DNA of 64,000 bases from Anaerolineales bacterium. Its GTDB lineage: Bacteria; Chloroflexota; Anaerolineae; Anaerolineales; Villigracilaceae. Where the stretch lies: NCBI GenBank assembly GCA_016934715.1, contig JAFGSI010000048.1, forward strand, positions 62,001-126,000, written 5' to 3'. Below, piece by piece: positions 1 to 64,000 of the stretch. The notes under the pieces are model-generated. The model was not told the origin of the DNA and ran no database searches. It was given only the letters and a program-made list of their open reading frames with translations. The translations under genes were made by a program, and so were the position numbers. How positions within the stretch are numbered: the first letter of the stretch is position 1; every line of letters starts with the position of its first letter.

Positions 1-1664
1 CGGCCGCTCTCGCTGTTCGAAGCCCTGAGGACGGTGTAGCGTCCTTCTTCGTCGTTGAGGAAGATACCGACGTGATAGAAATCCAATTGTTCACTGATCA
101 ATGTGGTCACCCTGGGCAGGAGCAACTGGGCTCCCTCGACCGAGGTGATCGTTTTACCAATTTTGGTGATCGCGGTGAACTGGGCGACACGGCGCTGATT
201 GCTCTCGCGGGCTGCGGTCAGGTCGGTGGTTCGTTCAGTGATCCCTTGTTCCAGAGCGGTCAGATTCGCCCGCAGGCGTGCCGTCATGAGGTTGAAGGCA
301 TGTGCCAGTGAACCGATCTCGTCCCGGGATGTTTCGGTGGCCACGGCATCCAGTTCGCCCTCACTGATCCGCTCCGCAACCTCGGTCAGCCGGTTGAGGG
401 GGCTGGTGAGCAGGCGGCCGAGCGCATAGCTGGCCAGAACAGAGCCGGCCAGCGCGAGTCCGGAGAGCAATAGGCCGAAAACGAATGTGGCCGAGGCCTG
501 ATCCTGAACCTGGGTCTGGGCATCGATGTAGGCGGCGTTCATTTCATTGACTGGAACGATGATCCCAATACTGTATCCTGCCGCCGGGATTGGTTGGTAG
601 GCCAGATAGTAATCGACGTCATTGAATGTAACCTGCGCCAGATCGCTCTCGCCGCTGGTCATCGCTTCGAAGAGCGGCAGCAGTTCTGCCGGGCCCGCCT
701 GCAGGACGGTCAGCTGCGGCACTTCGTTCACCGGGACTTCTTCGGGAGCGATGTTGAAGTCTTGATAGCCGCGATCTGGCAAGGCGATCAATCTTCCCAC
801 CGGATCGATCAGGAATGCATACCCCGTCTCGCCAATGCGTATTTCCAGAACACGACGGGTGATCGTCGCCAGCTGCACGTCGGCCCCGATGACCCCGCGG
901 AACCTGGCGTTTTCATCGTAGACCGGGCTGCTGTTCGTGACGATCAAACCCGTTAGGGCTGGATCCTGGTACGGGGGAGTCCAGATGCGAGCGCGGCCAG
1001 GATTGTTGCCCGGGGAGGCTGCGGTATAAAAGAGCTGCTGGGTGGCCGTGAAATCAGGCGCCACCAGATTGGCCAGATCGATGTTCGGGTAGTAGATCGT
1101 CAGATCATCCCGGCTGATGTAATAGAGACCAACGATGTCGGGATTCGACTGCAGGATGTTGGGAGCGAAGAAGTCAAGGTGAATGGCTGTATTGAGTTCA
1201 GCGAACATTTGCTCGCCAGGTTGGACATGTGCGGGGACGAAGATCGCGGCCGGGTCGCTGTTGGCATTGTCCCAGGCGCCACTCCCCAGGCGGCGCAAAT
1301 TTGTGGATGCATCCCAGTATGCACCTGTTGAAAAAATCTCTTCCTGGGCCAGGATGCTGGCGGTGTAAAGTGTCGCCGTTTCCACCACCTCGTCGACATT
1401 GACGAAGAACTGATTGATCGCCTGGGCCTCTCGATCCAATTGGACCAGGAGCTGGTCATCTGTCCGGGTGAGGACTGCCTGCTCAAATTGGCTGCCCAGA
1501 AGGTCCTGGACTTGCTGGCTGCGCGACAACACGAAAAAGCCGATCACCACGACTGTCAATCCTGCGATCGTTATGATCGTCAGGGTGATCCTGGTCCGCA
1601 AGGAGGTCCTCTTCCTGGCGGGCGAGCTCTGTTCGGGGTTGTGATCGGAATCTGGGATCGTCAT
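1..1664 (-). CDS. dCache-HAMP-GAF sensor protein, C-terminus outside window
   Basis: About 554 codons are present; the frame runs off the left edge inside a GAF domain. The order is a short cytoplasmic tail, a membrane helix near residues 22-45, a large extracytoplasmic double-Cache-like region with motifs such as YDENARFRGVIGAD and IGETGYAFLID, a second membrane helix near 375-397, a HAMP linker with SPLNRLTEVAERI, a coiled coil, and the start of a GAF domain (FYHVGIF, YTVLRASNSESG). It is the last visible member of the long GAF operon, 11 bp after the preceding gene. It probably binds a small extracellular ligand and relays through HAMP to GAF. A downstream output domain could lie outside the window, so its lack of one is not established. 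Confidence 0.85.
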   Translation of the reverse strand, partial: MTIPDSDHNPEQSSPARKRTSLRTRITLTIITIAGLTVVVIGFFVLSRSQQVQDLLGSQFEQAVLTRTDDQLLVQLDREAQAINQFFVNVDEVVETATLYTASILAQEEIFSTGAYWDASTNLRRLGSGAWDNANSDPAAIFVPAHVQPGEQMFAELNTAIHLDFFAPNILQSNPDIVGLYYISRDDLTIYYPNIDLANLVAPDFTATQQLFYTAASPGNNPGRARIWTPPYQDPALTGLIVTNSSPVYDENARFRGVIGADVQLATITRRVLEIRIGETGYAFLIDPVGRLIALPDRGYQDFNIAPEEVPVNEVPQLTVLQAGPAELLPLFEAMTSGESDLAQVTFNDVDYYLAYQPIPAAGYSIGIIVPVNEMNAAYIDAQTQVQDQASATFVFGLLLSGLALAGSVLASYALGRLLTSPLNRLTEVAERISEGELDAVATETSRDEIGSLAHAFNLMTARLRANLTALEQGITERTTDLTAARESNQRRVAQFTAITKIGKTITSVEGAQLLLPRVTTLISEQLDFYHVGIFLNDEEGRYTVLRASNSESG

Positions 1665-1675
1665 GGTTTGACCTG

Positions 1676-3397
1676 TTATTTCGGCTGTTCTTTCTGTTGA
1701 ATCTGGACAACGACTTCGGATCCGGGCAGGGCGCGACCGATCTCTTCGGCTGCGACCTTGAGGATCCCATCGATGCTGGCCGACTCACCGATCCGGGCGG
1801 CGATATTGCCGATGGTCCGTTCCTTGGCCGCTCGTTTCTGGGCTGCGCTGAACAGGCGGGCATTTTCCAGGGAAAGGCTGACGCGCTCGGCGATGGCCTG
1901 CATGAAGGTGACGTCCTCGTCCGAGAACGCGCGCTGCGGTCGATTCGCCCGGATGTTGAGCACGCCGATCACCTCATCCCGCGCCTTGATCGGGATGGCG
2001 GCGGTTGCGAGCCCCTTGGCCTCCACTACAGACTGGCCCGATTCGAGCATGGCCTGGACTTCAGGCCTGCGGACGGGCTCCTGGAGGCGATCGATGTGGG
2101 CTGCATTGTGCCGGTACCCCAGCAAGCCTTCCTCGCCAGCCTCGCCCCAGCGGGTGACGAAGTACTCGCGATAGAGATTCTGCGCATCGGCCAGCGCTCT
2201 CTGGGTTTCACCCAGCAGGTTGACGTTATCGATCGCCAGCGCCACCTGGTCGGCGAGGGTGCGCATGACCTCGATATCTTCGTCGCTGAAGGCATTCGGT
2301 TCGGTGCTCTGGACATCCAGGGCGCCGAAGATGCGTTCCCCGACCGCCAGGGGCAGGGCCATTTCGGAGCGGGTGTTGGGCAGGGAGGGGTTGACGGCGA
2401 AGTAGACATCCTCGGCCACATCCAGGGCGATACGCGGGCGGTTCATGGTCACGGCGTAGCTCACAATGCCGACCCCGCCAATTTTGAGCTGGTGCCCGCG
2501 GGCGAGCATCTTCAGACCGCCATCGCTGTTGGCCGCCCGCAGTACCGCGACCTCCTTCTTGCTATCCAGCAAAAAGACGCCGACATGATAATAACCAAGT
2601 TTCTCGCTGATCAGCCCGGTCACGATGGGGAGCAGGCTGTCGATGTCCTGCAGCTGGGAGATCTGTTGGCCGACATCCGAGATCGCTTTCAGCTGATCGG
2701 CCCGTTTCTGGGCGCGGGCTGATGCTTCCGCCAGTTCTGCAGTGCGTTCCTCGACGCGCTCTTCCAGAGAGGCCTGGGCCTGGATCAATTCCTGGTTGAT
2801 CCGGTTCACTTCTCCCAGGCGTTCGGTCTCGATCCGATTGCGGAACAGGACACTGATCCCAAGCAGGATGCCTGTGGTCACCAGGGTGCCCAGCAGCGGT
2901 CCCATGTCGGGTACCCGCAGGATGGCGGTGGTGAGCAGTCCGGCCACCAGCAGGAGGGCGTTTTCCCAGACGGGGAGAAGGATGCTGCCGAGGATCAAGG
3001 ATGGGATCAGGGTGATCATGAGGGCGGTCCTCGGATCCGAACCGCTTGCGGCGAAGAGGATCCCGGAAACCGCGAACAACCAGACCAGCAGAGTCGCCCC
3101 GATCTGAGGGCGGCGCGATCGAGCCAGGGCATAGATCATGAAGAACACGACGATCATGGCGATTTCGATGAAGACCGCCGTGGCCACCCTGCCGCTTCGC
3201 AGGGAGGATGAAACCATTCCGATGATCAACAACACGATCAGGCCCAGGGCCAGTGAGGCGGTCAGCTGGGCCAGGCGTCGGGATACGACTGTCTTGATGG
3301 AAGGATGCGGCTGCGTGATCCGGTTCCAGAACCCTGCCAGCCCCGAGCGCGGTTTCGGCGTTCTGTCGTTGGTCTCAGGATGGTTGGCGTTCGTCAT
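1676..3397 (-). CDS. membrane protein with tandem GAF domains
   Basis: 573 residues. About six hydrophobic helices (roughly residues 45-185) are followed by a coiled coil (188-235), a canonical GAF domain (about 250-395; motifs YHVGVFLLD, RIALDVAED, TRSEMALPL, GALDVQS), a second shorter GAF (about 425-520; AIPIKARDEVIGVLNIR), and a helix-strand tail ending in SEVVVQIQ. No kinase, cyclase or DNA-binding domain follows. The ATG overlaps the stop of the preceding gene as ATGA, so translation is probably coupled. Family knowledge says GAF domains bind small ligands or mediate dimerisation; the ligand here is unknown. It is a paralogue of its neighbours on both sides. Confidence 0.9.
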   Translation of the reverse strand: MTNANHPETNDRTPKPRSGLAGFWNRITQPHPSIKTVVSRRLAQLTASLALGLIVLLIIGMVSSSLRSGRVATAVFIEIAMIVVFFMIYALARSRRPQIGATLLVWLFAVSGILFAASGSDPRTALMITLIPSLILGSILLPVWENALLLVAGLLTTAILRVPDMGPLLGTLVTTGILLGISVLFRNRIETERLGEVNRINQELIQAQASLEERVEERTAELAEASARAQKRADQLKAISDVGQQISQLQDIDSLLPIVTGLISEKLGYYHVGVFLLDSKKEVAVLRAANSDGGLKMLARGHQLKIGGVGIVSYAVTMNRPRIALDVAEDVYFAVNPSLPNTRSEMALPLAVGERIFGALDVQSTEPNAFSDEDIEVMRTLADQVALAIDNVNLLGETQRALADAQNLYREYFVTRWGEAGEEGLLGYRHNAAHIDRLQEPVRRPEVQAMLESGQSVVEAKGLATAAIPIKARDEVIGVLNIRANRPQRAFSDEDVTFMQAIAERVSLSLENARLFSAAQKRAAKERTIGNIAARIGESASIDGILKVAAEEIGRALPGSEVVVQIQQKEQPK

Positions 3398-6264
3398 GGC
3401 TGTTCCTCATGCGCTTCGGTTTCAATCTCATCCGCGCCTGCCTGCGCGCTTCCGGGGCGGCTGAGCTGCAAGACAACCTCTGAGTCGCTGAAGACACGCC
3501 CGATCTCTGCCGTTGCAGTCTCGAGAATTGTGTTCATATGCATCGAGGTGCTCATGCGGGCTGAAATCTCGCCCAGGATGCGTTCGCGTTCGGCCCGGCG
3601 GCTGGTCTCATCGTACAGGCGGGCACTTTCCAGCGAGGTGCTCAACTGATCGGCCAGGTTGCCGGCCGCGGCGATGTCGCCCGAGGTCCAGGGCCCACTC
3701 TCCTCGGGCCGATCAAGGCGGATGGCGCCGATCGCTTCGCCGCGGATCAGGATCGGAACCTGCAGGGTTGTCTGATCGTCCGAAAGGACGGGTTTCCCAC
3801 TGGTGAGGGCCTGTAGGAACTCGGCGGTCGTGTCGCTGCCGGCGGGATGGATGTCCCCTTCGGCCGCGCTTATGTAACCGATCGTCTCTTCCTGCTCGCG
3901 GATCAGGCGCTGCCAGCTGGCCTGGCTGATCTCGCCATAAGCCCGGCGGGCGGCTTCGATGGCGGATTGGCTTTCTTCGAGCAGGCGGGCGTTATCGATC
4001 GCCACCGCGATCTGGTCTGCCAGCACCCTCAGGGTGGTGACGTCTTCCTCGGCGAAGGCGGCTTCCTGGGTGCTCTGGACGTCGAGGGCGCCGACGATCT
4101 GTCCGCCGACGATCAGGGGCAGGCACATTTCCGAACGGGTTGCCGGTAGATCGGGATTCTGAAAGAAGACGGCGTCCTCACCGACATCGAGGGCAATGCG
4201 CGGCGCGCCGTAGCGGGTGGCGAAACCGACGATGCTGGTTTCTCCGATCTTGAGCCGGTGGCCGCGCTCGAGCATCCGCTGGCCGCCCTCGCTGTTGGTC
4301 GCCTTCAGAACGGCAAATTCGCGGGCCTCGTCGAGCAGGAAGAGGCCAACATGATAGAACCCGAAGCGTTCACTGATCAGCTGGGCCGCCTGGCGCATTA
4401 ACTGGTCGCGGTCCCGCAGGCTGGCTGCCACGCCGCCAACATCCACCGCCGTTTGGATCTGGGCAGCGCGGCGTTCCAGGGCGAGCGTGCGCTCTTCCAC
4501 GCGCGTCTCCAGGGAACTGATCAATTCTCTCAGGCGGGCAGTCATACTGTTGAATGTGCCCGCCAGAATCCCAACCTCGTCCTCGGTTTGAATCTCGGCG
4601 ACGGCGTTCAGGTCGCCACTTTCCACCTGCCGGGCGGTCTCGGCCAGCCGGTTAATCGGGCTGGACAGCTGGCGGGAGAAGAACCAGGCCCCGATCGTGA
4701 CGCCGACGATGATCAGGGCGGCCATCACGGTCGTCGTGCGGACCTGACCCTGCAGCGGCAGCAGGTAGACCTCCTCAGGAATGAGGAAGGCCACTGTCCA
4801 GGGCCGGGTGACCAGCGGAGAGGTCAACCCCGCCTCGCGGTGTTCTTCTTCAGGGTGCCCGGCCAGAGCTTCGGATTGTTCGGTAATGTAGAAGACCTCT
4901 CCGGTCGGCGCGGCCAGGCCAGCGGCCAGGTCCATTTGTTCCGTCGAGAGATCCTGCGGGCTTCCTGCTGGCAGCCGGTAATCCTGCTGTAATTGCTGGA
5001 GCGCTGAGGCCTCCAACAGCGAGGCCGAGCGCAGGGTCCGGTTGGGGCGCAGGCCGTTGGCCAGGTAGATGCCATTCTCGTCGAACAGGGCGGCGTACGA
5101 GCCCTGCCCGGCCAGCCCGGTATATCCCTGCACGATTTCCTGCAGGGCGGCAGCATCGTAACGTGCCCGTATGACCCCAATGGCGTAGCCATGTTCATCG
5201 GTCACGGGCGCGCTGAACACGATCGATGGAATTCCGTCGGGCCCGATGAAAACCGGCGAGATATAAGTACTGCTCGTCAGGAGCGGTGTTCTGATGTAGG
5301 CATATTCCTGTTCGCGCAGGCCGATATTCCCGGTCTGGGTGTCCAGAACGACCCGCCCATTGGCGTCGAGCAGGGCGTACGAGAGCAGGTGCTGTCGGTC
5401 TCCGAGCGCAGCCAGGGTTTCGCGAGCCTCCAGGGATGTGGCCGTGTCGGCAACACTGCCTCCGGCGATCGACCGGAGGTATTCATTGAAGATTGGTGTT
5501 TGCACCTCTGTATTGAGAATTTCCGCATTCTGGTTGATGTAAGCATCCAAAGCGGCAGCTGTCTGGCTGGCCGCATTCTGCAGGTTGTCATTGATGCCGG
5601 CGGTCAGGGAATTGCGCAGGGAGATGTAGTTGATCAGACCGATGACGATGGCCGGCATCAGCGAAATCGCCAGGAAGGCCATGATCAGTTTGGTGTACAG
5701 ATTGAAGCGCCTGAAGCGGCTGATGATGAAGAGCGGATAGATGGCCAGGATCGCCAGCGAAGCCGGCACCCCGCCTGCGCTGGCGATCGAGATGATCCTC
5801 TCGAACGGCCAGTACGAGTCGAGGACGGCTGCAGCAGCGCCCGCGGCAAAAGAGAGGATCGTGGTGCGGGTGGCCTGCTCGGGGGGAAAGTAGAGGAATC
5901 CAATGATGGAGATGAAGGCCGCTCCGGCGATCCCGATCAGGACGCCGGTGTTCACATTTGAGATGGTCTTGGTGATCATGACCAGCAACAGGCCATAGAT
6001 CAACACCCAGGTCGCGCGAGTCTTCTCGCCGCGCCGTCCCAGTACCAGGCTGATGATGGCGGTGATCAACACGACGAGCATGCCACCGGCATCGACCAGC
6101 AATTGCCAGGCGCGCGTGTTCAGGAAGGTGATCGTTGTCAGACTGCCGTCGGCCAGGGCGATCACAGACGCGATCACGGCAGCCCAGATGGTCGTGGCCT
6201 GCGGGGCGGGGGGCTGATCTGCCAGCACGGGGGTGGGGGGGTGAGGTGCTTCGAAAGAATCCAT
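3394..6264 (-). CDS. 7TM-dCache-HAMP-GAF-GAF sensor protein
   Basis: 956 residues. An N-terminal bundle of hydrophobic helices (about 25-185) precedes another helix (about 190-215), an extracytoplasmic Cache-like region (about 215-505, with YAYIRTPLLTSSTYISPV and GYAIGVIRARYD), a further membrane helix, a HAMP domain (about 530-585, SPINRLAETARQVESGDL), a coiled coil, a canonical GAF (about 610-765, FYHVGLFLLDE and ALDVQSTQE), a shorter GAF (about 800-890) and the family tail ending SEVVLQL. This resembles a methyl-accepting or kinase sensor with the output module missing. It has two separate membrane input modules, which is more complex than its neighbours. The signal and effector are unknown. 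Confidence 0.9.
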   Translation of the reverse strand: MDSFEAPHPPTPVLADQPPAPQATTIWAAVIASVIALADGSLTTITFLNTRAWQLLVDAGGMLVVLITAIISLVLGRRGEKTRATWVLIYGLLLVMITKTISNVNTGVLIGIAGAAFISIIGFLYFPPEQATRTTILSFAAGAAAAVLDSYWPFERIISIASAGGVPASLAILAIYPLFIISRFRRFNLYTKLIMAFLAISLMPAIVIGLINYISLRNSLTAGINDNLQNAASQTAAALDAYINQNAEILNTEVQTPIFNEYLRSIAGGSVADTATSLEARETLAALGDRQHLLSYALLDANGRVVLDTQTGNIGLREQEYAYIRTPLLTSSTYISPVFIGPDGIPSIVFSAPVTDEHGYAIGVIRARYDAAALQEIVQGYTGLAGQGSYAALFDENGIYLANGLRPNRTLRSASLLEASALQQLQQDYRLPAGSPQDLSTEQMDLAAGLAAPTGEVFYITEQSEALAGHPEEEHREAGLTSPLVTRPWTVAFLIPEEVYLLPLQGQVRTTTVMAALIIVGVTIGAWFFSRQLSSPINRLAETARQVESGDLNAVAEIQTEDEVGILAGTFNSMTARLRELISSLETRVEERTLALERRAAQIQTAVDVGGVAASLRDRDQLMRQAAQLISERFGFYHVGLFLLDEAREFAVLKATNSEGGQRMLERGHRLKIGETSIVGFATRYGAPRIALDVGEDAVFFQNPDLPATRSEMCLPLIVGGQIVGALDVQSTQEAAFAEEDVTTLRVLADQIAVAIDNARLLEESQSAIEAARRAYGEISQASWQRLIREQEETIGYISAAEGDIHPAGSDTTAEFLQALTSGKPVLSDDQTTLQVPILIRGEAIGAIRLDRPEESGPWTSGDIAAAGNLADQLSTSLESARLYDETSRRAERERILGEISARMSTSMHMNTILETATAEIGRVFSDSEVVLQLSRPGSAQAGADEIETEAHEEQP

Positions 6265-6275
6265 CGTTTCCGGCC

Positions 6276-8054
6276 TTATACGGGATGATTCGTGGTGGAT
6301 GGCAAGTCTTCTGTCGCAGTCTCCGGGGCGATCCCCAGGCGAACTTCGGCCGTCTTGAGATTGAGCGCCTGGCGCAGTTCACCGGCGGCGGTCTTGAGGA
6401 CTGTGTCGAGGTCGAGGGTCTGGCGGATGCGGTTGCTGACCTTGCCGATCACCTGTTCGCGCTGGGCGCGTTGTTCCGATTCGGCCAGCAGGCGGGCGCT
6501 CTCCAGGGCCAGGGCTGTGCGGTCGACCACTCTCTGGATGGCGTTAATTTCATCCTCTTTCCAGATGCGGGCAGGATCGGGCACCCGGATGTCCAGGATG
6601 CCGATGGTCTCGCCGCGCACCCTGATCGGGATCGCCAGGGCCGGCTTTCCTTCTTTGGAAGCGACCACCTCGCCGGATTGCAGCGCCGAGCGGACCTCGG
6701 GTTGGTCGAGGCGTTTCTTCAGAGGAACAACGCCCTTGGGGCTGGTCTGAAATCCGGTGAGCGGCTTATCCAGGGTGATCCGCTCCCATTCCTGCCGCAC
6801 AAAGCGGTTATAGATTGTCTGGGCCTCTTCAAGGGCGCGACGGGTCTCACCGTACAAGCGGGCATTTTCGATCGCGATCGCCACCTGGTCAGAGAGGGTG
6901 TGCATGACCTCGATATCCTCCTCGGAGAAGGCAGCCGATTCGGCGCTTTGCACGTCAAGCGCACCGATGATGCGCTGACCGAGCATCAGCGGCAGGGCGA
7001 TTTCCGAGCGGGTGTCCGGCAGGTCGGGGTTGTCGAAGAAAACGGCATCCTGCCCGACATCCAGGGCGATGCGCGGCTCCCCATGTTGGGTCGCGTAGCC
7101 GACGAGGCCGGTCTGGCCGACCTTGAGGCGGTGGCCGCGCTCGAGCATCCGCTGGCCGCCCTCGCTGTTGGCCGCCCGCAGGACAGCATACTCCGCGTTG
7201 TCGTCCAGCAGGAAGATCCCGACGTGGTAAAAAGCGAATTGTTCGCTGATCAAATGGCACACCATCCGCAACAGTTCTTCGATGTCTGTGACCAGCGAGA
7301 TCGCATGGGCGACTTCGGAGATGGCCTGCAGTTGCCCGGCTGTGCGCGAGGCCTTGAAGGTGACTGTCCGCAGCTCACCCGTGCGGTCCTCAACCCGCTC
7401 TTCCAGGCCCGCCTGGGCGGCTTTCAGTTCCTGGTTGACGCGATCCAGATCATCGATGCGCCGGTTTTCGATGGAATTTCGGAAGTACACCCCTACCGTG
7501 ATCAGGATTCCCATGATGAAATAAATGCTGAGTGTTGTTCCAACGGTGCCGGAATCCATGTTCGGGATCGGGAGCACCAACAGCGCTGCGACATTAACGC
7601 CGATCAGGGTGATCAACTCCCAGACAGGCAGCAGGAGGCTGGCTGCCACAAATGCCGGCAGGACTGTGGCTGCCAGCCCGCCGATCGGGCTCTCGGCCCC
7701 GGAACCGATATTTGCATATCCCGCGGCTGCCAGGGTCCAGACCAGCAGCGAAATGCCGATCCGGTAATTGCGGGTTCGGGTAAGGATATAGGCTGCCAGC
7801 AGGATCACGAACAGAACTCCCAGTGGAATAAGGAGAGGACTCGTGAGGCCGCGCTGGAAGACGTTGGCAGTGATCGCGATCGCAGTAATCAGCAGGAGGC
7901 TGAGGCAGATGATCGCGCCCAACTGCACCTGAAGCCTGGCGGTGATGTCCGTGATCAGCGAATGGGGTTGTGTCAGCGCGCGCCAGGTGCGTGCCCATCC
8001 GGACGGACCTCTGGGGCGGTATTGGACTGTTCCGGGAAGGATCTCTCTGGTCAT
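6276..8054 (-). CDS. membrane protein with tandem GAF domains
   Basis: 592 residues. About six membrane helices (40-185) lead into a coiled coil containing ERVEDRTGELR, a canonical GAF with FYHVGIFLLDD, GQRMLERGHRLKVG, NPDLPDTRSEIALPL and GALDVQSAES, a linker with a conserved Tyr and Trp, a second GAF (PALAIPIRVRGETIGILDIR), and the family tail DLDTVLKTAAGEL. It is close to the 573-residue protein downstream in domain order, so the two probably arose by tandem duplication. The gap to the upstream gene is 8 bp, consistent with one transcript. No catalytic output motif is seen; a role as signal-input partner is inferred only. Confidence 0.9.
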   Translation of the reverse strand: MTREILPGTVQYRPRGPSGWARTWRALTQPHSLITDITARLQVQLGAIICLSLLLITAIAITANVFQRGLTSPLLIPLGVLFVILLAAYILTRTRNYRIGISLLVWTLAAAGYANIGSGAESPIGGLAATVLPAFVAASLLLPVWELITLIGVNVAALLVLPIPNMDSGTVGTTLSIYFIMGILITVGVYFRNSIENRRIDDLDRVNQELKAAQAGLEERVEDRTGELRTVTFKASRTAGQLQAISEVAHAISLVTDIEELLRMVCHLISEQFAFYHVGIFLLDDNAEYAVLRAANSEGGQRMLERGHRLKVGQTGLVGYATQHGEPRIALDVGQDAVFFDNPDLPDTRSEIALPLMLGQRIIGALDVQSAESAAFSEEDIEVMHTLSDQVAIAIENARLYGETRRALEEAQTIYNRFVRQEWERITLDKPLTGFQTSPKGVVPLKKRLDQPEVRSALQSGEVVASKEGKPALAIPIRVRGETIGILDIRVPDPARIWKEDEINAIQRVVDRTALALESARLLAESEQRAQREQVIGKVSNRIRQTLDLDTVLKTAAGELRQALNLKTAEVRLGIAPETATEDLPSTTNHPV

Positions 8055-8062
8055 CGAGTTTC

Positions 8063-9742
8063 TCAGCCTTTCTGAGGCGTTTGCAGCTGAACGGCGATCT
8101 CGGAATCGCCGACCAATCGCCCGATCTCCCTTACGGTAGACTGAAGGATTGCATCGACGTCGATCTCGGTGGAGATGCGAGAAACGATCTCGGATACGGT
8201 CTGTTCGCGATCGGCCCGATCCTGCGCCTCGGAAACCAGGCGGCTGTTCTCAAGTGCCAGGCTGACCTGGAACGAGACGGTTTCAAGCAGGGTGATCTCC
8301 TCTGGCAGCCATTCGTGAGCCGGGTCATCGTCTTCGTATCCCAGGATCCCGATCACCTCATCCCGCAGGATCAGGGGCGCGATCAGGCGGGCCCGGGGTT
8401 CGGGGTCGCGGACGACGAATTGGGCAACTTTTCGCGCCGCCAGCAATTCCAGCACCTGCGGAGGAAATCTCTGTCCTCCCGGCAAGAGTTGCAGGCGGTC
8501 GTATTGATAGCCGATCACGCCTCCGGCGCGGACATTCTCCCAGGCCTGTTGGACGGTGCGGCCGGCAAGGGCGCTGATCTCACGCAGGCGCTCCTGGAGC
8601 TGGGCGAGCAGGCGGATATTCTCGATCGAGATCGCAAGTTGATCCGCGAAGGTCTGCAGGATGTTCTGTTCCTCCCGGGTTGGAGAGGGGGTGGCGGTCT
8701 GGATGTTCAGCAAGCCCAGCAATCGATTTCCGGCAATGAGAGGGTAGGTTACATTCCCCTGGACTCCGAGAATGGGGATCGGGCTTGCCACCCGGTAGGT
8801 TTGTTCCCCGATCCGGTAGCGCAGCAGCTCGGTGCCGGAGATCAGGTATGCCAATTCGCCGCGTCCGATCTGGAGCTTGTAGCCCTCGGCGATCAGGGAC
8901 TGGCCGGCCTCACTGTTGCTGGCGCATAGAATGGCATACTCGTCGGTCGCATCGGTGATGAAGATCCCGACGTGGGCGTACTCGAGCCGTTCGGCGATCA
9001 GGCGCGCTCCTGATTCGAGCATCACCGCTTCGCTGTTGGCCTGGCTGGCCAGACGGGTTAATTCTGCCACTGCTTGCAGGGCTGTGGTCCGATTTTCCAG
9101 ATCACCGGTATACTGCTCCAGGGTCCGGCGACTCTCCTCCAGCTCGAGATTGATCTGTTTCTGGAGTTGTTCCTCATCCCGCGCCCGCTGGGCGGCCGCG
9201 CTGATGCTGTTGACCGCCAGGGATAACAGCAGGGCCACTGCACTGAGGGTGATGGCATGGGAGACCAGGACGGATGAAATTGGCGCCTGCGTGGAGATGG
9301 CCAGCAATCCCTGATTCTCTGCAGCAGCCAGGCCTGTTGCGGCCACCAGGGAAAGCCCCACAACAACGTAGCCCGCCTGGATCCCCATGGTCAGCCCGGC
9401 GATGATGACCACTGCGGTGAAAGCGGCGAAACCGGTATCCCGGATTCCGCCATAATTGATGACCGAGACGAACACGGCTATCCAGAGAAAGGTGGTGAGG
9501 ATGTAACTGGCCAGGCGCACCTGGTTCTTCTGGATCAGGGCCAGGATGCCGATCTCTGCCGCGAGTGCGACCGCGGCTACGAGGATCTCGACTGGCGACC
9601 GGGTTGCAATCGTATAGATCAGGTACAGTCCCGTCAGAAGCAGGATGGCGATCACGATGGTGTGCAGGTTGCGCGCCTGCAGGTTTATTTCCGGGTCATC
9701 GAAGGTGGGCGGAGCGAAAAAGTGTTTCAGGGTAGCCAGCAT
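8063..9742 (-). CDS. membrane protein with divergent tandem GAF domains
   Basis: 559 residues. About six membrane helices (30-190) are followed by a long coiled coil, a GAF domain and a second short GAF, then the tail DVDAILQSTVREIGRL. The first GAF keeps the family start (YAHVGIFITD, AILCASNSEAGQSL) but has lost the RIALDVG and TRSE blocks, with YRIGEQTYRVASPIPILG and NVTYPLIAG instead. Ligand specificity may therefore differ from the paralogues. The linker after GAF1 keeps the AWENVRAGGVIGYQYD pattern shared by the array. It is embedded in the operon with gaps of 23 and 8 bp. Confidence 0.88.
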   Translation of the reverse strand: MLATLKHFFAPPTFDDPEINLQARNLHTIVIAILLLTGLYLIYTIATRSPVEILVAAVALAAEIGILALIQKNQVRLASYILTTFLWIAVFVSVINYGGIRDTGFAAFTAVVIIAGLTMGIQAGYVVVGLSLVAATGLAAAENQGLLAISTQAPISSVLVSHAITLSAVALLLSLAVNSISAAAQRARDEEQLQKQINLELEESRRTLEQYTGDLENRTTALQAVAELTRLASQANSEAVMLESGARLIAERLEYAHVGIFITDATDEYAILCASNSEAGQSLIAEGYKLQIGRGELAYLISGTELLRYRIGEQTYRVASPIPILGVQGNVTYPLIAGNRLLGLLNIQTATPSPTREEQNILQTFADQLAISIENIRLLAQLQERLREISALAGRTVQQAWENVRAGGVIGYQYDRLQLLPGGQRFPPQVLELLAARKVAQFVVRDPEPRARLIAPLILRDEVIGILGYEDDDPAHEWLPEEITLLETVSFQVSLALENSRLVSEAQDRADREQTVSEIVSRISTEIDVDAILQSTVREIGRLVGDSEIAVQLQTPQKG

Positions 9743-9765
9743 GGGATCGCCTCGGTGTGCTTTCG

Positions 9766-12477
9766 TTACTCGTCGTCTGAAGAGGTCAGGCCGATCTGGA
9801 TAAAGGTGCGGGGAACGCCCAGCGTATTTCCGAGTTCGCGGATCGTGTTCTGAAGAACCCGGTCCAGGTCGGTGGCCTGCTGGATCTGGGAGGTGATCAG
9901 GTTGACCTGGCGCTCGCGGGTCGCCAGGCGCTGGGCATCCTGGACCAGACGGGCATTTTCCAGGGCCAGGGCGAGCCGGCTGGCCGCCTCCTCGACGAGT
10001 GCGACCGTCTCGGGAAGAACATCAGGGTTGTCAAAATGCAGGTCCAGGGTGCCGATCGTCTGGCCGCGCAGGCGAACAGGCACAGCCAGGATGCTGCCGT
10101 TCCGGTTGTTTGCTGGAGGGAACACGACCGACTCGCCCCTGCGGAGGACTTCCTGGCTTGACTCGGGGGCGACATCGATCGGTTCGGGGGCGATGCCCTC
10201 GAAGCGATAGCCCTGCTGCTGGCGGGCTTTTTGAATAAAGGAGCGCCAGGTGCGGCTCGTATACTCTCGGTAGGACCGTTCCATTTCTGTCACGCTCTGG
10301 GCAACTTCTTGCAGCAGGCGGGCCTTTTCGATCGCAACTGCCAGCTGATCGGACATGACCTGCATGACGGCGATATCGTTCTGGTCGAAGGCGTTGGTCT
10401 TGTCGCTCTGCACATCCAGGGCGCCGATGACGCGGTCACCGACCTTGAAGGGGATCGCCATTTCGGAATGGGTGTAGGGCAGCAGGGGATTGCGGAAATG
10501 GAATGCATCGGTTCCGGTGTCCAGGGCGATGCGCGACTCGCCGGTCTGGGTCACGAAGCCGACGATGCCCGTCTCGCCGACGCGCAGCTTGTGCTTGCTG
10601 GCCAGCATCAACTGGCCGGCCTCGCCGCCGGCGGCCCGCAGGAGGGCGAACTCGTTGTTCTCGTCGACGAGGAAGATGCCAACATGGTAGAAACCGAAGC
10701 GTTCGTGGATCAGGCGGGCCGCCCGGCTGAGGAGTTCGTCCATGTTCTCTGCGATCGAGGCGTCGCGGGCGACCTCGGCGGCGGTCTGGAGCTCAACCGA
10801 GCGCCTCTCCAGGTCGCGGGTCCGTTCTGCAACGCGCGCCTCCAGGTCGGTGACCAGGCTGGACAATTGGGAGGTCATGTCGTTGAATGTTTGGGTCAAC
10901 TCTCCGATTTCATCCTCGTTCTCGACCGTTGCCTGGACGTCCAGATTTCCGGCCGCGATCTGGCGAGCTGCGTTGGTCAATGTCGTGAGCGGTGTACTGA
11001 GAGAGCGGATGGTGAACAGGGCACCGATGACGGCGATGACGGCAGCCGCCAGGGTGACCACGATGCTGGTCGTCAGCAGCCCGCCAGCCTCGGCGTAGAC
11101 GACCGCGACGGGGAGTTCTGCCAGCAGGACAGACCTGATCTCCGGGAGCCAGTGGTAGGTACCGATCACCGGGGTCCCCGTGTGATTCTGGTATTCGAGT
11201 GTGCCGTTCCTCTGGGCTGCGATGGCCGCGCGGATTCCCGCGTTCTCGATCTGCTGTGATGCGCCGATGGCGGTCGAGGTGAGCAGGTCGGAATTCGCAT
11301 CCACCAGGTAGATCAGGGTCGCATCATGATCGGTATCGGTCAGGGCGATCAGCGTGTTGAGCTGGCGCATGTTCACACGGGCGGCGAGCACACCGATGGT
11401 CTGCCCGTTTTCATCTTCGACCGGGTAAGAGACGATCATGGTGATCTCATCCACGGTTCGGAAATAGAACGGCGGATTCAGGAACAACCCGTTCCTGCCC
11501 TGCCAGAAGAATTCCTGGTATTGATGATCTACGCCTTCGTAGATGGAGATCGTGTCGGCGACCACAATCCCATCCATGTTCATCAGGAAGATCTCTCGCA
11601 GACGATTGGAGCTGTACAGCATGACATAGAAGCGGTCCACGATTCGGGCGTGCATCTGTTCGGAACCTTCGCCTGCTGGGCGCGTGAGGAGTCCTCGCAT
11701 ATAGAAGAGGGCCTGTGGATCCTGGGCAACCAGGAGGAGGTCGCTTTCTGCCCCCAGGAACCATGTGCGAATGGCGGTCTCTTTACGGTTGATGGTAGCC
11801 TCAAGGCCGGTGGTCGCCGTGGTGCGATCGGCCTGGATGCGCTCGGTGGTCGTCAGGATCGCCAGGGCTGCCATGGGGACCAGCACGATGATCAGGAAGG
11901 CCACCAGCAGGCGGGTGAGCAGCCTCCCGGTGGTGATCCCCTGGATCATGATCAGCAGTCCCAGGATGCCTCCCAGCACCAGGATCAGGGGACCCAGCCA
12001 GCGCAGGATCGCCAGGTCGGTTACCGCCAGGCGGGCCACAGGTTGGATGTTCTCCAGGATGGCGATCACTACAACTGCCACCAGGCTGGTCAGAGGGCCG
12101 ATCCAGCGCCGCTGGTCGCGCGGCATTCCGAGCAGGACGAGCAGGTTGGGGATCACGAAGACCATGATGATGATCACCCCGGTCACACCCGACCAGAACA
12201 GGGTCAGGGTGGTCACGGTCATTGCCGGGGTGATGGTCGTGATGACTGCAGCGGTCCAGTGCTGGCCCTTGCGCAGGAGAATCCGGGCCAGCGCAAAGCC
12301 TGTTGCGGCAAAAAGTCCCACCAGCGCAGCCGCGATCATCTGCCATGCAGCGGTAGTGAAGTAGATCGCCATGTAGCCGAGCGCCGCCAGGATCCCCAGG
12401 GCAGGCACAAAGGTGGTGATCGCCTTCAGGAATTGCAGGTAGCGTTTTTCTTCGGGTTGATAGAAAGACGTATTCAC
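9766..12477 (-). CDS. membrane-dCache-HAMP-GAF-GAF sensor protein
   Basis: 903 residues with a GTG start; an AAAGGA sequence sits about 8 bases upstream. An N-terminal membrane bundle (about 20-200) precedes an extracytoplasmic Cache-like segment (about 215-470, with MNMDGIVVADT and ENGQTIGVLAARVNMRQL), a membrane helix (about 475-500), HAMP (TPLTTLTNAARQIAAGNL), a coiled coil, canonical GAF (FYHVGIFLVDENNEFALLRAA, ALDVQSDKTNAF), a second GAF (VPVRLRGQTIGTLDLHF) and the tail DLDRVLQNTIRELGNTL. It has the same plan as the 956-residue protein and is probably an ancient duplicate with a different ligand pocket. No output domain is visible. Confidence 0.9.
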   Translation of the reverse strand: MNTSFYQPEEKRYLQFLKAITTFVPALGILAALGYMAIYFTTAAWQMIAAALVGLFAATGFALARILLRKGQHWTAAVITTITPAMTVTTLTLFWSGVTGVIIIMVFVIPNLLVLLGMPRDQRRWIGPLTSLVAVVVIAILENIQPVARLAVTDLAILRWLGPLILVLGGILGLLIMIQGITTGRLLTRLLVAFLIIVLVPMAALAILTTTERIQADRTTATTGLEATINRKETAIRTWFLGAESDLLLVAQDPQALFYMRGLLTRPAGEGSEQMHARIVDRFYVMLYSSNRLREIFLMNMDGIVVADTISIYEGVDHQYQEFFWQGRNGLFLNPPFYFRTVDEITMIVSYPVEDENGQTIGVLAARVNMRQLNTLIALTDTDHDATLIYLVDANSDLLTSTAIGASQQIENAGIRAAIAAQRNGTLEYQNHTGTPVIGTYHWLPEIRSVLLAELPVAVVYAEAGGLLTTSIVVTLAAAVIAVIGALFTIRSLSTPLTTLTNAARQIAAGNLDVQATVENEDEIGELTQTFNDMTSQLSSLVTDLEARVAERTRDLERRSVELQTAAEVARDASIAENMDELLSRAARLIHERFGFYHVGIFLVDENNEFALLRAAGGEAGQLMLASKHKLRVGETGIVGFVTQTGESRIALDTGTDAFHFRNPLLPYTHSEMAIPFKVGDRVIGALDVQSDKTNAFDQNDIAVMQVMSDQLAVAIEKARLLQEVAQSVTEMERSYREYTSRTWRSFIQKARQQQGYRFEGIAPEPIDVAPESSQEVLRRGESVVFPPANNRNGSILAVPVRLRGQTIGTLDLHFDNPDVLPETVALVEEAASRLALALENARLVQDAQRLATRERQVNLITSQIQQATDLDRVLQNTIRELGNTLGVPRTFIQIGLTSSDDE

Positions 12478-12495
12478 GTCGCAATCCTTTGTGGC

Positions 12496-14520
12496 TCAGG
12501 CATTCGGATCAGAATCGTCCGGAGAAGCCACCTCCGGGGGAGAGATGTACACGGACACCTCGGTGACATTCGGAAGCTGGTGCAGTTCACGGATTGCCGT
12601 CTGCATGATCGTGTCGGGGTCCAGGGATTGACTCAGCCGGGCAGTCAATTCGCTCAGGGATTGTTCCTGGGTCACCCGCTGCTGGGTCTCCTCCAGCAAT
12701 CGGGTGTTTTCCAGGGCCAGGCCGATCTGGGTCGCGACCTCGTTTGCCAACAGGCGGTCGGTCTCGGGCCAGGGATCCTCATCCTTCCGGATAAAGCCAA
12801 GCTTGCCGATGGTCTGGCCGCGCAGGGTGATCGGGATCTCGATCCGGTTGCGCCTGTCTGGTGCGGGGGTCTTCCTGGAGGCGGTTTCGGCTGTTGCAGC
12901 GTAAGGGGAGACTCCCAGAGGGGTGTAGCGATATGCCCGTTTTTGTTTGTGGATCCGTTCGCTCCAGGCGCGGCGTACGCCTTCGGTTGTGATCGCCTCA
13001 AGGCGTTGCAGCGCACTCCGGCTCTCGTCGAGAAGCCGGGCGTTCTGAATGGCCAGGGCGATCTGGTCTGCCAGGGGCTGCAGCAGTTCGACGATGTCGG
13101 AGGGAAAGGCGTCCGGCTCTGTGGCCTGGATGTCCAATACACCGATGACCTTGGCGTGTACGCTGAGGGGCAGGGCGGCCTCCGCGCGCGTGGCGGGCAG
13201 GTCCGGGTTGTCGAAGTAGACCGAGTCCTCCCCGACGTCCGACGCAATTCGAGGCCGATTGTAGTAGGCCGCATTCCCAACGATGCCCTGGCGTCCTATG
13301 GCGAGCCGGTGGCCGCGTTCGAGCATCCGCCGGCCGCCTTCGGAGGAGGCCGCATGCAGGATTGCATAATCCCCGTATTCATCGATCAGGAAGATGCCGG
13401 TATGATAATAGCTGAAGCGTTCCGAGATCAGGTTGGCTGTCTGGTTGAGCAGGGTGTCGAGATCCTGGGAGGCGACTGCCTGGCGGGCGACCATTGTGGC
13501 AGCCTGCAGCAGGGAGGTTCGGCGGGTCAGGTCGCGGGTGCGTGTTTCGACCTGGTTCTCGAGCTCGTCCTGGGTGATCTGGAGCCGGTCGAGCATCTGG
13601 TTGAAACGGATGGATAGTTCCGCAGTCTCATCGGCGGTGATCACCTCCGTCCGCGCGGAGAGATCACCGCGTTCGATCCGGTCCATGACGCCGATGATGT
13701 CCCGCACGGGTTGGGTCAGCAGAAAAGCGAAGAGCGAGGCCAGGGCCATGCTGATGGCAAATACGACCACGCTGATCACCACCAGCTGGACCAGGAAGAG
13801 GCGCATATTGGCCGCCTGATCCACTCCGGGGGCCATCGCGTTGACCAGTTTTTGATATCCCAGCGGGCCGATCATCAGGATCGTAAAGGCGACCAGGTTC
13901 GTGAACATCAGGCGCAGGCGGGTCTGCAGCTTGATCCCGAACGAGCGGATTTCTTTCTGCGTCTGTTGGGGGAGCAGAATCGCCCTGAGGGGCGCCAGGG
14001 ATCCTTCCAGGAACATCGCATTCTGGATGGCCAGCCCGAAGGCTGAGATCAATCCGCCGAGGAGGATATGGACGGTTTGCAGGGAGGTCGTTCGGGTGAC
14101 AATGTTCATGTAATACGCAACGACTGCGGTGCCAGGGATGCAGGCTGAAATGACCTGGGCGATCGCGATCCGCCAGGGGAAGGTTGTGATTTCCCTCCAG
14201 GCGGCGTCCGGGTCACACTCCTTCAGGGCGGGATCCTCCTTTCTGTAGGCCGTGAGATACTGGCGTGCAGCGGGGGTGATGAACCGGGCGTAGAGCGACA
14301 CAAGGAGATTGACGACAATGACCATGCCGAAGACGCTGAAGACCAAGTGGAGTGTCTGCAGCCGAGTCAGGTTCGCGTTGATCAGAATGTAGGTGATGCC
14401 GATCAGGGAGGAAACGAAATAGGCCTGCTGGGCAAGGATCTGGATCCGCAGGAGGAACTTCTCTTTCCAGCGCCGGTAGAGCCGGTCCATAAGATTACTG
14501 GGTGTGGGTATCGTGCTCAT
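12496..14520 (-). CDS. 6TM-HAMP-GAF-GAF sensor protein
   Basis: 674 residues. The first 250 or so residues hold about six membrane helices without a large extracytoplasmic domain. A HAMP-like region follows (QPVRDIIGVMDRIERGDLSA), then a coiled coil, a canonical GAF (YYHTGIFLIDEYGDYAILHAA, ERGHRLAIGRQGIVGNA, NPDLPATRAEAALPL, GVLDIQA), a second GAF (EIPITLRGQTIGKLGFIR) and the family tail DPDTIMQTAIREL. The membrane part differs from those of the neighbours while the cytoplasmic part matches, pointing to module swapping. It probably senses a membrane-associated or intramembrane cue; this is inference. Confidence 0.88.
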   Translation of the reverse strand: MSTIPTPSNLMDRLYRRWKEKFLLRIQILAQQAYFVSSLIGITYILINANLTRLQTLHLVFSVFGMVIVVNLLVSLYARFITPAARQYLTAYRKEDPALKECDPDAAWREITTFPWRIAIAQVISACIPGTAVVAYYMNIVTRTTSLQTVHILLGGLISAFGLAIQNAMFLEGSLAPLRAILLPQQTQKEIRSFGIKLQTRLRLMFTNLVAFTILMIGPLGYQKLVNAMAPGVDQAANMRLFLVQLVVISVVVFAISMALASLFAFLLTQPVRDIIGVMDRIERGDLSARTEVITADETAELSIRFNQMLDRLQITQDELENQVETRTRDLTRRTSLLQAATMVARQAVASQDLDTLLNQTANLISERFSYYHTGIFLIDEYGDYAILHAASSEGGRRMLERGHRLAIGRQGIVGNAAYYNRPRIASDVGEDSVYFDNPDLPATRAEAALPLSVHAKVIGVLDIQATEPDAFPSDIVELLQPLADQIALAIQNARLLDESRSALQRLEAITTEGVRRAWSERIHKQKRAYRYTPLGVSPYAATAETASRKTPAPDRRNRIEIPITLRGQTIGKLGFIRKDEDPWPETDRLLANEVATQIGLALENTRLLEETQQRVTQEQSLSELTARLSQSLDPDTIMQTAIRELHQLPNVTEVSVYISPPEVASPDDSDPNA

Positions 14521-14547
14521 GCCTATCTGCTCCCATGTCCTTGGCGG

Positions 14548-16164
14548 TCAGTCCAATTTGAGTTCGATCAGGGCTTCATCGGCGCGCAGGGCGCGGCCGA
14601 GTTCTTTGACCGCGGACTGCAGGATGGCGTCGGTATTGGGTGACGACCAGATCTTGGTGGCGATTTCGGAGACCAGCCTTTCCCGCAAGGCGGTCTGCTG
14701 ACTCTCCTCCAGCAGGCGGGCATTCTCCAGGGCCAGCGCCGCCTGGGTGGCCACCGATTCGATCAGGCCCCGCTCCTCCGCTGACCAATCGCCGGAGCCT
14801 TCCAGGGTCAGCTGGCCGATGATCTGCTCGCGCAGGGTCAAGGGGAAATCGATCGCCGTGAGTTTGTCACTTTCGCCCCGAGTCGCGCCGAAGGCGAATT
14901 CGGCCTGCTCTTCCAGGTTGGCACGCTGCGACCAGGCGGATCTCAGGTACTGCCCATGCAGGTGGCGGATCTCGTCCAGATTGGATTCCAGTTCAGCGAA
15001 GAGCCGGGCGTTTTCCAGGGCGATCGCCAGCGTGTCGGCGATGTTCTGCAGGATGGTGATGTCGTCCTGGTCGAAAGCGACCGGCAGGCTCGACTGGATC
15101 GTCAGTGCGCCCAGGACTCGGTCTCCCGAAACCAGCGGGAGGGCCAGTTCCGAGCGCGTGTCGGGAAGGTAGGGGTTGGCAAACCGGACCGCATCCTGGC
15201 CGACGTCAAGGGCGATGCGCGCCTTGCGGTTGAGGATCGTCCAGCCGATCATGGATGACTCGCCGATCGGAAGTTTGTGCCCGGCGCTGATCATCTGTTC
15301 CCCGGTCTCGCCGGTTGCCGCCCGCAGGACGGCATAACGCTGCTGCTCATCCACCAGAAAGACGCCGGCATAGTACAGCGTGAAGCGGGCCTGGATCAGG
15401 TTGACGACCTCCTGCAGCAGTGTCTCCGGGTCGAGAACGCCGCTGATGGAGCGGGAGATCTCGGCGGCGGTCCGGATCTGGAGCGAGCGTTTTTCCAGGT
15501 CGTCCGAGTGCTGGCGCAGTTCTTCCTGGTCCTTTTCCAGCTCTGCAGCGAAGGTCATGGCCTTGGTGAGACTGCTCTCCAGGCCGCGCAGCATGGCCGA
15601 GAGCGAAATGGCGATGACGACTGCCAGCAGCAGGAAGACGGCGATCCGGTTGGTCCAGGCGGAGAGGTTGTCGTAAACGAAAATCTGGGCGGGTACCAGG
15701 ATATTCTGGCTCATGACGATCGCAATCGCGACGGTGATCACGGTACCCAGGATGATCGCCAGGACTGCCGTCCGAGGACCGAGCAACAGCCCGGTGATGA
15801 AGACAAACCCGAGCATGAAGATGGCGCCGTCTGCTGTCACGCCGGCCTGGAGATAGCTGGTCACGCTGAGCACGAAGAGCATCCCCGCCAGGCTCAGCGC
15901 CCGAGCCTGGTAGCCCAGACGCCGGAACAGCGCCACCACCAGCATCCAGCTCACGACGATCGTGTAGACGATCAGGGCGGGAAGGGCGGTCGGGGTGTCT
16001 TCCGATGGGCGCACGACGACCAGGAAGTAGACCAGGATCCCGGCGATCGCCGCCCCGACGGTCATTGTATTCAAGATGCGCTCGCGCACCGATTGGACCG
16101 TATCGGCCAACAAGGCGGAGGGCTGCTCCTCGGGGTCTTGTTTTTGCAGGAAGGGCAGGTTCAT
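14548..16164 (-). CDS. membrane protein with GAF and reduced second GAF
   Basis: 538 residues. About six membrane helices (30-190), a coiled coil (EKDQEELRQHSDDLEKR), a canonical GAF (YYAGVFLVDEQQRYAVLRAA, NPYLPDTRSELALPL, GALTIQSSLPVAFDQDD) and a shortened second GAF (IDFPLTLREQIIGQLTLEG) are seen before the tail NTDAILQSAVKELGRAL. Its ATG overlaps the stop of the 1228-residue gene by 4 bp. It is the shortest complete member of the array. No output domain is visible. Confidence 0.88.
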   Translation of the reverse strand: MNLPFLQKQDPEEQPSALLADTVQSVRERILNTMTVGAAIAGILVYFLVVVRPSEDTPTALPALIVYTIVVSWMLVVALFRRLGYQARALSLAGMLFVLSVTSYLQAGVTADGAIFMLGFVFITGLLLGPRTAVLAIILGTVITVAIAIVMSQNILVPAQIFVYDNLSAWTNRIAVFLLLAVVIAISLSAMLRGLESSLTKAMTFAAELEKDQEELRQHSDDLEKRSLQIRTAAEISRSISGVLDPETLLQEVVNLIQARFTLYYAGVFLVDEQQRYAVLRAATGETGEQMISAGHKLPIGESSMIGWTILNRKARIALDVGQDAVRFANPYLPDTRSELALPLVSGDRVLGALTIQSSLPVAFDQDDITILQNIADTLAIALENARLFAELESNLDEIRHLHGQYLRSAWSQRANLEEQAEFAFGATRGESDKLTAIDFPLTLREQIIGQLTLEGSGDWSAEERGLIESVATQAALALENARLLEESQQTALRERLVSEIATKIWSSPNTDAILQSAVKELGRALRADEALIELKLD

Positions 16165-19100
16165 GCTGACTCTCCGGATGGGGGCGGGTCCTCTTGGCCG
16201 GGCTGGCCGGACTCGCTCTCTGCCTTGGGCGGGACCAGGCGGCCGGTCTGGGGCGGGATCGGGCTGTCTGGCTCGGGCGGGACCAGGCGGCCGGTCTGGG
16301 CTGGGATCGGGCTGTCTGGCTCGGGTGGGATCAGGCGGTCGGTCTGGGGTAGAGCCGGGCTCTCCGCCTTGGGCTGAACCGGGCTGCCGATCTGGGGCTG
16401 AACCGGGCTGCTGATCTGGGGCTGAACCGGGCTGCTGATCTGGGGCCGAACCGGGCTGCTGGTCGCGGGTCTGGCTGTGGCCTCCGCATCCTCCTGGTGT
16501 GCCGCGAGAAGTGACGGGTTCGGGCTGCCGGTCGCGGGCGGAGCTGTGGAGGGCGTCCCGAGCTTGATCCGTGCCCGGTGGGCGCCGAGCGCCTTGCTGA
16601 GTTCGCTGGTGGTGGTCTCCATGATGGCCTGCGTGTCCGTGGAACGGCGGATCTTGCTGGTGACTTCGTAGAGCAGCCGTTCGCGGTCCACCTGGTGGCG
16701 GATCTGTTCGAGCAGCCGGGCATTGGCGATAATCGCAGCCAGGCTTCCGCCGAGCGTCCCGAGCATCTCCTCGTCGTTTTCACTGTAGGCGGCAACCTGG
16801 TCGCTCTCCACGTTCAGGACCCCGAGAATTTCGCCGCGGTAGAGCAGCGGGATGGCCAGCTCGGAGCGGGTGTCGCTATCGACCTGGTAATAACGGTTGT
16901 CCTTGGTGACGTCGTCGATGCGCAGCGGCTGCAGGTGCGCTGCGACCCAGCCGGTCACACCGCTGCCGATGGGAACCTCGATCCTCTTCATCTCATCGGA
17001 GTACCCGGCGATGGCCTTGACCTCCAGGGCGCGTTTCTCGGGATTGACCAGCAGGATCGTCACCCGGTCACCTCCCAGGGTGACCTGCAGCCCCTGGGCT
17101 GCACTGGTCAGGGCTTCGTCGAGGGTGGTACCCGAAGCGGCCGCAGTGGTGACGTGATGCAGGAGCCGGTGCTGGGAGAGGTGTTCCTGAGTTTCGGCAA
17201 ACAGTTCCGAGTTGAGCACCGCAACGGCAAGCTGATCGGCCAGGATGCGCAGAACGTTGATGTCCTCCTCGCTGAAGGCATAGGGTTCGATGCTCTGCAC
17301 ATCGAGAACCCCCAGAGTGCGCGCCCCGACCTTGAGCGGCAGGGCGATCTCGGAGCGGGTGTCGGGCAGCAGCGGGTTGGCGAAATAGGTGGTGTCTTTG
17401 GCAGTATCGTTGACGATCAACGGCTCACCGCTGCTGCTGACATACCCGATCAGCGATTTTGAGCCCACGCCGAGTTTGTGGCCGGCGCGTTTCATCTGCA
17501 CGCCGGCTTCGCCGGTCGCCTCGCGGATGACCGCGAATTCGCCGCCTGCTTCGACCAGGAACACGGCCGCGTGGTAGAAGTTGAAGCGGTCGCGGACCAG
17601 CGAGACGGCCCGCACCAGGATTTCGTTCACGTCCAGCGAACCGGAGATGTCGCGGGCGATCTCGGCCGCAGTATGCAGTTGGACCGCCCGCCGGCGGGTC
17701 TCCTCCAGCAGGCGGACATTGTAGATCGCGCCGGCCACCTGTGCGGCGAGGGTCGTGACCAGCCGCAGGTCATTGTCGGTAAAGGCCTTCTCCTTCTCGG
17801 TATCCTGGACGATGATCGCACCGATCGATGCGCCGGCGACGATCATGGGTGCGCCCAGCCACGACCTGGCGATCTTGCCAACGATCCTGGCTCCCAGGGC
17901 GGCCAGCCGTTTTTCGGTATCCTCCACGATCATCAGCGGCTGTTTGGTGCGGATCAGGATGGAAGTCAGGCCTTCCCCCAGAGGGAAGGCTTCGATGGTC
18001 GAATATTCTCCACCTTCGTACCGGTAGGGTACCTGGATCGAGTTCGTCGGCTCATCGTAAATGGCAACCAGGAAATTGGCCTCGCCCATCGCAAGCCTGA
18101 CCTGTTCGTGGATGATACGATAAAGCGTGTCCAGGTCGGGCGAGCTTGAGATCGCCTGGCTGGCCACCGTAATGGATTCGAGCTCGGCCAGGCGGCGTTC
18201 GATGCTTCGCTGGGAGATGACCCTTTCGAGCGCAGCGGTGGTCAGTTCGACAATGCTGGCAAAGGGCTGCACCGAGGCTGCCAGGAGGGGAGAGCCTTCG
18301 CGCGTGCCCAGGATCAGGATCGCAGCCAGGTGGTTGGTGCGGAAGACCGGCAGGAGCGCAACGTTGGCGAGGTTGAGCTGACGCAGGGTCTTGTGGATGG
18401 CGCTGGGCAATTCGGGCAGCCTGGCAACCGCCTCGATCACCATGCCGCGCGACACATGGCTGGCCAGTTCGTCCGGGGGGATTCCAAGCCATTCCGGCAG
18501 CGGATCGGAAATTTCGCCGGCCGGATCGAAGGCCATCATCATTCGCAGGCCATTGTCCTCAGCTTTGAAGAACAAACCTACATAGGGGGCCTGGCGCAGC
18601 GAGCTGATCAGCGCTTCAACTACGGCGGCTTCGGTTTGCGCCCGGGCGATCTGGAAACCGGTCTGATATACGTCGGCCACGCCCTGCACATCGCCCTGGG
18701 CGGCCTCCAGGAAGCGAATATTCTGAATTGCGGCCGCCAGTTGTGCGGTCACGGTTTGCAGGGCGATCACCGCGTTTTCGTTCAAATTGATTGGCGACTC
18801 GTCATACACCGCCAGAGCGCCGAGAACTCGATCGCCGTGCAGGATCGGCAGCCCGATCTTGGCCTGGGTCTCGGGGAGCAGGTCGTTTTTGAAGAGCGGT
18901 TCGTCGGCGATGCTGGTGACCAGGCGGATGCGTTTGTTTTCGGTAACCCATCCGATCAGCGTGGGGGCGCCTACATCCAGGCGCGGGGGCCGGTCCTGGA
19001 CCTGGGAGGGGATCGCCGGTCCGTGAACTGCCCTGAGCACGACCGAGCGCCCGGTTTCGTCGACCAGGAAGATCTCGGCCTGGTAGTGTCCCAGCTGTTC

Positions 19101-19847
19101 GACGATCAATGCCGAGGTCAGCTTGAGCAGGTCCTCGAGCGAGAAGGTTGTGTTGATCCTCTGGGCGATCTGGGCTGCAGTGCGGACCTGGCGGGTGCGC
19201 TCTTCAATGTGCTGTTCCATGTTCTCTTGCAGGGTGACCAGGGCTGCGTTGGTCTGCTGGATATCCCTGAGCCGGCGACGCTCGAGGACGTTGCGTGCCG
19301 CCGCGACGATCAGCATCGCGCTCCCCAGCGCGACGAAATAAACGGTTAACAAAAAAGCACTTAATCGCGGAAAATTCGGTTCGACGTACGGCACCAGGAG
19401 CGTGATGCCGATGTTCAGGAGGGCCAGCGCGACCGCAGCCCAGAACGGGAACAGGATGGTGGCCAGCAGCATGGTGAGAGGAATGGTGAAGGACAGGGCG
19501 TACCAGATGGCATCGCCGGTGGCGATCACCAGGATGTATCCAGTGACCGCCGGACTGATCGTCAGCAGGATCGCCCCCGCCGCGGGGATTGGGCTGCGGC
19601 TGAGCAGGTAGGCCAGGAAAGCGACCCCGCCCAGGACGCAAAAACCGATTACAAGGCCCATGATGTATCTGCGGTCAAAGGATGCCAATCCGGCCGTGGC
19701 CAGGGTCAGAATGATCATGGCCAGGGATAGGCCGGCGGCCAATTCGGCGCGGCGGCGCGCTTCGGCGTCCCTGATCGACGAATGGGCTTGAACAGCGCTC
19801 CGGAGGACTCTTTTAAGGGAGGATTCGCTCAGGTTCTCGGAAGACAT
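16161..19847 (-). CDS. membrane protein with five GAF domains and proline-rich repeat tail
   Basis: 1228 residues and the first sensor gene of the array. About six membrane helices (35-205) and a coiled coil precede five consecutive GAF-like units starting near residues 235, 395, 560, 720 and 885. The fourth carries the array fingerprint (FYHAAVFLVEAGGEFAVIREA, NPLLPDTRSEIALPL, GVLDVQSIEPYAFSEED). A helix-strand tail (TDTQAIMETTTSELSKAL) comes next, then about 120 residues of low-complexity Pro/Ser/Gln repeats up to the stop. The repeat tail is absent from all paralogues. Several GAF units suggest multi-ligand integration or a scaffold. No enzymatic domain can be seen. Confidence 0.88.
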   Translation of the reverse strand: MSSENLSESSLKRVLRSAVQAHSSIRDAEARRRAELAAGLSLAMIILTLATAGLASFDRRYIMGLVIGFCVLGGVAFLAYLLSRSPIPAAGAILLTISPAVTGYILVIATGDAIWYALSFTIPLTMLLATILFPFWAAVALALLNIGITLLVPYVEPNFPRLSAFLLTVYFVALGSAMLIVAAARNVLERRRLRDIQQTNAALVTLQENMEQHIEERTRQVRTAAQIAQRINTTFSLEDLLKLTSALIVEQLGHYQAEIFLVDETGRSVVLRAVHGPAIPSQVQDRPPRLDVGAPTLIGWVTENKRIRLVTSIADEPLFKNDLLPETQAKIGLPILHGDRVLGALAVYDESPINLNENAVIALQTVTAQLAAAIQNIRFLEAAQGDVQGVADVYQTGFQIARAQTEAAVVEALISSLRQAPYVGLFFKAEDNGLRMMMAFDPAGEISDPLPEWLGIPPDELASHVSRGMVIEAVARLPELPSAIHKTLRQLNLANVALLPVFRTNHLAAILILGTREGSPLLAASVQPFASIVELTTAALERVISQRSIERRLAELESITVASQAISSSPDLDTLYRIIHEQVRLAMGEANFLVAIYDEPTNSIQVPYRYEGGEYSTIEAFPLGEGLTSILIRTKQPLMIVEDTEKRLAALGARIVGKIARSWLGAPMIVAGASIGAIIVQDTEKEKAFTDNDLRLVTTLAAQVAGAIYNVRLLEETRRRAVQLHTAAEIARDISGSLDVNEILVRAVSLVRDRFNFYHAAVFLVEAGGEFAVIREATGEAGVQMKRAGHKLGVGSKSLIGYVSSSGEPLIVNDTAKDTTYFANPLLPDTRSEIALPLKVGARTLGVLDVQSIEPYAFSEEDINVLRILADQLAVAVLNSELFAETQEHLSQHRLLHHVTTAAASGTTLDEALTSAAQGLQVTLGGDRVTILLVNPEKRALEVKAIAGYSDEMKRIEVPIGSGVTGWVAAHLQPLRIDDVTKDNRYYQVDSDTRSELAIPLLYRGEILGVLNVESDQVAAYSENDEEMLGTLGGSLAAIIANARLLEQIRHQVDRERLLYEVTSKIRRSTDTQAIMETTTSELSKALGAHRARIKLGTPSTAPPATGSPNPSLLAAHQEDAEATARPATSSPVRPQISSPVQPQISSPVQPQIGSPVQPKAESPALPQTDRLIPPEPDSPIPAQTGRLVPPEPDSPIPPQTGRLVPPKAESESGQPGQEDPPPSGESA
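16231..16466. repeat. coding minisatellite: 48-nt and 24-nt tandem repeats
   Basis: Two repeat families lie in frame at the 3' end of the five-GAF gene. A 48-nt unit begins at 16231, 16279 and, diverged, at 16327, encoding 16-residue units containing PPEPDSPIP and QTGRLV. A 24-nt unit begins at 16371, 16395, 16419 and 16443, encoding SPVQPQIS-like octads. Units are multiples of three, so copy-number changes by slippage would keep the frame. Confidence 0.85.
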
Positions 19848-19899
19848 GCAAAGCTCCTCTGCAGGCGGGAAGGGGGGCAGCCGCGGCAGATCGTGCTGG

Positions 19900-20370
19900 C
19901 TAACTCATTTCCCAGACGGGGTCGCCTACCAGGATGCGGCGGATCTGGTCCGGAAAGCGATCGGGATCGAGCGGTTTACCGAGGAAGCCGTCGAAGCCTG
20001 AGTCGCGGGCTTTTTTCATCTGTTCCAGGCTGGCCTCGGCGGTCACCGCGACAATCGGGACGTGCTTGAGCCGTTCAGAGGCGCGAATCTTGCGCAGGGC
20101 TCCATAGCCGTCTTCATAGGGCAGGCGGATGTCCATCAGGATCAGGTCGAGGCGGGGCAGGGTGTCGGCGTACTCGACCACCTCATAGCCTGATGTCTTC
20201 CACTCGCAGTGAATACCCAGGAAGCCAAGCATGCGGGCAATCAGGACGAAGTTGGCGACGTTATCCTCCACCACCAGCACAGTGGCATCCTTGGGGATCG
20301 TGTTCTTGCGGCCAGGCGAGGTTTCCGCGGCAGGATTCTGGATGGTCTCTTGAGGGTCTGGGTTGCTCAT
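19900..20370 (-). CDS. stand-alone response regulator receiver protein
   Basis: 156 residues: a 25-residue polar N-terminal tail and one CheY-like receiver domain, with no output domain. The acidic pocket is E35-D36, the phosphoacceptor is D80 (LILMDIRLP), and the conserved Thr (VAVTAEA) and Lys (FLGKPLD) are present. It should be phosphorylated by a histidine kinase, but none is encoded in this operon. Its ATG overlaps the stop of the 124-residue receiver, and the five-GAF gene follows 52 bp later, so all three are likely cotranscribed. Confidence 0.9.
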   Translation of the reverse strand: MSNPDPQETIQNPAAETSPGRKNTIPKDATVLVVEDNVANFVLIARMLGFLGIHCEWKTSGYEVVEYADTLPRLDLILMDIRLPYEDGYGALRKIRASERLKHVPIVAVTAEASLEQMKKARDSGFDGFLGKPLDPDRFPDQIRRILVGDPVWEMS

Positions 20371-20741
20371 TTCTTCCTCATGAATCGTTCGATTTGCTGG
20401 GCCAGGATATCGATGTCGATGGGTTTCTGGATATACCCGTCGCAGCCGGCCTCGAGAGATTTTTCGCGGTCGCCGCGCATCACGTTGGCCGTCAATGCTA
20501 TGATCGGGACGCTTTCGAAACCGGGAATGGCCCTGATGCGCGCCGTGAGCGTATATCCATCCATGTCGGGCATGTTGATGTCCATCAGGATCAGATCCGG
20601 CTTGACCGTTTTGAGCACTTCCATGGCCGAGCTGGCATTTTCTGCTTCGTGGACTTCGTAATCTTCTGCCATCAGAATGCGTCGAACGAGGGTCCGATTA
20701 TCGCTGTTGTCTTCCACATAAAGAATGGCGCCAATGGTCAT
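20367..20741 (-). CDS. stand-alone response regulator receiver protein (CheY/DivK-like)
   Basis: 124 residues, a single receiver domain. Key residues are all visible: acidic pair E10-D11, phosphoacceptor D54 (LILMDINMPDMDG), Thr in IIALTAN and Lys in YIQKPIDID. It is the first gene of the long GAF operon. A GGAGG sequence lies about 10 bases before the ATG, and an extended -10 lies 24-29 bases upstream. Without an output domain it probably acts by protein-protein contact, either as a phosphorelay intermediate or by docking on the GAF proteins. The cognate kinase is not in the window. Confidence 0.92.
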   Translation of the reverse strand: MTIGAILYVEDNSDNRTLVRRILMAEDYEVHEAENASSAMEVLKTVKPDLILMDINMPDMDGYTLTARIRAIPGFESVPIIALTANVMRGDREKSLEAGCDGYIQKPIDIDILAQQIERFMRKK

Positions 20742-20764
20742 ATGCGACTTTCCTCCGATGATTC

Positions 20765-20773
20765 ATTTTAGCA
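20765..20773 (-). promoter_or_regulatory. extended -10 promoter for the receiver/GAF operon
   Basis: The minus strand reads TGCTAAAAT, an extended -10 (TGn plus TAAAAT), upstream of the first receiver gene. No convincing -35 lies at 16-18 bases. This is the only promoter candidate I found ahead of the roughly 20-kb operon. Confidence 0.45.
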
Positions 20774-20920
20774 TGGCGAATTCAAGGCCACATAACAGCA
20801 TCCTTGCAATCTGTTTTCGGAGCCCGGGATTGTGGGTCTGGGGTGCTCCAGGAGTCGCTCTCGCAGGGCAAGGCCTTCGAGAGCGGCCGCATAGCGTGAA
20901 GATGAGCGCAAATGGAACAC

Positions 20921-20946
20921 CAAAGAAAAGACCGGCCCAGGGCCGG
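20921..20946 (-). terminator. intrinsic terminator after the GH42 gene
   Basis: On the minus strand CCGGCCC-T-GGGCCGG is followed by TCTTTTCTTTG. The loop is very short, so the outer pairs may open. It lies between the beta-galactosidase stop and the receiver operon, facing the latter. Confidence 0.6.
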
Positions 20947-20976
20947 CCGATCGATCGTTATTTGGATCCATGCAGG

Positions 20977-21009
20977 CGAGGGCCGAGAGGTGCATTGTCT
21001 CGGCCCTCG
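20977..21009. other. perfect 12-bp stem-loop just downstream of GH42
   Basis: CGAGGGCCGAGA pairs perfectly with TCTCGGCCCTCG across a 9-base loop, 5 bases past the GH42 stop. No T-run follows on the minus strand, so it may protect the mRNA 3' end or slow polymerase before the terminator 30 bases further on. Confidence 0.6.
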
Positions 21010-21014
21010 TGCGA

Positions 21015-23069
21015 TTATGCGGAGGGCGCGGCTTCCCTTGACGTGGCCGCCCGCCTGGCGGTTTGCGGTTCTTGCTCGCCGCGCGTCAGTACCAGGACAC
21101 CGTAGGGGGGCAGGAGGGTATTGCCCCTGACGTCCTGCCCGCTCAGGTGATCATGGGCTGGCCAGGGCAGGCGCACGGATTGCTCGCCTGGATTGTGATT
21201 GATGATGAAATGGATTTCCTGCCCGTCGGGCCGCAGACGGGTGCGGACCTCGATCCCGGGCGGCGTCTTGATCGTCCGCAGGCCGGCAGCCGCCAGGATG
21301 TGGTCAATGATGTCCTGCTGGGCTTTCTCGTCCAGGTAGACCCCGAGCGTGTAGACCGTACCTTGATCGGGGATGGCATGGACGACCACGGCCGGCTGGT
21401 CATCCAGCCAGCCGTTGCTGGCACGGAATGTGGCCACCGGCAGGCTGCAGGATCCGGAGATGACGCCCAGGCGCTCCGCCCACTGGCGGCTGACTCCCGC
21501 GAACCAGTCGCCGTGCACCGGGACAGGCCGTTCGAGGGCATAGTACTCCTCCACTTCAGCCCCGGCGACGCCGGCCAGGGGCCCGGGCGGGCGCGAGGGC
21601 AGCAGGGCGTTGTACTTGTCCTTGACCCCGGTGCGGATCGTCAGGACCAGGGTCCCGCCGCTCTTGACGTATTCGATCAGGTTGCCGGCCCGGGCCTCGT
21701 CGAGGATCAGCAGGGCGGGGGCGAAGACGATCCGGTATCGTTGCCCGGATAGAATTGTGTCGGCCGGCAGGATATCGACTGCCACGTTGCGGGTCGCCAG
21801 CGGCCGATAGTAATGGGTCAGGTGGGCGACGTAGTCGAAGTCCTGGTGGTGTTTCTGGGCTTCGATCGACCAGCGGCTTGGGTAATCGTTCAGGAGGGCG
21901 ACTTCGGCCAGGACCTCGGAGCCGGCCAGCAGGTCGCTGACCACGCTGAACTCCGCCCCCAGTTGGCGGACTTCGTCATAGAACGGGCGCGGCTGTCCCG
22001 ATTGGTCGATCAGGGTGCCATGATACTGCTCCTGCCCGCCAAGGGCCGAACGCCACTGCCAGTAGAGTACGGCCTCGGCACCGTGAGCCACGGCGTGCCA
22101 GGCCATGGCGCGTGCCTCGCCCTTGTTCAGGCTGTTGTTGACCGGCGACCAGTTGACGTTCCCGGGCTGGGTCTCCATCAACCAGAAGTTGCGCCGCTTA
22201 AAGCCGCGGGTCAGGTCGTGGATGGCGCCGGTGGTCAGATGGTCATGGTGACCGGTGCCGATGTACCAGTCCCAGGAGGCCAGGTCGAGGTCGGCAGAGA
22301 GGAGATAGTGGTCGAAGCCGCCGAACCAGCCCATGAAGTTGTGTGTCACCCAGTCGCTCGCCTTCAGGTGCGGGCGCAGGACATCGAGCTGCAGCTTCTG
22401 GTAACGCAGGTAGCTGGCGCCGACGAAGCGTTTGAACTCGAGCATCAGCCCCGGGTTGTGCGCTCCGACCGGCAGCGGGATCTGATCCCAGGTCGAGTAA
22501 GTTTGCGACCAGTAGGCCGTCGTCCAGCGGGCGTTGAGATTCTCAAGCGTGCCGTAGCGAGTTTCGAGGAATTTATGGAACTCTGCCTGGCAGGTGTCAC
22601 AGTAACAGACCCGGCTGTATTCGTTGTCGAGCTGCCAGCCGATGACATGCGGGTTGGGGCCGAACTTCCTGGCCATTGCCTGGACGATGCGCTTGCTGGC
22701 GGTGTGGAATTCGCCCGCGTTGACACAGTAGTGGCAGCGGTTGCCGAACTGGATCCGCCGGCCGTCACTTCCCATGGCCAGGCTGGCAGGGTTGTCCTGT
22801 ACCAGCCAGGCGGGCGGGGCGGCGGTTGGCGTGCCGAGCACGCTGGCGATGCCGTGTTCGGCAAGACCGGCGATGGCCTGTTCGAGCCAGGCGAAGTCGA
22901 ATTTACCCTCGGCCGGTTCCAACCGCGACCAGGCGAACTCAGCCATGCGCACGACCGTCAGGCCGGCAGCCTTCATGAGGTGGATGTCTTCAGGCCAGCG
23001 GTCGGTCGGCCAGTGTTCCGGGTACCAGGCGGCGCCCAGCTGCAGGCGCCCAGCGGTCGGTTCGGTCAT
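21015..23069 (-). CDS. beta-galactosidase, glycoside hydrolase family 42
   Basis: 684 residues, a normal GH42 length. It hydrolyses terminal beta-galactosides from oligosaccharides. The N-terminus (LQLGAAWYPEHWP) matches the family. The acid/base Glu is in QLDNEY (E150) and the nucleophile Glu in FWLMETQPG (E299). Cysteines in NRCHYC and RVCYCDTC suit the GH42 structural zinc site. A beta-galactosidase trimerisation domain and a small C-terminal beta domain follow. No signal peptide is seen, so it is cytoplasmic. I chose the ATG preceded by CTGGAG; the frame stays open 58 codons further upstream into tRNA-Gly, but that extension is not plausible protein. Confidence 0.95.
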   Translation of the reverse strand: MTEPTAGRLQLGAAWYPEHWPTDRWPEDIHLMKAAGLTVVRMAEFAWSRLEPAEGKFDFAWLEQAIAGLAEHGIASVLGTPTAAPPAWLVQDNPASLAMGSDGRRIQFGNRCHYCVNAGEFHTASKRIVQAMARKFGPNPHVIGWQLDNEYSRVCYCDTCQAEFHKFLETRYGTLENLNARWTTAYWSQTYSTWDQIPLPVGAHNPGLMLEFKRFVGASYLRYQKLQLDVLRPHLKASDWVTHNFMGWFGGFDHYLLSADLDLASWDWYIGTGHHDHLTTGAIHDLTRGFKRRNFWLMETQPGNVNWSPVNNSLNKGEARAMAWHAVAHGAEAVLYWQWRSALGGQEQYHGTLIDQSGQPRPFYDEVRQLGAEFSVVSDLLAGSEVLAEVALLNDYPSRWSIEAQKHHQDFDYVAHLTHYYRPLATRNVAVDILPADTILSGQRYRIVFAPALLILDEARAGNLIEYVKSGGTLVLTIRTGVKDKYNALLPSRPPGPLAGVAGAEVEEYYALERPVPVHGDWFAGVSRQWAERLGVISGSCSLPVATFRASNGWLDDQPAVVVHAIPDQGTVYTLGVYLDEKAQQDIIDHILAAAGLRTIKTPPGIEVRTRLRPDGQEIHFIINHNPGEQSVRLPWPAHDHLSGQDVRGNTLLPPYGVLVLTRGEQEPQTARRAATSREAAPSA

Positions 23070-23213
23070 CGATGACTCCAGGGGTTGCGCATAGGGATAC
23101 GGTGGATTGCCATTCGCGATCGCAGGCGGAGAATTGAGCATTCCCGTAGAAAAGAGGGCGGGAAGTGGCTTGCAAAAAACCGGCCCCTGGGACGGGCCGG
23201 CATCTGCGAGTAG

Positions 23214-23285
23214 AGCGGGTGACGGGACTCGAACCCGTGACATTTTGCTTGGGAAGCAAACGTTCTACCACTGAACTACACCCGC
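23214..23285 (-). tRNA. tRNA-Gly(CCC)
   Basis: A cloverleaf forms on the minus strand: acceptor GCGGGTG with CACCCGC, D arm GTTC/GAAC, anticodon stem TTTGC/GCAAA with loop TTCCCAA (anticodon CCC, reading GGG), and T arm ACGGG/CCCGT around TTCGAGT. The discriminator is T and CCA is not encoded. It lies between the polyprenyl synthase and GH42 genes. Confidence 0.95.
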
Positions 23286-23297
23286 GGGACAGGGCCG

Positions 23298-23306
23298 ATT
23301 ATACCA
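23298..23306 (-). promoter_or_regulatory. extended -10 promoter of tRNA-Gly
   Basis: The minus strand reads TGGTATAAT, a consensus extended -10, about 12 bases before the mature 5' end of tRNA-Gly. There is no clear -35. Confidence 0.6.
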
Positions 23307-23360
23307 AATTTTCCACACCTGGTCCGGGAAACAAGGGCTTCATGTCTCGAAAGAAAATCC

Positions 23361-24374
23361 TTAAGTTTTCCGGTCGATCAATTTCTGGGCCAGTTCGAAG
23401 AGCGCTTCACCGGCCTCGCCCTGCGGGTCGGCGGTTCGCAGTGAGGCGATTGCCAGGTCGTTCATTTGGTCAGCGGTCTCCTGGGTGTGCATCTTGACCC
23501 CCTCCTCGGCCAGGCCCTCGGCCAGGGCGGCGGTCTCCTCGGGCCGGATCGGACCCTCGGCCCAGCGCCGGGCGAAGGGTCCGCCGCGGCCCAGGCCGAC
23601 CAACACCGGGAAGGACTTCTTGCCGCTGACCAGGTCCGAGTCGGTCGACTTGCCGGTCAGGGCGCTGTCGCCCCAGATGCCCAGGAAATCGTCCTGGACC
23701 TGGAAGGCCAGGCCCAGGTAGTTGCCGAAGCTGCGGTAGGATTCCTGGGCGCTCTCATCGGCCCCGCCCAGAAGCGCTCCGACCTGGCAGCAGCCAGACA
23801 ACAGGGCGGCGGTCTTGGCGGCGATCATTGGCCAGTAGTCCTCGACCGTCAGGTCTGTCCGGGTTTCATAGGACATGTCCAGGAACTGGCCACGCGTCAG
23901 GTCGAGGCAGGTTTCGTGCAGAATCCTGGCCGCCCGCAGGACGGTCTCGGCCGGATGATGGGCCAGCAGTTCGGTGGCGGCCAGGTTGGCCAGCACGAAC
24001 AACCCATCGCCGGTGTTGATCGCCTGAGGCATGTTCCACTTTTTCCAGACCGTCGGCCGGCCGCGACGCAGGTCGCTTGTGTCCTGGATGTCGTCGTGGA
24101 CCAACGAGAAGTTGTGGATCAGTTCGACGGCTGCCGCGGCCGGCAATGCCGTCCGCCAGTCCGATCCACAAGCAGACGTGGTGAGCAGGACCAGCAGCGG
24201 GCGAATACGCTTGCCCTGGGCCTCCGGCCCGGCACCCTCCCCGGTCCAGCCCATGTGATAGGCCAGCATCTCGTAATAGGGGCGCATACGCGGCCGGTCC
24301 AGCTGGGCGACGACGCGCTGGAGCTCGGCTTCGATCGCCGGCAGCAGGGTTTCCATCTGGTCTTTCAGGCTCAT
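23361..24374 (-). CDS. polyprenyl diphosphate synthase (GGPP/FPP type)
   Basis: 337 residues. It condenses isopentenyl diphosphate with allylic diphosphates. Both aspartate-rich motifs are present: DDIQD at about 94-98 followed by DLRRGRP, and DDFLGIWGD at about 228-236. The first motif is DDxxD without the two-residue insertion usual in bacterial enzymes, and Phe is at position -5, a pattern reported for archaeal-type geranylgeranyl synthases. C20 is therefore my first guess, with FPP possible. The start is the ATG preceded by GGAGG six bases upstream; the frame is open further upstream but there overlaps the preceding gene. The type 2 IDI nearby supplies the DMAPP/IPP balance. Confidence 0.92.
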   Translation of the reverse strand: MSLKDQMETLLPAIEAELQRVVAQLDRPRMRPYYEMLAYHMGWTGEGAGPEAQGKRIRPLLVLLTTSACGSDWRTALPAAAAVELIHNFSLVHDDIQDTSDLRRGRPTVWKKWNMPQAINTGDGLFVLANLAATELLAHHPAETVLRAARILHETCLDLTRGQFLDMSYETRTDLTVEDYWPMIAAKTAALLSGCCQVGALLGGADESAQESYRSFGNYLGLAFQVQDDFLGIWGDSALTGKSTDSDLVSGKKSFPVLVGLGRGGPFARRWAEGPIRPEETAALAEGLAEEGVKMHTQETADQMNDLAIASLRTADPQGEAGEALFELAQKLIDRKT

Positions 24375-24385
24375 TGCATTCCTCC

Positions 24386-25567
24386 TCAGGGCCAGGCCTG
24401 GCGGATCGCGTCGAGGGTCGTCAGCGGGGTCAACCACAGGTCCCACGAGAGGACCAGCCCGTCGGCCATCCGGCTGGCGGCGATGTCGGCCCGGATCTGG
24501 TCGGGCGTCGATTCGTGGACGCCAGCCATCGCGACCAGGGCCAGCCCCGCCAGCAGTCTCTTGACGCCCAGCTCGCGGGCGCGGGCGATCTCATCCCGCA
24601 GCGCTCCGGCTCCCAGTCCTGTTTGCCGCAGCTCAGCCAGCGTCGCCGGGATCTCCAGCCGGCTGGCTCCAGCCAGCAGCCCGAGCGCCTGCGCTTGGGG
24701 CAGTCCGCGGGCAACCAGCCACTCGGCCAGGCCGAGTAGTTCGAAGGCGATCCCGGCTGGGCCGAAGACACGCGGATATGCCATGATTTTAATCCATTTG
24801 CAGGTTCCGTCGAGGGTGGAGAGATTCTGGCCGACCATGCGGGTCAGGGAAGGCGAGAAGCAGTCCAGCCCGACCTCCAGACCGAGGGCGGCAGCCTGCC
24901 TCGACGCCGCGGCCACTATGCGGTCGAGGCTGCCCTGGCGGAAGTCGAGGAAGGCCTCCAGCGGAGTCCCGGGTTCAACCGCCTCACCGAGCAGGGAGCG
25001 CGCCAGCCGGCCGCAGCCGTCTGGCGCAGCCAGCAGAGCACCCAGTGTGCGGCGCACGGACTCCAGGTCCAGGCCCGAGTCAGCGGCCAGGTGAACGCAG
25101 TGCGGGCAAAAGCAGGCCAGGTGGCTCGCCGGGTCGGGGGAAGGGGAGGGGAAGCGGATGCGGTCCAGGAAGACCCCCTGGTACAGGCCGCGGGCGGCGA
25201 CCGCCTCGAGACGCTCGGGCAGGAAGTCAGCCACCGCGGAGCGATTTGGGCAGACGAACGTGAATTCGGGGACTCCGCCATGTCCGGGGACGGGGTCCCC
25301 GTTCCATCCGATCGTTGCCCATTCGGCCGGCAGGTCGGTGTGAAGGTCGCCGGTCAGCAGGGGCTGCCAGCGGAAGAGACGGGCTCCCCCGCGGGCGGTT
25401 TCCTCGGCGGCGGCCTCCTCCAGGTCCGGAGGGAGGTCCCAGCCGAGCAGGACATGGTCGATCGGCAGGCGGGCGAAGGCCTGCCGCAGGCGGGAACGGA
25501 CCTGCCCGGGTCCGACCCCCTCCGGCGGTTTCTCCAGGTACTGGACGGCGAAGCGCGGGGCGCTCAT
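24386..25567 (-). CDS. putative TIM-barrel protein, function unknown
   Basis: 393 residues, no signal peptide. The ATG overlaps the stop of the upstream lipoprotein gene as ATGA, which fixes the start. Segments look like strands of a glycosidase-type barrel: VLLGWDLPP, GVFLDRIRFPSPSP, VGLDCFSPS, KIMAYPRVFGPAG and DGLVLSWDLWL. It has a CFCPHC motif of possible metal-binding type. I do not recognise a named family. The link to two secreted barrel-like lipoproteins upstream suggests a shared polysaccharide or glycolipid substrate; that is inference. Confidence 0.75.
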   Translation of the reverse strand: MSAPRFAVQYLEKPPEGVGPGQVRSRLRQAFARLPIDHVLLGWDLPPDLEEAAAEETARGGARLFRWQPLLTGDLHTDLPAEWATIGWNGDPVPGHGGVPEFTFVCPNRSAVADFLPERLEAVAARGLYQGVFLDRIRFPSPSPDPASHLACFCPHCVHLAADSGLDLESVRRTLGALLAAPDGCGRLARSLLGEAVEPGTPLEAFLDFRQGSLDRIVAAASRQAAALGLEVGLDCFSPSLTRMVGQNLSTLDGTCKWIKIMAYPRVFGPAGIAFELLGLAEWLVARGLPQAQALGLLAGASRLEIPATLAELRQTGLGAGALRDEIARARELGVKRLLAGLALVAMAGVHESTPDQIRADIAASRMADGLVLSWDLWLTPLTTLDAIRQAWP

Positions 25568-26421
25568 GGCAGGATTTCTTCGGGCGGGAAGACCCGCAGG
25601 ACGGTGAAGTCGACCCACAGCAGGGTCCGGGTGTTGGGAATGGCTTCCAGCAGGGCAGCCCCGATCTCGCCGGGCGGGTCCTGCATCTGGCTCCACCAGG
25701 GGGAATCGGACGGGTAGCCGAACTGGTAGCCGACCGGGGCGGGGGCGAAGTGTTGGCCCCAGGCGGTGAAGTTGGCCAGCAGCGCATCGAAATTTTCGAA
25801 ATCCTGGTGGTCGTTGATGAAGACGATCCCGTCCCGGTAACTGGGCGGCAGGTATGCGATCTCGTAGTGCTTGAGGAACAACAGGTATTGACGGTCGTGG
25901 CGCTGCACGGCCCGCACCCAGGCGGCAGCCACTGCGTCGCTGATCGGGACACCCTGTGAACCCAGCGGCGTCTGGTACCATTCGACGTCCACGCCGAAGC
26001 CGATCACGCTTGCGTGGTGGCTGTACTGGTCCAGGACCAGGTCGATCGTCTCGAGCATATCGGCGTGCCCCGATTCGACCTGCAGCCATACCTGGATGCC
26101 GCGCTCGTCGAACAGGTCCAGGTACGCCTCGTTCATGTCGACATAGCCGCACCGGATCAACGGGTCCTCAGCCTGGCAGGGGAAATTGAGGTAAGTGCCG
26201 TCACCGTAGACGCCCCCGATGATCCAGACGGCCTGCGGTGCTGCGCCGGGGAATCGGGCGGCCATCGCTTCGCCGACCGCGGCCCAGTACTCGGCCCCGG
26301 GGTTCATTCCCGGCCCGGTGGTGGAGTAGCGGAAACCGGCGCCGAGCCCGGGGTCAGAGTCAGCCGGGCTGCAGCCGGCCAGCAGTACGACGAGCAGGGT
26401 AAGAGCTAACAGGCGTTTCAT
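25564..26421 (-). CDS. lipoprotein, TIM-barrel-like, paralogue of the next upstream gene
   Basis: 285 residues from the ATG with GGAG about 8 bases upstream. The N-terminus MKRLLALTLLVVLLAGC is a lipoprotein signal peptide with lipobox LAGC, so the protein is exported and lipid-anchored. The mature part shares long blocks with the neighbouring lipoprotein: GAGFRYST, YWAAVGE, YVDMNEA, LDLFDERGIQVWLQVE and VIGFGVDVEW. A final block, LLWVDFTVLRVFPP, is also shared. The pattern of strands ending in D, E and W resembles a glycoside hydrolase-like barrel, but no family catalytic pair can be assigned. It is probably the product of tandem duplication. Confidence 0.8.
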   Translation of the reverse strand: MKRLLALTLLVVLLAGCSPADSDPGLGAGFRYSTTGPGMNPGAEYWAAVGEAMAARFPGAAPQAVWIIGGVYGDGTYLNFPCQAEDPLIRCGYVDMNEAYLDLFDERGIQVWLQVESGHADMLETIDLVLDQYSHHASVIGFGVDVEWYQTPLGSQGVPISDAVAAAWVRAVQRHDRQYLLFLKHYEIAYLPPSYRDGIVFINDHQDFENFDALLANFTAWGQHFAPAPVGYQFGYPSDSPWWSQMQDPPGEIGAALLEAIPNTRTLLWVDFTVLRVFPPEEILP

Positions 26422-26454
26422 CTGGATCTCCATAAAAAGCGGAGCCCGGGCTCC

Positions 26455-27309
26455 CTACGGGCCCGGTGGGAAGACTTCCAGAACGGTGAAGTCGACCCAG
26501 AACAGGGCGCTGGTGTTGGGCACGTTCTCCAGGATCGCCCGGCCAATGTCTCCGGGCGGGTCGGCGAGCTGGCTCCACCAATGGCGATCGGCCGGGTAGC
26601 CGTACTGGAAACCGACTGCGGCAGGAGCGAAGTGGCGACCCCAGGCGCTGAACTCGGCGACCATCTGCTCGAATGATTCGAACTGCTGACTGTCGTCGAC
26701 AAAGACCAGCCCGTCCCGTTCGGTTGGAGGCAGGTAGGCCGGATCCCAGTGCTTGAGGAACAGCAGGTAGTCCCGGTCGTGGCGGCGGACGGCCGCGACC
26801 CACTGGCGGGCCTGGGCGTCGGTGACCGGGGTGCCCTCGGCCGACCCGTCGGACTGGAACCACTCGACATCCACGCCGAAGCCGATCACGCAGGGATGCT
26901 GGCTGTACTGACCCAGGACCTGATCGATCAGGCCGGGTATGTCCGCGTGGCCCGGCTCGACCTGCAGCCAGACCTGGAGGCCGCGTTCGTCGAACAGATC
27001 GAGGGTGGCCTCATTCATGTCGACGTAGGTGAAGGTCACCAGCGGGTCGTCGGTCTCGGCCGGGAAAGACAGATAGGTGCCGTTGCCGGTGAAGATCCCG
27101 ACGATCCAGATCGCCTGCGGGGTTGCCCCATCAAAGCGGGCGGCCATTTGTTCGCCGACCGCGGCCCAGTAGGCCGGGCCGGGATCAGACGGAGGCCCGT
27201 AGGTGGAATAGCGAAAGCCTGCCCCGAGCGCGGCGGCGGACGGATTCACGGCTGCACATCCGCTGACCAGGAGCATGATGAATAGTGGAAGAGTTTTTCC
27301 AAATTGCAC
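26455..27309 (-). CDS. lipoprotein, TIM-barrel-like, tandem paralogue
   Basis: 284 residues with a GTG start and GGGAGG about 7 bases upstream. The signal peptide MQFGKTLPLFIMLLVSGC has lipobox VSGC. Mature-part blocks are shared with the 285-residue lipoprotein downstream: GAGFRYSTYG, PAYWAAVGEQMAARF, YVDMNEATLDLFDERG, GFGVDVEWFQ and FWVDFTVLEVFPP. The function is unknown; an extracellular carbohydrate-binding or hydrolytic role is possible. The 33-bp gap to its paralogue supports cotranscription. The ABC-2 transporter upstream is separated by 187 bp with hairpins, so it may be a separate unit. Confidence 0.8.
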   Translation of the reverse strand: MQFGKTLPLFIMLLVSGCAAVNPSAAALGAGFRYSTYGPPSDPGPAYWAAVGEQMAARFDGATPQAIWIVGIFTGNGTYLSFPAETDDPLVTFTYVDMNEATLDLFDERGLQVWLQVEPGHADIPGLIDQVLGQYSQHPCVIGFGVDVEWFQSDGSAEGTPVTDAQARQWVAAVRRHDRDYLLFLKHWDPAYLPPTERDGLVFVDDSQQFESFEQMVAEFSAWGRHFAPAAVGFQYGYPADRHWWSQLADPPGDIGRAILENVPNTSALFWVDFTVLEVFPPGP

Positions 27310-27457
27310 AGTGTGCCTCCCTTCTTCCTGCTGCTTGCATGCAGTTCCGGGCGGAAGCGGTAAAAAGCGATCGACAGACGAAGATTCGGGTCCAACTCTT
27401 TCCGCCGGGCTCTGGTAAAAGTATAGCCGAAATTCACACCGGGACCGGGTACATCAT

Positions 27458-27483
27458 GCTCCCTAAAGGGAGCCCTCCGAGGG
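27458..27483 (-). terminator. consecutive hairpins after the ABC-2 operon
   Basis: GCTCCC-TAAA-GGGAGC is immediately followed by CCCT-CCG-AGGG. There is no T-run on the minus strand, so termination is uncertain. The position, just past the last permease gene, suits an operon end. Confidence 0.4.
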
Positions 27484-27496
27484 TTCGACCGGGCGT

Positions 27497-28294
27497 TCAC
27501 GAACCGGTGCCGGTGTAACTGTTGACGCCCTGGGTCCAGATCCAGTACATCAGGGCGAACAGGGCGATGCCGATCAGGGGCGAGGCATAGACCAGCGGCG
27601 AGACCTGCTCCGGGCGCAGGAACAGCTGCGAGGGGTAGAAGGCCACGAATCCGATCGGGATGATGTAGGTGAAGGTGAAGCGGAAGGCGCCGTCGAAGAT
27701 GCTCATCGGGTATGGGGCGAACTCGCGCAGCTTCCAGGCCAGTCCAAGCACCGGCCACGAATCGACCACCCAGAAGGCTGCGCAGGTGGCGATCAGGACC
27801 ACTGCGACCTGGACCAGGGCTGCGCTGAACAGGGTGACCAGCAGCAGGATGACCCGGGCGGCCGTCCAGGAGATCTCGAGTTGAGTCGAGGCGTAGATCA
27901 GCAGTCCAATCCCGACCAGCAGCTGGGTCAGCCCTTTCAGATCGAACATTTCGGACATGTAGTAGAACATCATGTTGAGCGGCCGAAAGTAGTATTTAAG
28001 GAAGGTCCCCTGGCGGATGTGGAAACGCAGTTGCCAGAAATGGTCGAAGAGGATCTGCATCGGAGAGATGGCGATCATGTAGAATGCGTAAATGAAGACC
28101 ATCTCCATGAAAGTCCAGCCGGCCAGGTCATTGATCGAGTTGAACAGGATCCAGAACACGGCCAGGGTGGCCAGGCTTGAGAAGAACATCCCGATCGAAC
28201 TGACCAGGAAGTCGGCCCGGTACTGCATGCGGGCCTTGATGTACTGGGCTTCGATGATGAAATACAGACGCAGGTATCTGGCCAGGGTCCGCAT
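27497..28294 (-). CDS. ABC-2 type transporter permease
   Basis: 265 residues with about six hydrophobic helices and no signal peptide. The start YLRLYFIIEAQYIKARMQYRAD and the overall pattern suit the DUF990/COG3694-like permease group that works with a second permease and a COG4586-like ATPase. One base separates its ATG from the stop of the sister permease, so the genes are coupled. The exported or imported substrate is not known. The orientation of such systems is usually export. Confidence 0.85.
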   Translation of the reverse strand: MRTLARYLRLYFIIEAQYIKARMQYRADFLVSSIGMFFSSLATLAVFWILFNSINDLAGWTFMEMVFIYAFYMIAISPMQILFDHFWQLRFHIRQGTFLKYYFRPLNMMFYYMSEMFDLKGLTQLLVGIGLLIYASTQLEISWTAARVILLLVTLFSAALVQVAVVLIATCAAFWVVDSWPVLGLAWKLREFAPYPMSIFDGAFRFTFTYIIPIGFVAFYPSQLFLRPEQVSPLVYASPLIGIALFALMYWIWTQGVNSYTGTGS

Positions 28295-28295
28295 G

Positions 28296-29087
28296 TCAGC
28301 CTCCGGCGATGCGCAGGACCTTGATGGCCTGACCGTAGAACAGACGGGTCAGTACGACCAGGACGACTGCCCAGGTGGCCTGGACCCCCAGCATTGGCAG
28401 GAAGGTCTCCCAGCCCTGGTCGGGACGGGTGACCAGCATCAGCGGGGTGTGGTAGATGGCCTGGAAGGGCAGCCAGCGTAGGACGGCCTGAAGGCCTGCG
28501 GGGAAGAACTGCAGCGGAATCAGGGCCCCGGAGAGCACGGTGATGATGATTTCCTTGGTCATCGAGATGCCCCAGTTGGAATCGATGTAGAAGGCCAGCA
28601 GGCCGACGAAGTAGTCGAAGCAGAAGCTGATCAGCAGTGCCAGCAGCAGGCTGAGCGGGAAAAGCGCCAGCCCCAACCCGAGCGGGATGCTGACCTTGAA
28701 GACCAGGGTCAGGATCAGCACGGTTGGAAGGGTGATGGCGGCCAGGTTCATCAGTGTCGCGCCCAGGCTGTAGGCCAGCATGAGCAGCTGCAGGTCGAGC
28801 GGCTTGGTCAGGTGGACGGCGATGATACCTTCGCGGATCTCGTAGGCGATCTCCCAGTCGGCGTAGGTCTTGAGCAGGATGAAGACCGTGCTGCCCAGGG
28901 CCACGTAGAGGTAGGTTTCGTTGAAGGTCAGGCCGCGCAGGGTCTCGGCTCCCTGGTAGATGCTGCGCCACAGGTAGTAGGCCACCCCCAGGTAGATGAT
29001 GTTCCCAAGGATGGAGAACAGAAAGCCGAAACGGTAGACCAGCCCGACCATGAACGAACCGCGAGCCAGGGCCCAATAGGATCTCAT
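28296..29087 (-). CDS. ABC-2 type transporter permease
   Basis: 263 residues with about six hydrophobic helices (ILGNIIYLGVAYYLWRSIY near the N-terminus). It matches the DUF990/COG4587-like permease that pairs with the second permease just downstream. Its ATG overlaps the end of the ATPase gene by 4 bp. The two permeases probably form a heterodimer. Confidence 0.85.
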   Translation of the reverse strand: MRSYWALARGSFMVGLVYRFGFLFSILGNIIYLGVAYYLWRSIYQGAETLRGLTFNETYLYVALGSTVFILLKTYADWEIAYEIREGIIAVHLTKPLDLQLLMLAYSLGATLMNLAAITLPTVLILTLVFKVSIPLGLGLALFPLSLLLALLISFCFDYFVGLLAFYIDSNWGISMTKEIIITVLSGALIPLQFFPAGLQAVLRWLPFQAIYHTPLMLVTRPDQGWETFLPMLGVQATWAVVLVVLTRLFYGQAIKVLRIAGG

Positions 29088-30106
29088 CCCAACGCCCCCT
29101 CGTAGACCTGCTGGACGACCTTCTCCATCGAGATCTCGACGATGCGCACGTCGAAGACCGGGAAGGTCTTCATGATGAAGTTAAGCACATCAGAGAGCGG
29201 TGTGCGGGCCTGGTCGATGGTCACATCGGTCCAGAGTTCCTCGATCGAGGCGACGGTGACGCCGTGGTCGCGGCCGAAGCGCCCGGCGAGTTTTTCCCGC
29301 AGGCTGGACAGGGTGGTGTCGTCGAAGTCATCGATCTGCAGTTTCAGGGTCCGGTAGGCGCCGAACAGGGATGTGACCTTCTTGGTCGGGCCGTCGAAGA
29401 GGATTTTGCCCTTATCGAGGATGATGATCCGCCGGCAGAGGGCCTCTACGTCACCCAGATCATGGGTGGTCAGGATGATGGTCGTGCCCCGGACCCGATT
29501 GAGTTCAGAGACGACGGAGCGGATCTTGGCCTTGATCGAGACGTCCAGCCCGATGGTCGGCTCGTCGAGGAAGACCACCTGCGGGTTGTGCAGGAAGGAG
29601 GCGCTGATGTCACACAGCATGCGCTGGCCGAGCGAAAGGGTACGCACCTGCTGGCTGTAGAGCTCCTTGAGACCGACCAGTTTTTCGAATACCTCCATGT
29701 GCCTGTCAAAGGTCGCCTGGTCGACGCGGTAGATCTCCTTCAGGATCTTGAAGGACTCGATGACCGGCAGGTCCCACCACAATTGGGTGCGCTGGCCGAA
29801 GACCACGCCCATGATCTGGGCCTGGCGGATGCGGTTTGCGTAGGGCACCTGACCATTGACCGTGATCGTCCCGGCGGTCGGTTTGAGGATCCCGGTCATC
29901 ATCTTGATGGTGGTTGATTTGCCAGCCCCGTTGGGTCCGATGTAGCCGACGATCTCACCCGGTTGGATGTCGAGCGCGATCCCGTCCACGGCCCTGACCG
30001 TGCGGTAGTCGCCCGAGAAGAGGTCGCGGAAAGCGCCGCCCAGTCCCTGGCGGCGGTTGAGGATCTTGAAATGTTTGCTGAGGTCTTGGATGTGGATGAG
30101 GCTCAT
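29084..30106 (-). CDS. ABC transporter ATP-binding protein
   Basis: 340 residues. Walker A is GPNGAGKSTTIKMMTG, the Q-loop region FGQRTQLWWDLP, the signature LSLGQRMLCD, Walker B VVFLDEPTIGLD and the switch His in TTHDLGD. A C-terminal extension of about 90 residues follows, as in COG4586-type ATPases. It energises the two permeases encoded immediately downstream with overlapping or 1-bp junctions. An extended -10 (TGGTAGAAT) sits about 36 bases upstream of the ATG. Confidence 0.92.
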   Translation of the reverse strand: MSLIHIQDLSKHFKILNRRQGLGGAFRDLFSGDYRTVRAVDGIALDIQPGEIVGYIGPNGAGKSTTIKMMTGILKPTAGTITVNGQVPYANRIRQAQIMGVVFGQRTQLWWDLPVIESFKILKEIYRVDQATFDRHMEVFEKLVGLKELYSQQVRTLSLGQRMLCDISASFLHNPQVVFLDEPTIGLDVSIKAKIRSVVSELNRVRGTTIILTTHDLGDVEALCRRIIILDKGKILFDGPTKKVTSLFGAYRTLKLQIDDFDDTTLSSLREKLAGRFGRDHGVTVASIEELWTDVTIDQARTPLSDVLNFIMKTFPVFDVRIVEISMEKVVQQVYEGALG

Positions 30107-30141
30107 GGGCAGGTCCGGGTTGCGCTTGCGGAATTCTGCCC

Positions 30142-30150
30142 ATTCTACCA
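30142..30150 (-). promoter_or_regulatory. possible extended -10 for the ABC-2 operon
   Basis: The minus strand reads TGGTAGAAT between the IDI stop and the ATPase ATG. No -35 is obvious. Read-through from the IDI gene is an alternative. Confidence 0.35.
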
Positions 30151-30157
30151 GAAAGGG

Positions 30158-31192
30158 TCAGGGGGTGGGGAGAAGTAAGCGGTCCTTTAATGCACCCGTG
30201 GTTTGGGCTCCGGTGGCGAGCAGGACGACCTCGATCTGGCGCTTTGCCAATTTCATGGTTTCGACCGCCCGCTCGGACGAAACGGCGGCAGCCTTGAGAA
30301 ACTGGCCGGCCATGCCGCCCAGGGTTGCCCCCAGGGCCAGGCACTTGGCGATGTCGAGCCCGTCCTTCAGCCCTCCGCTGGCGAAGACTGTCAAGCCAGG
30401 CGCGGCCCGCCTGACCATCTGGATCGACTCGGCGGTCGGGATGCCCCAGCCAACGAAGGTCGCCGCCAGGCGGCGGGTAAATTCATCGGGAGCGCGGTGC
30501 ATCTCGACCTGCGACCAGGAGGTTCCCCCGGCGCCGGCCACGTCGATGGCGGCCACACCGCAGTCGGCCAGCAGCCGGGCGGTCCTTTCCGAGATCCCCC
30601 AGCCGACCTCCTTGGCGATGACCGGGACCTCCAGTTGCCTGCAGACCTGCTCGATCTTTCTGGCAAGCCCGGCCCAGTTGGTGTCCCCGGCGTCCTGGAC
30701 CGCCTCCTGCAGCGGGTTGAGATGCAGGATCAAGGCGTCAGCGGCGATCATCTCGACGGCCCGGCGGCACTCGTCGAGGCCGTAACCGTAATTCAACTGG
30801 ACCGCGCCCAGATTGGCGAAGAGCAGGATCTCGGGAGCGACCTTCCGGGCGATGGTGTAGGTGGGGGCCTGCTCGGGACGCTCGAGGGCGGCGCGCTGCG
30901 AGCCGAGGCCCATCGCCACCCCGACCTCCCGGGCGGCCACGGCCAGGCGCTGGTTGATCTCGCCGGCCAGTTCGGTCCCGCCGGTCATCGACGAGATCAG
31001 GATCGGGGCGGCGAGTCGCTTCCCGAACAGGGTCAGGGAAGTGTCGACCGACTCAAGGTCCAGTTCGGGCAGGGCCTCGTGGACAAAGTGGTAGTGCTCC
31101 AATCCACTGGTCAGGGCTGAACGGACATCCTGCTCGAGATTGATGCGGATGTGGTCGGACTTGCGTTGGTCGATCGGCGCAACTTTTTTCAT
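30158..31192 (-). CDS. fni: isopentenyl-diphosphate delta-isomerase, type 2 (FMN-dependent)
   Basis: 344 residues. It interconverts IPP and DMAPP using reduced FMN. Family blocks are visible: [60 protein letters not shown] and the FMN phosphate loop [15 protein letters not shown] chose the ATG opening [15 protein letters not shown], because the frame upstream runs antisense through the acyl carrier protein gene. A TATAAT lies 25-31 bases upstream. It supplies substrate to the polyprenyl synthase encoded 6 kb downstream on the same strand. Confidence 0.93.
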
Positions 31193-31217
31193 CAGGCAGT
31201 GTTCCTGTCTTTGGAAT

Positions 31218-31223
31218 ATTATA
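31218..31223 (-). promoter_or_regulatory. -10 element of fni
   Basis: A perfect TATAAT on the minus strand lies 25 bases before the fni ATG. No good -35 is present at 16-18 bases, so another factor or weak promoter is likely. Confidence 0.5.
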
Positions 31224-31244
31224 CTGGCAGATTCCAGACATGGG

Positions 31245-31272
31245 TTGACAGTCCCAGCAGAAGGATTACAAT
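31245..31272 (+). promoter_or_regulatory. promoter of the acyl carrier protein gene
   Basis: TTGACA, a 16-base spacer and TACAAT, ending 32 bases before the ATG. It is divergent from the fni promoter within a 112-bp intergenic region. Confidence 0.8.
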
Positions 31273-31304
31273 AGGCCGGTAGAATTTCATAAGGAGACCA
31301 AGAA

Positions 31305-31544
31305 ATGGCAGACACTTTTGAAGAAGTCAAGGCAGTCATCGTGGACTTGTTGGGCGCCGACCCCGCCAAGGTCACCGCCGAGGCCCGCTTCCGCGAGGAC
31401 CTCGAGGCCGACTCGCTCGACCTGGTCGAGCTGATCATGAAATTCGAAGACGTCTTCGGCGCGGAGATCTCGGATGAGGATGCCCAGAAGATCACCTCGG
31501 TCGGCGAAGCCGTGACCTATATCGACTCCCATAATAAGAAGTAA
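31305..31544 (+). CDS. acpP: acyl carrier protein
   Basis: 79 residues, the usual ACP length and acidity. The phosphopantetheine attachment Ser is S37 in [16 protein letters not shown] lies 8 bases before the ATG. It carries acyl chains as thioesters in fatty acid or related synthesis. No other fatty-acid synthesis gene is adjacent: it is flanked by divergent fni and convergent sucD, and it has its own promoter and terminator. Confidence 0.95.
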
Positions 31545-31571
31545 TGCGCTTCGAAAGCGTAGACCATCATC

Positions 31572-31606
31572 AGTCTGACCGGATCGCAAGGACCGGTTGG
31601 ACTTTT
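31572..31606 (+). terminator. intrinsic terminator of acpP
   Basis: AGTC-TG-ACCGG pairs with CCGGT-TG-GACT (symmetric TG/TG internal loop) around a 10-base loop, followed by TTTT. Confidence 0.6.
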
Positions 31607-31740
31607 GTATTGCTGCTTCTTGCAGGAACTGCTGAACTGCAGTGGCCGCCAAGCAAGGGGGCGTAACGATTTCGGTTCGGATATTCACGCACAACTCTGT
31701 AATTTCCTGTTCGGACCGCACCCCCGCCCTTTCAAAGAAC

Positions 31741-31769
31741 TTCCCCGTCGTCCTCTAGACGACGGGGAA
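31741..31769 (-). terminator. hairpin terminator after sucD
   Basis: TTCCCCGTCGTC and GACGACGGGGAA form a perfect 12-bp stem with a 5-base loop, 5 bases past the sucD stop. The downstream minus-strand sequence (GTTCTTTG) is only weakly T-rich. It could also stop leftover plus-strand transcription from acpP. Confidence 0.65.
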
Positions 31770-31774
31770 GTTGG

Positions 31775-32638
31775 CTATTTCAACAGGTCGGGGATCTGTT
31801 CAGGGTGCTTGGCGACCTTGACCCCCGCCGCCTCGAGGGCCTTGACCTTGTCCTCGGCAGTGCCGGAACCTCCCTCGATGATCGCCCCGGCGTGGCCCAT
31901 GCGTTTCCCGGGAGGGGCGGTCTGACCGGCGATGAAAGAGACCACCGGCTTGGTCATCTGCTTGGCGATGAACTCGGCTGCCCGCTCCTCGTCGGTGCCA
32001 CCGATCTCGCCGATCATAACGACCTTCTCGGTGTGCGGGTCATCTTCGAACATGCGCAGGCAGTCGATGAAGTTCGTGCCGTTGACCGGGTCACCGCCAA
32101 TCCCGACGCAGGTGGTGGCGCCCATGCCGACCTGCTTGAGGGCGTAGAGCACCTCATAGGTCAGGGTGCCGGAGCGAGAAACACAGCCCACGTTGCCAGG
32201 GATGGCGATGTCGCCGGGGATGATGCCAACCTTGGCCTCGCCGGGGGTCAGCAGGCCGGGGCAGTTCGGACCGAGCAGACGGACGCCCTTCTGGTCGAGG
32301 TACTCGCGCACCCGCATCATGTCCTGGACCGGGATGCCCTCGGTGATGCAGACGATGAAGGGAATGCCGGCGTCGGCAGCTTCAAAGATCGCGTCGGGGG
32401 CGAAGCGGGCCGAGACGAAGATGATCGCGGTGTTGACCCCGGTGGCCTCGACGGCGGCGCGGCAGGAGTCGAAGACCGGGATCTTGCCATCCAGGACCCA
32501 TTCGCCGCCCTTGCCGGGGGTCACGCCCGAGACGACCTTGGTCCCATAGGCGACCATCTGGGCGGTGTGGAAGAGGCCTTCATTGCCTGTGATGCCCTGC
32601 ACCAGCAGGCGGGTGTTTTTGTTGACGAGAATGCTCAT
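31775..32638 (-). CDS. sucD: succinate-CoA ligase (ADP/GDP-forming), alpha subunit
   Basis: 287 residues. With SucC it interconverts succinyl-CoA and succinate with nucleotide triphosphate formation in the TCA cycle. The CoA-binding region (VQGITGNEG), [15 protein letters not shown] and the phosphohistidine segment [12 protein letters not shown] are present. I chose the ATG of MSILVNKN, with GGAGG 5 bases upstream. It follows sucC by 10 bp in the usual order. Confidence 0.96.
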
Positions 32639-32648
32639 TTTGGCCTCC

Positions 32649-33782
32649 TTATGCCTTCGCCGCCGCAACGGCTTTCTGGGCCGCGTCGGCCAGGGTCTCT
32701 GCGGTGGTCATGTCAGCGTCGGCGAGCAGTCTGCGGCCTTCCTCGGCGTTCGTGCCCACCAGGCGGACGACCATCGGGATCTGGGGCTTGACCTCCTCGA
32801 GAGCGGTCAGGATGCCCCGGGCAACCTCGTCGCAGCGGGTGATGCCGCCGAAAACGTTGAACAGGATCGCTTTCACGTTCTTGTCGGACAGAATGATGCG
32901 CAGCGCGGCTGCCACCTTGTCGGCGCTGGCGCCGCCACCGATGTCCAGGAAGTTGGCTGGCTCGCCGCCGAACAGCTTGACGATGTCCATGGTGGTCATT
33001 GCCAGGCCGGCGCCATTGACCATGCAGCCGATGTTTCCGTCGAGCTTGATGAACGACAGCCCGTACTTGCGGGCCTCGGTCTCGCCGGGGGCTTCCTCGT
33101 CGGCATCCCGCATCTCGGCCAGTTCGGGATGGCGGAAAAGGGCATTGTCGTCGAGCAGCATCTTGCCGTCCAGGGCCGCCAGCTGCTTTTCCTTTAGAAT
33201 GACCAGCGGGTTGATCTCAGCCAGGGTGGCATCGCATTCCAGGTAGGCCTGCCACAGGCCGTGGCAGATCTCGCCGAACTGCTTCCAATACTGTTTGGGC
33301 AGGTCGATGCCAACGGCGATGTCGCGGGCCTGGTAGTCGCGCAGCCCGAGCAGCGGATCGATGTGGACCTTGATGATCTTTTCCGGCGTGGTGCGGGCGA
33401 CTTCTTCGATATCGACGCCGCCGGCCGCCGATGCCATCAGGACTGGACGCCGGGCGGTGCGGTCGTTGGTGATGCCCAGGTAGATCTCCTGGTCGATGTT
33501 GGCGGCCGGGTCGACCAGCACCTTGCGCACCGGCAGGCCCTTGATCTCCATCCCCAGGATCTGGGTGGCCATGTCTTCGGCTTCCTTGGGGGTCTTGGCC
33601 AGGCGGATGCCGCCAGCCTTGCCGCGCCCGCCGACCAGGACCTGCGATTTAACCACCACGCGGCCGCCCAGTTCCTCAGCGATCTGCCTCGCCTCGCTGG
33701 CGGTGGCCGCGACGCGTCCCTTGGGGACCGGGATGCCGTACCTGCCAAAAATCTGTTTCGATTGATATTCGTGGAGTTTCAT
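32649..33782 (-). CDS. sucC: succinate-CoA ligase, beta subunit
   Basis: 377 residues with an ATP-grasp fold. The N-terminus [20 protein letters not shown] is diagnostic. [16 protein letters not shown] is the nucleotide-binding segment, and [14 protein letters not shown] and [13 protein letters not shown] are further family blocks. Two ATGs are adjacent; the second is favoured because GGAG lies 6 bases before it and only 3 before the first. It is cotranscribed with sucD. Confidence 0.96.
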
Positions 33783-33816
33783 CATTTTCTCCGTGTTGGA
33801 TTTCACAAACGACGGG

Positions 33817-33825
33817 ATTATACCA
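33817..33825 (-). promoter_or_regulatory. extended -10 promoter of sucCD
   Basis: The minus strand reads TGGTATAAT, a consensus extended -10, 34 bases before the sucC ATG. There is no clear -35. Confidence 0.6.
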
Positions 33826-33907
33826 CCCTGCGCTTTTCCTTCCACCTGTCATTCTACATACAGTTAGGGTGAAGAAACGAACAACCTCCTGGTCCGCTCT
33901 GGGGCAC

Positions 33908-36900
33908 TCATCTCTCGCAGTAGTTGCTGTTGACCCAGCCGGGAAGGTCGCCCACCTGTACGGCGATCCAGTCGCCTTCGGGGGAGGAGTCGAGCAGGAC
34001 GAGCTCAAGTCCTTCCGGCAGAACATCCACGATGGAGCAGGAGGTGCCCGGGCAGGAACGCAGGTTCAGCCAGCCGCCGGTTGATCCTGTGGATACGCGG
34101 CAGGTTTCCGGCGGCGGGATCACGTCCGGGCTGGATTCGGCCGGCGGCTCGACGGGAACCACCGGGATCTCCAGGAACGTGGTCGTGGGGGGAAAGCGCA
34201 TCAGGCGGTGGTTGCCGGCGTCGGTGACCCACACGCGGCCCTGGCTGTCGACGGCCACCGCGGCAGCGATGCCGATGCTCTCCGGGCCGAAACCCAGGTC
34301 GCCCCAGGCGCGCACGAACAGGCCCTGGTCGGTGAACTCGAGCACGCGCCCCAGCCCGGGGTCGGTGACAAAGACCCGACCGAAAGCGTCCACCGTCAGG
34401 AAGGGCTTGTTGTCCAGCGAGTCCCCGTACCAGCCGGTGATGTCCCATTGGCCGACCGGGATGAAGACCAGACCGCCAGCATCCGGGGTAAAGACCTGGA
34501 TGCGCCGGTTCCAGGTGTCGGCCACGTAGACGCGCCCGTCCGGGCCGACCGCCACGCCGGTCGGTTCGTCGAACTGCCCGGCCCCCATGCCGGCCGTGCC
34601 GAACTGGGTCAGATACAGGCCGTCGGCGTCATAGATCAGGATGCGCTTGTTGCCGGTATCGGCGACGTAGACCCGCCCCTGGCTGTCGACCGCGATGCCG
34701 CGCGGGCCCCAGTAGCCGTAGGGGTCGGCGATCTGGTCGAAGCCGGGATAGCCCCAGGCGGTCAGCGGCGTGCCGCTGCTGGTGAAGACCTGGACCCGGT
34801 GGTTCCAGGTATCGGTGACGTAAACCCGCTCTCCATCCGGCGAGACGGCCACTCCCCAGGGCTCGTTGAAGGTTCCCAGCGGGGCAACCTCGATGGCTGT
34901 CTGGGCAAATCCGCCCCAGCTGTCGAGAAATTGCCCATCCGCGCTGAAGTGTTGGATGCGGTGATTGCGCGAGTCGGCCACGTACAGGCTGTCGTCCGGG
35001 GCGACGGCTACGCCGCGCGGCGAGTCGAACAGGCCCGCGGCCTGACCGTGGGTCCCGATCAGGCTGTCGGCTGCCAGGACGATCAGCCCCTGCTCGTACG
35101 GGTCGACCGGTGCGGCGAAGGTTTCGCCGCTGCCGTATTCCCAGATCTGCTGGCCGAGGTCCCGCCGGACATACAGGCGCATGCGGCCTGACGGATTCCA
35201 GTTCTCGACCTGCACGGAGAGGCTGCCTGTCACGGCCGCGTAAGCCGTGTAATCCCGGTTGAGCCAGATGTCGAGCAGGGCCTGGCGCATGGCCGGGTTG
35301 GTGAGGGCCTCCCGAACCCGGGACCAGTTCAGGTGGAAATAATCCTGGTTAGGCCAGACCATGCGGATGTAGTCGAAGCGGAAGTAATTGTCTCCGACGA
35401 TCGCCCCGATGTCATCGAAATGGCTTTCATCGACCATGATGACCGGCACGGAACGCAGGCTCACATCCGGCGTGGAATAAACCTGCACGTTGGAGTAGTG
35501 GCGCAGGTACCAGCGGAACGGCCAGATGGTCCCGTAGCCCGTCCCGGCGTTGTCGGACGCGATCAGGAGCGTGTGATCAGCGCCGCTGGTGCGGGCGGCG
35601 ATCGTCTCGATCTGCCCGAGCGCGTCCCCGACCCCGGCTGCCCCGTGGGCATAGACCAGGTATTCGGTCGCTTCGTCGTAGTGGATGTAGGCGGCGCGCG
35701 TGGCGGCCCGGGCCGTCAGGACCGTCAGCAGGCCGAAGAAAGCCAGGGTCCCCAGGCGCAGGAACTGGGCCGCGCTCCAGCCGCGGGCGAGGTGCCAGAG
35801 CCCGGCGCCGCTTGCGGTGGCGATCATGAGCGTGCCCAGAAAGGCGTAGGTGGCCTGCAGCTGGACCAGGTCTTTGCCCTGGAAGGGCGGCTGCGCCCCG
35901 AGCAGTGTGAACAGGACTCGCAGGAAGGCCACCAGAAAAACACCCATCAGGACCAGGACCAGCCAGCCATGCTGCTGGCGGAAGGACCTTGGCTCGAAGC
36001 GTTCGATCAGTCGCCCCAGTGCCCAGCCGGTCAGCAGGATCATCGGCAGGGTGATGTGATAGGTCAGCCAGGGCATTTTCTCGCCGGCGATGGTGTAGGC
36101 CAGGAAGCTGCTGACTGCCCACCAGGCCAGCAGGGCAAAGGAATGCTCGCTTTCGTTTCCGGGGGCAGGTTCGACCTCCGGGGGTGGCTGCGGGCCCGCG
36201 AATTGGGCATCCTGCGGCTCGGGCCCGGGAAGTTCCTTGCGCAGCCGGAAACCCAGGGTGGCGGCCAGGCCGAACCCCAGGGCGGGCAGGAATTCATAGA
36301 TCGGGATCTGTACCAGGGCGTAGTAGTACCAGGGCTGGGCGCCGCGGGCGACCCCCTGCTGTTCGAGCCAGTAGCCGAGCGAACCGACCAATCCGGTGCC
36401 GAGGCCCGCAAGGTTGGTAAAGAGGGTCGTGTAGAAGATGGCAAAGATGCCCCAGAAGAGCAGCGCATACGTCCACCAGGCGGATGGCTTCCAGAGCAAC
36501 CCGATGGCGACCGAGACGGCGAAGAGCAGGATCACGGCCCGGGCAGTGAAAACGAGATCGGAGGCCGCGGCTGCCTGGGAGAAGTCGAAGACCTGCTTCA
36601 GGAACAGCCATGCATTCCAGTTGGGGGTCAGAGTTTCATAGTAGTTGATCGGGTTGCGGCCCAGCCAGCTGACCGGGAAGGCCGCCAGCTGCGGTAGGAC
36701 GACGGTCCCAAGCAGGATCAGGATATCGAAGGAACGCTCGCGGCGCAGGTTCTGCCAGCCGTAACCGGCGATCGCCAGGCCGGCGGCACCCAGCAGGAAG
36801 GCCGCCGCGCCGATCGCCAGGCCGCTTCCGATTCCGATGGCCATCGGTGGAGCGGGCTGTTCAAGCAGCGGCTGGTCCAGGAGCTGGGCTTCGGTCATTT

Positions 36901-37663
36901 CCAGGGCGGCCTGGGCCTCCCGGGCGCGCTCGACCACGCCGTAGCCGAGACTGCCGCCGAGCAGGAGGATCCCGATCGCCAGGCTGCCCAGGAATGCGTT
37001 GTAGAGGCGCGGCCTGCCCCACGGCTGGCGGGTCAGGCGGTTGATCAGGAAGATACCCAAAAAGAGCAGCGCCTGGCCCGTGTATATGAAAGATGTCTCT
37101 TTGGTGGTGAAATGCAGGGCGGTGGCGGCGGTCAGGAGCAGCAGATGGCGTGACCTGCCGGTCTCGAGGTAGCGCAGGATGGCGTACAGGGTCAGCAGGC
37201 CGAGCAGGCCGACGAAGGCTTCGTTGCGGGCGTAGCGCCCGTAATAGAGAAGGTAGGGCGAGATGACCATCAGCCCGGCTCCCAGCAGGGTCCCGGTCCG
37301 GCCCAGGTAGCGGCGCCACTTCCAGAGCAGGAGCACGGTCAGGAGGCTGGCCAGGGCGTGCGGCAGGCGGGCGGTGAAATCGCTGTCGCCGAACAGGGTG
37401 TAGGAGAGGGCGATCAGGTGGAACTGCAGCGGGCCGTGCGTACCGGGTCCGTGGCTGTAGCCCATCCCGGTGGACAATCTCCAACCGTCGTATACATGCA
37501 GGGCTTCGTCGTGGCTCATGATCCGATCCCCCAGGCCGTACAGGCGGCTCACGACCGCCAGCAACAGGATGACGGCGAAAAGCAGTTTCTCGATCGTCAG
37601 GGCCGGGAGGCGGTCAGAGAGGGGCCGGTCTAGCCAGTCTCGGTTGTCAGCGGGAAGATTCAT
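33908..37663 (-). CDS. Agl23-like membrane glycosyltransferase fused to NHL propeller and SH3b domain
   Basis: 1251 residues. The N-terminal half is a polytopic membrane glycosyltransferase of the PMT/GT39-like, TIGR03663 (Agl23) type, with the acidic motif SHDEALHVYDGW in the first extracytoplasmic loop and many hydrophobic helices to about residue 690. About six NHL repeats follow (about 860-1165): GVAVAPDDSLYVADSRNHRI, GVAVSPDGERVYVTDTWNHR, GIAVDSQGRVYVADTGNKR and so on. The last 65 residues are a bacterial SH3 domain (GWLNLRSCPGTSCSIVDVLP, GWVNSNYC). An ATG and a GTG two codons earlier are both possible; the ATG has AGGG 5 bases upstream. It probably transfers sugars from lipid carriers outside the membrane. 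The propeller/SH3 fusion is unusual. Confidence 0.88.
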   Translation of the reverse strand: MNLPADNRDWLDRPLSDRLPALTIEKLLFAVILLLAVVSRLYGLGDRIMSHDEALHVYDGWRLSTGMGYSHGPGTHGPLQFHLIALSYTLFGDSDFTARLPHALASLLTVLLLWKWRRYLGRTGTLLGAGLMVISPYLLYYGRYARNEAFVGLLGLLTLYAILRYLETGRSRHLLLLTAATALHFTTKETSFIYTGQALLFLGIFLINRLTRQPWGRPRLYNAFLGSLAIGILLLGGSLGYGVVERAREAQAALEMTEAQLLDQPLLEQPAPPMAIGIGSGLAIGAAAFLLGAAGLAIAGYGWQNLRRERSFDILILLGTVVLPQLAAFPVSWLGRNPINYYETLTPNWNAWLFLKQVFDFSQAAAASDLVFTARAVILLFAVSVAIGLLWKPSAWWTYALLFWGIFAIFYTTLFTNLAGLGTGLVGSLGYWLEQQGVARGAQPWYYYALVQIPIYEFLPALGFGLAATLGFRLRKELPGPEPQDAQFAGPQPPPEVEPAPGNESEHSFALLAWWAVSSFLAYTIAGEKMPWLTYHITLPMILLTGWALGRLIERFEPRSFRQQHGWLVLVLMGVFLVAFLRVLFTLLGAQPPFQGKDLVQLQATYAFLGTLMIATASGAGLWHLARGWSAAQFLRLGTLAFFGLLTVLTARAATRAAYIHYDEATEYLVYAHGAAGVGDALGQIETIAARTSGADHTLLIASDNAGTGYGTIWPFRWYLRHYSNVQVYSTPDVSLRSVPVIMVDESHFDDIGAIVGDNYFRFDYIRMVWPNQDYFHLNWSRVREALTNPAMRQALLDIWLNRDYTAYAAVTGSLSVQVENWNPSGRMRLYVRRDLGQQIWEYGSGETFAAPVDPYEQGLIVLAADSLIGTHGQAAGLFDSPRGVAVAPDDSLYVADSRNHRIQHFSADGQFLDSWGGFAQTAIEVAPLGTFNEPWGVAVSPDGERVYVTDTWNHRVQVFTSSGTPLTAWGYPGFDQIADPYGYWGPRGIAVDSQGRVYVADTGNKRILIYDADGLYLTQFGTAGMGAGQFDEPTGVAVGPDGRVYVADTWNRRIQVFTPDAGGLVFIPVGQWDITGWYGDSLDNKPFLTVDAFGRVFVTDPGLGRVLEFTDQGLFVRAWGDLGFGPESIGIAAAVAVDSQGRVWVTDAGNHRLMRFPPTTTFLEIPVVPVEPPAESSPDVIPPPETCRVSTGSTGGWLNLRSCPGTSCSIVDVLPEGLELVLLDSSPEGDWIAVQVGDLPGWVNSNYCER

Positions 37664-37707
37664 GGACACCCTGTGAGACGGGAATTTCCCCCGAGGGGAA
37701 CGCCCGG

Positions 37708-37736
37708 AGGATACTGCAAAGCGGGATTTCTGGCAA
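37708..37736 (-). promoter_or_regulatory. possible promoter of the glycosyltransferase fusion gene
   Basis: On the minus strand TTGCCA, a 17-base spacer and TATCCT lie 45-73 bases before the ATG. Confidence 0.5.
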
Positions 37737-37760
37737 GCGCAGACAGATTGCGCGTAGTCA

Positions 37761-38816
<1,056 letters not shown>

Positions 38817-38846
38817 CAGTCCATTGCGCCGGAATAGCGGTCCAAC

Positions 38847-40028
38847 CTAGAGAGCATCGATCGTCTTCAGCAGCGCCAGGGTGAACCCGGCTGCCCGCTC
38901 AAGGGTCCCGGGTTCGAGGTTCTCGAGTGTGTCGCTGGTGCGGTGCCAGTTGACCAGGTTCCCCCGCGCATCGTGACCCATCAGGCAGAGTGCCTCGTGT
39001 CCAGCCTGGCGCAGCAGCCCGATCTCCTCAAATACCAGCATGTCCCGGCCGGTGAGTTCATATTCGGGGTGCCGGCGGGCGGTCTCCTCCGCCAGGGCCT
39101 GGATGCGCGGCCCGGGCCGGTAGCCTGAGAGGTAGGTCACCCCGTGGTGGGTGGCGTAACACAGGGCTCCCGCTCCGACCAGTTCCAGGTCGATCCAGTA
39201 GGAGTCCTCCACCGGCGGGGCGTACTCCCGCAGGTAGGCCTGGAGGCCATGCCCTCCGACCTCTTCGCAGCCGGTGAAGAGCAGGTGGACTTCGCTGTTC
39301 TGCAGGGGCTGCTGCTTGAGGACCTCGGCGATCCCGAGCAGGATGGCGGCTGCCGAGGCGTTGTCGTTGGCGCCCTCGACCGTTGGTTGGCGCTCGTCGA
39401 GCAGGAGCATACCCACGGTCCCGAGCAGGAAGGCGGCCACCAGGATCTGGAACCAGAGCAGGCCCCAGCCGGAGAGCGACTCGATCCACATGCTCAAGCC
39501 AGCCAGCCAGGCCAGCACGATCACCGCTGTCTGGGAGGGTTTCATCAAGGCCGGATTGGGGGGCGGCATCAAGAAGCGCTGCTTCTGAGCATCAAGGTGG
39601 CCGAGCAGGTAGATGCGCCGCCTGGGCTCGCCCCTGGGCGGGATGCAGGAGAGCACATTCTGGCTGGGCCAGCGCGCGAGCCATTTGAGGAAGAAGACCG
39701 GCCGCAGGGCATACAGGCGGAAGATGGCCCAGGCGCTGATCATCAGGAGCAGCCCGCCGACCCATTTGCCGATCGGCCCGGCGAACCAGCCGAGCGGGAA
39801 TCCCGCCAGTCCGATCAGGGCGGCGATCGTTCCCGGCAGGCCGAGGGTCGGGAGGCCTTTAAATGACTGAACGGTAGCGGTCAATCCCAGGTCATCCAGA
39901 ACGCCCTTGACGTACTCGCCGGCGCTGCGTTCACCTTCCGAGGTTGGCTGGCGTGGAGGTGTCTGCTTGCACAGGATGCGCAGATGGGCCATCAGCCTGT
40001 CGGCCAGAAGCGGTGGCGGGTTTGGCAT
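38847..40028 (-). CDS. membrane-embedded M28 family metallopeptidase
   Basis: 393 residues from the ATG with GAGGAG about 9 bases upstream. Zinc-binding blocks of M28 aminopeptidases are present: LLGHLDAQKQ, GANDNASAAAILL, CEEVGGHG and a C-terminal WHRTSDTLENL. Hydrophobic segments flank them (about 65-115 and 170-210), so the catalytic domain appears interrupted by membrane helices. Such integral-membrane M28 proteins are known, but the substrate is unknown. The side on which it acts cannot be fixed from sequence. Confidence 0.85.
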   Translation of the reverse strand: MPNPPPLLADRLMAHLRILCKQTPPRQPTSEGERSAGEYVKGVLDDLGLTATVQSFKGLPTLGLPGTIAALIGLAGFPLGWFAGPIGKWVGGLLLMISAWAIFRLYALRPVFFLKWLARWPSQNVLSCIPPRGEPRRRIYLLGHLDAQKQRFLMPPPNPALMKPSQTAVIVLAWLAGLSMWIESLSGWGLLWFQILVAAFLLGTVGMLLLDERQPTVEGANDNASAAAILLGIAEVLKQQPLQNSEVHLLFTGCEEVGGHGLQAYLREYAPPVEDSYWIDLELVGAGALCYATHHGVTYLSGYRPGPRIQALAEETARRHPEYELTGRDMLVFEEIGLLRQAGHEALCLMGHDARGNLVNWHRTSDTLENLEPGTLERAAGFTLALLKTIDAL

Positions 40029-40095
40029 ACTGCCTGCTCCTCTCTTCGATCTGGAATGCTCGACCGTGTGACCCGGATGCAGGCCGCTTCCGGGC

Positions 40096-40926
40096 TCAAT
40101 AAATGTTGACTGCCAGGGTGTAGTAGACTGCCTGGCCAGCATAGGGGACAACTTCGATGATGTAGTCCTGTGTGGCCGGCAGGACCAGGGTGTAGACGGA
40201 CTGCTCGAGCTGGCTGCGCAGGTAGGGCTGACCGTCCCCGAATCCCCAGACGGCCAGGGCGGCGCTCCCGGCCGGGACGCTCAGGGCGATCTCCATGGTC
40301 TGACCGGCGGAGGCGTAGACGACATAGCTGACGTTGTATCCTCCGGTCGTCGTCCCGGAACGCGTGGTGCCGTAGGCGCCGGGGTCGAACTGCAGGCGGC
40401 TGGCGATGGTCACGCCCAGGGTGTAGACCCCGCCTGCCGGTCCGGCATGAACGGTGATGAAGTAATCCTGGCTGGTGGGCAGGATGCCCCACCAGGAGGT
40501 GTAACCGGTGGCCTCATTCAGCAGCTGGCTGCCGTCCTGGCCGCTGATGGAGAGCACGGCATTCTGCCCGGGGGAGGCGACGCTGGTCATCAGGGGCTGT
40601 CCGCCGGTGGCACCCAGGGCGTAGGTCTGGGTCTGGCCGGGCAGGAGCGAGATCACGGCCGTTCCGAAGGTCGCTCCGGGAGCGAAAGCCAGGCGGATGG
40701 GGGGTGCGCTTTCTTGGAGAGGCGTGGCGGTCGGCGGGGCCGCGGTCGGCGTCGACTGGGGTGTCGGGGGAGCGGCGGCGGTCAAGGCCTCAAAGTTGGC
40801 GGCAACCAGCGTCGCGACCGCGTCGGGGTCTGGTGTGGACGACGGCCCGCTGGCGGTGCAGGCAGCCAGGGCCGCGGCGAGCAGCAGCAGGATCAGGGGG
40901 CGGATGATTTTTTGCGTGCGCGCCAT
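40096..40926 (-). CDS. lipoprotein with two beta-sandwich (PPC-like) repeats
   Basis: 276 residues. A signal peptide ends in the lipobox LAAC, followed by an extracytoplasmic Ser/Thr/Pro/Ala linker (about 25-75), then two similar beta-rich units. Each has the pattern of pre-peptidase C-terminal domains (FGTAVISLLPGQTQTYAL, TSQDYFITVHAG, VYTLGVTIA; then TMEIALSVPAG, ATQDYIIEVVPYAG, YYTLAVNIY). It probably has a cell-surface binding or structural role. There is no catalytic motif. Confidence 0.8.
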   Translation of the reverse strand: MARTQKIIRPLILLLLAAALAACTASGPSSTPDPDAVATLVAANFEALTAAAPPTPQSTPTAAPPTATPLQESAPPIRLAFAPGATFGTAVISLLPGQTQTYALGATGGQPLMTSVASPGQNAVLSISGQDGSQLLNEATGYTSWWGILPTSQDYFITVHAGPAGGVYTLGVTIASRLQFDPGAYGTTRSGTTTGGYNVSYVVYASAGQTMEIALSVPAGSAALAVWGFGDGQPYLRSQLEQSVYTLVLPATQDYIIEVVPYAGQAVYYTLAVNIY

Positions 40927-40998
40927 GGGCTCCTCCTTGTCTTGGGTCGCGGGCGTGATCGGTTGGGATTCTACTTCTTTTCCTATGACTGCGTGCCT

Positions 40999-41793
40999 TC
41001 AGATCCCGACCAGCGTTGCCAGATCGGGGGCGAGCAGATCGATTGGGGGCCGCCAGGCGGCGGCCATCTCGGGCGTGCTGACCCCGCTCAGGACCAGGGC
41101 CACCGGCATGCCGGCGTTCTGTCCTCCGAGGATGTCCGTTTCCAGCCGGTCACCGACGACCAGGGTTTCTGACCTGCGCGTTCCAAGCCGTTGACAGGCC
41201 AGTTCGAGCAGGGCCGCTGCCGGTTTACCGGCCACGACCGGCTCCACGTCGCTGGCGGCGACCAGGGCAGCCAACAGCGCCCCGGCTCCCGGGATCAGGC
41301 CTTCGGGGGTCGGGAAGGTCCGGTCGGGATTGGTGAAGTAGAAGGGCACACCGCTGCGGATCAGCAGGGTCGCCCGGGACAGTTTCCAGAAGGTGATCTC
41401 GCGGTCGACAGCACCTGCAACAGCGACCGGCCTGCCGGTATAGTCGGGGTCGGTGACCGGGTCGAAACCGGCCTCGCCCAGGGCCTCGATCAGGCCGATC
41501 TCTCCGACGACGAAGACCTGGCCGCCGTCGGGAAAGCGTTTTTGCAGCAGATCGGCAACCGCCAGGGACGAGGTGACGACCTGCCAGGGTTCGAGCCCGC
41601 TCACGCCGAAGGCTTGCAGGCGCTCGACGTACTGCTGTGGTGTGCGGGTCGAATTATTGGTCGCCAGGGCGACCTTCAGACCGCGTTCCGCCAGGCGCGC
41701 GAATACGGCCGGCAGGTCGCCGATCGGCTGGTCGGCACGCCACAGGACGCCGTCCATGTCGAGGATCAAGGCCTGGATGTTCGCAGGGAGCAT
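40999..41793 (-). CDS. HAD-superfamily hydrolase, NagD/PGP type
   Basis: 264 residues. HAD motif I is LILDMDGVLWR, motif II LATNNSTRT, motif III the Lys in AGKPAAALL and motif IV VVGDRLETDILGG. The order and the large internal cap fit the class IIA (NagD, p-nitrophenyl phosphatase-like) group that dephosphorylates sugar or nucleotide phosphates. The substrate cannot be predicted. It starts 42 bp after clpP and just past the clpP terminator, with a poor ribosome site. Confidence 0.88.
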   Translation of the reverse strand: MLPANIQALILDMDGVLWRADQPIGDLPAVFARLAERGLKVALATNNSTRTPQQYVERLQAFGVSGLEPWQVVTSSLAVADLLQKRFPDGGQVFVVGEIGLIEALGEAGFDPVTDPDYTGRPVAVAGAVDREITFWKLSRATLLIRSGVPFYFTNPDRTFPTPEGLIPGAGALLAALVAASDVEPVVAGKPAAALLELACQRLGTRRSETLVVGDRLETDILGGQNAGMPVALVLSGVSTPEMAAAWRPPIDLLAPDLATLVGI

Positions 41794-41797
41794 GGGT

Positions 41798-41827
41798 GAA
41801 AAAGGAAGGGCGACCGATCGGTCGCCC
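41798..41827 (-). terminator. intrinsic terminator of the tig-clpP operon
   Basis: A 20-base palindrome, stem GGGCGACC with GGTCGCCC around GATC, is followed on the minus strand by TTCCTTTTTC. It lies directly after the clpP stop. Confidence 0.8.
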
Positions 41828-41835
41828 CTCGGAGG

Positions 41836-42444
41836 TCATTTCTTCTCAGGAACTTCGAGTACCTGGTCGACCAGGCCGTACTCGACGGCCTGCTGGGCAT
41901 CCAGGTAGAAGTCGCGGTCGGTGTCCTGCTTGATGAGCTCCACCGGTTTGCCGGTATGCCTGGCCATGATTTCATTGAGAAGGTTCTTCAGGCGCAGGAT
42001 CTGCTTGGTCTGGATCTCGATGTCCGTGGCCTGGCCCTGGGCGCCGCCCAGCGGCTGGTGCAGGTGGATGGTCGCGTTGGGCAGGGCATAGCGACGGCCC
42101 TTCGTCCCGGCGGTCAGCAGCACGGTCCCAAAGGAGGCGGTGACGCCGACGGCGACGGTGCTGATCGGGTTGGAGATCATCTGCATCGTGTCGTAGATGG
42201 CCAGCCCGGCGTAGATGACGCCGCCGGGGGAGTTGATGTACATCTGGATCTCGGCCTCGGGATCTTCGCTGTTGAGGAACAGCAACTGGGCGACGATCAG
42301 GTTGGCGACCTGGTCGTCGATCGGGGTCCCGACGAAGACGATCCGTTTCTTGAGCAGCAGCGAGAAGATGTCGTAGGCGCGTTCGCCGCGGCCTGAGGAT
42401 TCGATCACCATCGGTACGACGGATTTGAAATCGGGTATCGACAT
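41836..42444 (-). CDS. clpP: ATP-dependent Clp protease proteolytic subunit
   Basis: 202 residues. It is the serine peptidase chamber for ClpX/ClpA. The catalytic triad is S104 (TASFG), H129 (LHQPLGG) and D178 (DTDRDF), with spacings 25 and 49 as in E. coli ClpP. The residues around the Ser (VGVTASFGT) differ from the usual QAASMG, so it may be a divergent paralogue. The ATG of MSIPDFKSV has GGAG about 7 bases upstream. It follows tig by 56 bp, the usual tig-clpP order, but clpX does not follow. Confidence 0.93.
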
Positions 42445-42500
42445 GAGTAGCTCCAATTCTTTCAAGGCGTCTATCGGGATCCTGCCGATCGACAGAACCA

Positions 42501-44069
42501 TTAATCTTCCATTTTCTTGGCCGCCGGCTTCTTGGCCTTGACTCCAGGAGGAGTCTTCGCGGCGCCGGGTGCGGCGGGCTTCTTTGCTGCTGAGGTGGAA
42601 GTGGGCTGGGCCTTGCCGGTCGTCCTGGGGGCCGGTTTTTTGGCGGTGCTGCCACCTGCGGGCTGCTTGGCTGCGGCGGTCTTCTTGGTAGCCCCGGCTT
42701 TCTTCTCGCCGGGCTCTTTCTTGGCTGGATCTTTGGCCTGCCCGGTGGCGATCTCCTTCAGGCGGGTCAGGGTCAGGTCGGTGATCGCCTGGTTGGCCGA
42801 CTGCATGGCCACGGCGTCGATCAGGCGCTTGGGTGGCCTGGACTTGCCGCGCATGACCTGGGCGAATTCCTTGCTGGAGGTGAATTCTCCCCAGGTATGC
42901 TGGAAGGAGGTGCTGAGAACATCGTCGCTGAGTTCGATCTTCTCCTGGCGGATGAGCTCTTCCATGATCAGTGTGCGCTCAAGACGGCGCACGGCGACCG
43001 GCCTGGCCTCCTCCTCGATGAATTTCTCGCGGGTCGTCTCGCGCATCTTGAAGTAGGTCTCGAGGTCCATGTTCTGCTCGGTCAGGCGGCTTTGCAGGTC
43101 TTCCAGGACATGTTCGACTTCACGGGCGACCACCTGCGGGGGATAGTGGACCTTTGCGCCTTCGCGGATCTTGTCGACCAGCTGGGTGAAATAATCATCG
43201 TCATACTCGGATTTCGACTGGGCGGCCAGATTGGCCTTGACGGCCTGGCGCAGGGCCTCGAGGTCGCTGAAAGGTCCGACCTGCCTGGCGAACTCGTCGT
43301 TGAGCCCGGGCAGGCTGGTGCCACGCACCATCTTGACCCGGGCCTCGAAATTGATCGTTTCGCCCTGCAGGGTTTCGTCGGCGTGGGCCTTGGGGAACTT
43401 GTGGCGGAAGGTCTTGGTCTGGTCGAGACCGACACCGATCAACTCATGCGAGAAGCCCTCGAAGGGCCATTCGTCTTCGCGCACCTCGGGGCGGATGAAG
43501 ACCGGCATCCCGGGGCGGTCGATGGCCGGAGCCTCGCCCTCGGCGGCCCCGGTCTTGACACCCACCAGGTCGATCATCACGAAATCGCCCTTTTCGGCCG
43601 GGCGGGTCACCGTCTCGGTCTTGCCGTACATCTGGCGCAGTTCTTCGATGGCGTCGTCGACCTTGTCCTGGCCGGGTTCCTTCCAGTCGTAGGCCAGACG
43701 CACCGCGCGGTAGTTGGCCAGGTCGATGGTCGGGGCCAGCGGGACGGTGAAGGTGAATTTTGGCTTCTCCTCCAGCCCATCAACATTGTCCAGGGTGCCC
43801 GGGGCAGCCGGCTCGATCTTGGCTTCCTTAAGCGTTTCGGGGTAAACTTCATCGAGCAGCAGGTCGATCGCTTCCTCGGTTACAGCTGCCTCGCCGATGT
43901 GGCGAATGACCATCTCGTAGGGGGCCTTCCCGGGCCGAAAGCCGGGGATCGACTTGCGTTCGGAGATGCGCCGTGCGGCGCGCCGTTTGGCGCTCACCAG
44001 GCGGTCGGGTTCGAGCTCGACGGTCAGGGTCACCTGGTGGTCGTCGCGGGGTTTGGTCTCGATCTTCAA
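42501..44069 (-). CDS. tig: trigger factor with Lys/Ala/Pro-rich C-terminal tail
   Basis: 522 residues, TTG start with GAGG about 8 bases upstream. It is a ribosome-associated chaperone and peptidyl-prolyl isomerase. The ribosome-binding signature appears as [11 protein letters not shown] near residue 45. A PPIase-like middle domain ([11 protein letters not shown]) and the helical C-domain follow. The last 80 or so residues are a low-complexity KKPA-rich, histone-like tail not found in typical trigger factors of about 430-450 residues. The tail could bind RNA or DNA; this is inferred from charge only. It is probably transcribed with tRNA-Leu upstream. Confidence 0.93.
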
Positions 44070-44116
44070 AGCGAATACCTCGTTTCATGGGTCTGCTTGG
44101 GCTGCCTGAGATTCTG

Positions 44117-44198
44117 TGGGGAAGGCGGGGGTCGAACCCGCACGCCTTGCGGCACATGATCCTAAGTCATGCCTGTCTGCCAGTTCCAGCACTTCCCC
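44117..44198 (-). tRNA. tRNA-Leu(TAG)
   Basis: The minus strand folds with acceptor GGGGAAG/CTTCCCC, anticodon stem CATGA/TCATG and loop CTTAGGA (anticodon TAG). A long variable arm of about 14 bases (GTGCCGCAAGGCGT region) and T arm GCGGG-TTCGACC-CCCGC complete it. The discriminator is A, as expected for Leu. CCA is not encoded. Confidence 0.95.
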
Positions 44199-44212
44199 GG
44201 CAAGCGTGGGTG

Positions 44213-44241
44213 ATTATAAGCGCAAGGGGAATGGGCGTCAA
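44213..44241 (-). promoter_or_regulatory. promoter of tRNA-Leu and probably tig-clpP
   Basis: On the minus strand TTGACG, a 17-base spacer and TATAAT lie about 15 bases before the tRNA 5' end. There is no terminator between tRNA-Leu and tig. Confidence 0.8.
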
Positions 44242-44266
44242 TAAAGGGGAACCGGGCGTTAACCTT

Positions 44267-44295
44267 TTGCTTACATGGGCGTTTTGGCGTATAAT
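44267..44295 (+). promoter_or_regulatory. promoter of the 137-residue conserved gene
   Basis: TTGCTT, a 17-base spacer and perfect TATAAT end 28 bases before the ATG. Confidence 0.75.
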
Positions 44296-44323
44296 CGGCC
44301 CACTTCGCTGTGGGAGGATGTCC

Positions 44324-44737
44324 ATGGGACGTCTCATTAAAACCGAAAGCGCCGGCAAGGATCGCACGCGCCTGACCAAGGGTGTGGTCCTGGCGGTGCG
44401 CGAGCTGGCCGCCCTGACCGAGCCCGGGGCGGAGGCCCGCGACCTGGCCGCCTTCATCGCCCTGGCCCTGGAGGCCATCGCCGGGACGATCGAGGAGTCA
44501 GTGGCCGCCTGGGAGAAGCGCGGCTACTGGGTCAAGGCGGACCGCTTCCGCCTGGAATGGGACTGGGCCGGGCAGCTGGGGACCCGGATGCGCCAGGCCG
44601 TTTTGAACGCAGACTGGGCCACGGTGGCCCAGGTGGCAGCGGGTGCAGCCCAGAAGTTGTACAAGATCACCGTCCCGCCGGGGCACCGTCTGGGCCGTCC
44701 CTGGGTAGGGGCCTGGGAGCAACTCAAGAAAGGATAA
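44324..44737 (+). CDS. conserved hypothetical protein, mostly helical
   Basis: 137 residues. Of two nearby ATGs the second is chosen, since GGAGG lies 6 bases before it and abuts the first. No signal peptide, membrane helix or cysteine pair is visible. The sequence begins MGRLIKTESAGKDRTRLTKG and looks predominantly alpha-helical, with a GYWVKADRFRLEWDWAGQL segment. I do not recognise a family. It is a single-gene unit with its own strong promoter and intrinsic terminator, which suggests steady, fairly high expression. Confidence 0.8.
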   Translation: MGRLIKTESAGKDRTRLTKGVVLAVRELAALTEPGAEARDLAAFIALALEAIAGTIEESVAAWEKRGYWVKADRFRLEWDWAGQLGTRMRQAVLNADWATVAQVAAGAAQKLYKITVPPGHRLGRPWVGAWEQLKKG

Positions 44738-44741
44738 GCGA

Positions 44742-44775
44742 ACTGTCTGGCAGCCGCTCCTGCCAGACAGTTTTT
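44742..44775 (+). terminator. intrinsic terminator of the 137-residue gene
   Basis: ACTGTCTGGCAG and CTGCCAGACAGT form a perfect 12-bp stem with a 6-base loop, followed by TTTTT. It starts 4 bases after the stop. Confidence 0.92.
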
Positions 44776-44801
44776 GGTGCTGCGGGGCGCGCAACCTTCG
44801 A

Positions 44802-45929
44802 TCAGGGGGTCGTGTAGATCACGCTCAGTTTTGGCGCATTGAGTCGGATCGCGTCGGCGACGCCATCTCCATCCGTGAAGAGATCCGGGAACTGGACGCG
44901 CGCCTGGATGCGCGTATTGCCGAGCCGGGACTGGATCAGGTTCTTGAAGTCATTGTCCGAGACCACGTTCGAGAGCGCTGCCGTGGAGCACCATTCGTAG
45001 AACGGGAGCGTCGGTACGCCGAGGTAGAAATCACCCGCATTCAGGACGCCGTAGTTCGATTCGTACACGTTGATGCAGCCCAGGCCAGCGAAAGGATCCC
45101 CGTGGACGGTGTAGTTGGTGAAATCGATCCTGACCTCGGTGATGGTGGCATTGATCGGAATGCTCGAGATGTCGAAACTGAGGAAGACCTGCAGCCCGTT
45201 ATCGTCCGAAGCATCACCGGCGATGAGCTCGGTGGTGGTCACAGCCCCATCGCCGCGCACTGTGCCACTCTCGCCAGTTACCGCGTTCAGTGTGACGGTG
45301 TTGGTGGCGGAGGTTGCGACCTGGATCTGGACCCAGAAGTCGGAATTGTTGCGCAGGGCGAAGTAAGCGCCGCCTGGTTCGCGCAGCCGCCAGTAGCCCT
45401 TGTAGGTGCCGGCCGTCATCGGGGCGGTCAGGGTGACCGAAATGTCAACCGTGCCGCCAGGCGGGACAGTCCCGGCGGTCAGCGACTGGGCATAACCGGA
45501 CGGGGCGCCCATGCCATCGCCCTGGTGGAAGACGAGCTGGTAGCCCGAGGTCCAGGTGCACGAGCCGGCGTTGCGTAGGCGCCAGGTCTTGGTAAAGACC
45601 TGGCCTGGGGAGAGCACCGTCCCATCGGGGATGGTTACATCGGCCTCGAAAGCGGCCTGGTTGCAGGGGATGGCGGTCGCCGTGGCGGGCGGTTGCTGGG
45701 TGTTGGTCGGGAAAGATATCGTTGGGGCGGCGGTGGTTGCTGCCGGTTGCTGCTGTTCTTGGGTCGGTGCCAGGCGGGTCATTTCTGCCTGGACCGTCTG
45801 AGCGGCCTGGGTGAAGACCAGGTCTGAGGCCGGCACCTGGGTCTCATCGGCGGAAGGCAGGTTGCAGGCAGCCAGCAGGATCAGGATGACGAGCGGGACG
45901 ATCAGGGTAATAGAACGCGATTTCTTCAT
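44802..45929 (-). CDS. lipoprotein with NBR1-like Ig domain
   Basis: 375 residues. A signal peptide with lipobox LAAC is followed by a Thr/Pro/Gln-rich linker. An immunoglobulin-like domain of the NBR1 central (FW) type spans about 90-200: DGTVLSPGQVFTKTWRLRN, CTWTSGYQLVF, PPGGTVDISVTLTAP and YKGYWRLREPGG. A beta-rich C-terminal domain of about 160 residues follows (VFLSFDISSIPINATITEV). It resembles other Anaerolineae surface lipoproteins. Its role is unknown; cell-surface binding is plausible. Confidence 0.82.
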   Translation of the reverse strand: MKKSRSITLIVPLVILILLAACNLPSADETQVPASDLVFTQAAQTVQAEMTRLAPTQEQQQPAATTAAPTISFPTNTQQPPATATAIPCNQAAFEADVTIPDGTVLSPGQVFTKTWRLRNAGSCTWTSGYQLVFHQGDGMGAPSGYAQSLTAGTVPPGGTVDISVTLTAPMTAGTYKGYWRLREPGGAYFALRNNSDFWVQIQVATSATNTVTLNAVTGESGTVRGDGAVTTTELIAGDASDDNGLQVFLSFDISSIPINATITEVRIDFTNYTVHGDPFAGLGCINVYESNYGVLNAGDFYLGVPTLPFYEWCSTAALSNVVSDNDFKNLIQSRLGNTRIQARVQFPDLFTDGDGVADAIRLNAPKLSVIYTTP

Positions 45930-46034
45930 GGCTTCTCCTTTGTTTCATCAGCCCTAGTTTAACCAATTCGGAGGGCCGGGTCAATGGGAAGGACGGCGGA
46001 GAAGCCATTTTGGTTCCATTTTCTCAGGGTGGAT

Positions 46035-47201
46035 CTAAATCCCCAGACTTATCTGGTAGATGGGTTTCTTGCCGTCAAGCAGGAGGTAAGGGGCTGCCCG
46101 TTCGGCCAGGATCCCCGCCGATTTTAAAGTGGAGAGATCGCGAATGGTCGCCTGCTGGCGCAGGCGCAGGATCGCATCGACCCCCCTGGGTCCGATCCCG
46201 GGAACGCGCAGCAGTTGAGCCCGGTCGGCCCGGTTGACCTCGACCGGTTGGGCGGACAGGTTCAGCTCGGCCCAGGCAAGTTTTGGATCCTGCAGGAGGG
46301 GCAACATACCGCCGGCTTCGAAGGGCATCTCTTCCAGGCTGAAGCCATAGTCGCGTAGCAGGAAGGAGGCCTGGTAGAGGCGGCGTTCGCGATTGGCCGG
46401 GGTGGGGGCGTGGTCCTCGAGCGGGGTGTCAGGGATCGGGTTGAAGGCCATGAAGTAGGTTCGCTTCAGCCGCAGGCTGCGGTAGAGGTACTCGGTGGTC
46501 TGCAGCAGTTCAAGGTCCGATTCATCCGCGCCGCCGGCGACGAACTGGGTCGTTGAGGATGGCCAGTGACCGTTCCAACCCCTGTGGCCAGGCTGCGTCC
46601 GGCGGATCTCCTCCACCCAGCGCAGGCGGGTGAGCAGTTCTTCCTGAAAGGTCTTGTGGGGTGCCAGCCGGGCCAGGCGCGGGGTATTGGGCGCTTCCAG
46701 GTTGAGCGACACCCGGTCGGCCAGCTGCATGGCGCGTTCGACCTGGGCCTTCTCGGCCCCCGGCATGATCTTCAGGTGCAGGTAGCCGCGGTAGTTGAGT
46801 TTGTGGCGCAGGATCTCGGCCGTCTGGAGCAGGCGATCCTGGGTGCGGACGCCGCCCCCGGCCAGTCCCGAACTGACGAACAGGCCCTCGGCAATGTTCC
46901 GGCGGTGAAGCTCCATGAACAGCCGGGCGAACTCCTCCGGCTGGAAGGTGGCACGCCGGAAGTCGCGCCCACTGCGGAAGGGGCAGTAGTGGCAGTCTCG
47001 TTCGCAAACCGAGGTCAACTGAGTCTTGAGCAGCCGGATGTGCCTGCCGTTGGGCATCACCGCCGGGTGGACATACAGGTCATCGGCGCGCTGCTCCAAG
47101 CAGGCGACGGGCAGGGTCGCCCGCCCGTCCGGGCTGACATCGGTGTCGGGTTCGAATTGCATCTGCTGGTTGAGCAGTTTAAGCCGGTCGATCGCTTGCA
47201 T
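46035..47201 (-). CDS. radical SAM protein with C-terminal helix-hairpin-helix
   Basis: 388 residues. The 4Fe-4S motif is C66, C70, C73 (CERDCHYC). A SAM-barrel follows, with FVSSGLAGGG, LHLKIMPGAE and SLNLEAPNTPRL. The C-terminus holds a helix-hairpin-helix (VNRADRAQLLRVPGIGPRG), a DNA-binding element. This architecture matches proteins annotated as putative DNA modification/repair radical SAM proteins, whose reaction is unproven. I chose the ATG six bases after a near-consensus -10, because there is no Shine-Dalgarno sequence, which implies a leaderless message. Confidence 0.88.
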   Translation of the reverse strand: MQAIDRLKLLNQQMQFEPDTDVSPDGRATLPVACLEQRADDLYVHPAVMPNGRHIRLLKTQLTSVCERDCHYCPFRSGRDFRRATFQPEEFARLFMELHRRNIAEGLFVSSGLAGGGVRTQDRLLQTAEILRHKLNYRGYLHLKIMPGAEKAQVERAMQLADRVSLNLEAPNTPRLARLAPHKTFQEELLTRLRWVEEIRRTQPGHRGWNGHWPSSTTQFVAGGADESDLELLQTTEYLYRSLRLKRTYFMAFNPIPDTPLEDHAPTPANRERRLYQASFLLRDYGFSLEEMPFEAGGMLPLLQDPKLAWAELNLSAQPVEVNRADRAQLLRVPGIGPRGVDAILRLRQQATIRDLSTLKSAGILAERAAPYLLLDGKKPIYQISLGI

Positions 47202-47207
47202 GGCTTG

Positions 47208-47235
47208 ATTATAGAACAAAAATTCTAGCTGTCAA
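47208..47235 (-). promoter_or_regulatory. consensus promoter, leaderless start
   Basis: The minus strand has TTGACA, a 16-base spacer and TATAAT, both hexamers perfect. Six bases separate the -10 from the ATG of the radical SAM gene, so transcription should begin at or beside the start codon. Confidence 0.85.
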
Positions 47236-47320
47236 CCCTTTCTCTTGCGAATCGCTGGCAAAAACCGACCGTTCTTGCCGATTGGCACTTGCGCTCCCGG
47301 GAATTTGTCTCTAAAATGGG

Positions 47321-47326
47321 TATAAT
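47321..47326 (+). promoter_or_regulatory. -10 element of the membrane-anchored small protein gene
   Basis: A perfect TATAAT lies 39 bases before the ATG, with TGGG just upstream (close to, but not exactly, an extended -10). No -35 is seen. Confidence 0.5.
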
Positions 47327-47365
47327 GAAACCAGGCTGTCATGCGCGGCAGGGGAGGTGACCCAT

Positions 47366-47833
47366 ATGTCAATGACAACGATCATCATTTTGCTGGCTGT
47401 CGGGCTGCTTTTCGGTGCGGCTGCAGGCCTTTTTTTCTACCTGGCCTTTCGCCCGAAGCGAGGGCAGGATGACGCGGCGCGACAGGAAAGGGCGCCGGAA
47501 GCAGCGCCTCAACAACCGCCAGCTGAAGCGGTCGAGGAGCAGGACGAGGCGTGGGACATTTCCGGGTGGGTCCCGGGCGGAGCGAGCCCTACCACGCCTG
47601 TCCAGGGAGAGGAGCCTCCGCCGCCCTACGAACGGGCCGACGAAGACCTGCAGGAATTGCTCGACCGCCTGGAGGAATACAACGCCACCTTCCCCGAGCG
47701 CGAGATCTTTCGCGAGGTCAAGACGACTGAAGAGGGCGAGATGGATATCAGGCCTGATGAGATCCGGCGCTTGATCTGGAAGCTGGAACAGGAAAAAACC
47801 AGCCGCCCGGACGACGGCCAGGACCAACGCTGA
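47366..47833 (+). CDS. small membrane-anchored protein, function unknown
   Basis: 155 residues. One N-terminal membrane helix (IIILLAVGLLFGAAAGLFFYL) is followed by RPKR, so the C-terminal part is probably cytoplasmic. A Pro/Glu/Gln-rich disordered stretch follows, then two predicted helices (DLQELLDRLEEY and IRRLIWKLEQE). GGGGAGG lies 8 bases before the chosen ATG; a GTG three codons earlier overlaps the ribosome site. No family is recognised. It is divergent from the radical SAM gene. Confidence 0.75.
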   Translation: MSMTTIIILLAVGLLFGAAAGLFFYLAFRPKRGQDDAARQERAPEAAPQQPPAEAVEEQDEAWDISGWVPGGASPTTPVQGEEPPPPYERADEDLQELLDRLEEYNATFPEREIFREVKTTEEGEMDIRPDEIRRLIWKLEQEKTSRPDDGQDQR

Positions 47834-47849
47834 ATTCCTGTGTACTTGC

Positions 47850-47881
47850 AACCCGTCCGGCGGAACAGCCGGGCGGGTTTT
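47850..47881 (+). terminator. intrinsic terminator
   Basis: AACCCGTCCGGC pairs with GCCGGGCGGGTT (one T-G wobble) around a 6-base loop and ends in TTTT. It separates the convergent small membrane protein and GH127 genes. Confidence 0.85.
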
Positions 47882-47900
47882 CGATCGCAGGGATGCAGGT

Positions 47901-49862
47901 TCAGATGTTGATCCACACGTTCATCTGCGTCTCCCCGCGGTTGGCCCACACCTGGTAGGGAATGGCGGTGAAAATCCGACCGTCCGTGGTTTCACCGCGC
48001 AGGACCCGAATCCCACCCAGCAGGTCCGGGTCTGCTTCGACCTGCAGCGTCTCCGCTCGGATGCGGGCGGCGAACAAGTCCAGGCCGGGGTTGTCGATGC
48101 TCTCCAGGCAGTAGACCAGCGGGCCGCATGTCAGGGCGACCTGGGCGTGGTGCTGGCGCAGGCGTGGGGAGGCCCGCCGCAGTGTCACCGGCATCTCGAA
48201 GTCGATCTCGAGCGTATCGCCCGTGGACCAGGTCCGGCTGACCGGCAGGAACCAGGCCTGGCGCGGTTCGTAGCCGGAATCAGCCTCTCTTGTGATCCCG
48301 GTGGGACCCGGCGGTGGTGGAGACCAGCTTTCCCCGTTGATCTGGAGCGTGAACTTGCCCGCCCAGGAGGGGATCCGCAGGTGGAGGGTAAAATCGGCCC
48401 GCCCCTGCGGATCGATCTCGATCCGGACCCTGCCGACCCACGGCAGGCCGGTTTCCATGTCGATCTTCCACTGTCCATTGACCATTGTCTGGCTGCCAAT
48501 GTACTGGTGGATCCAAAGGTCGTTCTGGTCGAAGGAATAGATATATTTCCCCAGCGAGGCCCAGGTGCGCGACAGGTTGGATGGGCAGCAGGGCACGGCG
48601 AACCACGGTTTGCGGGTCACCCCGCCGCGGCAGGCCAGCGGGTTATTGTAGAGATAGTCGTCGCCGTCCAGGCCCATGCCGACCGACGCGGCGTTGTACA
48701 GCTGCCACTCGAACAGGTCGCTGTAGCGGGCCTGGCGGGTGGCCAGGGCCAGTTCCCAGTTCCAGAACAGGCTCGCCAGGGCGGCACAGGTCTCAGCGTA
48801 AGCGTACTCGGGATCGAGTTCATCATCCTGGCCGAAGCCTTCCAGCCCGGGCACCGCTCCCAGCCCTCCGGTGACGTACATCCTCCGGGTGACCATCCGC
48901 TCCCAGGCCGCTTCCATCGCAGGCAACAAGGACCGGTCGCCGGTCAGGCGATGCAGCATGGCGACCGCTGTCTCGAGGTAGCCAAAGCGGACGGCGTGCC
49001 CGACCGGGACGACCTGGCGGCGGATCGGGGCGTGCATCTGGAAGTATTTTCCGGTGAAGGCGTTCAACATCCAGCGCAGGTGTGAGGTTTTGGGGGCCTT
49101 GGCGAAGTTGCCGGGTGGAAGCTGGAATCCGGCATGTTGGGGATGGGCCTTCAGGTAGGCCCGCCGCTGCTTCCTGACGATCTTCCTGCGCTGCTCGACC
49201 CGGCGATTCTCCGCAAGGATCCAAGGGAAGAACGGCTGCGCCTGGCCGCGGCGCTCAAGGAAGGCCCGCGCCAGATCGAGATAGCCGGCGTGGCCGGTGG
49301 TTTCGTAGAGGCGCAGCAGGGCGATCTCCACCTCCTCGTGGCCGGAGGTGCGGGCCGGGCCAGATTCCAGAAAATCGCGCACCAGCCGGTCGGCGGCCTT
49401 GCGGGCGATCGTCAGGCCGGAATCGATCCCGGTGGCTTCGTAGTGCGAGACGCCTGCCTCGATCAGGTGGCCGTGACAGTACAGTTCGTGCTCGATCATC
49501 AGGTTTTCCCAGCGCTGGAGAGGAAAGTGCAGCTGGTTGTATGTGTAGATGTAGCCGTCGACCATCTGGGCCCGGGAGAGCAGGTCGATGAAGCCATTCA
49601 TCAGACGCACGAGCTTCTCCGATGGCTGGGTGGCGTGGACCCGGGCGGCGGCGTCGAGCCACTTGTAGGCGTCCGAGTCTGCGAAGAACCAACCCTGGCG
49701 GAGGCCGTCTATTTCACCAGCGGCGAGGCGGAAGTTGTCGATGCAGCCGCTCTCTTCGAGCATCCGCCACTGGTGGAAAATGGCTGTCCGGGCGTTGGTC
49801 TCCAGGCGCGGGGTCCAGAAGGCGTCATCGATGCTGACCTGGCGGGGGGAAAGGGTGTTCAT
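47901..49862 (-). CDS. beta-L-arabinofuranosidase, glycoside hydrolase family 127
   Basis: 653 residues. It is a GH127 (former DUF1680) enzyme that releases beta-L-arabinofuranose. The catalytic zinc-cysteine site is recognisable: YAETCAALASLFWNWE supplies Glu and one Cys, and FAVPCCPSNLSRTWASLG supplies the nucleophile Cys and its neighbour, as in Bifidobacterium HypBA1. An (alpha/alpha)6 barrel precedes beta-sandwich domains. There is no signal peptide, so it is cytoplasmic, acting on imported sugars. I chose the ATG of MNTLSPRQVSIDDAFW; a TACAAT lies six bases upstream. The catalytic activity on this particular substrate is inferred. Confidence 0.9.
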   Translation of the reverse strand: MNTLSPRQVSIDDAFWTPRLETNARTAIFHQWRMLEESGCIDNFRLAAGEIDGLRQGWFFADSDAYKWLDAAARVHATQPSEKLVRLMNGFIDLLSRAQMVDGYIYTYNQLHFPLQRWENLMIEHELYCHGHLIEAGVSHYEATGIDSGLTIARKAADRLVRDFLESGPARTSGHEEVEIALLRLYETTGHAGYLDLARAFLERRGQAQPFFPWILAENRRVEQRRKIVRKQRRAYLKAHPQHAGFQLPPGNFAKAPKTSHLRWMLNAFTGKYFQMHAPIRRQVVPVGHAVRFGYLETAVAMLHRLTGDRSLLPAMEAAWERMVTRRMYVTGGLGAVPGLEGFGQDDELDPEYAYAETCAALASLFWNWELALATRQARYSDLFEWQLYNAASVGMGLDGDDYLYNNPLACRGGVTRKPWFAVPCCPSNLSRTWASLGKYIYSFDQNDLWIHQYIGSQTMVNGQWKIDMETGLPWVGRVRIEIDPQGRADFTLHLRIPSWAGKFTLQINGESWSPPPPGPTGITREADSGYEPRQAWFLPVSRTWSTGDTLEIDFEMPVTLRRASPRLRQHHAQVALTCGPLVYCLESIDNPGLDLFAARIRAETLQVEADPDLLGGIRVLRGETTDGRIFTAIPYQVWANRGETQMNVWINI

Positions 49863-49868
49863 AAGGTG

Positions 49869-49874
49869 ATTGTA
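49869..49874 (-). promoter_or_regulatory. possible -10 of the GH127 gene, leaderless geometry
   Basis: TACAAT on the minus strand ends six bases before the GH127 ATG. No Shine-Dalgarno sequence and no convincing -35 are visible. Confidence 0.4.
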
Positions 49875-49949
49875 CAACATGTTTACCCATGAATGATGGG
49901 AAAGGACGCATGTTGTGCAAGCGCGTCTGGAGTCCGCTGGGTGGCTGAC

Positions 49950-49978
49950 TTGCACGAAAACCGGCTTTCGGATAAACT
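49950..49978 (+). promoter_or_regulatory. possible promoter of the DUF6062-like gene, leaderless geometry
   Basis: TTGCAC, a 17-base spacer and TAAACT end six bases before the ATG. There is no Shine-Dalgarno sequence. Confidence 0.45.
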
Positions 49979-49984
49979 GAATCA

Positions 49985-50704
49985 ATGGCCGATGCACAGA
50001 CCGCTTATGAACTGCGCCTGTTGTTCAAGTATCGGGGCTGCCCGGTGTGCGCCCTGGCGCAGCGCACGGCGACCAGATACGTGGACACGCTCTTCTATGA
50101 GAGCGTATTGGATCCCGGCCGGCGGGAGCGCATCCGGGCCAGCCTGGGGCTGTGCTACGAGCACGCCTGGCTGACGATCGAGTCGAAACTTTCCGATGCC
50201 CTCGGGCTGGCGATCGTCTACCACGACCTGGCAGCGACCTTGCTTGCGCGCCTGCCCGAAAAGCCCGACTCGGGTGGGCGTGAGCGCAAGGCCTTAGTCG
50301 AGGCCCTCAGCGAGACCAGGCTCTGCCCGGCCTGCGAGACGCGCCGCACGGTCGAGGAGCGGTCGATCAAGGTTCTCGGAGAGGCGCTGCAGAAGGACGA
50401 TTACCTGGACGACTACCGTAAGTCGGACGGCCTGTGCCTGCCGCACCTGCGCCTGATGATCGAAGAAACCGGCAACCAGAAGGTGCTTGCAGCGGTCATC
50501 AACCACCAGCGCCAGCGACTGGAGGGTTTGAAGGAGGAGCTCTCTGAGTTCATCCGTAAGAACGATTACCGTTTCCAGGATGAGGGGATGGGCGCTGAGC
50601 GCGATTCATACCAGCGAGCCGCCGAACAGGTCACCGGAAAACGCCGCCCGGCCAGCAAGGCGGACCTGTTCCCCGAGAAGGGCAAGCGCCCAGGACAGGA
50701 ATAG
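49985..50704 (+). CDS. DUF6062-like cysteine-rich protein
   Basis: 239 residues, cytoplasmic. Four Cys/His clusters come in two similar halves: GCPVC with LCYEH near residues 18-55, and LCPAC with LCLPH near 110-155. This pattern suggests two metal-binding sites, zinc or Fe-S. Similar proteins are annotated DUF6062; the function is unproven. The C-terminal 60 residues are charged and helical. It is followed 9 bp later by the flavin reductase gene, so the two are probably cotranscribed. Confidence 0.75.
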   Translation: MADAQTAYELRLLFKYRGCPVCALAQRTATRYVDTLFYESVLDPGRRERIRASLGLCYEHAWLTIESKLSDALGLAIVYHDLAATLLARLPEKPDSGGRERKALVEALSETRLCPACETRRTVEERSIKVLGEALQKDDYLDDYRKSDGLCLPHLRLMIEETGNQKVLAAVINHQRQRLEGLKEELSEFIRKNDYRFQDEGMGAERDSYQRAAEQVTGKRRPASKADLFPEKGKRPGQE

Positions 50705-50713
50705 GAGCAGACC

Positions 50714-51247
50714 ATGACTGAACGCATCCCGATCCCGATCGAAGACTTCCTCGCCCGGCCGTACAGCCTGTGGGAGAAGCGGTGGCTTCTGTTGAGCAGC
50801 GGCGATCTTGCTGCCGGGGACTTCAATTGCATGACTGTCTCGTGGGGCAGCCTGGGCCAGGTCTGGAACCGCCCGCTGGCGCAGATCTTTGTCCGGCCAC
50901 AGCGCTACACCTACCAGTTCATGGAGAAATATGCGACCTTCACGCTGTGCGCCTTCGCGCCCGCCTACCGCGAGGCCCTCAACCTGCTCGGGACCCGCTC
51001 CGGCCGTGACGGGGACAAGCTTGCCGCAGCCGGCCTGACCCCTGCGGCCGCGACAGCCGTTGCCGCGCCGGTCTACGACGAGGCCGAGCTTACGATCGAG
51101 TGCCGCAAGATGTTCTGGCAGGACTTCGGCCCACCGAACTTCGTCGACCCGTCCATCGAACGCAATTACCCAACAGGGGATTACCACCGCATCTATTTTG
51201 GGGAGATCGTGGCGGTGACGGGAAGTCAGGCCTTCGTAAGGAAATAA
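50714..51247 (+). CDS. flavin reductase-like FMN-binding protein
   Basis: 177 residues, the length of flavin reductase-like domain proteins. The block FNCMTVSWGSLGQVWNRPL with FVRPQRYTYQF and FTLCAF is typical of the flavin-binding split barrel. AGGAG lies 8 bases before the ATG. It probably binds FMN and carries out NAD(P)H-dependent flavin reduction or a related redox reaction. Pairing with the DUF6062-like gene may mean a common redox role. Confidence 0.88.
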   Translation: MTERIPIPIEDFLARPYSLWEKRWLLLSSGDLAAGDFNCMTVSWGSLGQVWNRPLAQIFVRPQRYTYQFMEKYATFTLCAFAPAYREALNLLGTRSGRDGDKLAAAGLTPAAATAVAAPVYDEAELTIECRKMFWQDFGPPNFVDPSIERNYPTGDYHRIYFGEIVAVTGSQAFVRK

Positions 51248-51256
51248 CCAGACTGC

Positions 51257-51295
51257 AACCGCCTGCCGGTCATTTAGGACCTGCAGGCGGTTTTT
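51257..51295 (+). terminator. intrinsic terminator of the DUF6062/flavin reductase operon
   Basis: AACCGCCTGC pairs with GCAGGCGGTT; the 16-base loop contains a GGT/ACC inner pair, and TTTTT follows. Confidence 0.88.
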
Positions 51296-51348
51296 GGTCA
51301 GGAGCGCAAGACTACCGGGGGAAAATACGTTCCTGACATCCACGTGAT

Positions 51349-52683
51349 CTATCGGTTGCCCGCCTTGATCGCCAGCCCGGCAGCGACGCTGCTGAAGGCA
51401 TTCGAGGCCTTGATCTTCTCGGGGCCGAAGATCCTCCCCAGCATCTCCGAAAACAGTGGAATATTGGACGACCCGCCGGTCTTGACTACCGCCTCGATCT
51501 GGCCAGGCTCGAGGCCCGAGGCGGCCAGTGTCTCGAGCAGGACGGCCTCGATCTTCGCCCGCAAGGACTCGATATCGGCCTCGAACTGGTTCCGGGTGTA
51601 GAGTTCCCACAGGTCGATGCCCGGGTCATCGAGGGCGATGACTGCCGCACCCAGGCTGGAGAGGGTGATCTTGGCTGCCTCGACCCGATAGTAGAATGAG
51701 AAGGCCAGATCGTTGTAGATCAATGTCTGCAGGGCCCGCAGTCGGACCGGGACCATGCCGGTCCGGATGGCCTTTTCGAGCACGTTGCGGTTGATCGGGG
51801 TTGCCATCTCGGGGAGGACCGCCCATTCCGGCACAGCCGCGATCAGGTCGAGCAGCTCCGGCTGGTGCGCCACCTGCCCGGCGCCGAAGAAGGGCATCAG
51901 GCGCTGCTCGATGATCGCCCGGTCGAAGTCAGATCCGGCGATGTCGATCCCGCCGCTGGCGTAGACCACGCGCCGGTCCTGCTCGCCCAGGCGCATGATG
52001 GCGATGTCAAGTGTTCCACCCCCGAAGTCGAAGACCAGCACGGTCTCGGGTTTCGTGAGCGACTGTTCGTAGAACAGGGCTGCCGCCACCGGCTCGAATT
52101 CGAAGTCGACCTGTTCGAAGCCGGCGGCCAGGGCCGCCTGGCGCAGGGTCTCCTCCGCCTGGATGTCCAGGGCGGGATCGTTGGAGAACTTGACTGGCCG
52201 GCCCAGTGTGGCGCCGCTGATCTTTTCCCCCAGCACCTGCTCGGCGCGCTGTTTGAGCTGGCTCAGGTAGGTCTGCACCAGGTCGCCGGCAGCGTAATGG
52301 CGTTCGAAGATGTGCGTCCCCTGAAAGCGGGCTCCCTGCTTACGCAGGGCGGTCTTGAGATACTGCAGCAGGCGCCCGGGCTGGAGTTCGTCGACGAAGA
52401 CATAGACATCGCGCACGTAGTGCATGTCAGCCCCGGTGTACTCGATCTCCCCGGCCCGCTGGCGGACGTAGTGCCGTTGGCGGTCGACGTTGTGACGGTA
52501 GTAGAGTTCGATGGCCTCCTGGCCGATGTAGGCCTCGTAGTCACGCGTGATGTACAGGATGGTCTTGACCACCTCGGGCTGGACCCCGCGGCGGTCGACC
52601 GGCAGCAGGCGGACCCGGGTGCCATCCCACAGGGCCACGCCGGAGTTGGATGTGCCGAAATCGAGCCCGACCTTGATCGTCAT
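51349..52683 (-). CDS. Hsp70-family ATPase without substrate-binding domain
   Basis: 444 residues. The nucleotide-binding fold of Hsp70/actin is clear: VGLDFGTSNSGVALWDG (phosphate 1), VFDFGGGTLDIAIM (phosphate 2) and VVKTGGSSNIPLFSEML (adenosine). It is closest to YegD-type proteins and lacks the Hsp70 substrate-binding domain. Its ATG overlaps the stop of the upstream coiled-coil/propeller gene by 4 bp, so the two proteins are probably made together. A chaperone-like or scaffold ATPase role is likely; the client is unknown. Confidence 0.88.
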   Translation of the reverse strand: MTIKVGLDFGTSNSGVALWDGTRVRLLPVDRRGVQPEVVKTILYITRDYEAYIGQEAIELYYRHNVDRQRHYVRQRAGEIEYTGADMHYVRDVYVFVDELQPGRLLQYLKTALRKQGARFQGTHIFERHYAAGDLVQTYLSQLKQRAEQVLGEKISGATLGRPVKFSNDPALDIQAEETLRQAALAAGFEQVDFEFEPVAAALFYEQSLTKPETVLVFDFGGGTLDIAIMRLGEQDRRVVYASGGIDIAGSDFDRAIIEQRLMPFFGAGQVAHQPELLDLIAAVPEWAVLPEMATPINRNVLEKAIRTGMVPVRLRALQTLIYNDLAFSFYYRVEAAKITLSSLGAAVIALDDPGIDLWELYTRNQFEADIESLRAKIEAVLLETLAASGLEPGQIEAVVKTGGSSNIPLFSEMLGRIFGPEKIKASNAFSSVAAGLAIKAGNR

Positions 52684-53843
52684 CGGACCCGCTCCGGGCC
52701 GGCGAGGCCGGCGACGGCCAACAATCCGGGCCCGGCGTCGAGCGCCCCGGCCCCGCGCACTTCTGCCGCTGTCTGGACCGTGAACCGGCCCCCGGCGTCA
52801 AGGGCCACCACCCTGGTCGCGGTGTCGACCGCCAGCGCCGCGGCCAGGCGGGTGCCCTTTTCCAGGCGCGCCGGCGGGATCAAGGTCAGGCCCTTTGCCA
52901 TCGGTGATGTGGACGGCTCGAGGTCTGTTCCAGTCCGCAGGAGGACCTTGCCCTCCTCGGTCAGGGCCAGCAGGTCGTGCCCCTGGCCGAGGAGGAAAGC
53001 GGCGATCAGGTGGTCGGTAGCCGGAAGGCGGATGCGCTCCTCAGCGGAGTAGGACAGATTGTCCACTTCCAGGGAGACGACGTGGCCTTCGCGGCTGACC
53101 AGCGCAAGTCGGTCGCCCTTGCGCCCCAGGGTCAGGGCGAAGGGCTGATCGGACTTCTGGACCACGCCCTTGCCGAGGAAGCGCTTGCCCAGGATTGTCT
53201 CTGCCATCGTGGCCAGGGTTTTCTTAACCCAGCCGCGCCGGCTGATCTGCAGGAAAAAGTGGGCCAGGGGCAGGTCGGAGAGTGGGGCCAGGCAGGCCAG
53301 CAGTTCGCCGCCGTGGGGCTCGTCGGGCAGCGAGCCCTGCTCGAAGGTCGTTGCCAACCCGGGGTCGACGAGGCGGATCTGCTCGACGGGCCGGGCCGAG
53401 ACGCGTCCCGAGTTGAACAGGAAGAGCAGTTCCTCGTTCGGGAAAACGGCCAGCAGGCACGGTGGCTCGCCGGCCGTCTTCAGGCCGCCGATGAAGTACG
53501 GCAGGTCTTCCTCAGCATTGAAGCACAGGATGCGGCCCCTCGCATTGTAGGCCAGCAGGCGGAGGGGGGCCGGCGGGGCCTGGGCCGACTCCTTGGGGAC
53601 CAGTGCGATGTCCCCGAAGCGGCGCCGGAGAAGGTCGAGCTGGTATTCCAAATGTGCAAGGCGCGACTCGTACTCTTCAACGCGGGCGCCGGACTGCAGG
53701 GCGATGTTCTCGGCGGACAGTTCCTCGTTGCGAGCGTCAAGTTCGCGCAACCGGTCGGTGACATACTTGAGGACCAGTGTCGCCGATTCGGGCCGCTGCT
53801 CGACTTCCTTGAGCCATTCCTTGATTTTTTGAGGGGTGATCAT
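52680..53843 (-). CDS. coiled-coil protein with GyrA C-terminal-like beta-propeller
   Basis: 387 residues from the ATG with GGAG about 9 bases upstream. A helical/coiled-coil part (about 10-95, with LRELDARNEELSAENIAL) is followed by repeated four-stranded blades that resemble the GyrA/ParC C-terminal pinwheel: ILCFNAEEDLPYFI, LALVSREGHVVSLEV, LLALTEEGKVLLR and RVVALDAGGRFTV. It lacks the gyrase catalytic domain and tyrosine. It overlaps the Hsp70-like gene at ATGA. DNA wrapping or protein docking are both possible; neither is proven by sequence. Confidence 0.75.
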   Translation of the reverse strand: MITPQKIKEWLKEVEQRPESATLVLKYVTDRLRELDARNEELSAENIALQSGARVEEYESRLAHLEYQLDLLRRRFGDIALVPKESAQAPPAPLRLLAYNARGRILCFNAEEDLPYFIGGLKTAGEPPCLLAVFPNEELLFLFNSGRVSARPVEQIRLVDPGLATTFEQGSLPDEPHGGELLACLAPLSDLPLAHFFLQISRRGWVKKTLATMAETILGKRFLGKGVVQKSDQPFALTLGRKGDRLALVSREGHVVSLEVDNLSYSAEERIRLPATDHLIAAFLLGQGHDLLALTEEGKVLLRTGTDLEPSTSPMAKGLTLIPPARLEKGTRLAAALAVDTATRVVALDAGGRFTVQTAAEVRGAGALDAGPGLLAVAGLAGPERVR

Positions 53844-53867
53844 GCAAGAGGCTCCTTGGGTGATTCT

Positions 53868-53896
53868 ATTATAAAGACGTAGAGAATTTCCAGCAA
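53868..53896 (-). promoter_or_regulatory. promoter of the propeller/Hsp70 operon
   Basis: On the minus strand TTGCTG, a 17-base spacer and TATAAT end 24 bases before the ATG. Confidence 0.75.
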
Positions 53897-54006
53897 CATC
53901 CTTAATGCAGGTCGAACCCGAATTGTGACACCTGGACCGGCCTGGAGTAGCCCGCGCAAGGTGTCTGAACAACGGGAAAATACAACAAGATAAGATGCAA
54001 GAAGAA

Positions 54007-54032
54007 CCGGGCGGACCTGCAGGTCCGCCCGG
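54007..54032 (-). terminator. palindromic terminator after the Ig-repeat lipoprotein
   Basis: A perfect 26-base palindrome (CCGGGCGGACCTG and its complement) lies 27 bases past the lipoprotein stop, followed on the minus strand by TTCTTCTTGC. Confidence 0.65.
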
Positions 54033-54059
54033 GAAGTCATTGAGGATCGGGATTTGAAT

Positions 54060-55178
54060 CTATGGGCAGGTGTGGAAATATTGGTCGGGGTCAGGGCATG
54101 GGATCACGCAAATCCATGTGTCGGAATTCGGATCATATACCTCACAGCCGGTCGCTCCTCCACCGCTGGGTTCCTGGGTGGGTTCGGGCGGTGGGGCTGC
54201 AACGATGCGGACGGTTACCGTCAGGCTGGTCTCGCTTGCCCGGAAATCGTTGATGCTCTGCCCCGTGCTGTCGGCGGGATGGTAGAGTGCGTGGATCGTC
54301 TGTTCTCCGTCAGTGTGGAAAACCAGATCGAAGCTGGTGCTGCCATCGACCAGGTCGGCTTCGAGTACTTCCGTGCTGTAATCGATCAACAGGACCCCGG
54401 TTGGCGCCGGTCCCCCGTTCGGCACTGAGACGGTTGCCGTGACATGGACCGTCTGACCGACTCTGGGGGAGGTGTTGTTGAGGGTGATGGTGATCTCGGT
54501 CGCATAACTGACAGTGTGCAGGATGGAGGCTGTGCTGCCCACCCAGGTGCCGTTGGTGGGATAGGTTGCCGTAATCCTCCAGATTCCCGGCCTGGCGAAG
54601 GTCATTGTGCACCGGCCCTCCCCGTTGGATAGGTTCGCTGTGCAGCCGCCTTCTTGGCTGTCGCTGTTAAGCGTCACCATGCCGATGGGCGCTGGCCCTG
54701 CGGTCGGACTCACCAAGACCCCGAATTCGACGGACTCCCCCGGGCTGGATGGTTCCGGACCGATGCTTGTGAAGGAAAGGTTCGTCAGGGTGTTGGGCGT
54801 GGGTGTCAGCGAGGCAACCACGGTGTAAGGCCGCTGGACGTATTCCCCATGATAACTCGAATCGCCGCTGTAATTGATCGTGATGGTATGGTCGCCGGCT
54901 GAGTAAAAGACCACCTGGCAACTTCCTCTGCCCTCCACCAGGAGGAAAGAACATCGTGTATCGCCGTCGACCGTCATCGTGCCTGTGCCGGGATAAGCCT
55001 TGCCAAGCACAGAGACGGTAACCGTGATCGGCTGGTTGATGCCGGTCGATACAGGCGTGATTGACTCGATCACCATGTAATCCCTTTCCGCTGGCATATT
55101 GCAACTGAGGGTGATGACGGCGAGCCATGCCCAACAGGTCAATGGCACGATAAGGCGGTTTTTACGTTTCATACCCAT
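54060..55178 (-). CDS. lipoprotein with bacterial Ig-like repeats
   Basis: 372 residues; AGGAG lies 8 bases before the ATG. The signal peptide ends in the lipobox ITLSC. Three repeated Ig-like units of the Big_3-type pattern follow: GINQPITVTVSVLG with GTGTMTVDGDT, PGESVEFGVLVSP with PIGMVTLNSD, and VGQTVHVTATVS with PTGVLLIDYS. Each ends in a motif like GDHTITINYSGDSSY. A Pro-rich linker and a Cys-containing tail close the protein. It is probably a surface adhesin or structural protein; there is no catalytic domain. Confidence 0.82.
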   Translation of the reverse strand: MGMKRKNRLIVPLTCWAWLAVITLSCNMPAERDYMVIESITPVSTGINQPITVTVSVLGKAYPGTGTMTVDGDTRCSFLLVEGRGSCQVVFYSAGDHTITINYSGDSSYHGEYVQRPYTVVASLTPTPNTLTNLSFTSIGPEPSSPGESVEFGVLVSPTAGPAPIGMVTLNSDSQEGGCTANLSNGEGRCTMTFARPGIWRITATYPTNGTWVGSTASILHTVSYATEITITLNNTSPRVGQTVHVTATVSVPNGGPAPTGVLLIDYSTEVLEADLVDGSTSFDLVFHTDGEQTIHALYHPADSTGQSINDFRASETSLTVTVRIVAAPPPEPTQEPSGGGATGCEVYDPNSDTWICVIPCPDPDQYFHTCP

Positions 55179-55684
55179 GATGGTCTCCTGTATGCGGGTT
55201 CAAGAATACCTGACAGGTACAAGTCTGGATATTCAGCTGACTTCCACAAACATTCTAGCACCTGATTCCGGGGAAGCAGATTTCAATGTGTTTACAATAT
55301 TGCAGTGAAGGCATGTCATTCTCCCGATCAATACCTCCTTGCTGGCATATCGGTAACCGCGAACGTGGGATTTCATGTCCAGAAGACTGTGATCAGGGTT
55401 TTGTTGGCAATCTGGCTGCAACGATGCCTGGCTGAAAGTGACCATAAAAAACGACCGGTTGGCGGCATACGGAACAGCTGTTTCGTAGACTTCCATGAAA
55501 TCTTCCAGGCCCCGGTATGGCTCGGGTTCGCGGAGATTGAACTCGATTTGGAAGTGCATGCTGTTGGAAACGACCGGTCATGACAGTGCCGCCAAGGTCA
55601 GGCGCCACTACGATGGACACTTGGACGAAGCCTTTCGTCCGCTGATCGCCTTTCTTTTAATGGCCATAATCCACAACTTTTCCC
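55179..55684. other. about 500 bp without a supported gene
   Basis: Base composition is clearly less GC-rich than the flanks. Open frames of about 90-110 codons exist on both strands, but none has a good ribosome site or recognisable domain. The 10-mer AACGACCGGT occurs twice (near 55447 and 55570). I see no RNA gene or transposon ends. Confidence 0.5.
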
Positions 55685-55713
55685 TTGACAGTTCCGCCCG
55701 GATTTGATATAAC
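55685..55713 (+). promoter_or_regulatory. promoter of the trp operon
   Basis: TTGACA, a 17-base spacer and TATAAC. The predicted start lies just before the T-box leader. Confidence 0.88.
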
Positions 55714-55733
55714 CCGTCCAACTTAATAATAAA

Positions 55734-56049
55734 GGCTGTGAAGAGAAAGAGTAGGCGCTGAAACGCTGGTACAGAGAGCGGGCGGCCGGTGAAAGTCCCG
55801 ACCAAGACGACAGCGCAGAATGGTTCTCGGAGCCGCAGGGCGAACGCAAGGTTCAGTAGCCCGCGCCGGAGTTGCCACCGTTATCAGGGCACAGGATATA
55901 AGCCTCCTCGAGGCCGTATCTGACAGAGTGAGACTGGCTTTTTCCCCGTTGTCTGACCGGCGGGGAATTTTGCTTTCGCCGGCAGGCCAGTCCAACCAGG
56001 GTGGCACCACGGGAATCGCCTCTCGTCCCTCGGATGAGAGGCGATTTTT
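55734..56049 (+). promoter_or_regulatory. T-box leader with tryptophan (UGG) specifier
   Basis: A T-box riboswitch in front of trpE. Stem I is closed by GGCT/AGCC with an inner GCGCTG/CAGCGC stem; the AG-bulge element AGAGAG and GGTGAAAG are present. The internal loop holds UGG at 55821-55823, the Trp codon. The conserved T-box bulge sequence AGGGTGGCACCACGG is at 55998-56012. Its TGGC can pair with a GCCA acceptor end, fitting the G discriminator of bacterial tRNA-Trp. Uncharged tRNA-Trp should stabilise the antiterminator and switch on the operon. Confidence 0.9.
56014..56049 (+). terminator. regulated terminator of the T-box
   Basis: AATCGCCTCTC pairs with GAGAGGCGATT over an 11-base loop, then TTTT. 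Its 5' arm is immediately downstream of the antiterminator bulge sequence, as needed for mutually exclusive folding. Confidence 0.88.
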
Positions 56050-56066
56050 CTTAACTGGAGGGTAAC

Positions 56067-57572
56067 ATGCTGATCGAACCAAAAGTTGTCTCGGGATTTT
56101 CGGTGCGCACTGATCGCGACCGGGTCCAGCCCCTGCCCGGCGGCCGGCAGGCGCTGGTGCGAGAGCTTCCCGCCGACCTGGAAACGCCCCTGTCGGTGTA
56201 TCTCAAGCTGGCTGGCGAAGGCCCCTCGTTCCTGCTCGAAAGTGTCAACGGGGGCGAACGGGTGGCGCGCTATTCGTTCGTCGGCATCCGCCCGCGCAAG
56301 GCCTTCGTCTTCAGGGATCGCGCCTGGCAGATCCATTTTTCCGAGGGCAGGGTGTCCCGCCCCCTGGAAGAGGGCGAGAGTCCGCTGGAAGCCTTGCGCC
56401 AATCGCTGCGGGCCGAGGATTCGATTGCGATCCCCGGGCTGCCGCGCCTGGCCGGTGGGCTGGTCGGTTACCTGTCCTATGACGTGGTGCGTTTCTTCGA
56501 AACGAGCGTTCCGCTGGTCGCCTCCACCGACCTGCCCGAGGCGATCTTTCTGCAGGCGGATACTCTGGCCGTCTTCGACCATGCCTATGGACGCCTGCTC
56601 CTGATCGCCGTGGCCGAGGGTGAAAGCAGCCTGGACGAGGCCGAGGCGCGCCTCAACCGGTTGTGTGACCAGCTGGCCGGTCCGTTGCCCAAGACGCGGT
56701 CTGTCCCACCTTCTGCCAAACAGGCCGACCTGCTCTCGAACCGGACCCGCCAGCAGTTCATGGACATGGTCGCGCAGGCCAAGGAGCACATTCGCGCCGG
56801 TGATATCTTCCAGGTGGTGCTCTCGCAGCGGTTGTCGCGCCTGACAGACGCCGCTCCGCTGGACATCTACCGTGCTCTGCGGAGGCTGAACCCGTCGCCG
56901 TACATGTTCTTCTTCAATTTCGGGACCCTGGCCGGGGAGGAACCCTTCCACCTGATCGGCGCTTCTCCGGAGGTCCATGTTCGACTGGAAGGGAGGCGGG
57001 CCATGCTGCGCCCGATCGCCGGGACCCGCCCGCGGGCCGCCAGCCAGGAGGCCGATGCCGCCCTGGAGGCCGACCTGCTGGCCGATCCGAAAGAGCGTGC
57101 CGAGCATGTCATGCTGGTCGACCTGGCCCGCAACGACCTGGGACGGGTCTGTGAGTACGGCAGCGTGCAGGTCGTGGAACAGATGACCATCGAACGTTAT
57201 TCGCACGTCATGCACATTGTCTCGCAGGTGGAGGGCAGCCTGCGTCCTGGCCAGGACGCCTTCGATTTGCTCCAGGCGACCTTCCCGGCCGGGACGGTCA
57301 GCGGGGCGCCCAAGGTGCGCGCCATGCAGATCATCCATGAGCAGGAGGCCGTCCCGCGCGGGCCCTACGCTGGCGTGGTCGGCTATTTCTCCTATGATGG
57401 CTCGCTGGACACCTGCATTGCCCTGCGTACGATGGTCATGCGGGGGCGCACTGTCAGCATCCAGGCCGGGGCCGGGCTGGTGGCCGACTCCGACCCGGCG
57501 GCCGAATACCAGGAGACGCTCAATAAGGCCGGGGCGCTGGTCGCCGCCATCCGGGAAGCGGAGCAGAAGTGA
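56067..57572 (+). CDS. trpE: anthranilate synthase component I
   Basis: 501 residues, ATG preceded by GGAGGG. It converts chorismate to anthranilate with TrpG. The tryptophan feedback site LLES and RYSFVG are present near residues 57-73. The catalytic chorismate-binding blocks are present: PIAGTRPRAAS, AEHVMLVDLARNDLG and GTVSGAPKVRAM. It is the first gene after the T-box, so it is controlled both by tRNA-Trp charging and by Trp feedback. Confidence 0.96.
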   Translation: MLIEPKVVSGFSVRTDRDRVQPLPGGRQALVRELPADLETPLSVYLKLAGEGPSFLLESVNGGERVARYSFVGIRPRKAFVFRDRAWQIHFSEGRVSRPLEEGESPLEALRQSLRAEDSIAIPGLPRLAGGLVGYLSYDVVRFFETSVPLVASTDLPEAIFLQADTLAVFDHAYGRLLLIAVAEGESSLDEAEARLNRLCDQLAGPLPKTRSVPPSAKQADLLSNRTRQQFMDMVAQAKEHIRAGDIFQVVLSQRLSRLTDAAPLDIYRALRRLNPSPYMFFFNFGTLAGEEPFHLIGASPEVHVRLEGRRAMLRPIAGTRPRAASQEADAALEADLLADPKERAEHVMLVDLARNDLGRVCEYGSVQVVEQMTIERYSHVMHIVSQVEGSLRPGQDAFDLLQATFPAGTVSGAPKVRAMQIIHEQEAVPRGPYAGVVGYFSYDGSLDTCIALRTMVMRGRTVSIQAGAGLVADSDPAAEYQETLNKAGALVAAIREAEQK

Positions 57573-57581
57573 GGAATCCAG

Positions 57582-59210
57582 ATGATCCTTGTCATCGATA
57601 ATTACGATTCTTTTACCTACAACCTGGTCCAGTGCCTGGGCGAGCTGGGTGCCGAGTTGAAGGTCTTCCGCAACGACGCCATCAGCGTCGAGCAGGCCGA
57701 GGCCCTGGCCCCGACCCATGTCGTCATCTCGCCCGGACCGGGAACGCCGTCCGAGGCGGGCGTCTCAGGCGAGATCATCCGCCGGCTGGGGCCGAAGGTT
57801 CCGGTGCTGGGAGTCTGCCTGGGCCACCAGTGCATTGGTGAGCTCTATGGCGGACAGGTGGTCCGGGCGCCGCGCCTGATGCACGGCAAGACCTCTACGA
57901 TTGAGCACAACGGGGTCGACCTGTTCGCCGGCCTGACCGGCCCGTTCGAGGCCACCCGCTACCACTCGCTGATCGTCGAACAGCCGCTGCCGGAGATCCT
58001 CGAAATCACCGCCACCACCCCGGAGGGGGAGGTGATGGGACTGCGCCACCGCGCGCTTCCGATCTTCGGCGTACAGTTCCACCCCGAATCGTTCCTGACC
58101 CAGCACGGCCAGCAGATCCTGGCCAACTTCCTGGCCATGCGGCCGCAGGTTGTGTCCGGCCAATCCCCCAAGGAGGAGGAGATGCTTAAACCATTCATTG
58201 CCAAGGTCCTGCAGCGCCAGGATCTGACGATCGCAGAGGCCGAAGAGGCCATGCAGACCATCATGACCGGCGGCGCCACCCCGGCCCAGATCGGCGGCTA
58301 CCTGGTCGGTTTGCGCATGAAAGGCGAGACCGTCGATGAGATTGCTGGCTCCGTGCGGGCCATGCGAGCCCAGGCGACCTCGGTCCCGTACCGGGCCAAC
58401 GGTTCGCCCCTGCTGGATACTGCCGGGACCGGCGGGGACGGATCCGGCTCGTTCAACATCTCGACCGCGGCGGCCTTCGTCATCGCCGGGACCGGGCGCA
58501 AGGTGGCCAAGCACGGCAACCGGGCCGCATCGTCCAGTTGCGGCAGCGCCGATGTGCTCGCAGCCCTGGGCGTTGATTTGGACCTGACCCCGATGCAGGT
58601 CGCGGCCTGCATTGAGGAGGTCGGGATCGGCTTCATGTTCGCACCCAAATTCCACCCGGCGATGAAGTATGCCATCGGCCCGCGCCGCGAACTCGGCCAG
58701 CGCACGATCTTCAACCTGCTCGGACCGCTGACCAATCCGGCCGGGGCTACTCACCAGTTGGTCGGGGTCTACGACCCCTCCCTGACCCAGCCGCTGGCCG
58801 AGGTTCTGGGCGAACTGGGCAGCCTGGCGGCCTTCGTCATCCACGGTCATGGTGGGATGGACGAATTGACCACCGCCGGCCCGAACCGGGTCAGCCGGCT
58901 GCGCGACGGACGGGTCGAGACCTTTGACCTGGAGGCTCGCGACCTCGGCCTGCGCCCGGCAGCCGCCGCTGACCTGCGCGGCGGAACCCCCGCGGACAAC
59001 GCCGCCCGGATGCGCCAGCTGCTCTCCGGTCAGGACGAAGGCACCTGCCGGGACGTCCTGCTGCTCAATGCCGCCGCGGCGATCGCCACCACCACCGGCG
59101 ACCTCGAGTCGGCCCTTGCCGAGGCGCGCACGTCGCTCGAGAGCGGCGCAGCCCTGGCCTGTCTGGACGGGCTGATCGCTTGCAGCCAGAAATTTGCCGC
59201 GGTGCAATAA
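57582..59210 (+). CDS. trpGD: TrpG-TrpD fusion: anthranilate synthase glutaminase plus phosphoribosyltransferase
   Basis: 542 residues. Residues 1-190 are a class I glutamine amidotransferase ([11 protein letters not shown], nucleophile C79 in [17 protein letters not shown]). From about residue 201 the protein is an anthranilate phosphoribosyltransferase ([40 protein letters not shown]). The junction holds AAGGAGGAGGAG directly before in-frame Met201, so a separate TrpD could be made by internal initiation. Fusion in this order is best known from enterobacteria. Confidence 0.95.
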
Positions 59211-59233
59211 GATCCTGCCAAAGGAGAGATCCC

Positions 59234-60037
59234 ATGAGCATCCTGGATACCATCTTCGCCCACAAGCGGGAGGAAGTTGCTGCCCGCAAACTGGACCGGC
59301 CGCTGGCCGAGGTCCAGCATGAAGCCGAGTGCTCCACCTGCCAGACTGCCTTCCTGGCTGCCCTGTGCCAGGCGCGGCGCGACCACGATTCGCCGGCCCT
59401 GATCGCCGAGATCAAGAAGGCCTCGCCGTCGCGGGGTGTGCTGGTCGAGGATTTCGACCCCTGCCGCCTGGCGCGCCTCTACCGGGACAATGGTGCAGCG
59501 GCGATCAGCGTCCTGACCGACGAGAAGTTCTTCCAGGGCAGCCTGGACTGCCTGCAGCTGGCCGCCTGGTCGGTATTGGGCGTGCCGCTCCTGCGCAAGG
59601 ACTTCATCTTTGACCCGTACCAGCTCTACGAGGCCCGGGCAGCAGGGGCCAGCGCCGTTCTGTTGATCGCCGCACAGCTCGACCCGTGCGGGCTGCGTGA
59701 GCTGCACCTCCTGGCCCTGACCCTCAACCTGACGCCCCTGATCGAGGTCCACGATCGGGCTGAACTGGACATGGCCCTGGCCTGTGATCCGCTGCTGATC
59801 GGGATCAACAACCGCGACCTGTGCGACTTCCGCGTTTCGCTCGAGACCACTTTCAACTTGCGCCCGCACATCCCGGACGGGATCTTCTGTGTGGCCGAGA
59901 GCGGTATTCAGACCTTCGAGGATGTAGCCCGCCTGCGGGACGCCGGTGTGGATGCCATCCTGGTCGGCGAGGCGCTGGTCACGGCGGTCGACGTGGCTGC
60001 CAAAGTGCGTGAGCTGACCGGCAGGCCCCAAGGGTAG
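59234..60037 (+). CDS. trpC: indole-3-glycerol phosphate synthase
   Basis: 267 residues. It closes the indole ring from CdRP. Family blocks: ALIAEIKKASPSRG, AAAISVLTDEKFFQG, PLLRKDFIFDPYQ, LLIAAQL, LIGINNRDL and VAESGIQTFEDV. The ATG with AAGGAGAG upstream is chosen rather than an earlier in-frame one overlapping trpGD. It is separated by 4 bp from the following ATPase gene. Confidence 0.96.
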   Translation: MSILDTIFAHKREEVAARKLDRPLAEVQHEAECSTCQTAFLAALCQARRDHDSPALIAEIKKASPSRGVLVEDFDPCRLARLYRDNGAAAISVLTDEKFFQGSLDCLQLAAWSVLGVPLLRKDFIFDPYQLYEARAAGASAVLLIAAQLDPCGLRELHLLALTLNLTPLIEVHDRAELDMALACDPLLIGINNRDLCDFRVSLETTFNLRPHIPDGIFCVAESGIQTFEDVARLRDAGVDAILVGEALVTAVDVAAKVRELTGRPQG

Positions 60038-60041
60038 CCGC

Positions 60042-60767
60042 ATGCACCTGGGCAAGATCACCGTCTTCCCGGAAAGATACCCGAACCGGGACCATTATCC
60101 TTTCAACCTGCCCATCTTCCAGCAAATGGGCTGCATCCCGTTCGATACACCGGTGACCCTGTTCGTTGGCGAGAATGGCACCGGAAAATCGACCCTGATC
60201 CGCGCCATCTGCCAGCGCTGCGGCATCCATATCTGGCAGGACGACAGCAAGGTGAGCTTTCAGTTCAACCCCTACCAGGAGATGCTCCAGCACTGCCTGG
60301 ACCTGGACTGGGTAAGAGGCCGCGTGCCAGGCTCCTTCTTCGGAGCCGATATCTTCAAATACTTCACCCAGGTGCTGGATGAATGGGCCCGTTCCGATCC
60401 AGGCCAGTTCAGCTATTTTGGCGGCAGGTCGCTGGTGACCCTGTCTCACGGGCAGTCGCTCATGTCATTCTTCCAGTCCCGTTATCGGGTCTCCGGGTTG
60501 TATTTCCTGGATGAGCCGGAAACGGCCCTCTCGCCCAACAGCCAGCTGGAACTGCTCAAGCTGCTCGTGGAAATGGGCCGCCTCGGACATGCCCAGTTCA
60601 TCATCGCCAGCCATTCCCCGATCCTGCTGGCCTGCCCGGGGGCGTCGCTCTACAGCTTCGATACGATTCCCCTGACGCGGGTGTCGTACGAGGAGACCGA
60701 CCACTACAGGATCTATCAGGCGTTCATGCGGGACCGCAGCGATTACTTGAAGGGGCTGGGATCATGA
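60042..60767 (+). CDS. AAA/ABC-type ATPase of unknown role inside the trp operon
   Basis: 241 residues, cytoplasmic. Walker A is VGENGTGKSTLIRA, the signature-like loop LSHGQSLMSFF, Walker B LYFLDEPETALSP, and the switch His is in IIASHSPILL. This is the COG3910-like group of small SMC/ABC-type ATPases, of undefined function. It lies 4 bp after trpC and overlaps trpF by 4 bp (ATGA), so it is firmly inside the operon. It may be a passenger gene or may have a Trp-related job; the sequence does not decide. Confidence 0.85.
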   Translation: MHLGKITVFPERYPNRDHYPFNLPIFQQMGCIPFDTPVTLFVGENGTGKSTLIRAICQRCGIHIWQDDSKVSFQFNPYQEMLQHCLDLDWVRGRVPGSFFGADIFKYFTQVLDEWARSDPGQFSYFGGRSLVTLSHGQSLMSFFQSRYRVSGLYFLDEPETALSPNSQLELLKLLVEMGRLGHAQFIIASHSPILLACPGASLYSFDTIPLTRVSYEETDHYRIYQAFMRDRSDYLKGLGS

Positions 60768-61921
60768 AGATCAAGATCTGTGGAATCACCAGCCGTGAGG
60801 ACGCCCTGGAGGCGATCGACGCCGGGGCGGAGTGGCTCGGATTCAATTTCTACCCGGGGAGCCGGCGCGCTCTCACGCTTGAAGCCTGCGCCGCGATCCA
60901 ATCGGCGATCGCCGAGCGTCCGGCGTCCATTGTTTCGGTCGGAGTTTTCGTGAACGCCTCCGCCGCAGCGATCGCCGCCGTCCTCGATCGCTGCGGCCTC
61001 GACCTGGCCCAGCTCTCGGGGGATGAACCCCCGGAGACCCTGGCAGCACTGGGCGAGCGGGCCTTCAAGGCCCTGCGGATCAGCCAGGCGGACACCGCTT
61101 CGGCGCAGGTGGAGGCGCTGCCGGTCCGCTCCTCACCGCCGACCTGCCTGATGGACGCCTATCTCCCGGGTGCCTTCGGCGGCACCGGCCAGACCGCGGA
61201 TTGGTCACTGGCCCGCCGGCTTGCCCGTCAGGCGCCGATCCTGCTGGCCGGCGGGCTGACCCCCGACAACGTCGCAGCGGCGGTACAGCAGGTCCGCCCG
61301 TGGGGGGTCGACGTGGCCTCCGGCGTGGAATCCTCCCCGGGTGTGAAGGATGCTGCAAGGGTCCGCGCTTTTATCCAGGCTGTGCGGGCGGTGACCTTCG
61401 AAGAACGGGTTGAATTCCAGGCCGCCGCCAGGGAAGACCTGGCGGACATTCTGATGCTGCAGAAAGCAGCCTATCAGAGCGAGGCGGTCCTGAACAACGA
61501 TTTTAACATCCCGCCGCTGATCCAGACCCTGGAGGGCATCACAGACGAGTTTGGCCGGCGGACTTTCCTGAAGGTCCTCGTCGACGGCCAGCTGGCCGGC
61601 TCGGTGCGGGCCCATGTCGAAGACGGCACCTGCCACATCGGACGGCTGGTCGTCGCCCCCGGGCGGCAGAACCTTGGCCTGGGAACCCGCCTGCTGGCGG
61701 CTATCGAGGCGCATTTCCCGGATGTCTCACGCTACGAGTTGTTCACCAGCGCGCGCAGCCTGCGCAACCTGCATCTCTACCGCAGGGCGGGCTACCGCGA
61801 GTTCCGCCGACAGCCCTTAAATGAAACAACGCATTTGGTCTATCTTGAAAAGGAGGCGCCTTATGACGCGCAAAATATCCCTGTCCGGGATCAAACCGAC
61901 CGGCACCCTGCACCTGGGTAA
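60764..61921 (+). CDS. trpF: phosphoribosylanthranilate isomerase fused to GNAT acetyltransferase
   Basis: 385 residues. Residues 1-205 are TrpF (KIKICGITSREDA, catalytic Cys6, LLAGGLTPDNV, GVDVASGVE). Residues about 215-365 form a GNAT N-acetyltransferase (VDGQLAGSVRA, IGRLVVAPGRQNLGLGTRLL as the acetyl-CoA loop, RSLRNLHLYRRAGYREF). The last 19 codons overlap the start of trpS in another frame. The acetyl acceptor is unknown. TrpF alone is normally about 210 residues. Confidence 0.9.
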   Translation: MKIKICGITSREDALEAIDAGAEWLGFNFYPGSRRALTLEACAAIQSAIAERPASIVSVGVFVNASAAAIAAVLDRCGLDLAQLSGDEPPETLAALGERAFKALRISQADTASAQVEALPVRSSPPTCLMDAYLPGAFGGTGQTADWSLARRLARQAPILLAGGLTPDNVAAAVQQVRPWGVDVASGVESSPGVKDAARVRAFIQAVRAVTFEERVEFQAAAREDLADILMLQKAAYQSEAVLNNDFNIPPLIQTLEGITDEFGRRTFLKVLVDGQLAGSVRAHVEDGTCHIGRLVVAPGRQNLGLGTRLLAAIEAHFPDVSRYELFTSARSLRNLHLYRRAGYREFRRQPLNETTHLVYLEKEAPYDAQNIPVRDQTDRHPAPG

Positions 61922-62876
61922 CTATCTGGGCATGATCCGTCCTGCACTGGAGCTGGTCAAGGAGTACCGGGCGATCTACTTCATCGCCGACGCCCACGCC
62001 CTGAACCAGCTGCGGGATGCCGCCCGACTCGAATCCCTGACCTACGAGATCGCCGCCCACCTGCTGGCGCTTGGCCTGGATCCTGATGAGGTGGTCTTCT
62101 TTCGGCAGTCCGACGTGCCCGAGATCTTCGAGCTGACCGTGATCCTGGCGGCCTCGACCAGCAAGGGCCTGCTCAACCGGGCCCATGCCTACAAGGCTGC
62201 TGTGGATGCCAACCTGGCCGCCGGCCGCGACATGGATGCCGGGGTCAACGCCGGTCTGTACACCTACCCGGTCCTGATGGCGGCCGACATCCTGCTCTAC
62301 GGCAGTCACGTCGTCCCGGTTGGACAGGACCAGCGCCAGCACGTCGAGATGGCGGCCGATATCGCCCAGACCTTCAACCATGCCTACGGGGAGGTGCTGG
62401 TCGTCCCCGAGGCCCTGATCCGGCCGGAGGTGGCGCTGGTCCCGGGAACCGACGGGCGCAAGATGAGCAAGAGCTACGCCAATGTCATCCCGATCTTCGC
62501 GCCCGCCCGGCAGCTGCGTAAACAGATCATGGGCATCCTGACCGACTCGCGCCCGCCGGAGCAGCCCAAGGACCCGGCGGCCTGCAACCTGTTTGCTCTG
62601 TACCAGCATTTTGCCGCCCCTGACCAGGCCGAGGCGATGCGCCAGCGCTACCTGGCCGGCGGCTTCGGCTACGGGGAGGTCAAGGCGGAGCTCTTTGAGG
62701 CCCTCGAGGCCAGGTTCGGCGCGGCGCGCGAGCGTTACGAGAACTACATGGCCGATCGGCTCTTTTTGGAGAAGACCCTCTTGCGCGGCGCCGACCGGGC
62801 GCGCGCCATCGGCGGCCCGCTGCTGGAACGGGTCCGGGCGGCCTGTGGGTTGCGCTATTACACCGCCCGGGGGTAG
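61863..62876 (+). CDS. trpS: tryptophanyl-tRNA synthetase
   Basis: 337 residues, a bacterial class Ic TrpRS. The HIGH-type motif is HLGN (17-20) and KMSKS is exact (200-204, in [13 protein letters not shown]). AAGGAGG lies 7 bases before the chosen ATG; the frame is open further upstream but this site fits. Placement in a T-box-controlled trp operon means charged tRNA-Trp levels feed back on its own synthetase. Confidence 0.96.
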
Positions 62877-62884
62877 GAGCCATG

Positions 62885-64000
62885 ATGCCTGTGACTGCCA
62901 CCTGCACTCATCCGTCCAAATTCGGGCCCTTCGGCGGAGCCTACGTGCCGGAAGTTCTCGTTCCGGCCGTGACCGAACTGGAGGCGGCCTTTCTCGAGTC
63001 CCGGGCCGATCCGGCCTTCCAGGCCGAGCTCCAGCACCTGCTGCGTACCTATGTCGGGCGCCCGACAGCCGTCTACCATGCCCGCCGGCTGAGCGAGCTC
63101 CTGGGCGGGGCCCAGATCTATCTCAAGCGCGAGGACCTGGCCCATTCGGGCGCCCACAAGATCAATAACGCCCTTGGCCAGGCCCTGCTGGCCAGGCGGA
63201 TGGGCAAGCGCCGCCTGATCGCCGAGACCGGGGCCGGGCAGCACGGCGTGGCCACGGCAACCGTGGCGGCCCTGCTCGGGCTGGAGTGCATCGTCTACAT
63301 GGGCTCGGTGGACATGGCCCGCCAGGAGCCCAACGTACTGCGCATGCGCCTGCTCGGGGCGCAGGTCCGCCCGGTGGAAAGCGGCAGCCGGACCCTCAAG
63401 GATGCCGTGAACGAGGCGATCCGCGACTGGGTCACCACCGTTGGCGAGAGCTATTATCTCCTTGGCTCGGCCCTCGGCCCGCACCCATACCCGACGATGG
63501 TGCGCGAATTCCAGCGGGTCATCGGCGACGAAGCCCGGGCGCAGATGCTCACCGGGGTGGGGCGGCTGCCGGATGTGGTGGTGGCCTGCGTCGGCGGCGG
63601 GTCGAACGCGATCGGCATCTTCAGCGCCTTCCTGCAGGATCAGGGAGTGCACCTGATCGGCGTCGAGGCTGGAGGGGAGGGGGTTGCCACCGGGCGGCAT
63701 GCCGCCCGCTTTGCGGACCCGCTTCTGGGCCGACCGGGGGTCCTTCATGGAGCCTACACCTATGTCCTGCAGGATGCCGACGGCCAGATCGTCGAAACGC
63801 ATTCGATCTCGGCCGGGCTGGACTATGCTGCCGTGGGGCCGGAGCATGCCTACCTGCGCCAGGTTGAGCGGGCCGAGTACACCTGGGCCACCGACGACCA
63901 GGCACTGGAGGCCTTTCATCTTCTTGCGCGTACAGAGGGGATCCTGCCGGCCCTCGAATCGGCCCATGCAGTCGCCGAGGGAATGCGCGTAGCCAAAATC
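62885..64000 (+). CDS. trpB: tryptophan synthase beta chain, 3' end outside window
   Basis: 372 codons are visible. It makes tryptophan from indole and serine with PLP. PLP Lys is K92 in [40 protein letters not shown] and [12 protein letters not shown] are family blocks. Two adjacent ATGs occur; the second is favoured, because AGGAG, overlapping the trpS stop, lies 5 bases before it and only 2 before the first. trpA would be expected next but is beyond the window. Confidence 0.95.

Follow-up and report, generated by a model that had tools for sequence, protein, structure and literature searches.

Why should a gene for a gyrase-type pinwheel lie directly against a gene for an Hsp70-type ATPase, and do the two products work as one machine? 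The question is raised by two genes in the 64,000-nucleotide stretch of Anaerolineales DNA analysed here (the whole of which is called the window below). An initial annotation of the window had taken the two proteins for likely partners, one an Hsp70 fold without a substrate domain and the other a coiled coil plus a pinwheel of the gyrase type without the catalytic part. Both frames and the 4-bp overlap between them that it described are real, and their positions and those of their parts are listed in Table 1. Among the 32 named loci at which both genes are present (below), 15 likewise show a 4-bp overlap, and several relatives have AAGGA or AAAGGA runs before the upstream gene at places comparable to that of the RBS-like run in the window. 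We refer to the 387-aa coil-pinwheel protein as the partner and to the 444-aa protein as the ATPase.

Table 1. Features of the two-gene locus, with positions counted from the first nucleotide of the window.
Feature	Position	Strand	Basis
Coil-pinwheel gene, 387 aa, 5' member of the pair	52680..53843	-	ORF, profile and predicted fold
YegD-like Hsp70 nucleotide-binding domain gene, 444 aa, without substrate-binding domain	51349..52683	-	ORF and family models
Stop/start overlap ATGA, 4 bp, between the coil-pinwheel and Hsp70 genes	52680..52683	-	Read from sequence
N-terminal helical coil, residues 1-78 of the 387-aa protein	53610..53843	-	DSSP of model, conservation, coil profile
GyrA/ParC-type pinwheel, residues 92-383 of the 387-aa protein, without GyrA-box-like motif	52695..53570	-	Profile and fold
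RBS-like AAGGAG, 8 nt 5' of the first ATG of the coil-pinwheel gene	53852..53857	-	Read from sequence
Weak sigma-70-like promoter match 5' of the pair	53863..53892	-	1 found against 0.4 expected by chance; little weight

The ATPase was identified by comparison with family models as follows: its residues 4-440 align to positions 3-445 of 450 in the NCBIfam model PRK11678 (YegD, NF008673) with an E-value of 3.3e-50, and the Pfam HSP70 model matches it at 2.1e-30. Since the YegD match reaches residue 440 of 444, a substrate-binding domain could not be accommodated, and none is present in the protein, which ends where the ATPase-only model ends; the Hsp70 fold without a substrate domain was thus read correctly, as the PRK11678 match spans the whole protein. 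Its score of 171.2 bits falls below the curated PRK11678 cut-off of 331 bits for a YegD equivalog, and the protein is, judged on its sequence, a relative of YegD rather than a YegD proper. An alignment of 13 members of the ATPase family shows no variation in the phosphate loops, and searches by pattern found loops 1 and 2 in 32/32 and 32/32 close members, in 13/13 and 13/13 divergent operon members, and in 27/28 and 28/28 complete fusions (below). Three other patterns (catalytic lysine, glutamate and adenosine motif) proved too strict, missing most or all members of some groups, and were set aside. The full-length nucleotide-binding domain and the two phosphate loops by which an Hsp70 superfamily ATPase is recognised are all present, and the pair is best placed within the Hsp70-type ATPases.

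Actin-like ATPases must also be considered here. Adaptors link ParM-type filaments to cargo, and the locus could be read as a cytoskeletal pair in which an ATPase of Hsp70/actin fold forms filaments that the coil-pinwheel protein links to cargo. The fold is common to both families and MreB models do match the ATPase (2.5e-10 in Pfam and 9.4e-9 in NCBIfam), but the Hsp70/YegD models fit it far better (3.3e-50 against 9.4e-9) and a search of 72,556 plasmid records gave no match to the pinwheel gene, so that we regard a cytoskeletal pair as improbable. When a fusion protein of the kind described below was compared with plasmids, 212 records matched, 0/212 of them covering 80% of the protein; the 15 records listed matched solely by the Hsp70 half. 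No relative was found in viral contigs (22 stretches matched a pattern and none was confirmed).

The single partner sequence is weakly similar to GyrA (5.2e-5 among PDB sequences and 0.0041 in NCBIfam), and Pfam found in it only a coiled-coil DUF at an E-value of 0.048, GyrA not being detected. A profile of 34 members of the partner family gave a much sharper answer: 13/13 PDB sequences that it matched at E <=0.001 are GyrA or topoisomerase IV (best 2.9e-18). The predicted structure of the partner (pLDDT 86.2, pTM 0.77) has helices at residues 4-16, 18-51 and 53-76, followed by strands (assigned by DSSP). Foldseek searches with this model gave 20/20 matches at E <=0.001 to gyrase or topoisomerase IV, and a second aligner placed it on E. 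coli GyrA with Z 27.4 over 280 residues at 2.7 Å, the first unrelated chain having Z 4.0. Partner residues 91-382 align with the GyrA pinwheel in the fold comparison; helices 1-51 matched assorted long helices there at Z <=4.0, which we took to be noise. Both the fold and the sequence homology of a GyrA/ParC C-terminal pinwheel are therefore found in the partner, and the unrelated fold that the initial annotation had allowed for is not what the propeller models as. Profile, fold and length agree with its description of a coiled coil plus a gyrase-type pinwheel without the catalytic part, as the 387 aa hold the coil and the pinwheel only and the catalytic N-terminal part of gyrase and topoisomerase IV is absent. 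Contig C75 of the same genome carries a frame of 877 aa that matches the pinwheel in its C-terminal part and, from its size and tail, is probably gyrase A; the pinwheel of the pair is thus not the sole gyrase-type tail of its genome.

The above comparisons identify the two proteins, but are their genes tied to one another in other genomes? A search for the partner in 101 genomes (own included) matched 17, of which G022, G092 and G096 were left out because they match solely by GyrA-like frames of 821-842 aa, and 14 genomes remain. The ATPase was found at an E-value of 1e-30 in 16 genomes, these being the 14 above together with G065 (two genes) and G069. In 13 of the 14 genomes with both (own included) partner and ATPase lie next to one another in one constant order; in the exception, G033, they are on different contigs and the partner reaches the end of its contig. 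A pattern scan of named genome contigs yielded 33 loci, all Chloroflexota by their titles, many of which belong to the same genomes as the 14. The ATPase lies directly downstream of the partner in 32 of these 33, with a gap of -4 to +179 bases; one contig among the 32 (L062) ends inside the ATPase, and the one remaining contig (L059) ends inside the partner. Across 400 genomes of the phylum the strong matches (E <1e-160) to the partner and to the ATPase fall in the same five, and the other 43 matches to the partner profile are weaker (best 3.8e-15) and belong to frames of 670-1449 aa, a length to be expected of gyrase-type subunits. Within the class, which was taken as Anaerolineae, 6/6 genomes with a strong pinwheel match also hold a strong Hsp70 match, and at 12 further loci with 13 Hsp70 genes the pinwheel gene is always upstream on the same strand. 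Comparison of the neighbours at the 14 loci showed no other gene family common to more than two of them, and there is therefore no constant J-protein or GrpE gene beside the pair.

The two domains also occur in single polypeptides. Two phylum genomes (G451 and G233) encode a YegD-like ATPase whose frame continues into a long tail, and G069 is a third; the tails of the first two match GyrA-type models at 2e-6 and that of G069 does so weakly (0.0031), and a profile made from the three tails matches GyrA in the PDB at 2.6e-9. In a tree built without the further fusions from the class-wide search, the G451 and G233 fusions are placed next to the operon group (98/96) and that of G069 is placed elsewhere, with long branches flagged by the program. 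The class-wide search for the ATPase gave 107 matches in 98/396 genomes, from which 104 genes were examined (two matches in G622 are parts of one frame, and the truncated G746 and G723 were left out). A fused C-terminal GyrA-type pinwheel is present in 30 of the 104 (two cut by a contig end and one without a start), and in another 18 the pinwheel is encoded by a separate gene that lies upstream on the ATPase strand (five of these 18 are the close family). Two variants of the latter arrangement are G813, where a single pinwheel gene precedes two ATPase genes in tandem, and G479, where a 409-aa frame stands between the pinwheel and ATPase genes. The other 56 genes are without a pinwheel: 30 have a domain of ~160 aa, 4 a tail of ~85 aa and 22 neither, this last group being judged on the available flanks (short for some genes, and two of the 22 are cut by a contig end).

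Members of the fused set were chosen by tail length alone, and their extensions are 323-368 aa long except where a contig end cuts them short. An NCBIfam GyrA model matches 28/30 of the fused tails at E <=0.01, and every PDB match of the fused-tail profile up to an E-value of 0.1 is GyrA or topoisomerase IV (best 8.5e-22). For the separate proteins (12 divergent partners plus two close ones) 13/14 match GyrA and their profile matches the PDB at 6.6e-26; the GyrA match is partly circular here because the 12 were chosen by a GyrA-tail profile, but no such circularity affects their upstream position or their coil. Fused and unfused pinwheels align with each other at an hhalign probability of 98.2 (E 3.1e-14). 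The association of pinwheel and ATPase is thus wider than the initial annotation could know. At 22 loci of the phylum outside the class (L078-L100 without L095) there is no pinwheel, either fused or within up to 1.5 kb, and from these and the 56/104 class genes it follows that this Hsp70 family does not require the pinwheel.

The 22/104 class genes with neither a pinwheel nor a long tail in their flanks imply that the ATPase can manage alone, as it would if the pinwheel were a client, or a mere co-transcribed neighbour, of a free-standing Hsp70-like protein and there were no joint machine. The many single-polypeptide fusions and the constant gene order over deep divergence stand against this, and make it in our opinion very improbable. 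The case for partnership is strong: adjacency, order, co-occurrence and fusions all support it, and the co-occurrence across genomes by which the proposal was to be checked was found, as the genes are together elsewhere and even fused.

The N-terminal coil of the partner is distributed differently from the pinwheel. In 34 aligned partners R17-P18 is invariant and G52 nearly so, and the N termini of the 12 divergent partners, which have 21-50% identity over the whole protein to the first among them, align with the coil of the window (L164 least clearly). A coil profile made from these 12 and two close members detects 34/34 close partners, but even at an E-value of 1 it detects 0/28 fusions and 0/68 other YegD-like frames (30 with the ~160-aa tail and 38 others). 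Its best match among eight orphan pinwheels of the class, which stand apart from any such ATPase (below), has an E-value of 0.0019 and is not clear. The coil is thus found solely in the unfused form, and this suggests from sequence comparison that it may serve as a tether or a dimeriser; with 34/34 close partners on one side and 0/28 fusions on the other, it is probably a tether. When the partner profile was run against 170 class genomes, the matches to its start in or next to short frames were, among the matches listed, those in G479 and G000, two genomes that also carry the ATPase. With the first 80 residues as query, 31 genomes yielded two further weak matches (E 0.005 and 0.06), of which L110 seems to be an unrelated 144-aa frame.

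What might such a pinwheel bind? It is homologous over its entire length to a domain that wraps DNA, and the pair could be an ATP-driven device for wrapping and unwrapping DNA, in which the pinwheel rim would hold DNA as in gyrase and the Hsp70 domain would load or release it. However, a GyrA-box-like motif occurs in 0/76 Hsp70-linked pinwheels (34 close, 12 divergent and 30 fused, with a few rows cut by contig ends), that of the pair included. The same pattern is found in 7/8 orphan pinwheels of the class but in just 2/5 GyrA/ParC tails of the clade, and the controls are to that extent imperfect. ParC is not known to have the GyrA-box, so the missing motif counts against membership of GyrA only.

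Net charge was used as a second proxy for DNA binding. Passages of one report on Salmonella GyrA describe arginines that bind DNA (PMC7210945). The pinwheels of the close family have net charges of -11 to 0 (33 full-length sequences), against +5 to +12 for the five clade GyrA/ParC tails, and this difference first seemed decisive. It was weakened by the fused pinwheels (-4 to +10, so that some are net positive, in favour of wrapping) and by the orphans; the divergent pinwheels range from -5 to +4. The orphans that bear the GyrA-box are near zero and charge therefore does not decide, so that it was kept as a hint. Taken as sequence proxies, motif and charge lean away from gyrase-like wrapping, and we consider a wrapping device unlikely. 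Of the DNA- or protein-remodelling machine first suggested, the partnership is supported and the DNA-remodelling role is a less likely candidate.

Our preferred reading, to which we give a probability of roughly 0.55, is that the pair is one dedicated ATP-driven machine with the ATPase as switch, the pinwheel as effector arm, the coil as tether and, most likely, a protein as ligand. The steps would be as follows: the Hsp70 nucleotide-binding domain would bind and hydrolyse ATP and change shape, and the GyrA-type pinwheel would be the arm that takes the place of the missing substrate-binding domain, acting in trans here and in cis in the fused relatives. The ATP cycle would then move or gate this arm. 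The N-terminal coil of the separate partner would be the tether, either docking to the ATPase or dimerising, and it would be dispensable (and is absent) where the pinwheel is fused. The ligand of the pinwheel would most likely be a protein and less likely DNA. Physical contact between the two proteins, the coupling of motion to ATP and the role of the tether are what we infer from the two folds, the conserved phosphate loops, the gene order, the many fusions and the restriction of the coil to the unfused form. A one-chain model of the pair gave pTM 0.44 and a mean pLDDT of 67, with the ATPase half poorly modelled from an alignment of little depth, and it neither shows nor excludes contact. This model used the two in-frame genes of a relative (L064) read through their TAG stop, with 3 further read-through rows and 28 pinwheel-only rows in the alignment; an alignment that included Hsp70-only rows misplaced the last blade and was set aside.

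Few molecular machines have been studied as thoroughly as Hsp70, which in its textbook version links ATP to a clamp that binds peptides. A broader possibility, which we offer tentatively and rate at somewhat below even odds, is that the Hsp70-type ATPase of this class is a general ATP switch whose substrate domain has been swapped for beta-rich modules, these being the pinwheel (fused or coil-tethered) or a domain like the C-terminal one of GH2 beta-galactosidase. If this is true, Hsp70 chaperoning would be one use of a switch that is able to drive quite different arms, and a lineage with a gyrase pinwheel tied to a clampless ATPase would show that the Hsp70 ATPase can do so. The pinwheel outside gyrase would also gain a function that can be tested, as would the ATPase-only (YegD-like) Hsp70s, which have been little studied. 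The fused forms, which are single proteins of ~800 residues, make the idea directly testable.

Searches of open-licence papers found no report of an Hsp70-pinwheel pair or fusion, nor of an experiment on any such pair, and the locus is best understood by comparison with systems that are known in part. Like the E. coli YegD family, the ATPase matches a ~450-aa ATPase-only Hsp70 over its full length; unlike YegD, it scores about half of the curated cut-off and has a pinwheel partner encoded next door or fused. In passages of PMC13232886 E. coli YegD is described as presumably an HSP70 chaperone whose gene is immediately downstream of yegI, the product of which is dephosphorylated by PphC. The CoCoNuT defence systems, which are rich in coiled coils, have Hsp70-like parts (CnuD/CnuCD) that are fused or separate by type and, in the portions of PMC11090510 that describe them, combine a substrate-binding domain with degenerate Walker-A-like motifs and lie in larger defence operons. 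The pair is like these in having an Hsp70-type domain in a coiled-coil setting, fused or separate, but by that partial description it differs in its intact phosphate loops, in the absence of a substrate-binding domain and in a conserved unit of two genes. TerY-P and CoCoNuT systems are recognised by linked kinase, phosphatase, VWA or McrBC-type genes, and the comparison of neighbours, made across families without regard to their names, showed no family common to more than two of the 14 loci. With the DnaK and HscA chaperones the pair shares the ATPase domain and its phosphate loops, but the 444-aa protein is without the substrate-binding domain by which a chaperone of that kind is recognised. 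The orphan GyrA-tail proteins of the class (L217-L224) are likewise stand-alone pinwheels after an N-terminal helical stretch, but 7/8 have the GyrA-box-like motif, none clearly matches the coil and none has a YegD-like frame within up to 1.5 kb. Finally, the partner has the same fold as the C-terminal pinwheel of GyrA/ParC and is homologous to it across the whole domain; it differs from them in that the catalytic part and the GyrA-box-like motif are absent, a coil stands ahead of the pinwheel, and the whole is tied to an Hsp70 ATPase.

Within the class, 104 YegD-like genes were examined, and 30 of them (those at L157, L171 and L159 and at 27 further loci) carry a C-terminal domain of ~160 aa that is distinct from the pinwheel (the GyrA/ParC-type C-terminal domain). 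A Pfam search with this domain gave no convincing family match, and its profile matched residues 864-987 of the GH2 beta-galactosidase 6hpd with an E value of 3.6e-7. Four YegD-like genes, at L198, L201, L202 and L203, carry a C-terminal tail of ~85 aa, and these tails resemble one another.

At L206 (genome G813) two tandem YegD-like ATPase genes follow one coil-pinwheel gene, and at L207 (genome G479) a 409-aa frame separates the coil-pinwheel gene from the ATPase gene.

The neighbors of the pair in the window are listed below. The DUF6062 and flavin-reductase-like genes lie in tandem and point toward the pair. A comparison with 13 other loci turned up no relative of the GH127 gene.

Genes near the coil-pinwheel/ATPase pair in the window
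Product	Position	Strand	Location and match
GH127 beta-L-arabinofuranosidase	47901-49997		near pair; Pfam 6.5e-78
DUF6062 protein	49985-50704	plus	
Flavin-reductase-like protein	50714-51247	plus	
Bacterial Ig-like repeat protein	54060-55178	that of the pair	upstream of pair; Big_3_5, three stretches

A second type of stand-alone pinwheel protein is encoded at L217-L224 by frames of 374-440 aa; these eight are the proteins examined, and more short frames were among the matches listed. No YegD-like frame was found beside them in flanks of up to 1.5 kb, and seven of the eight contain a GyrA-box-like motif. These proteins are orphan gyrase tails that may have retained DNA wrapping.
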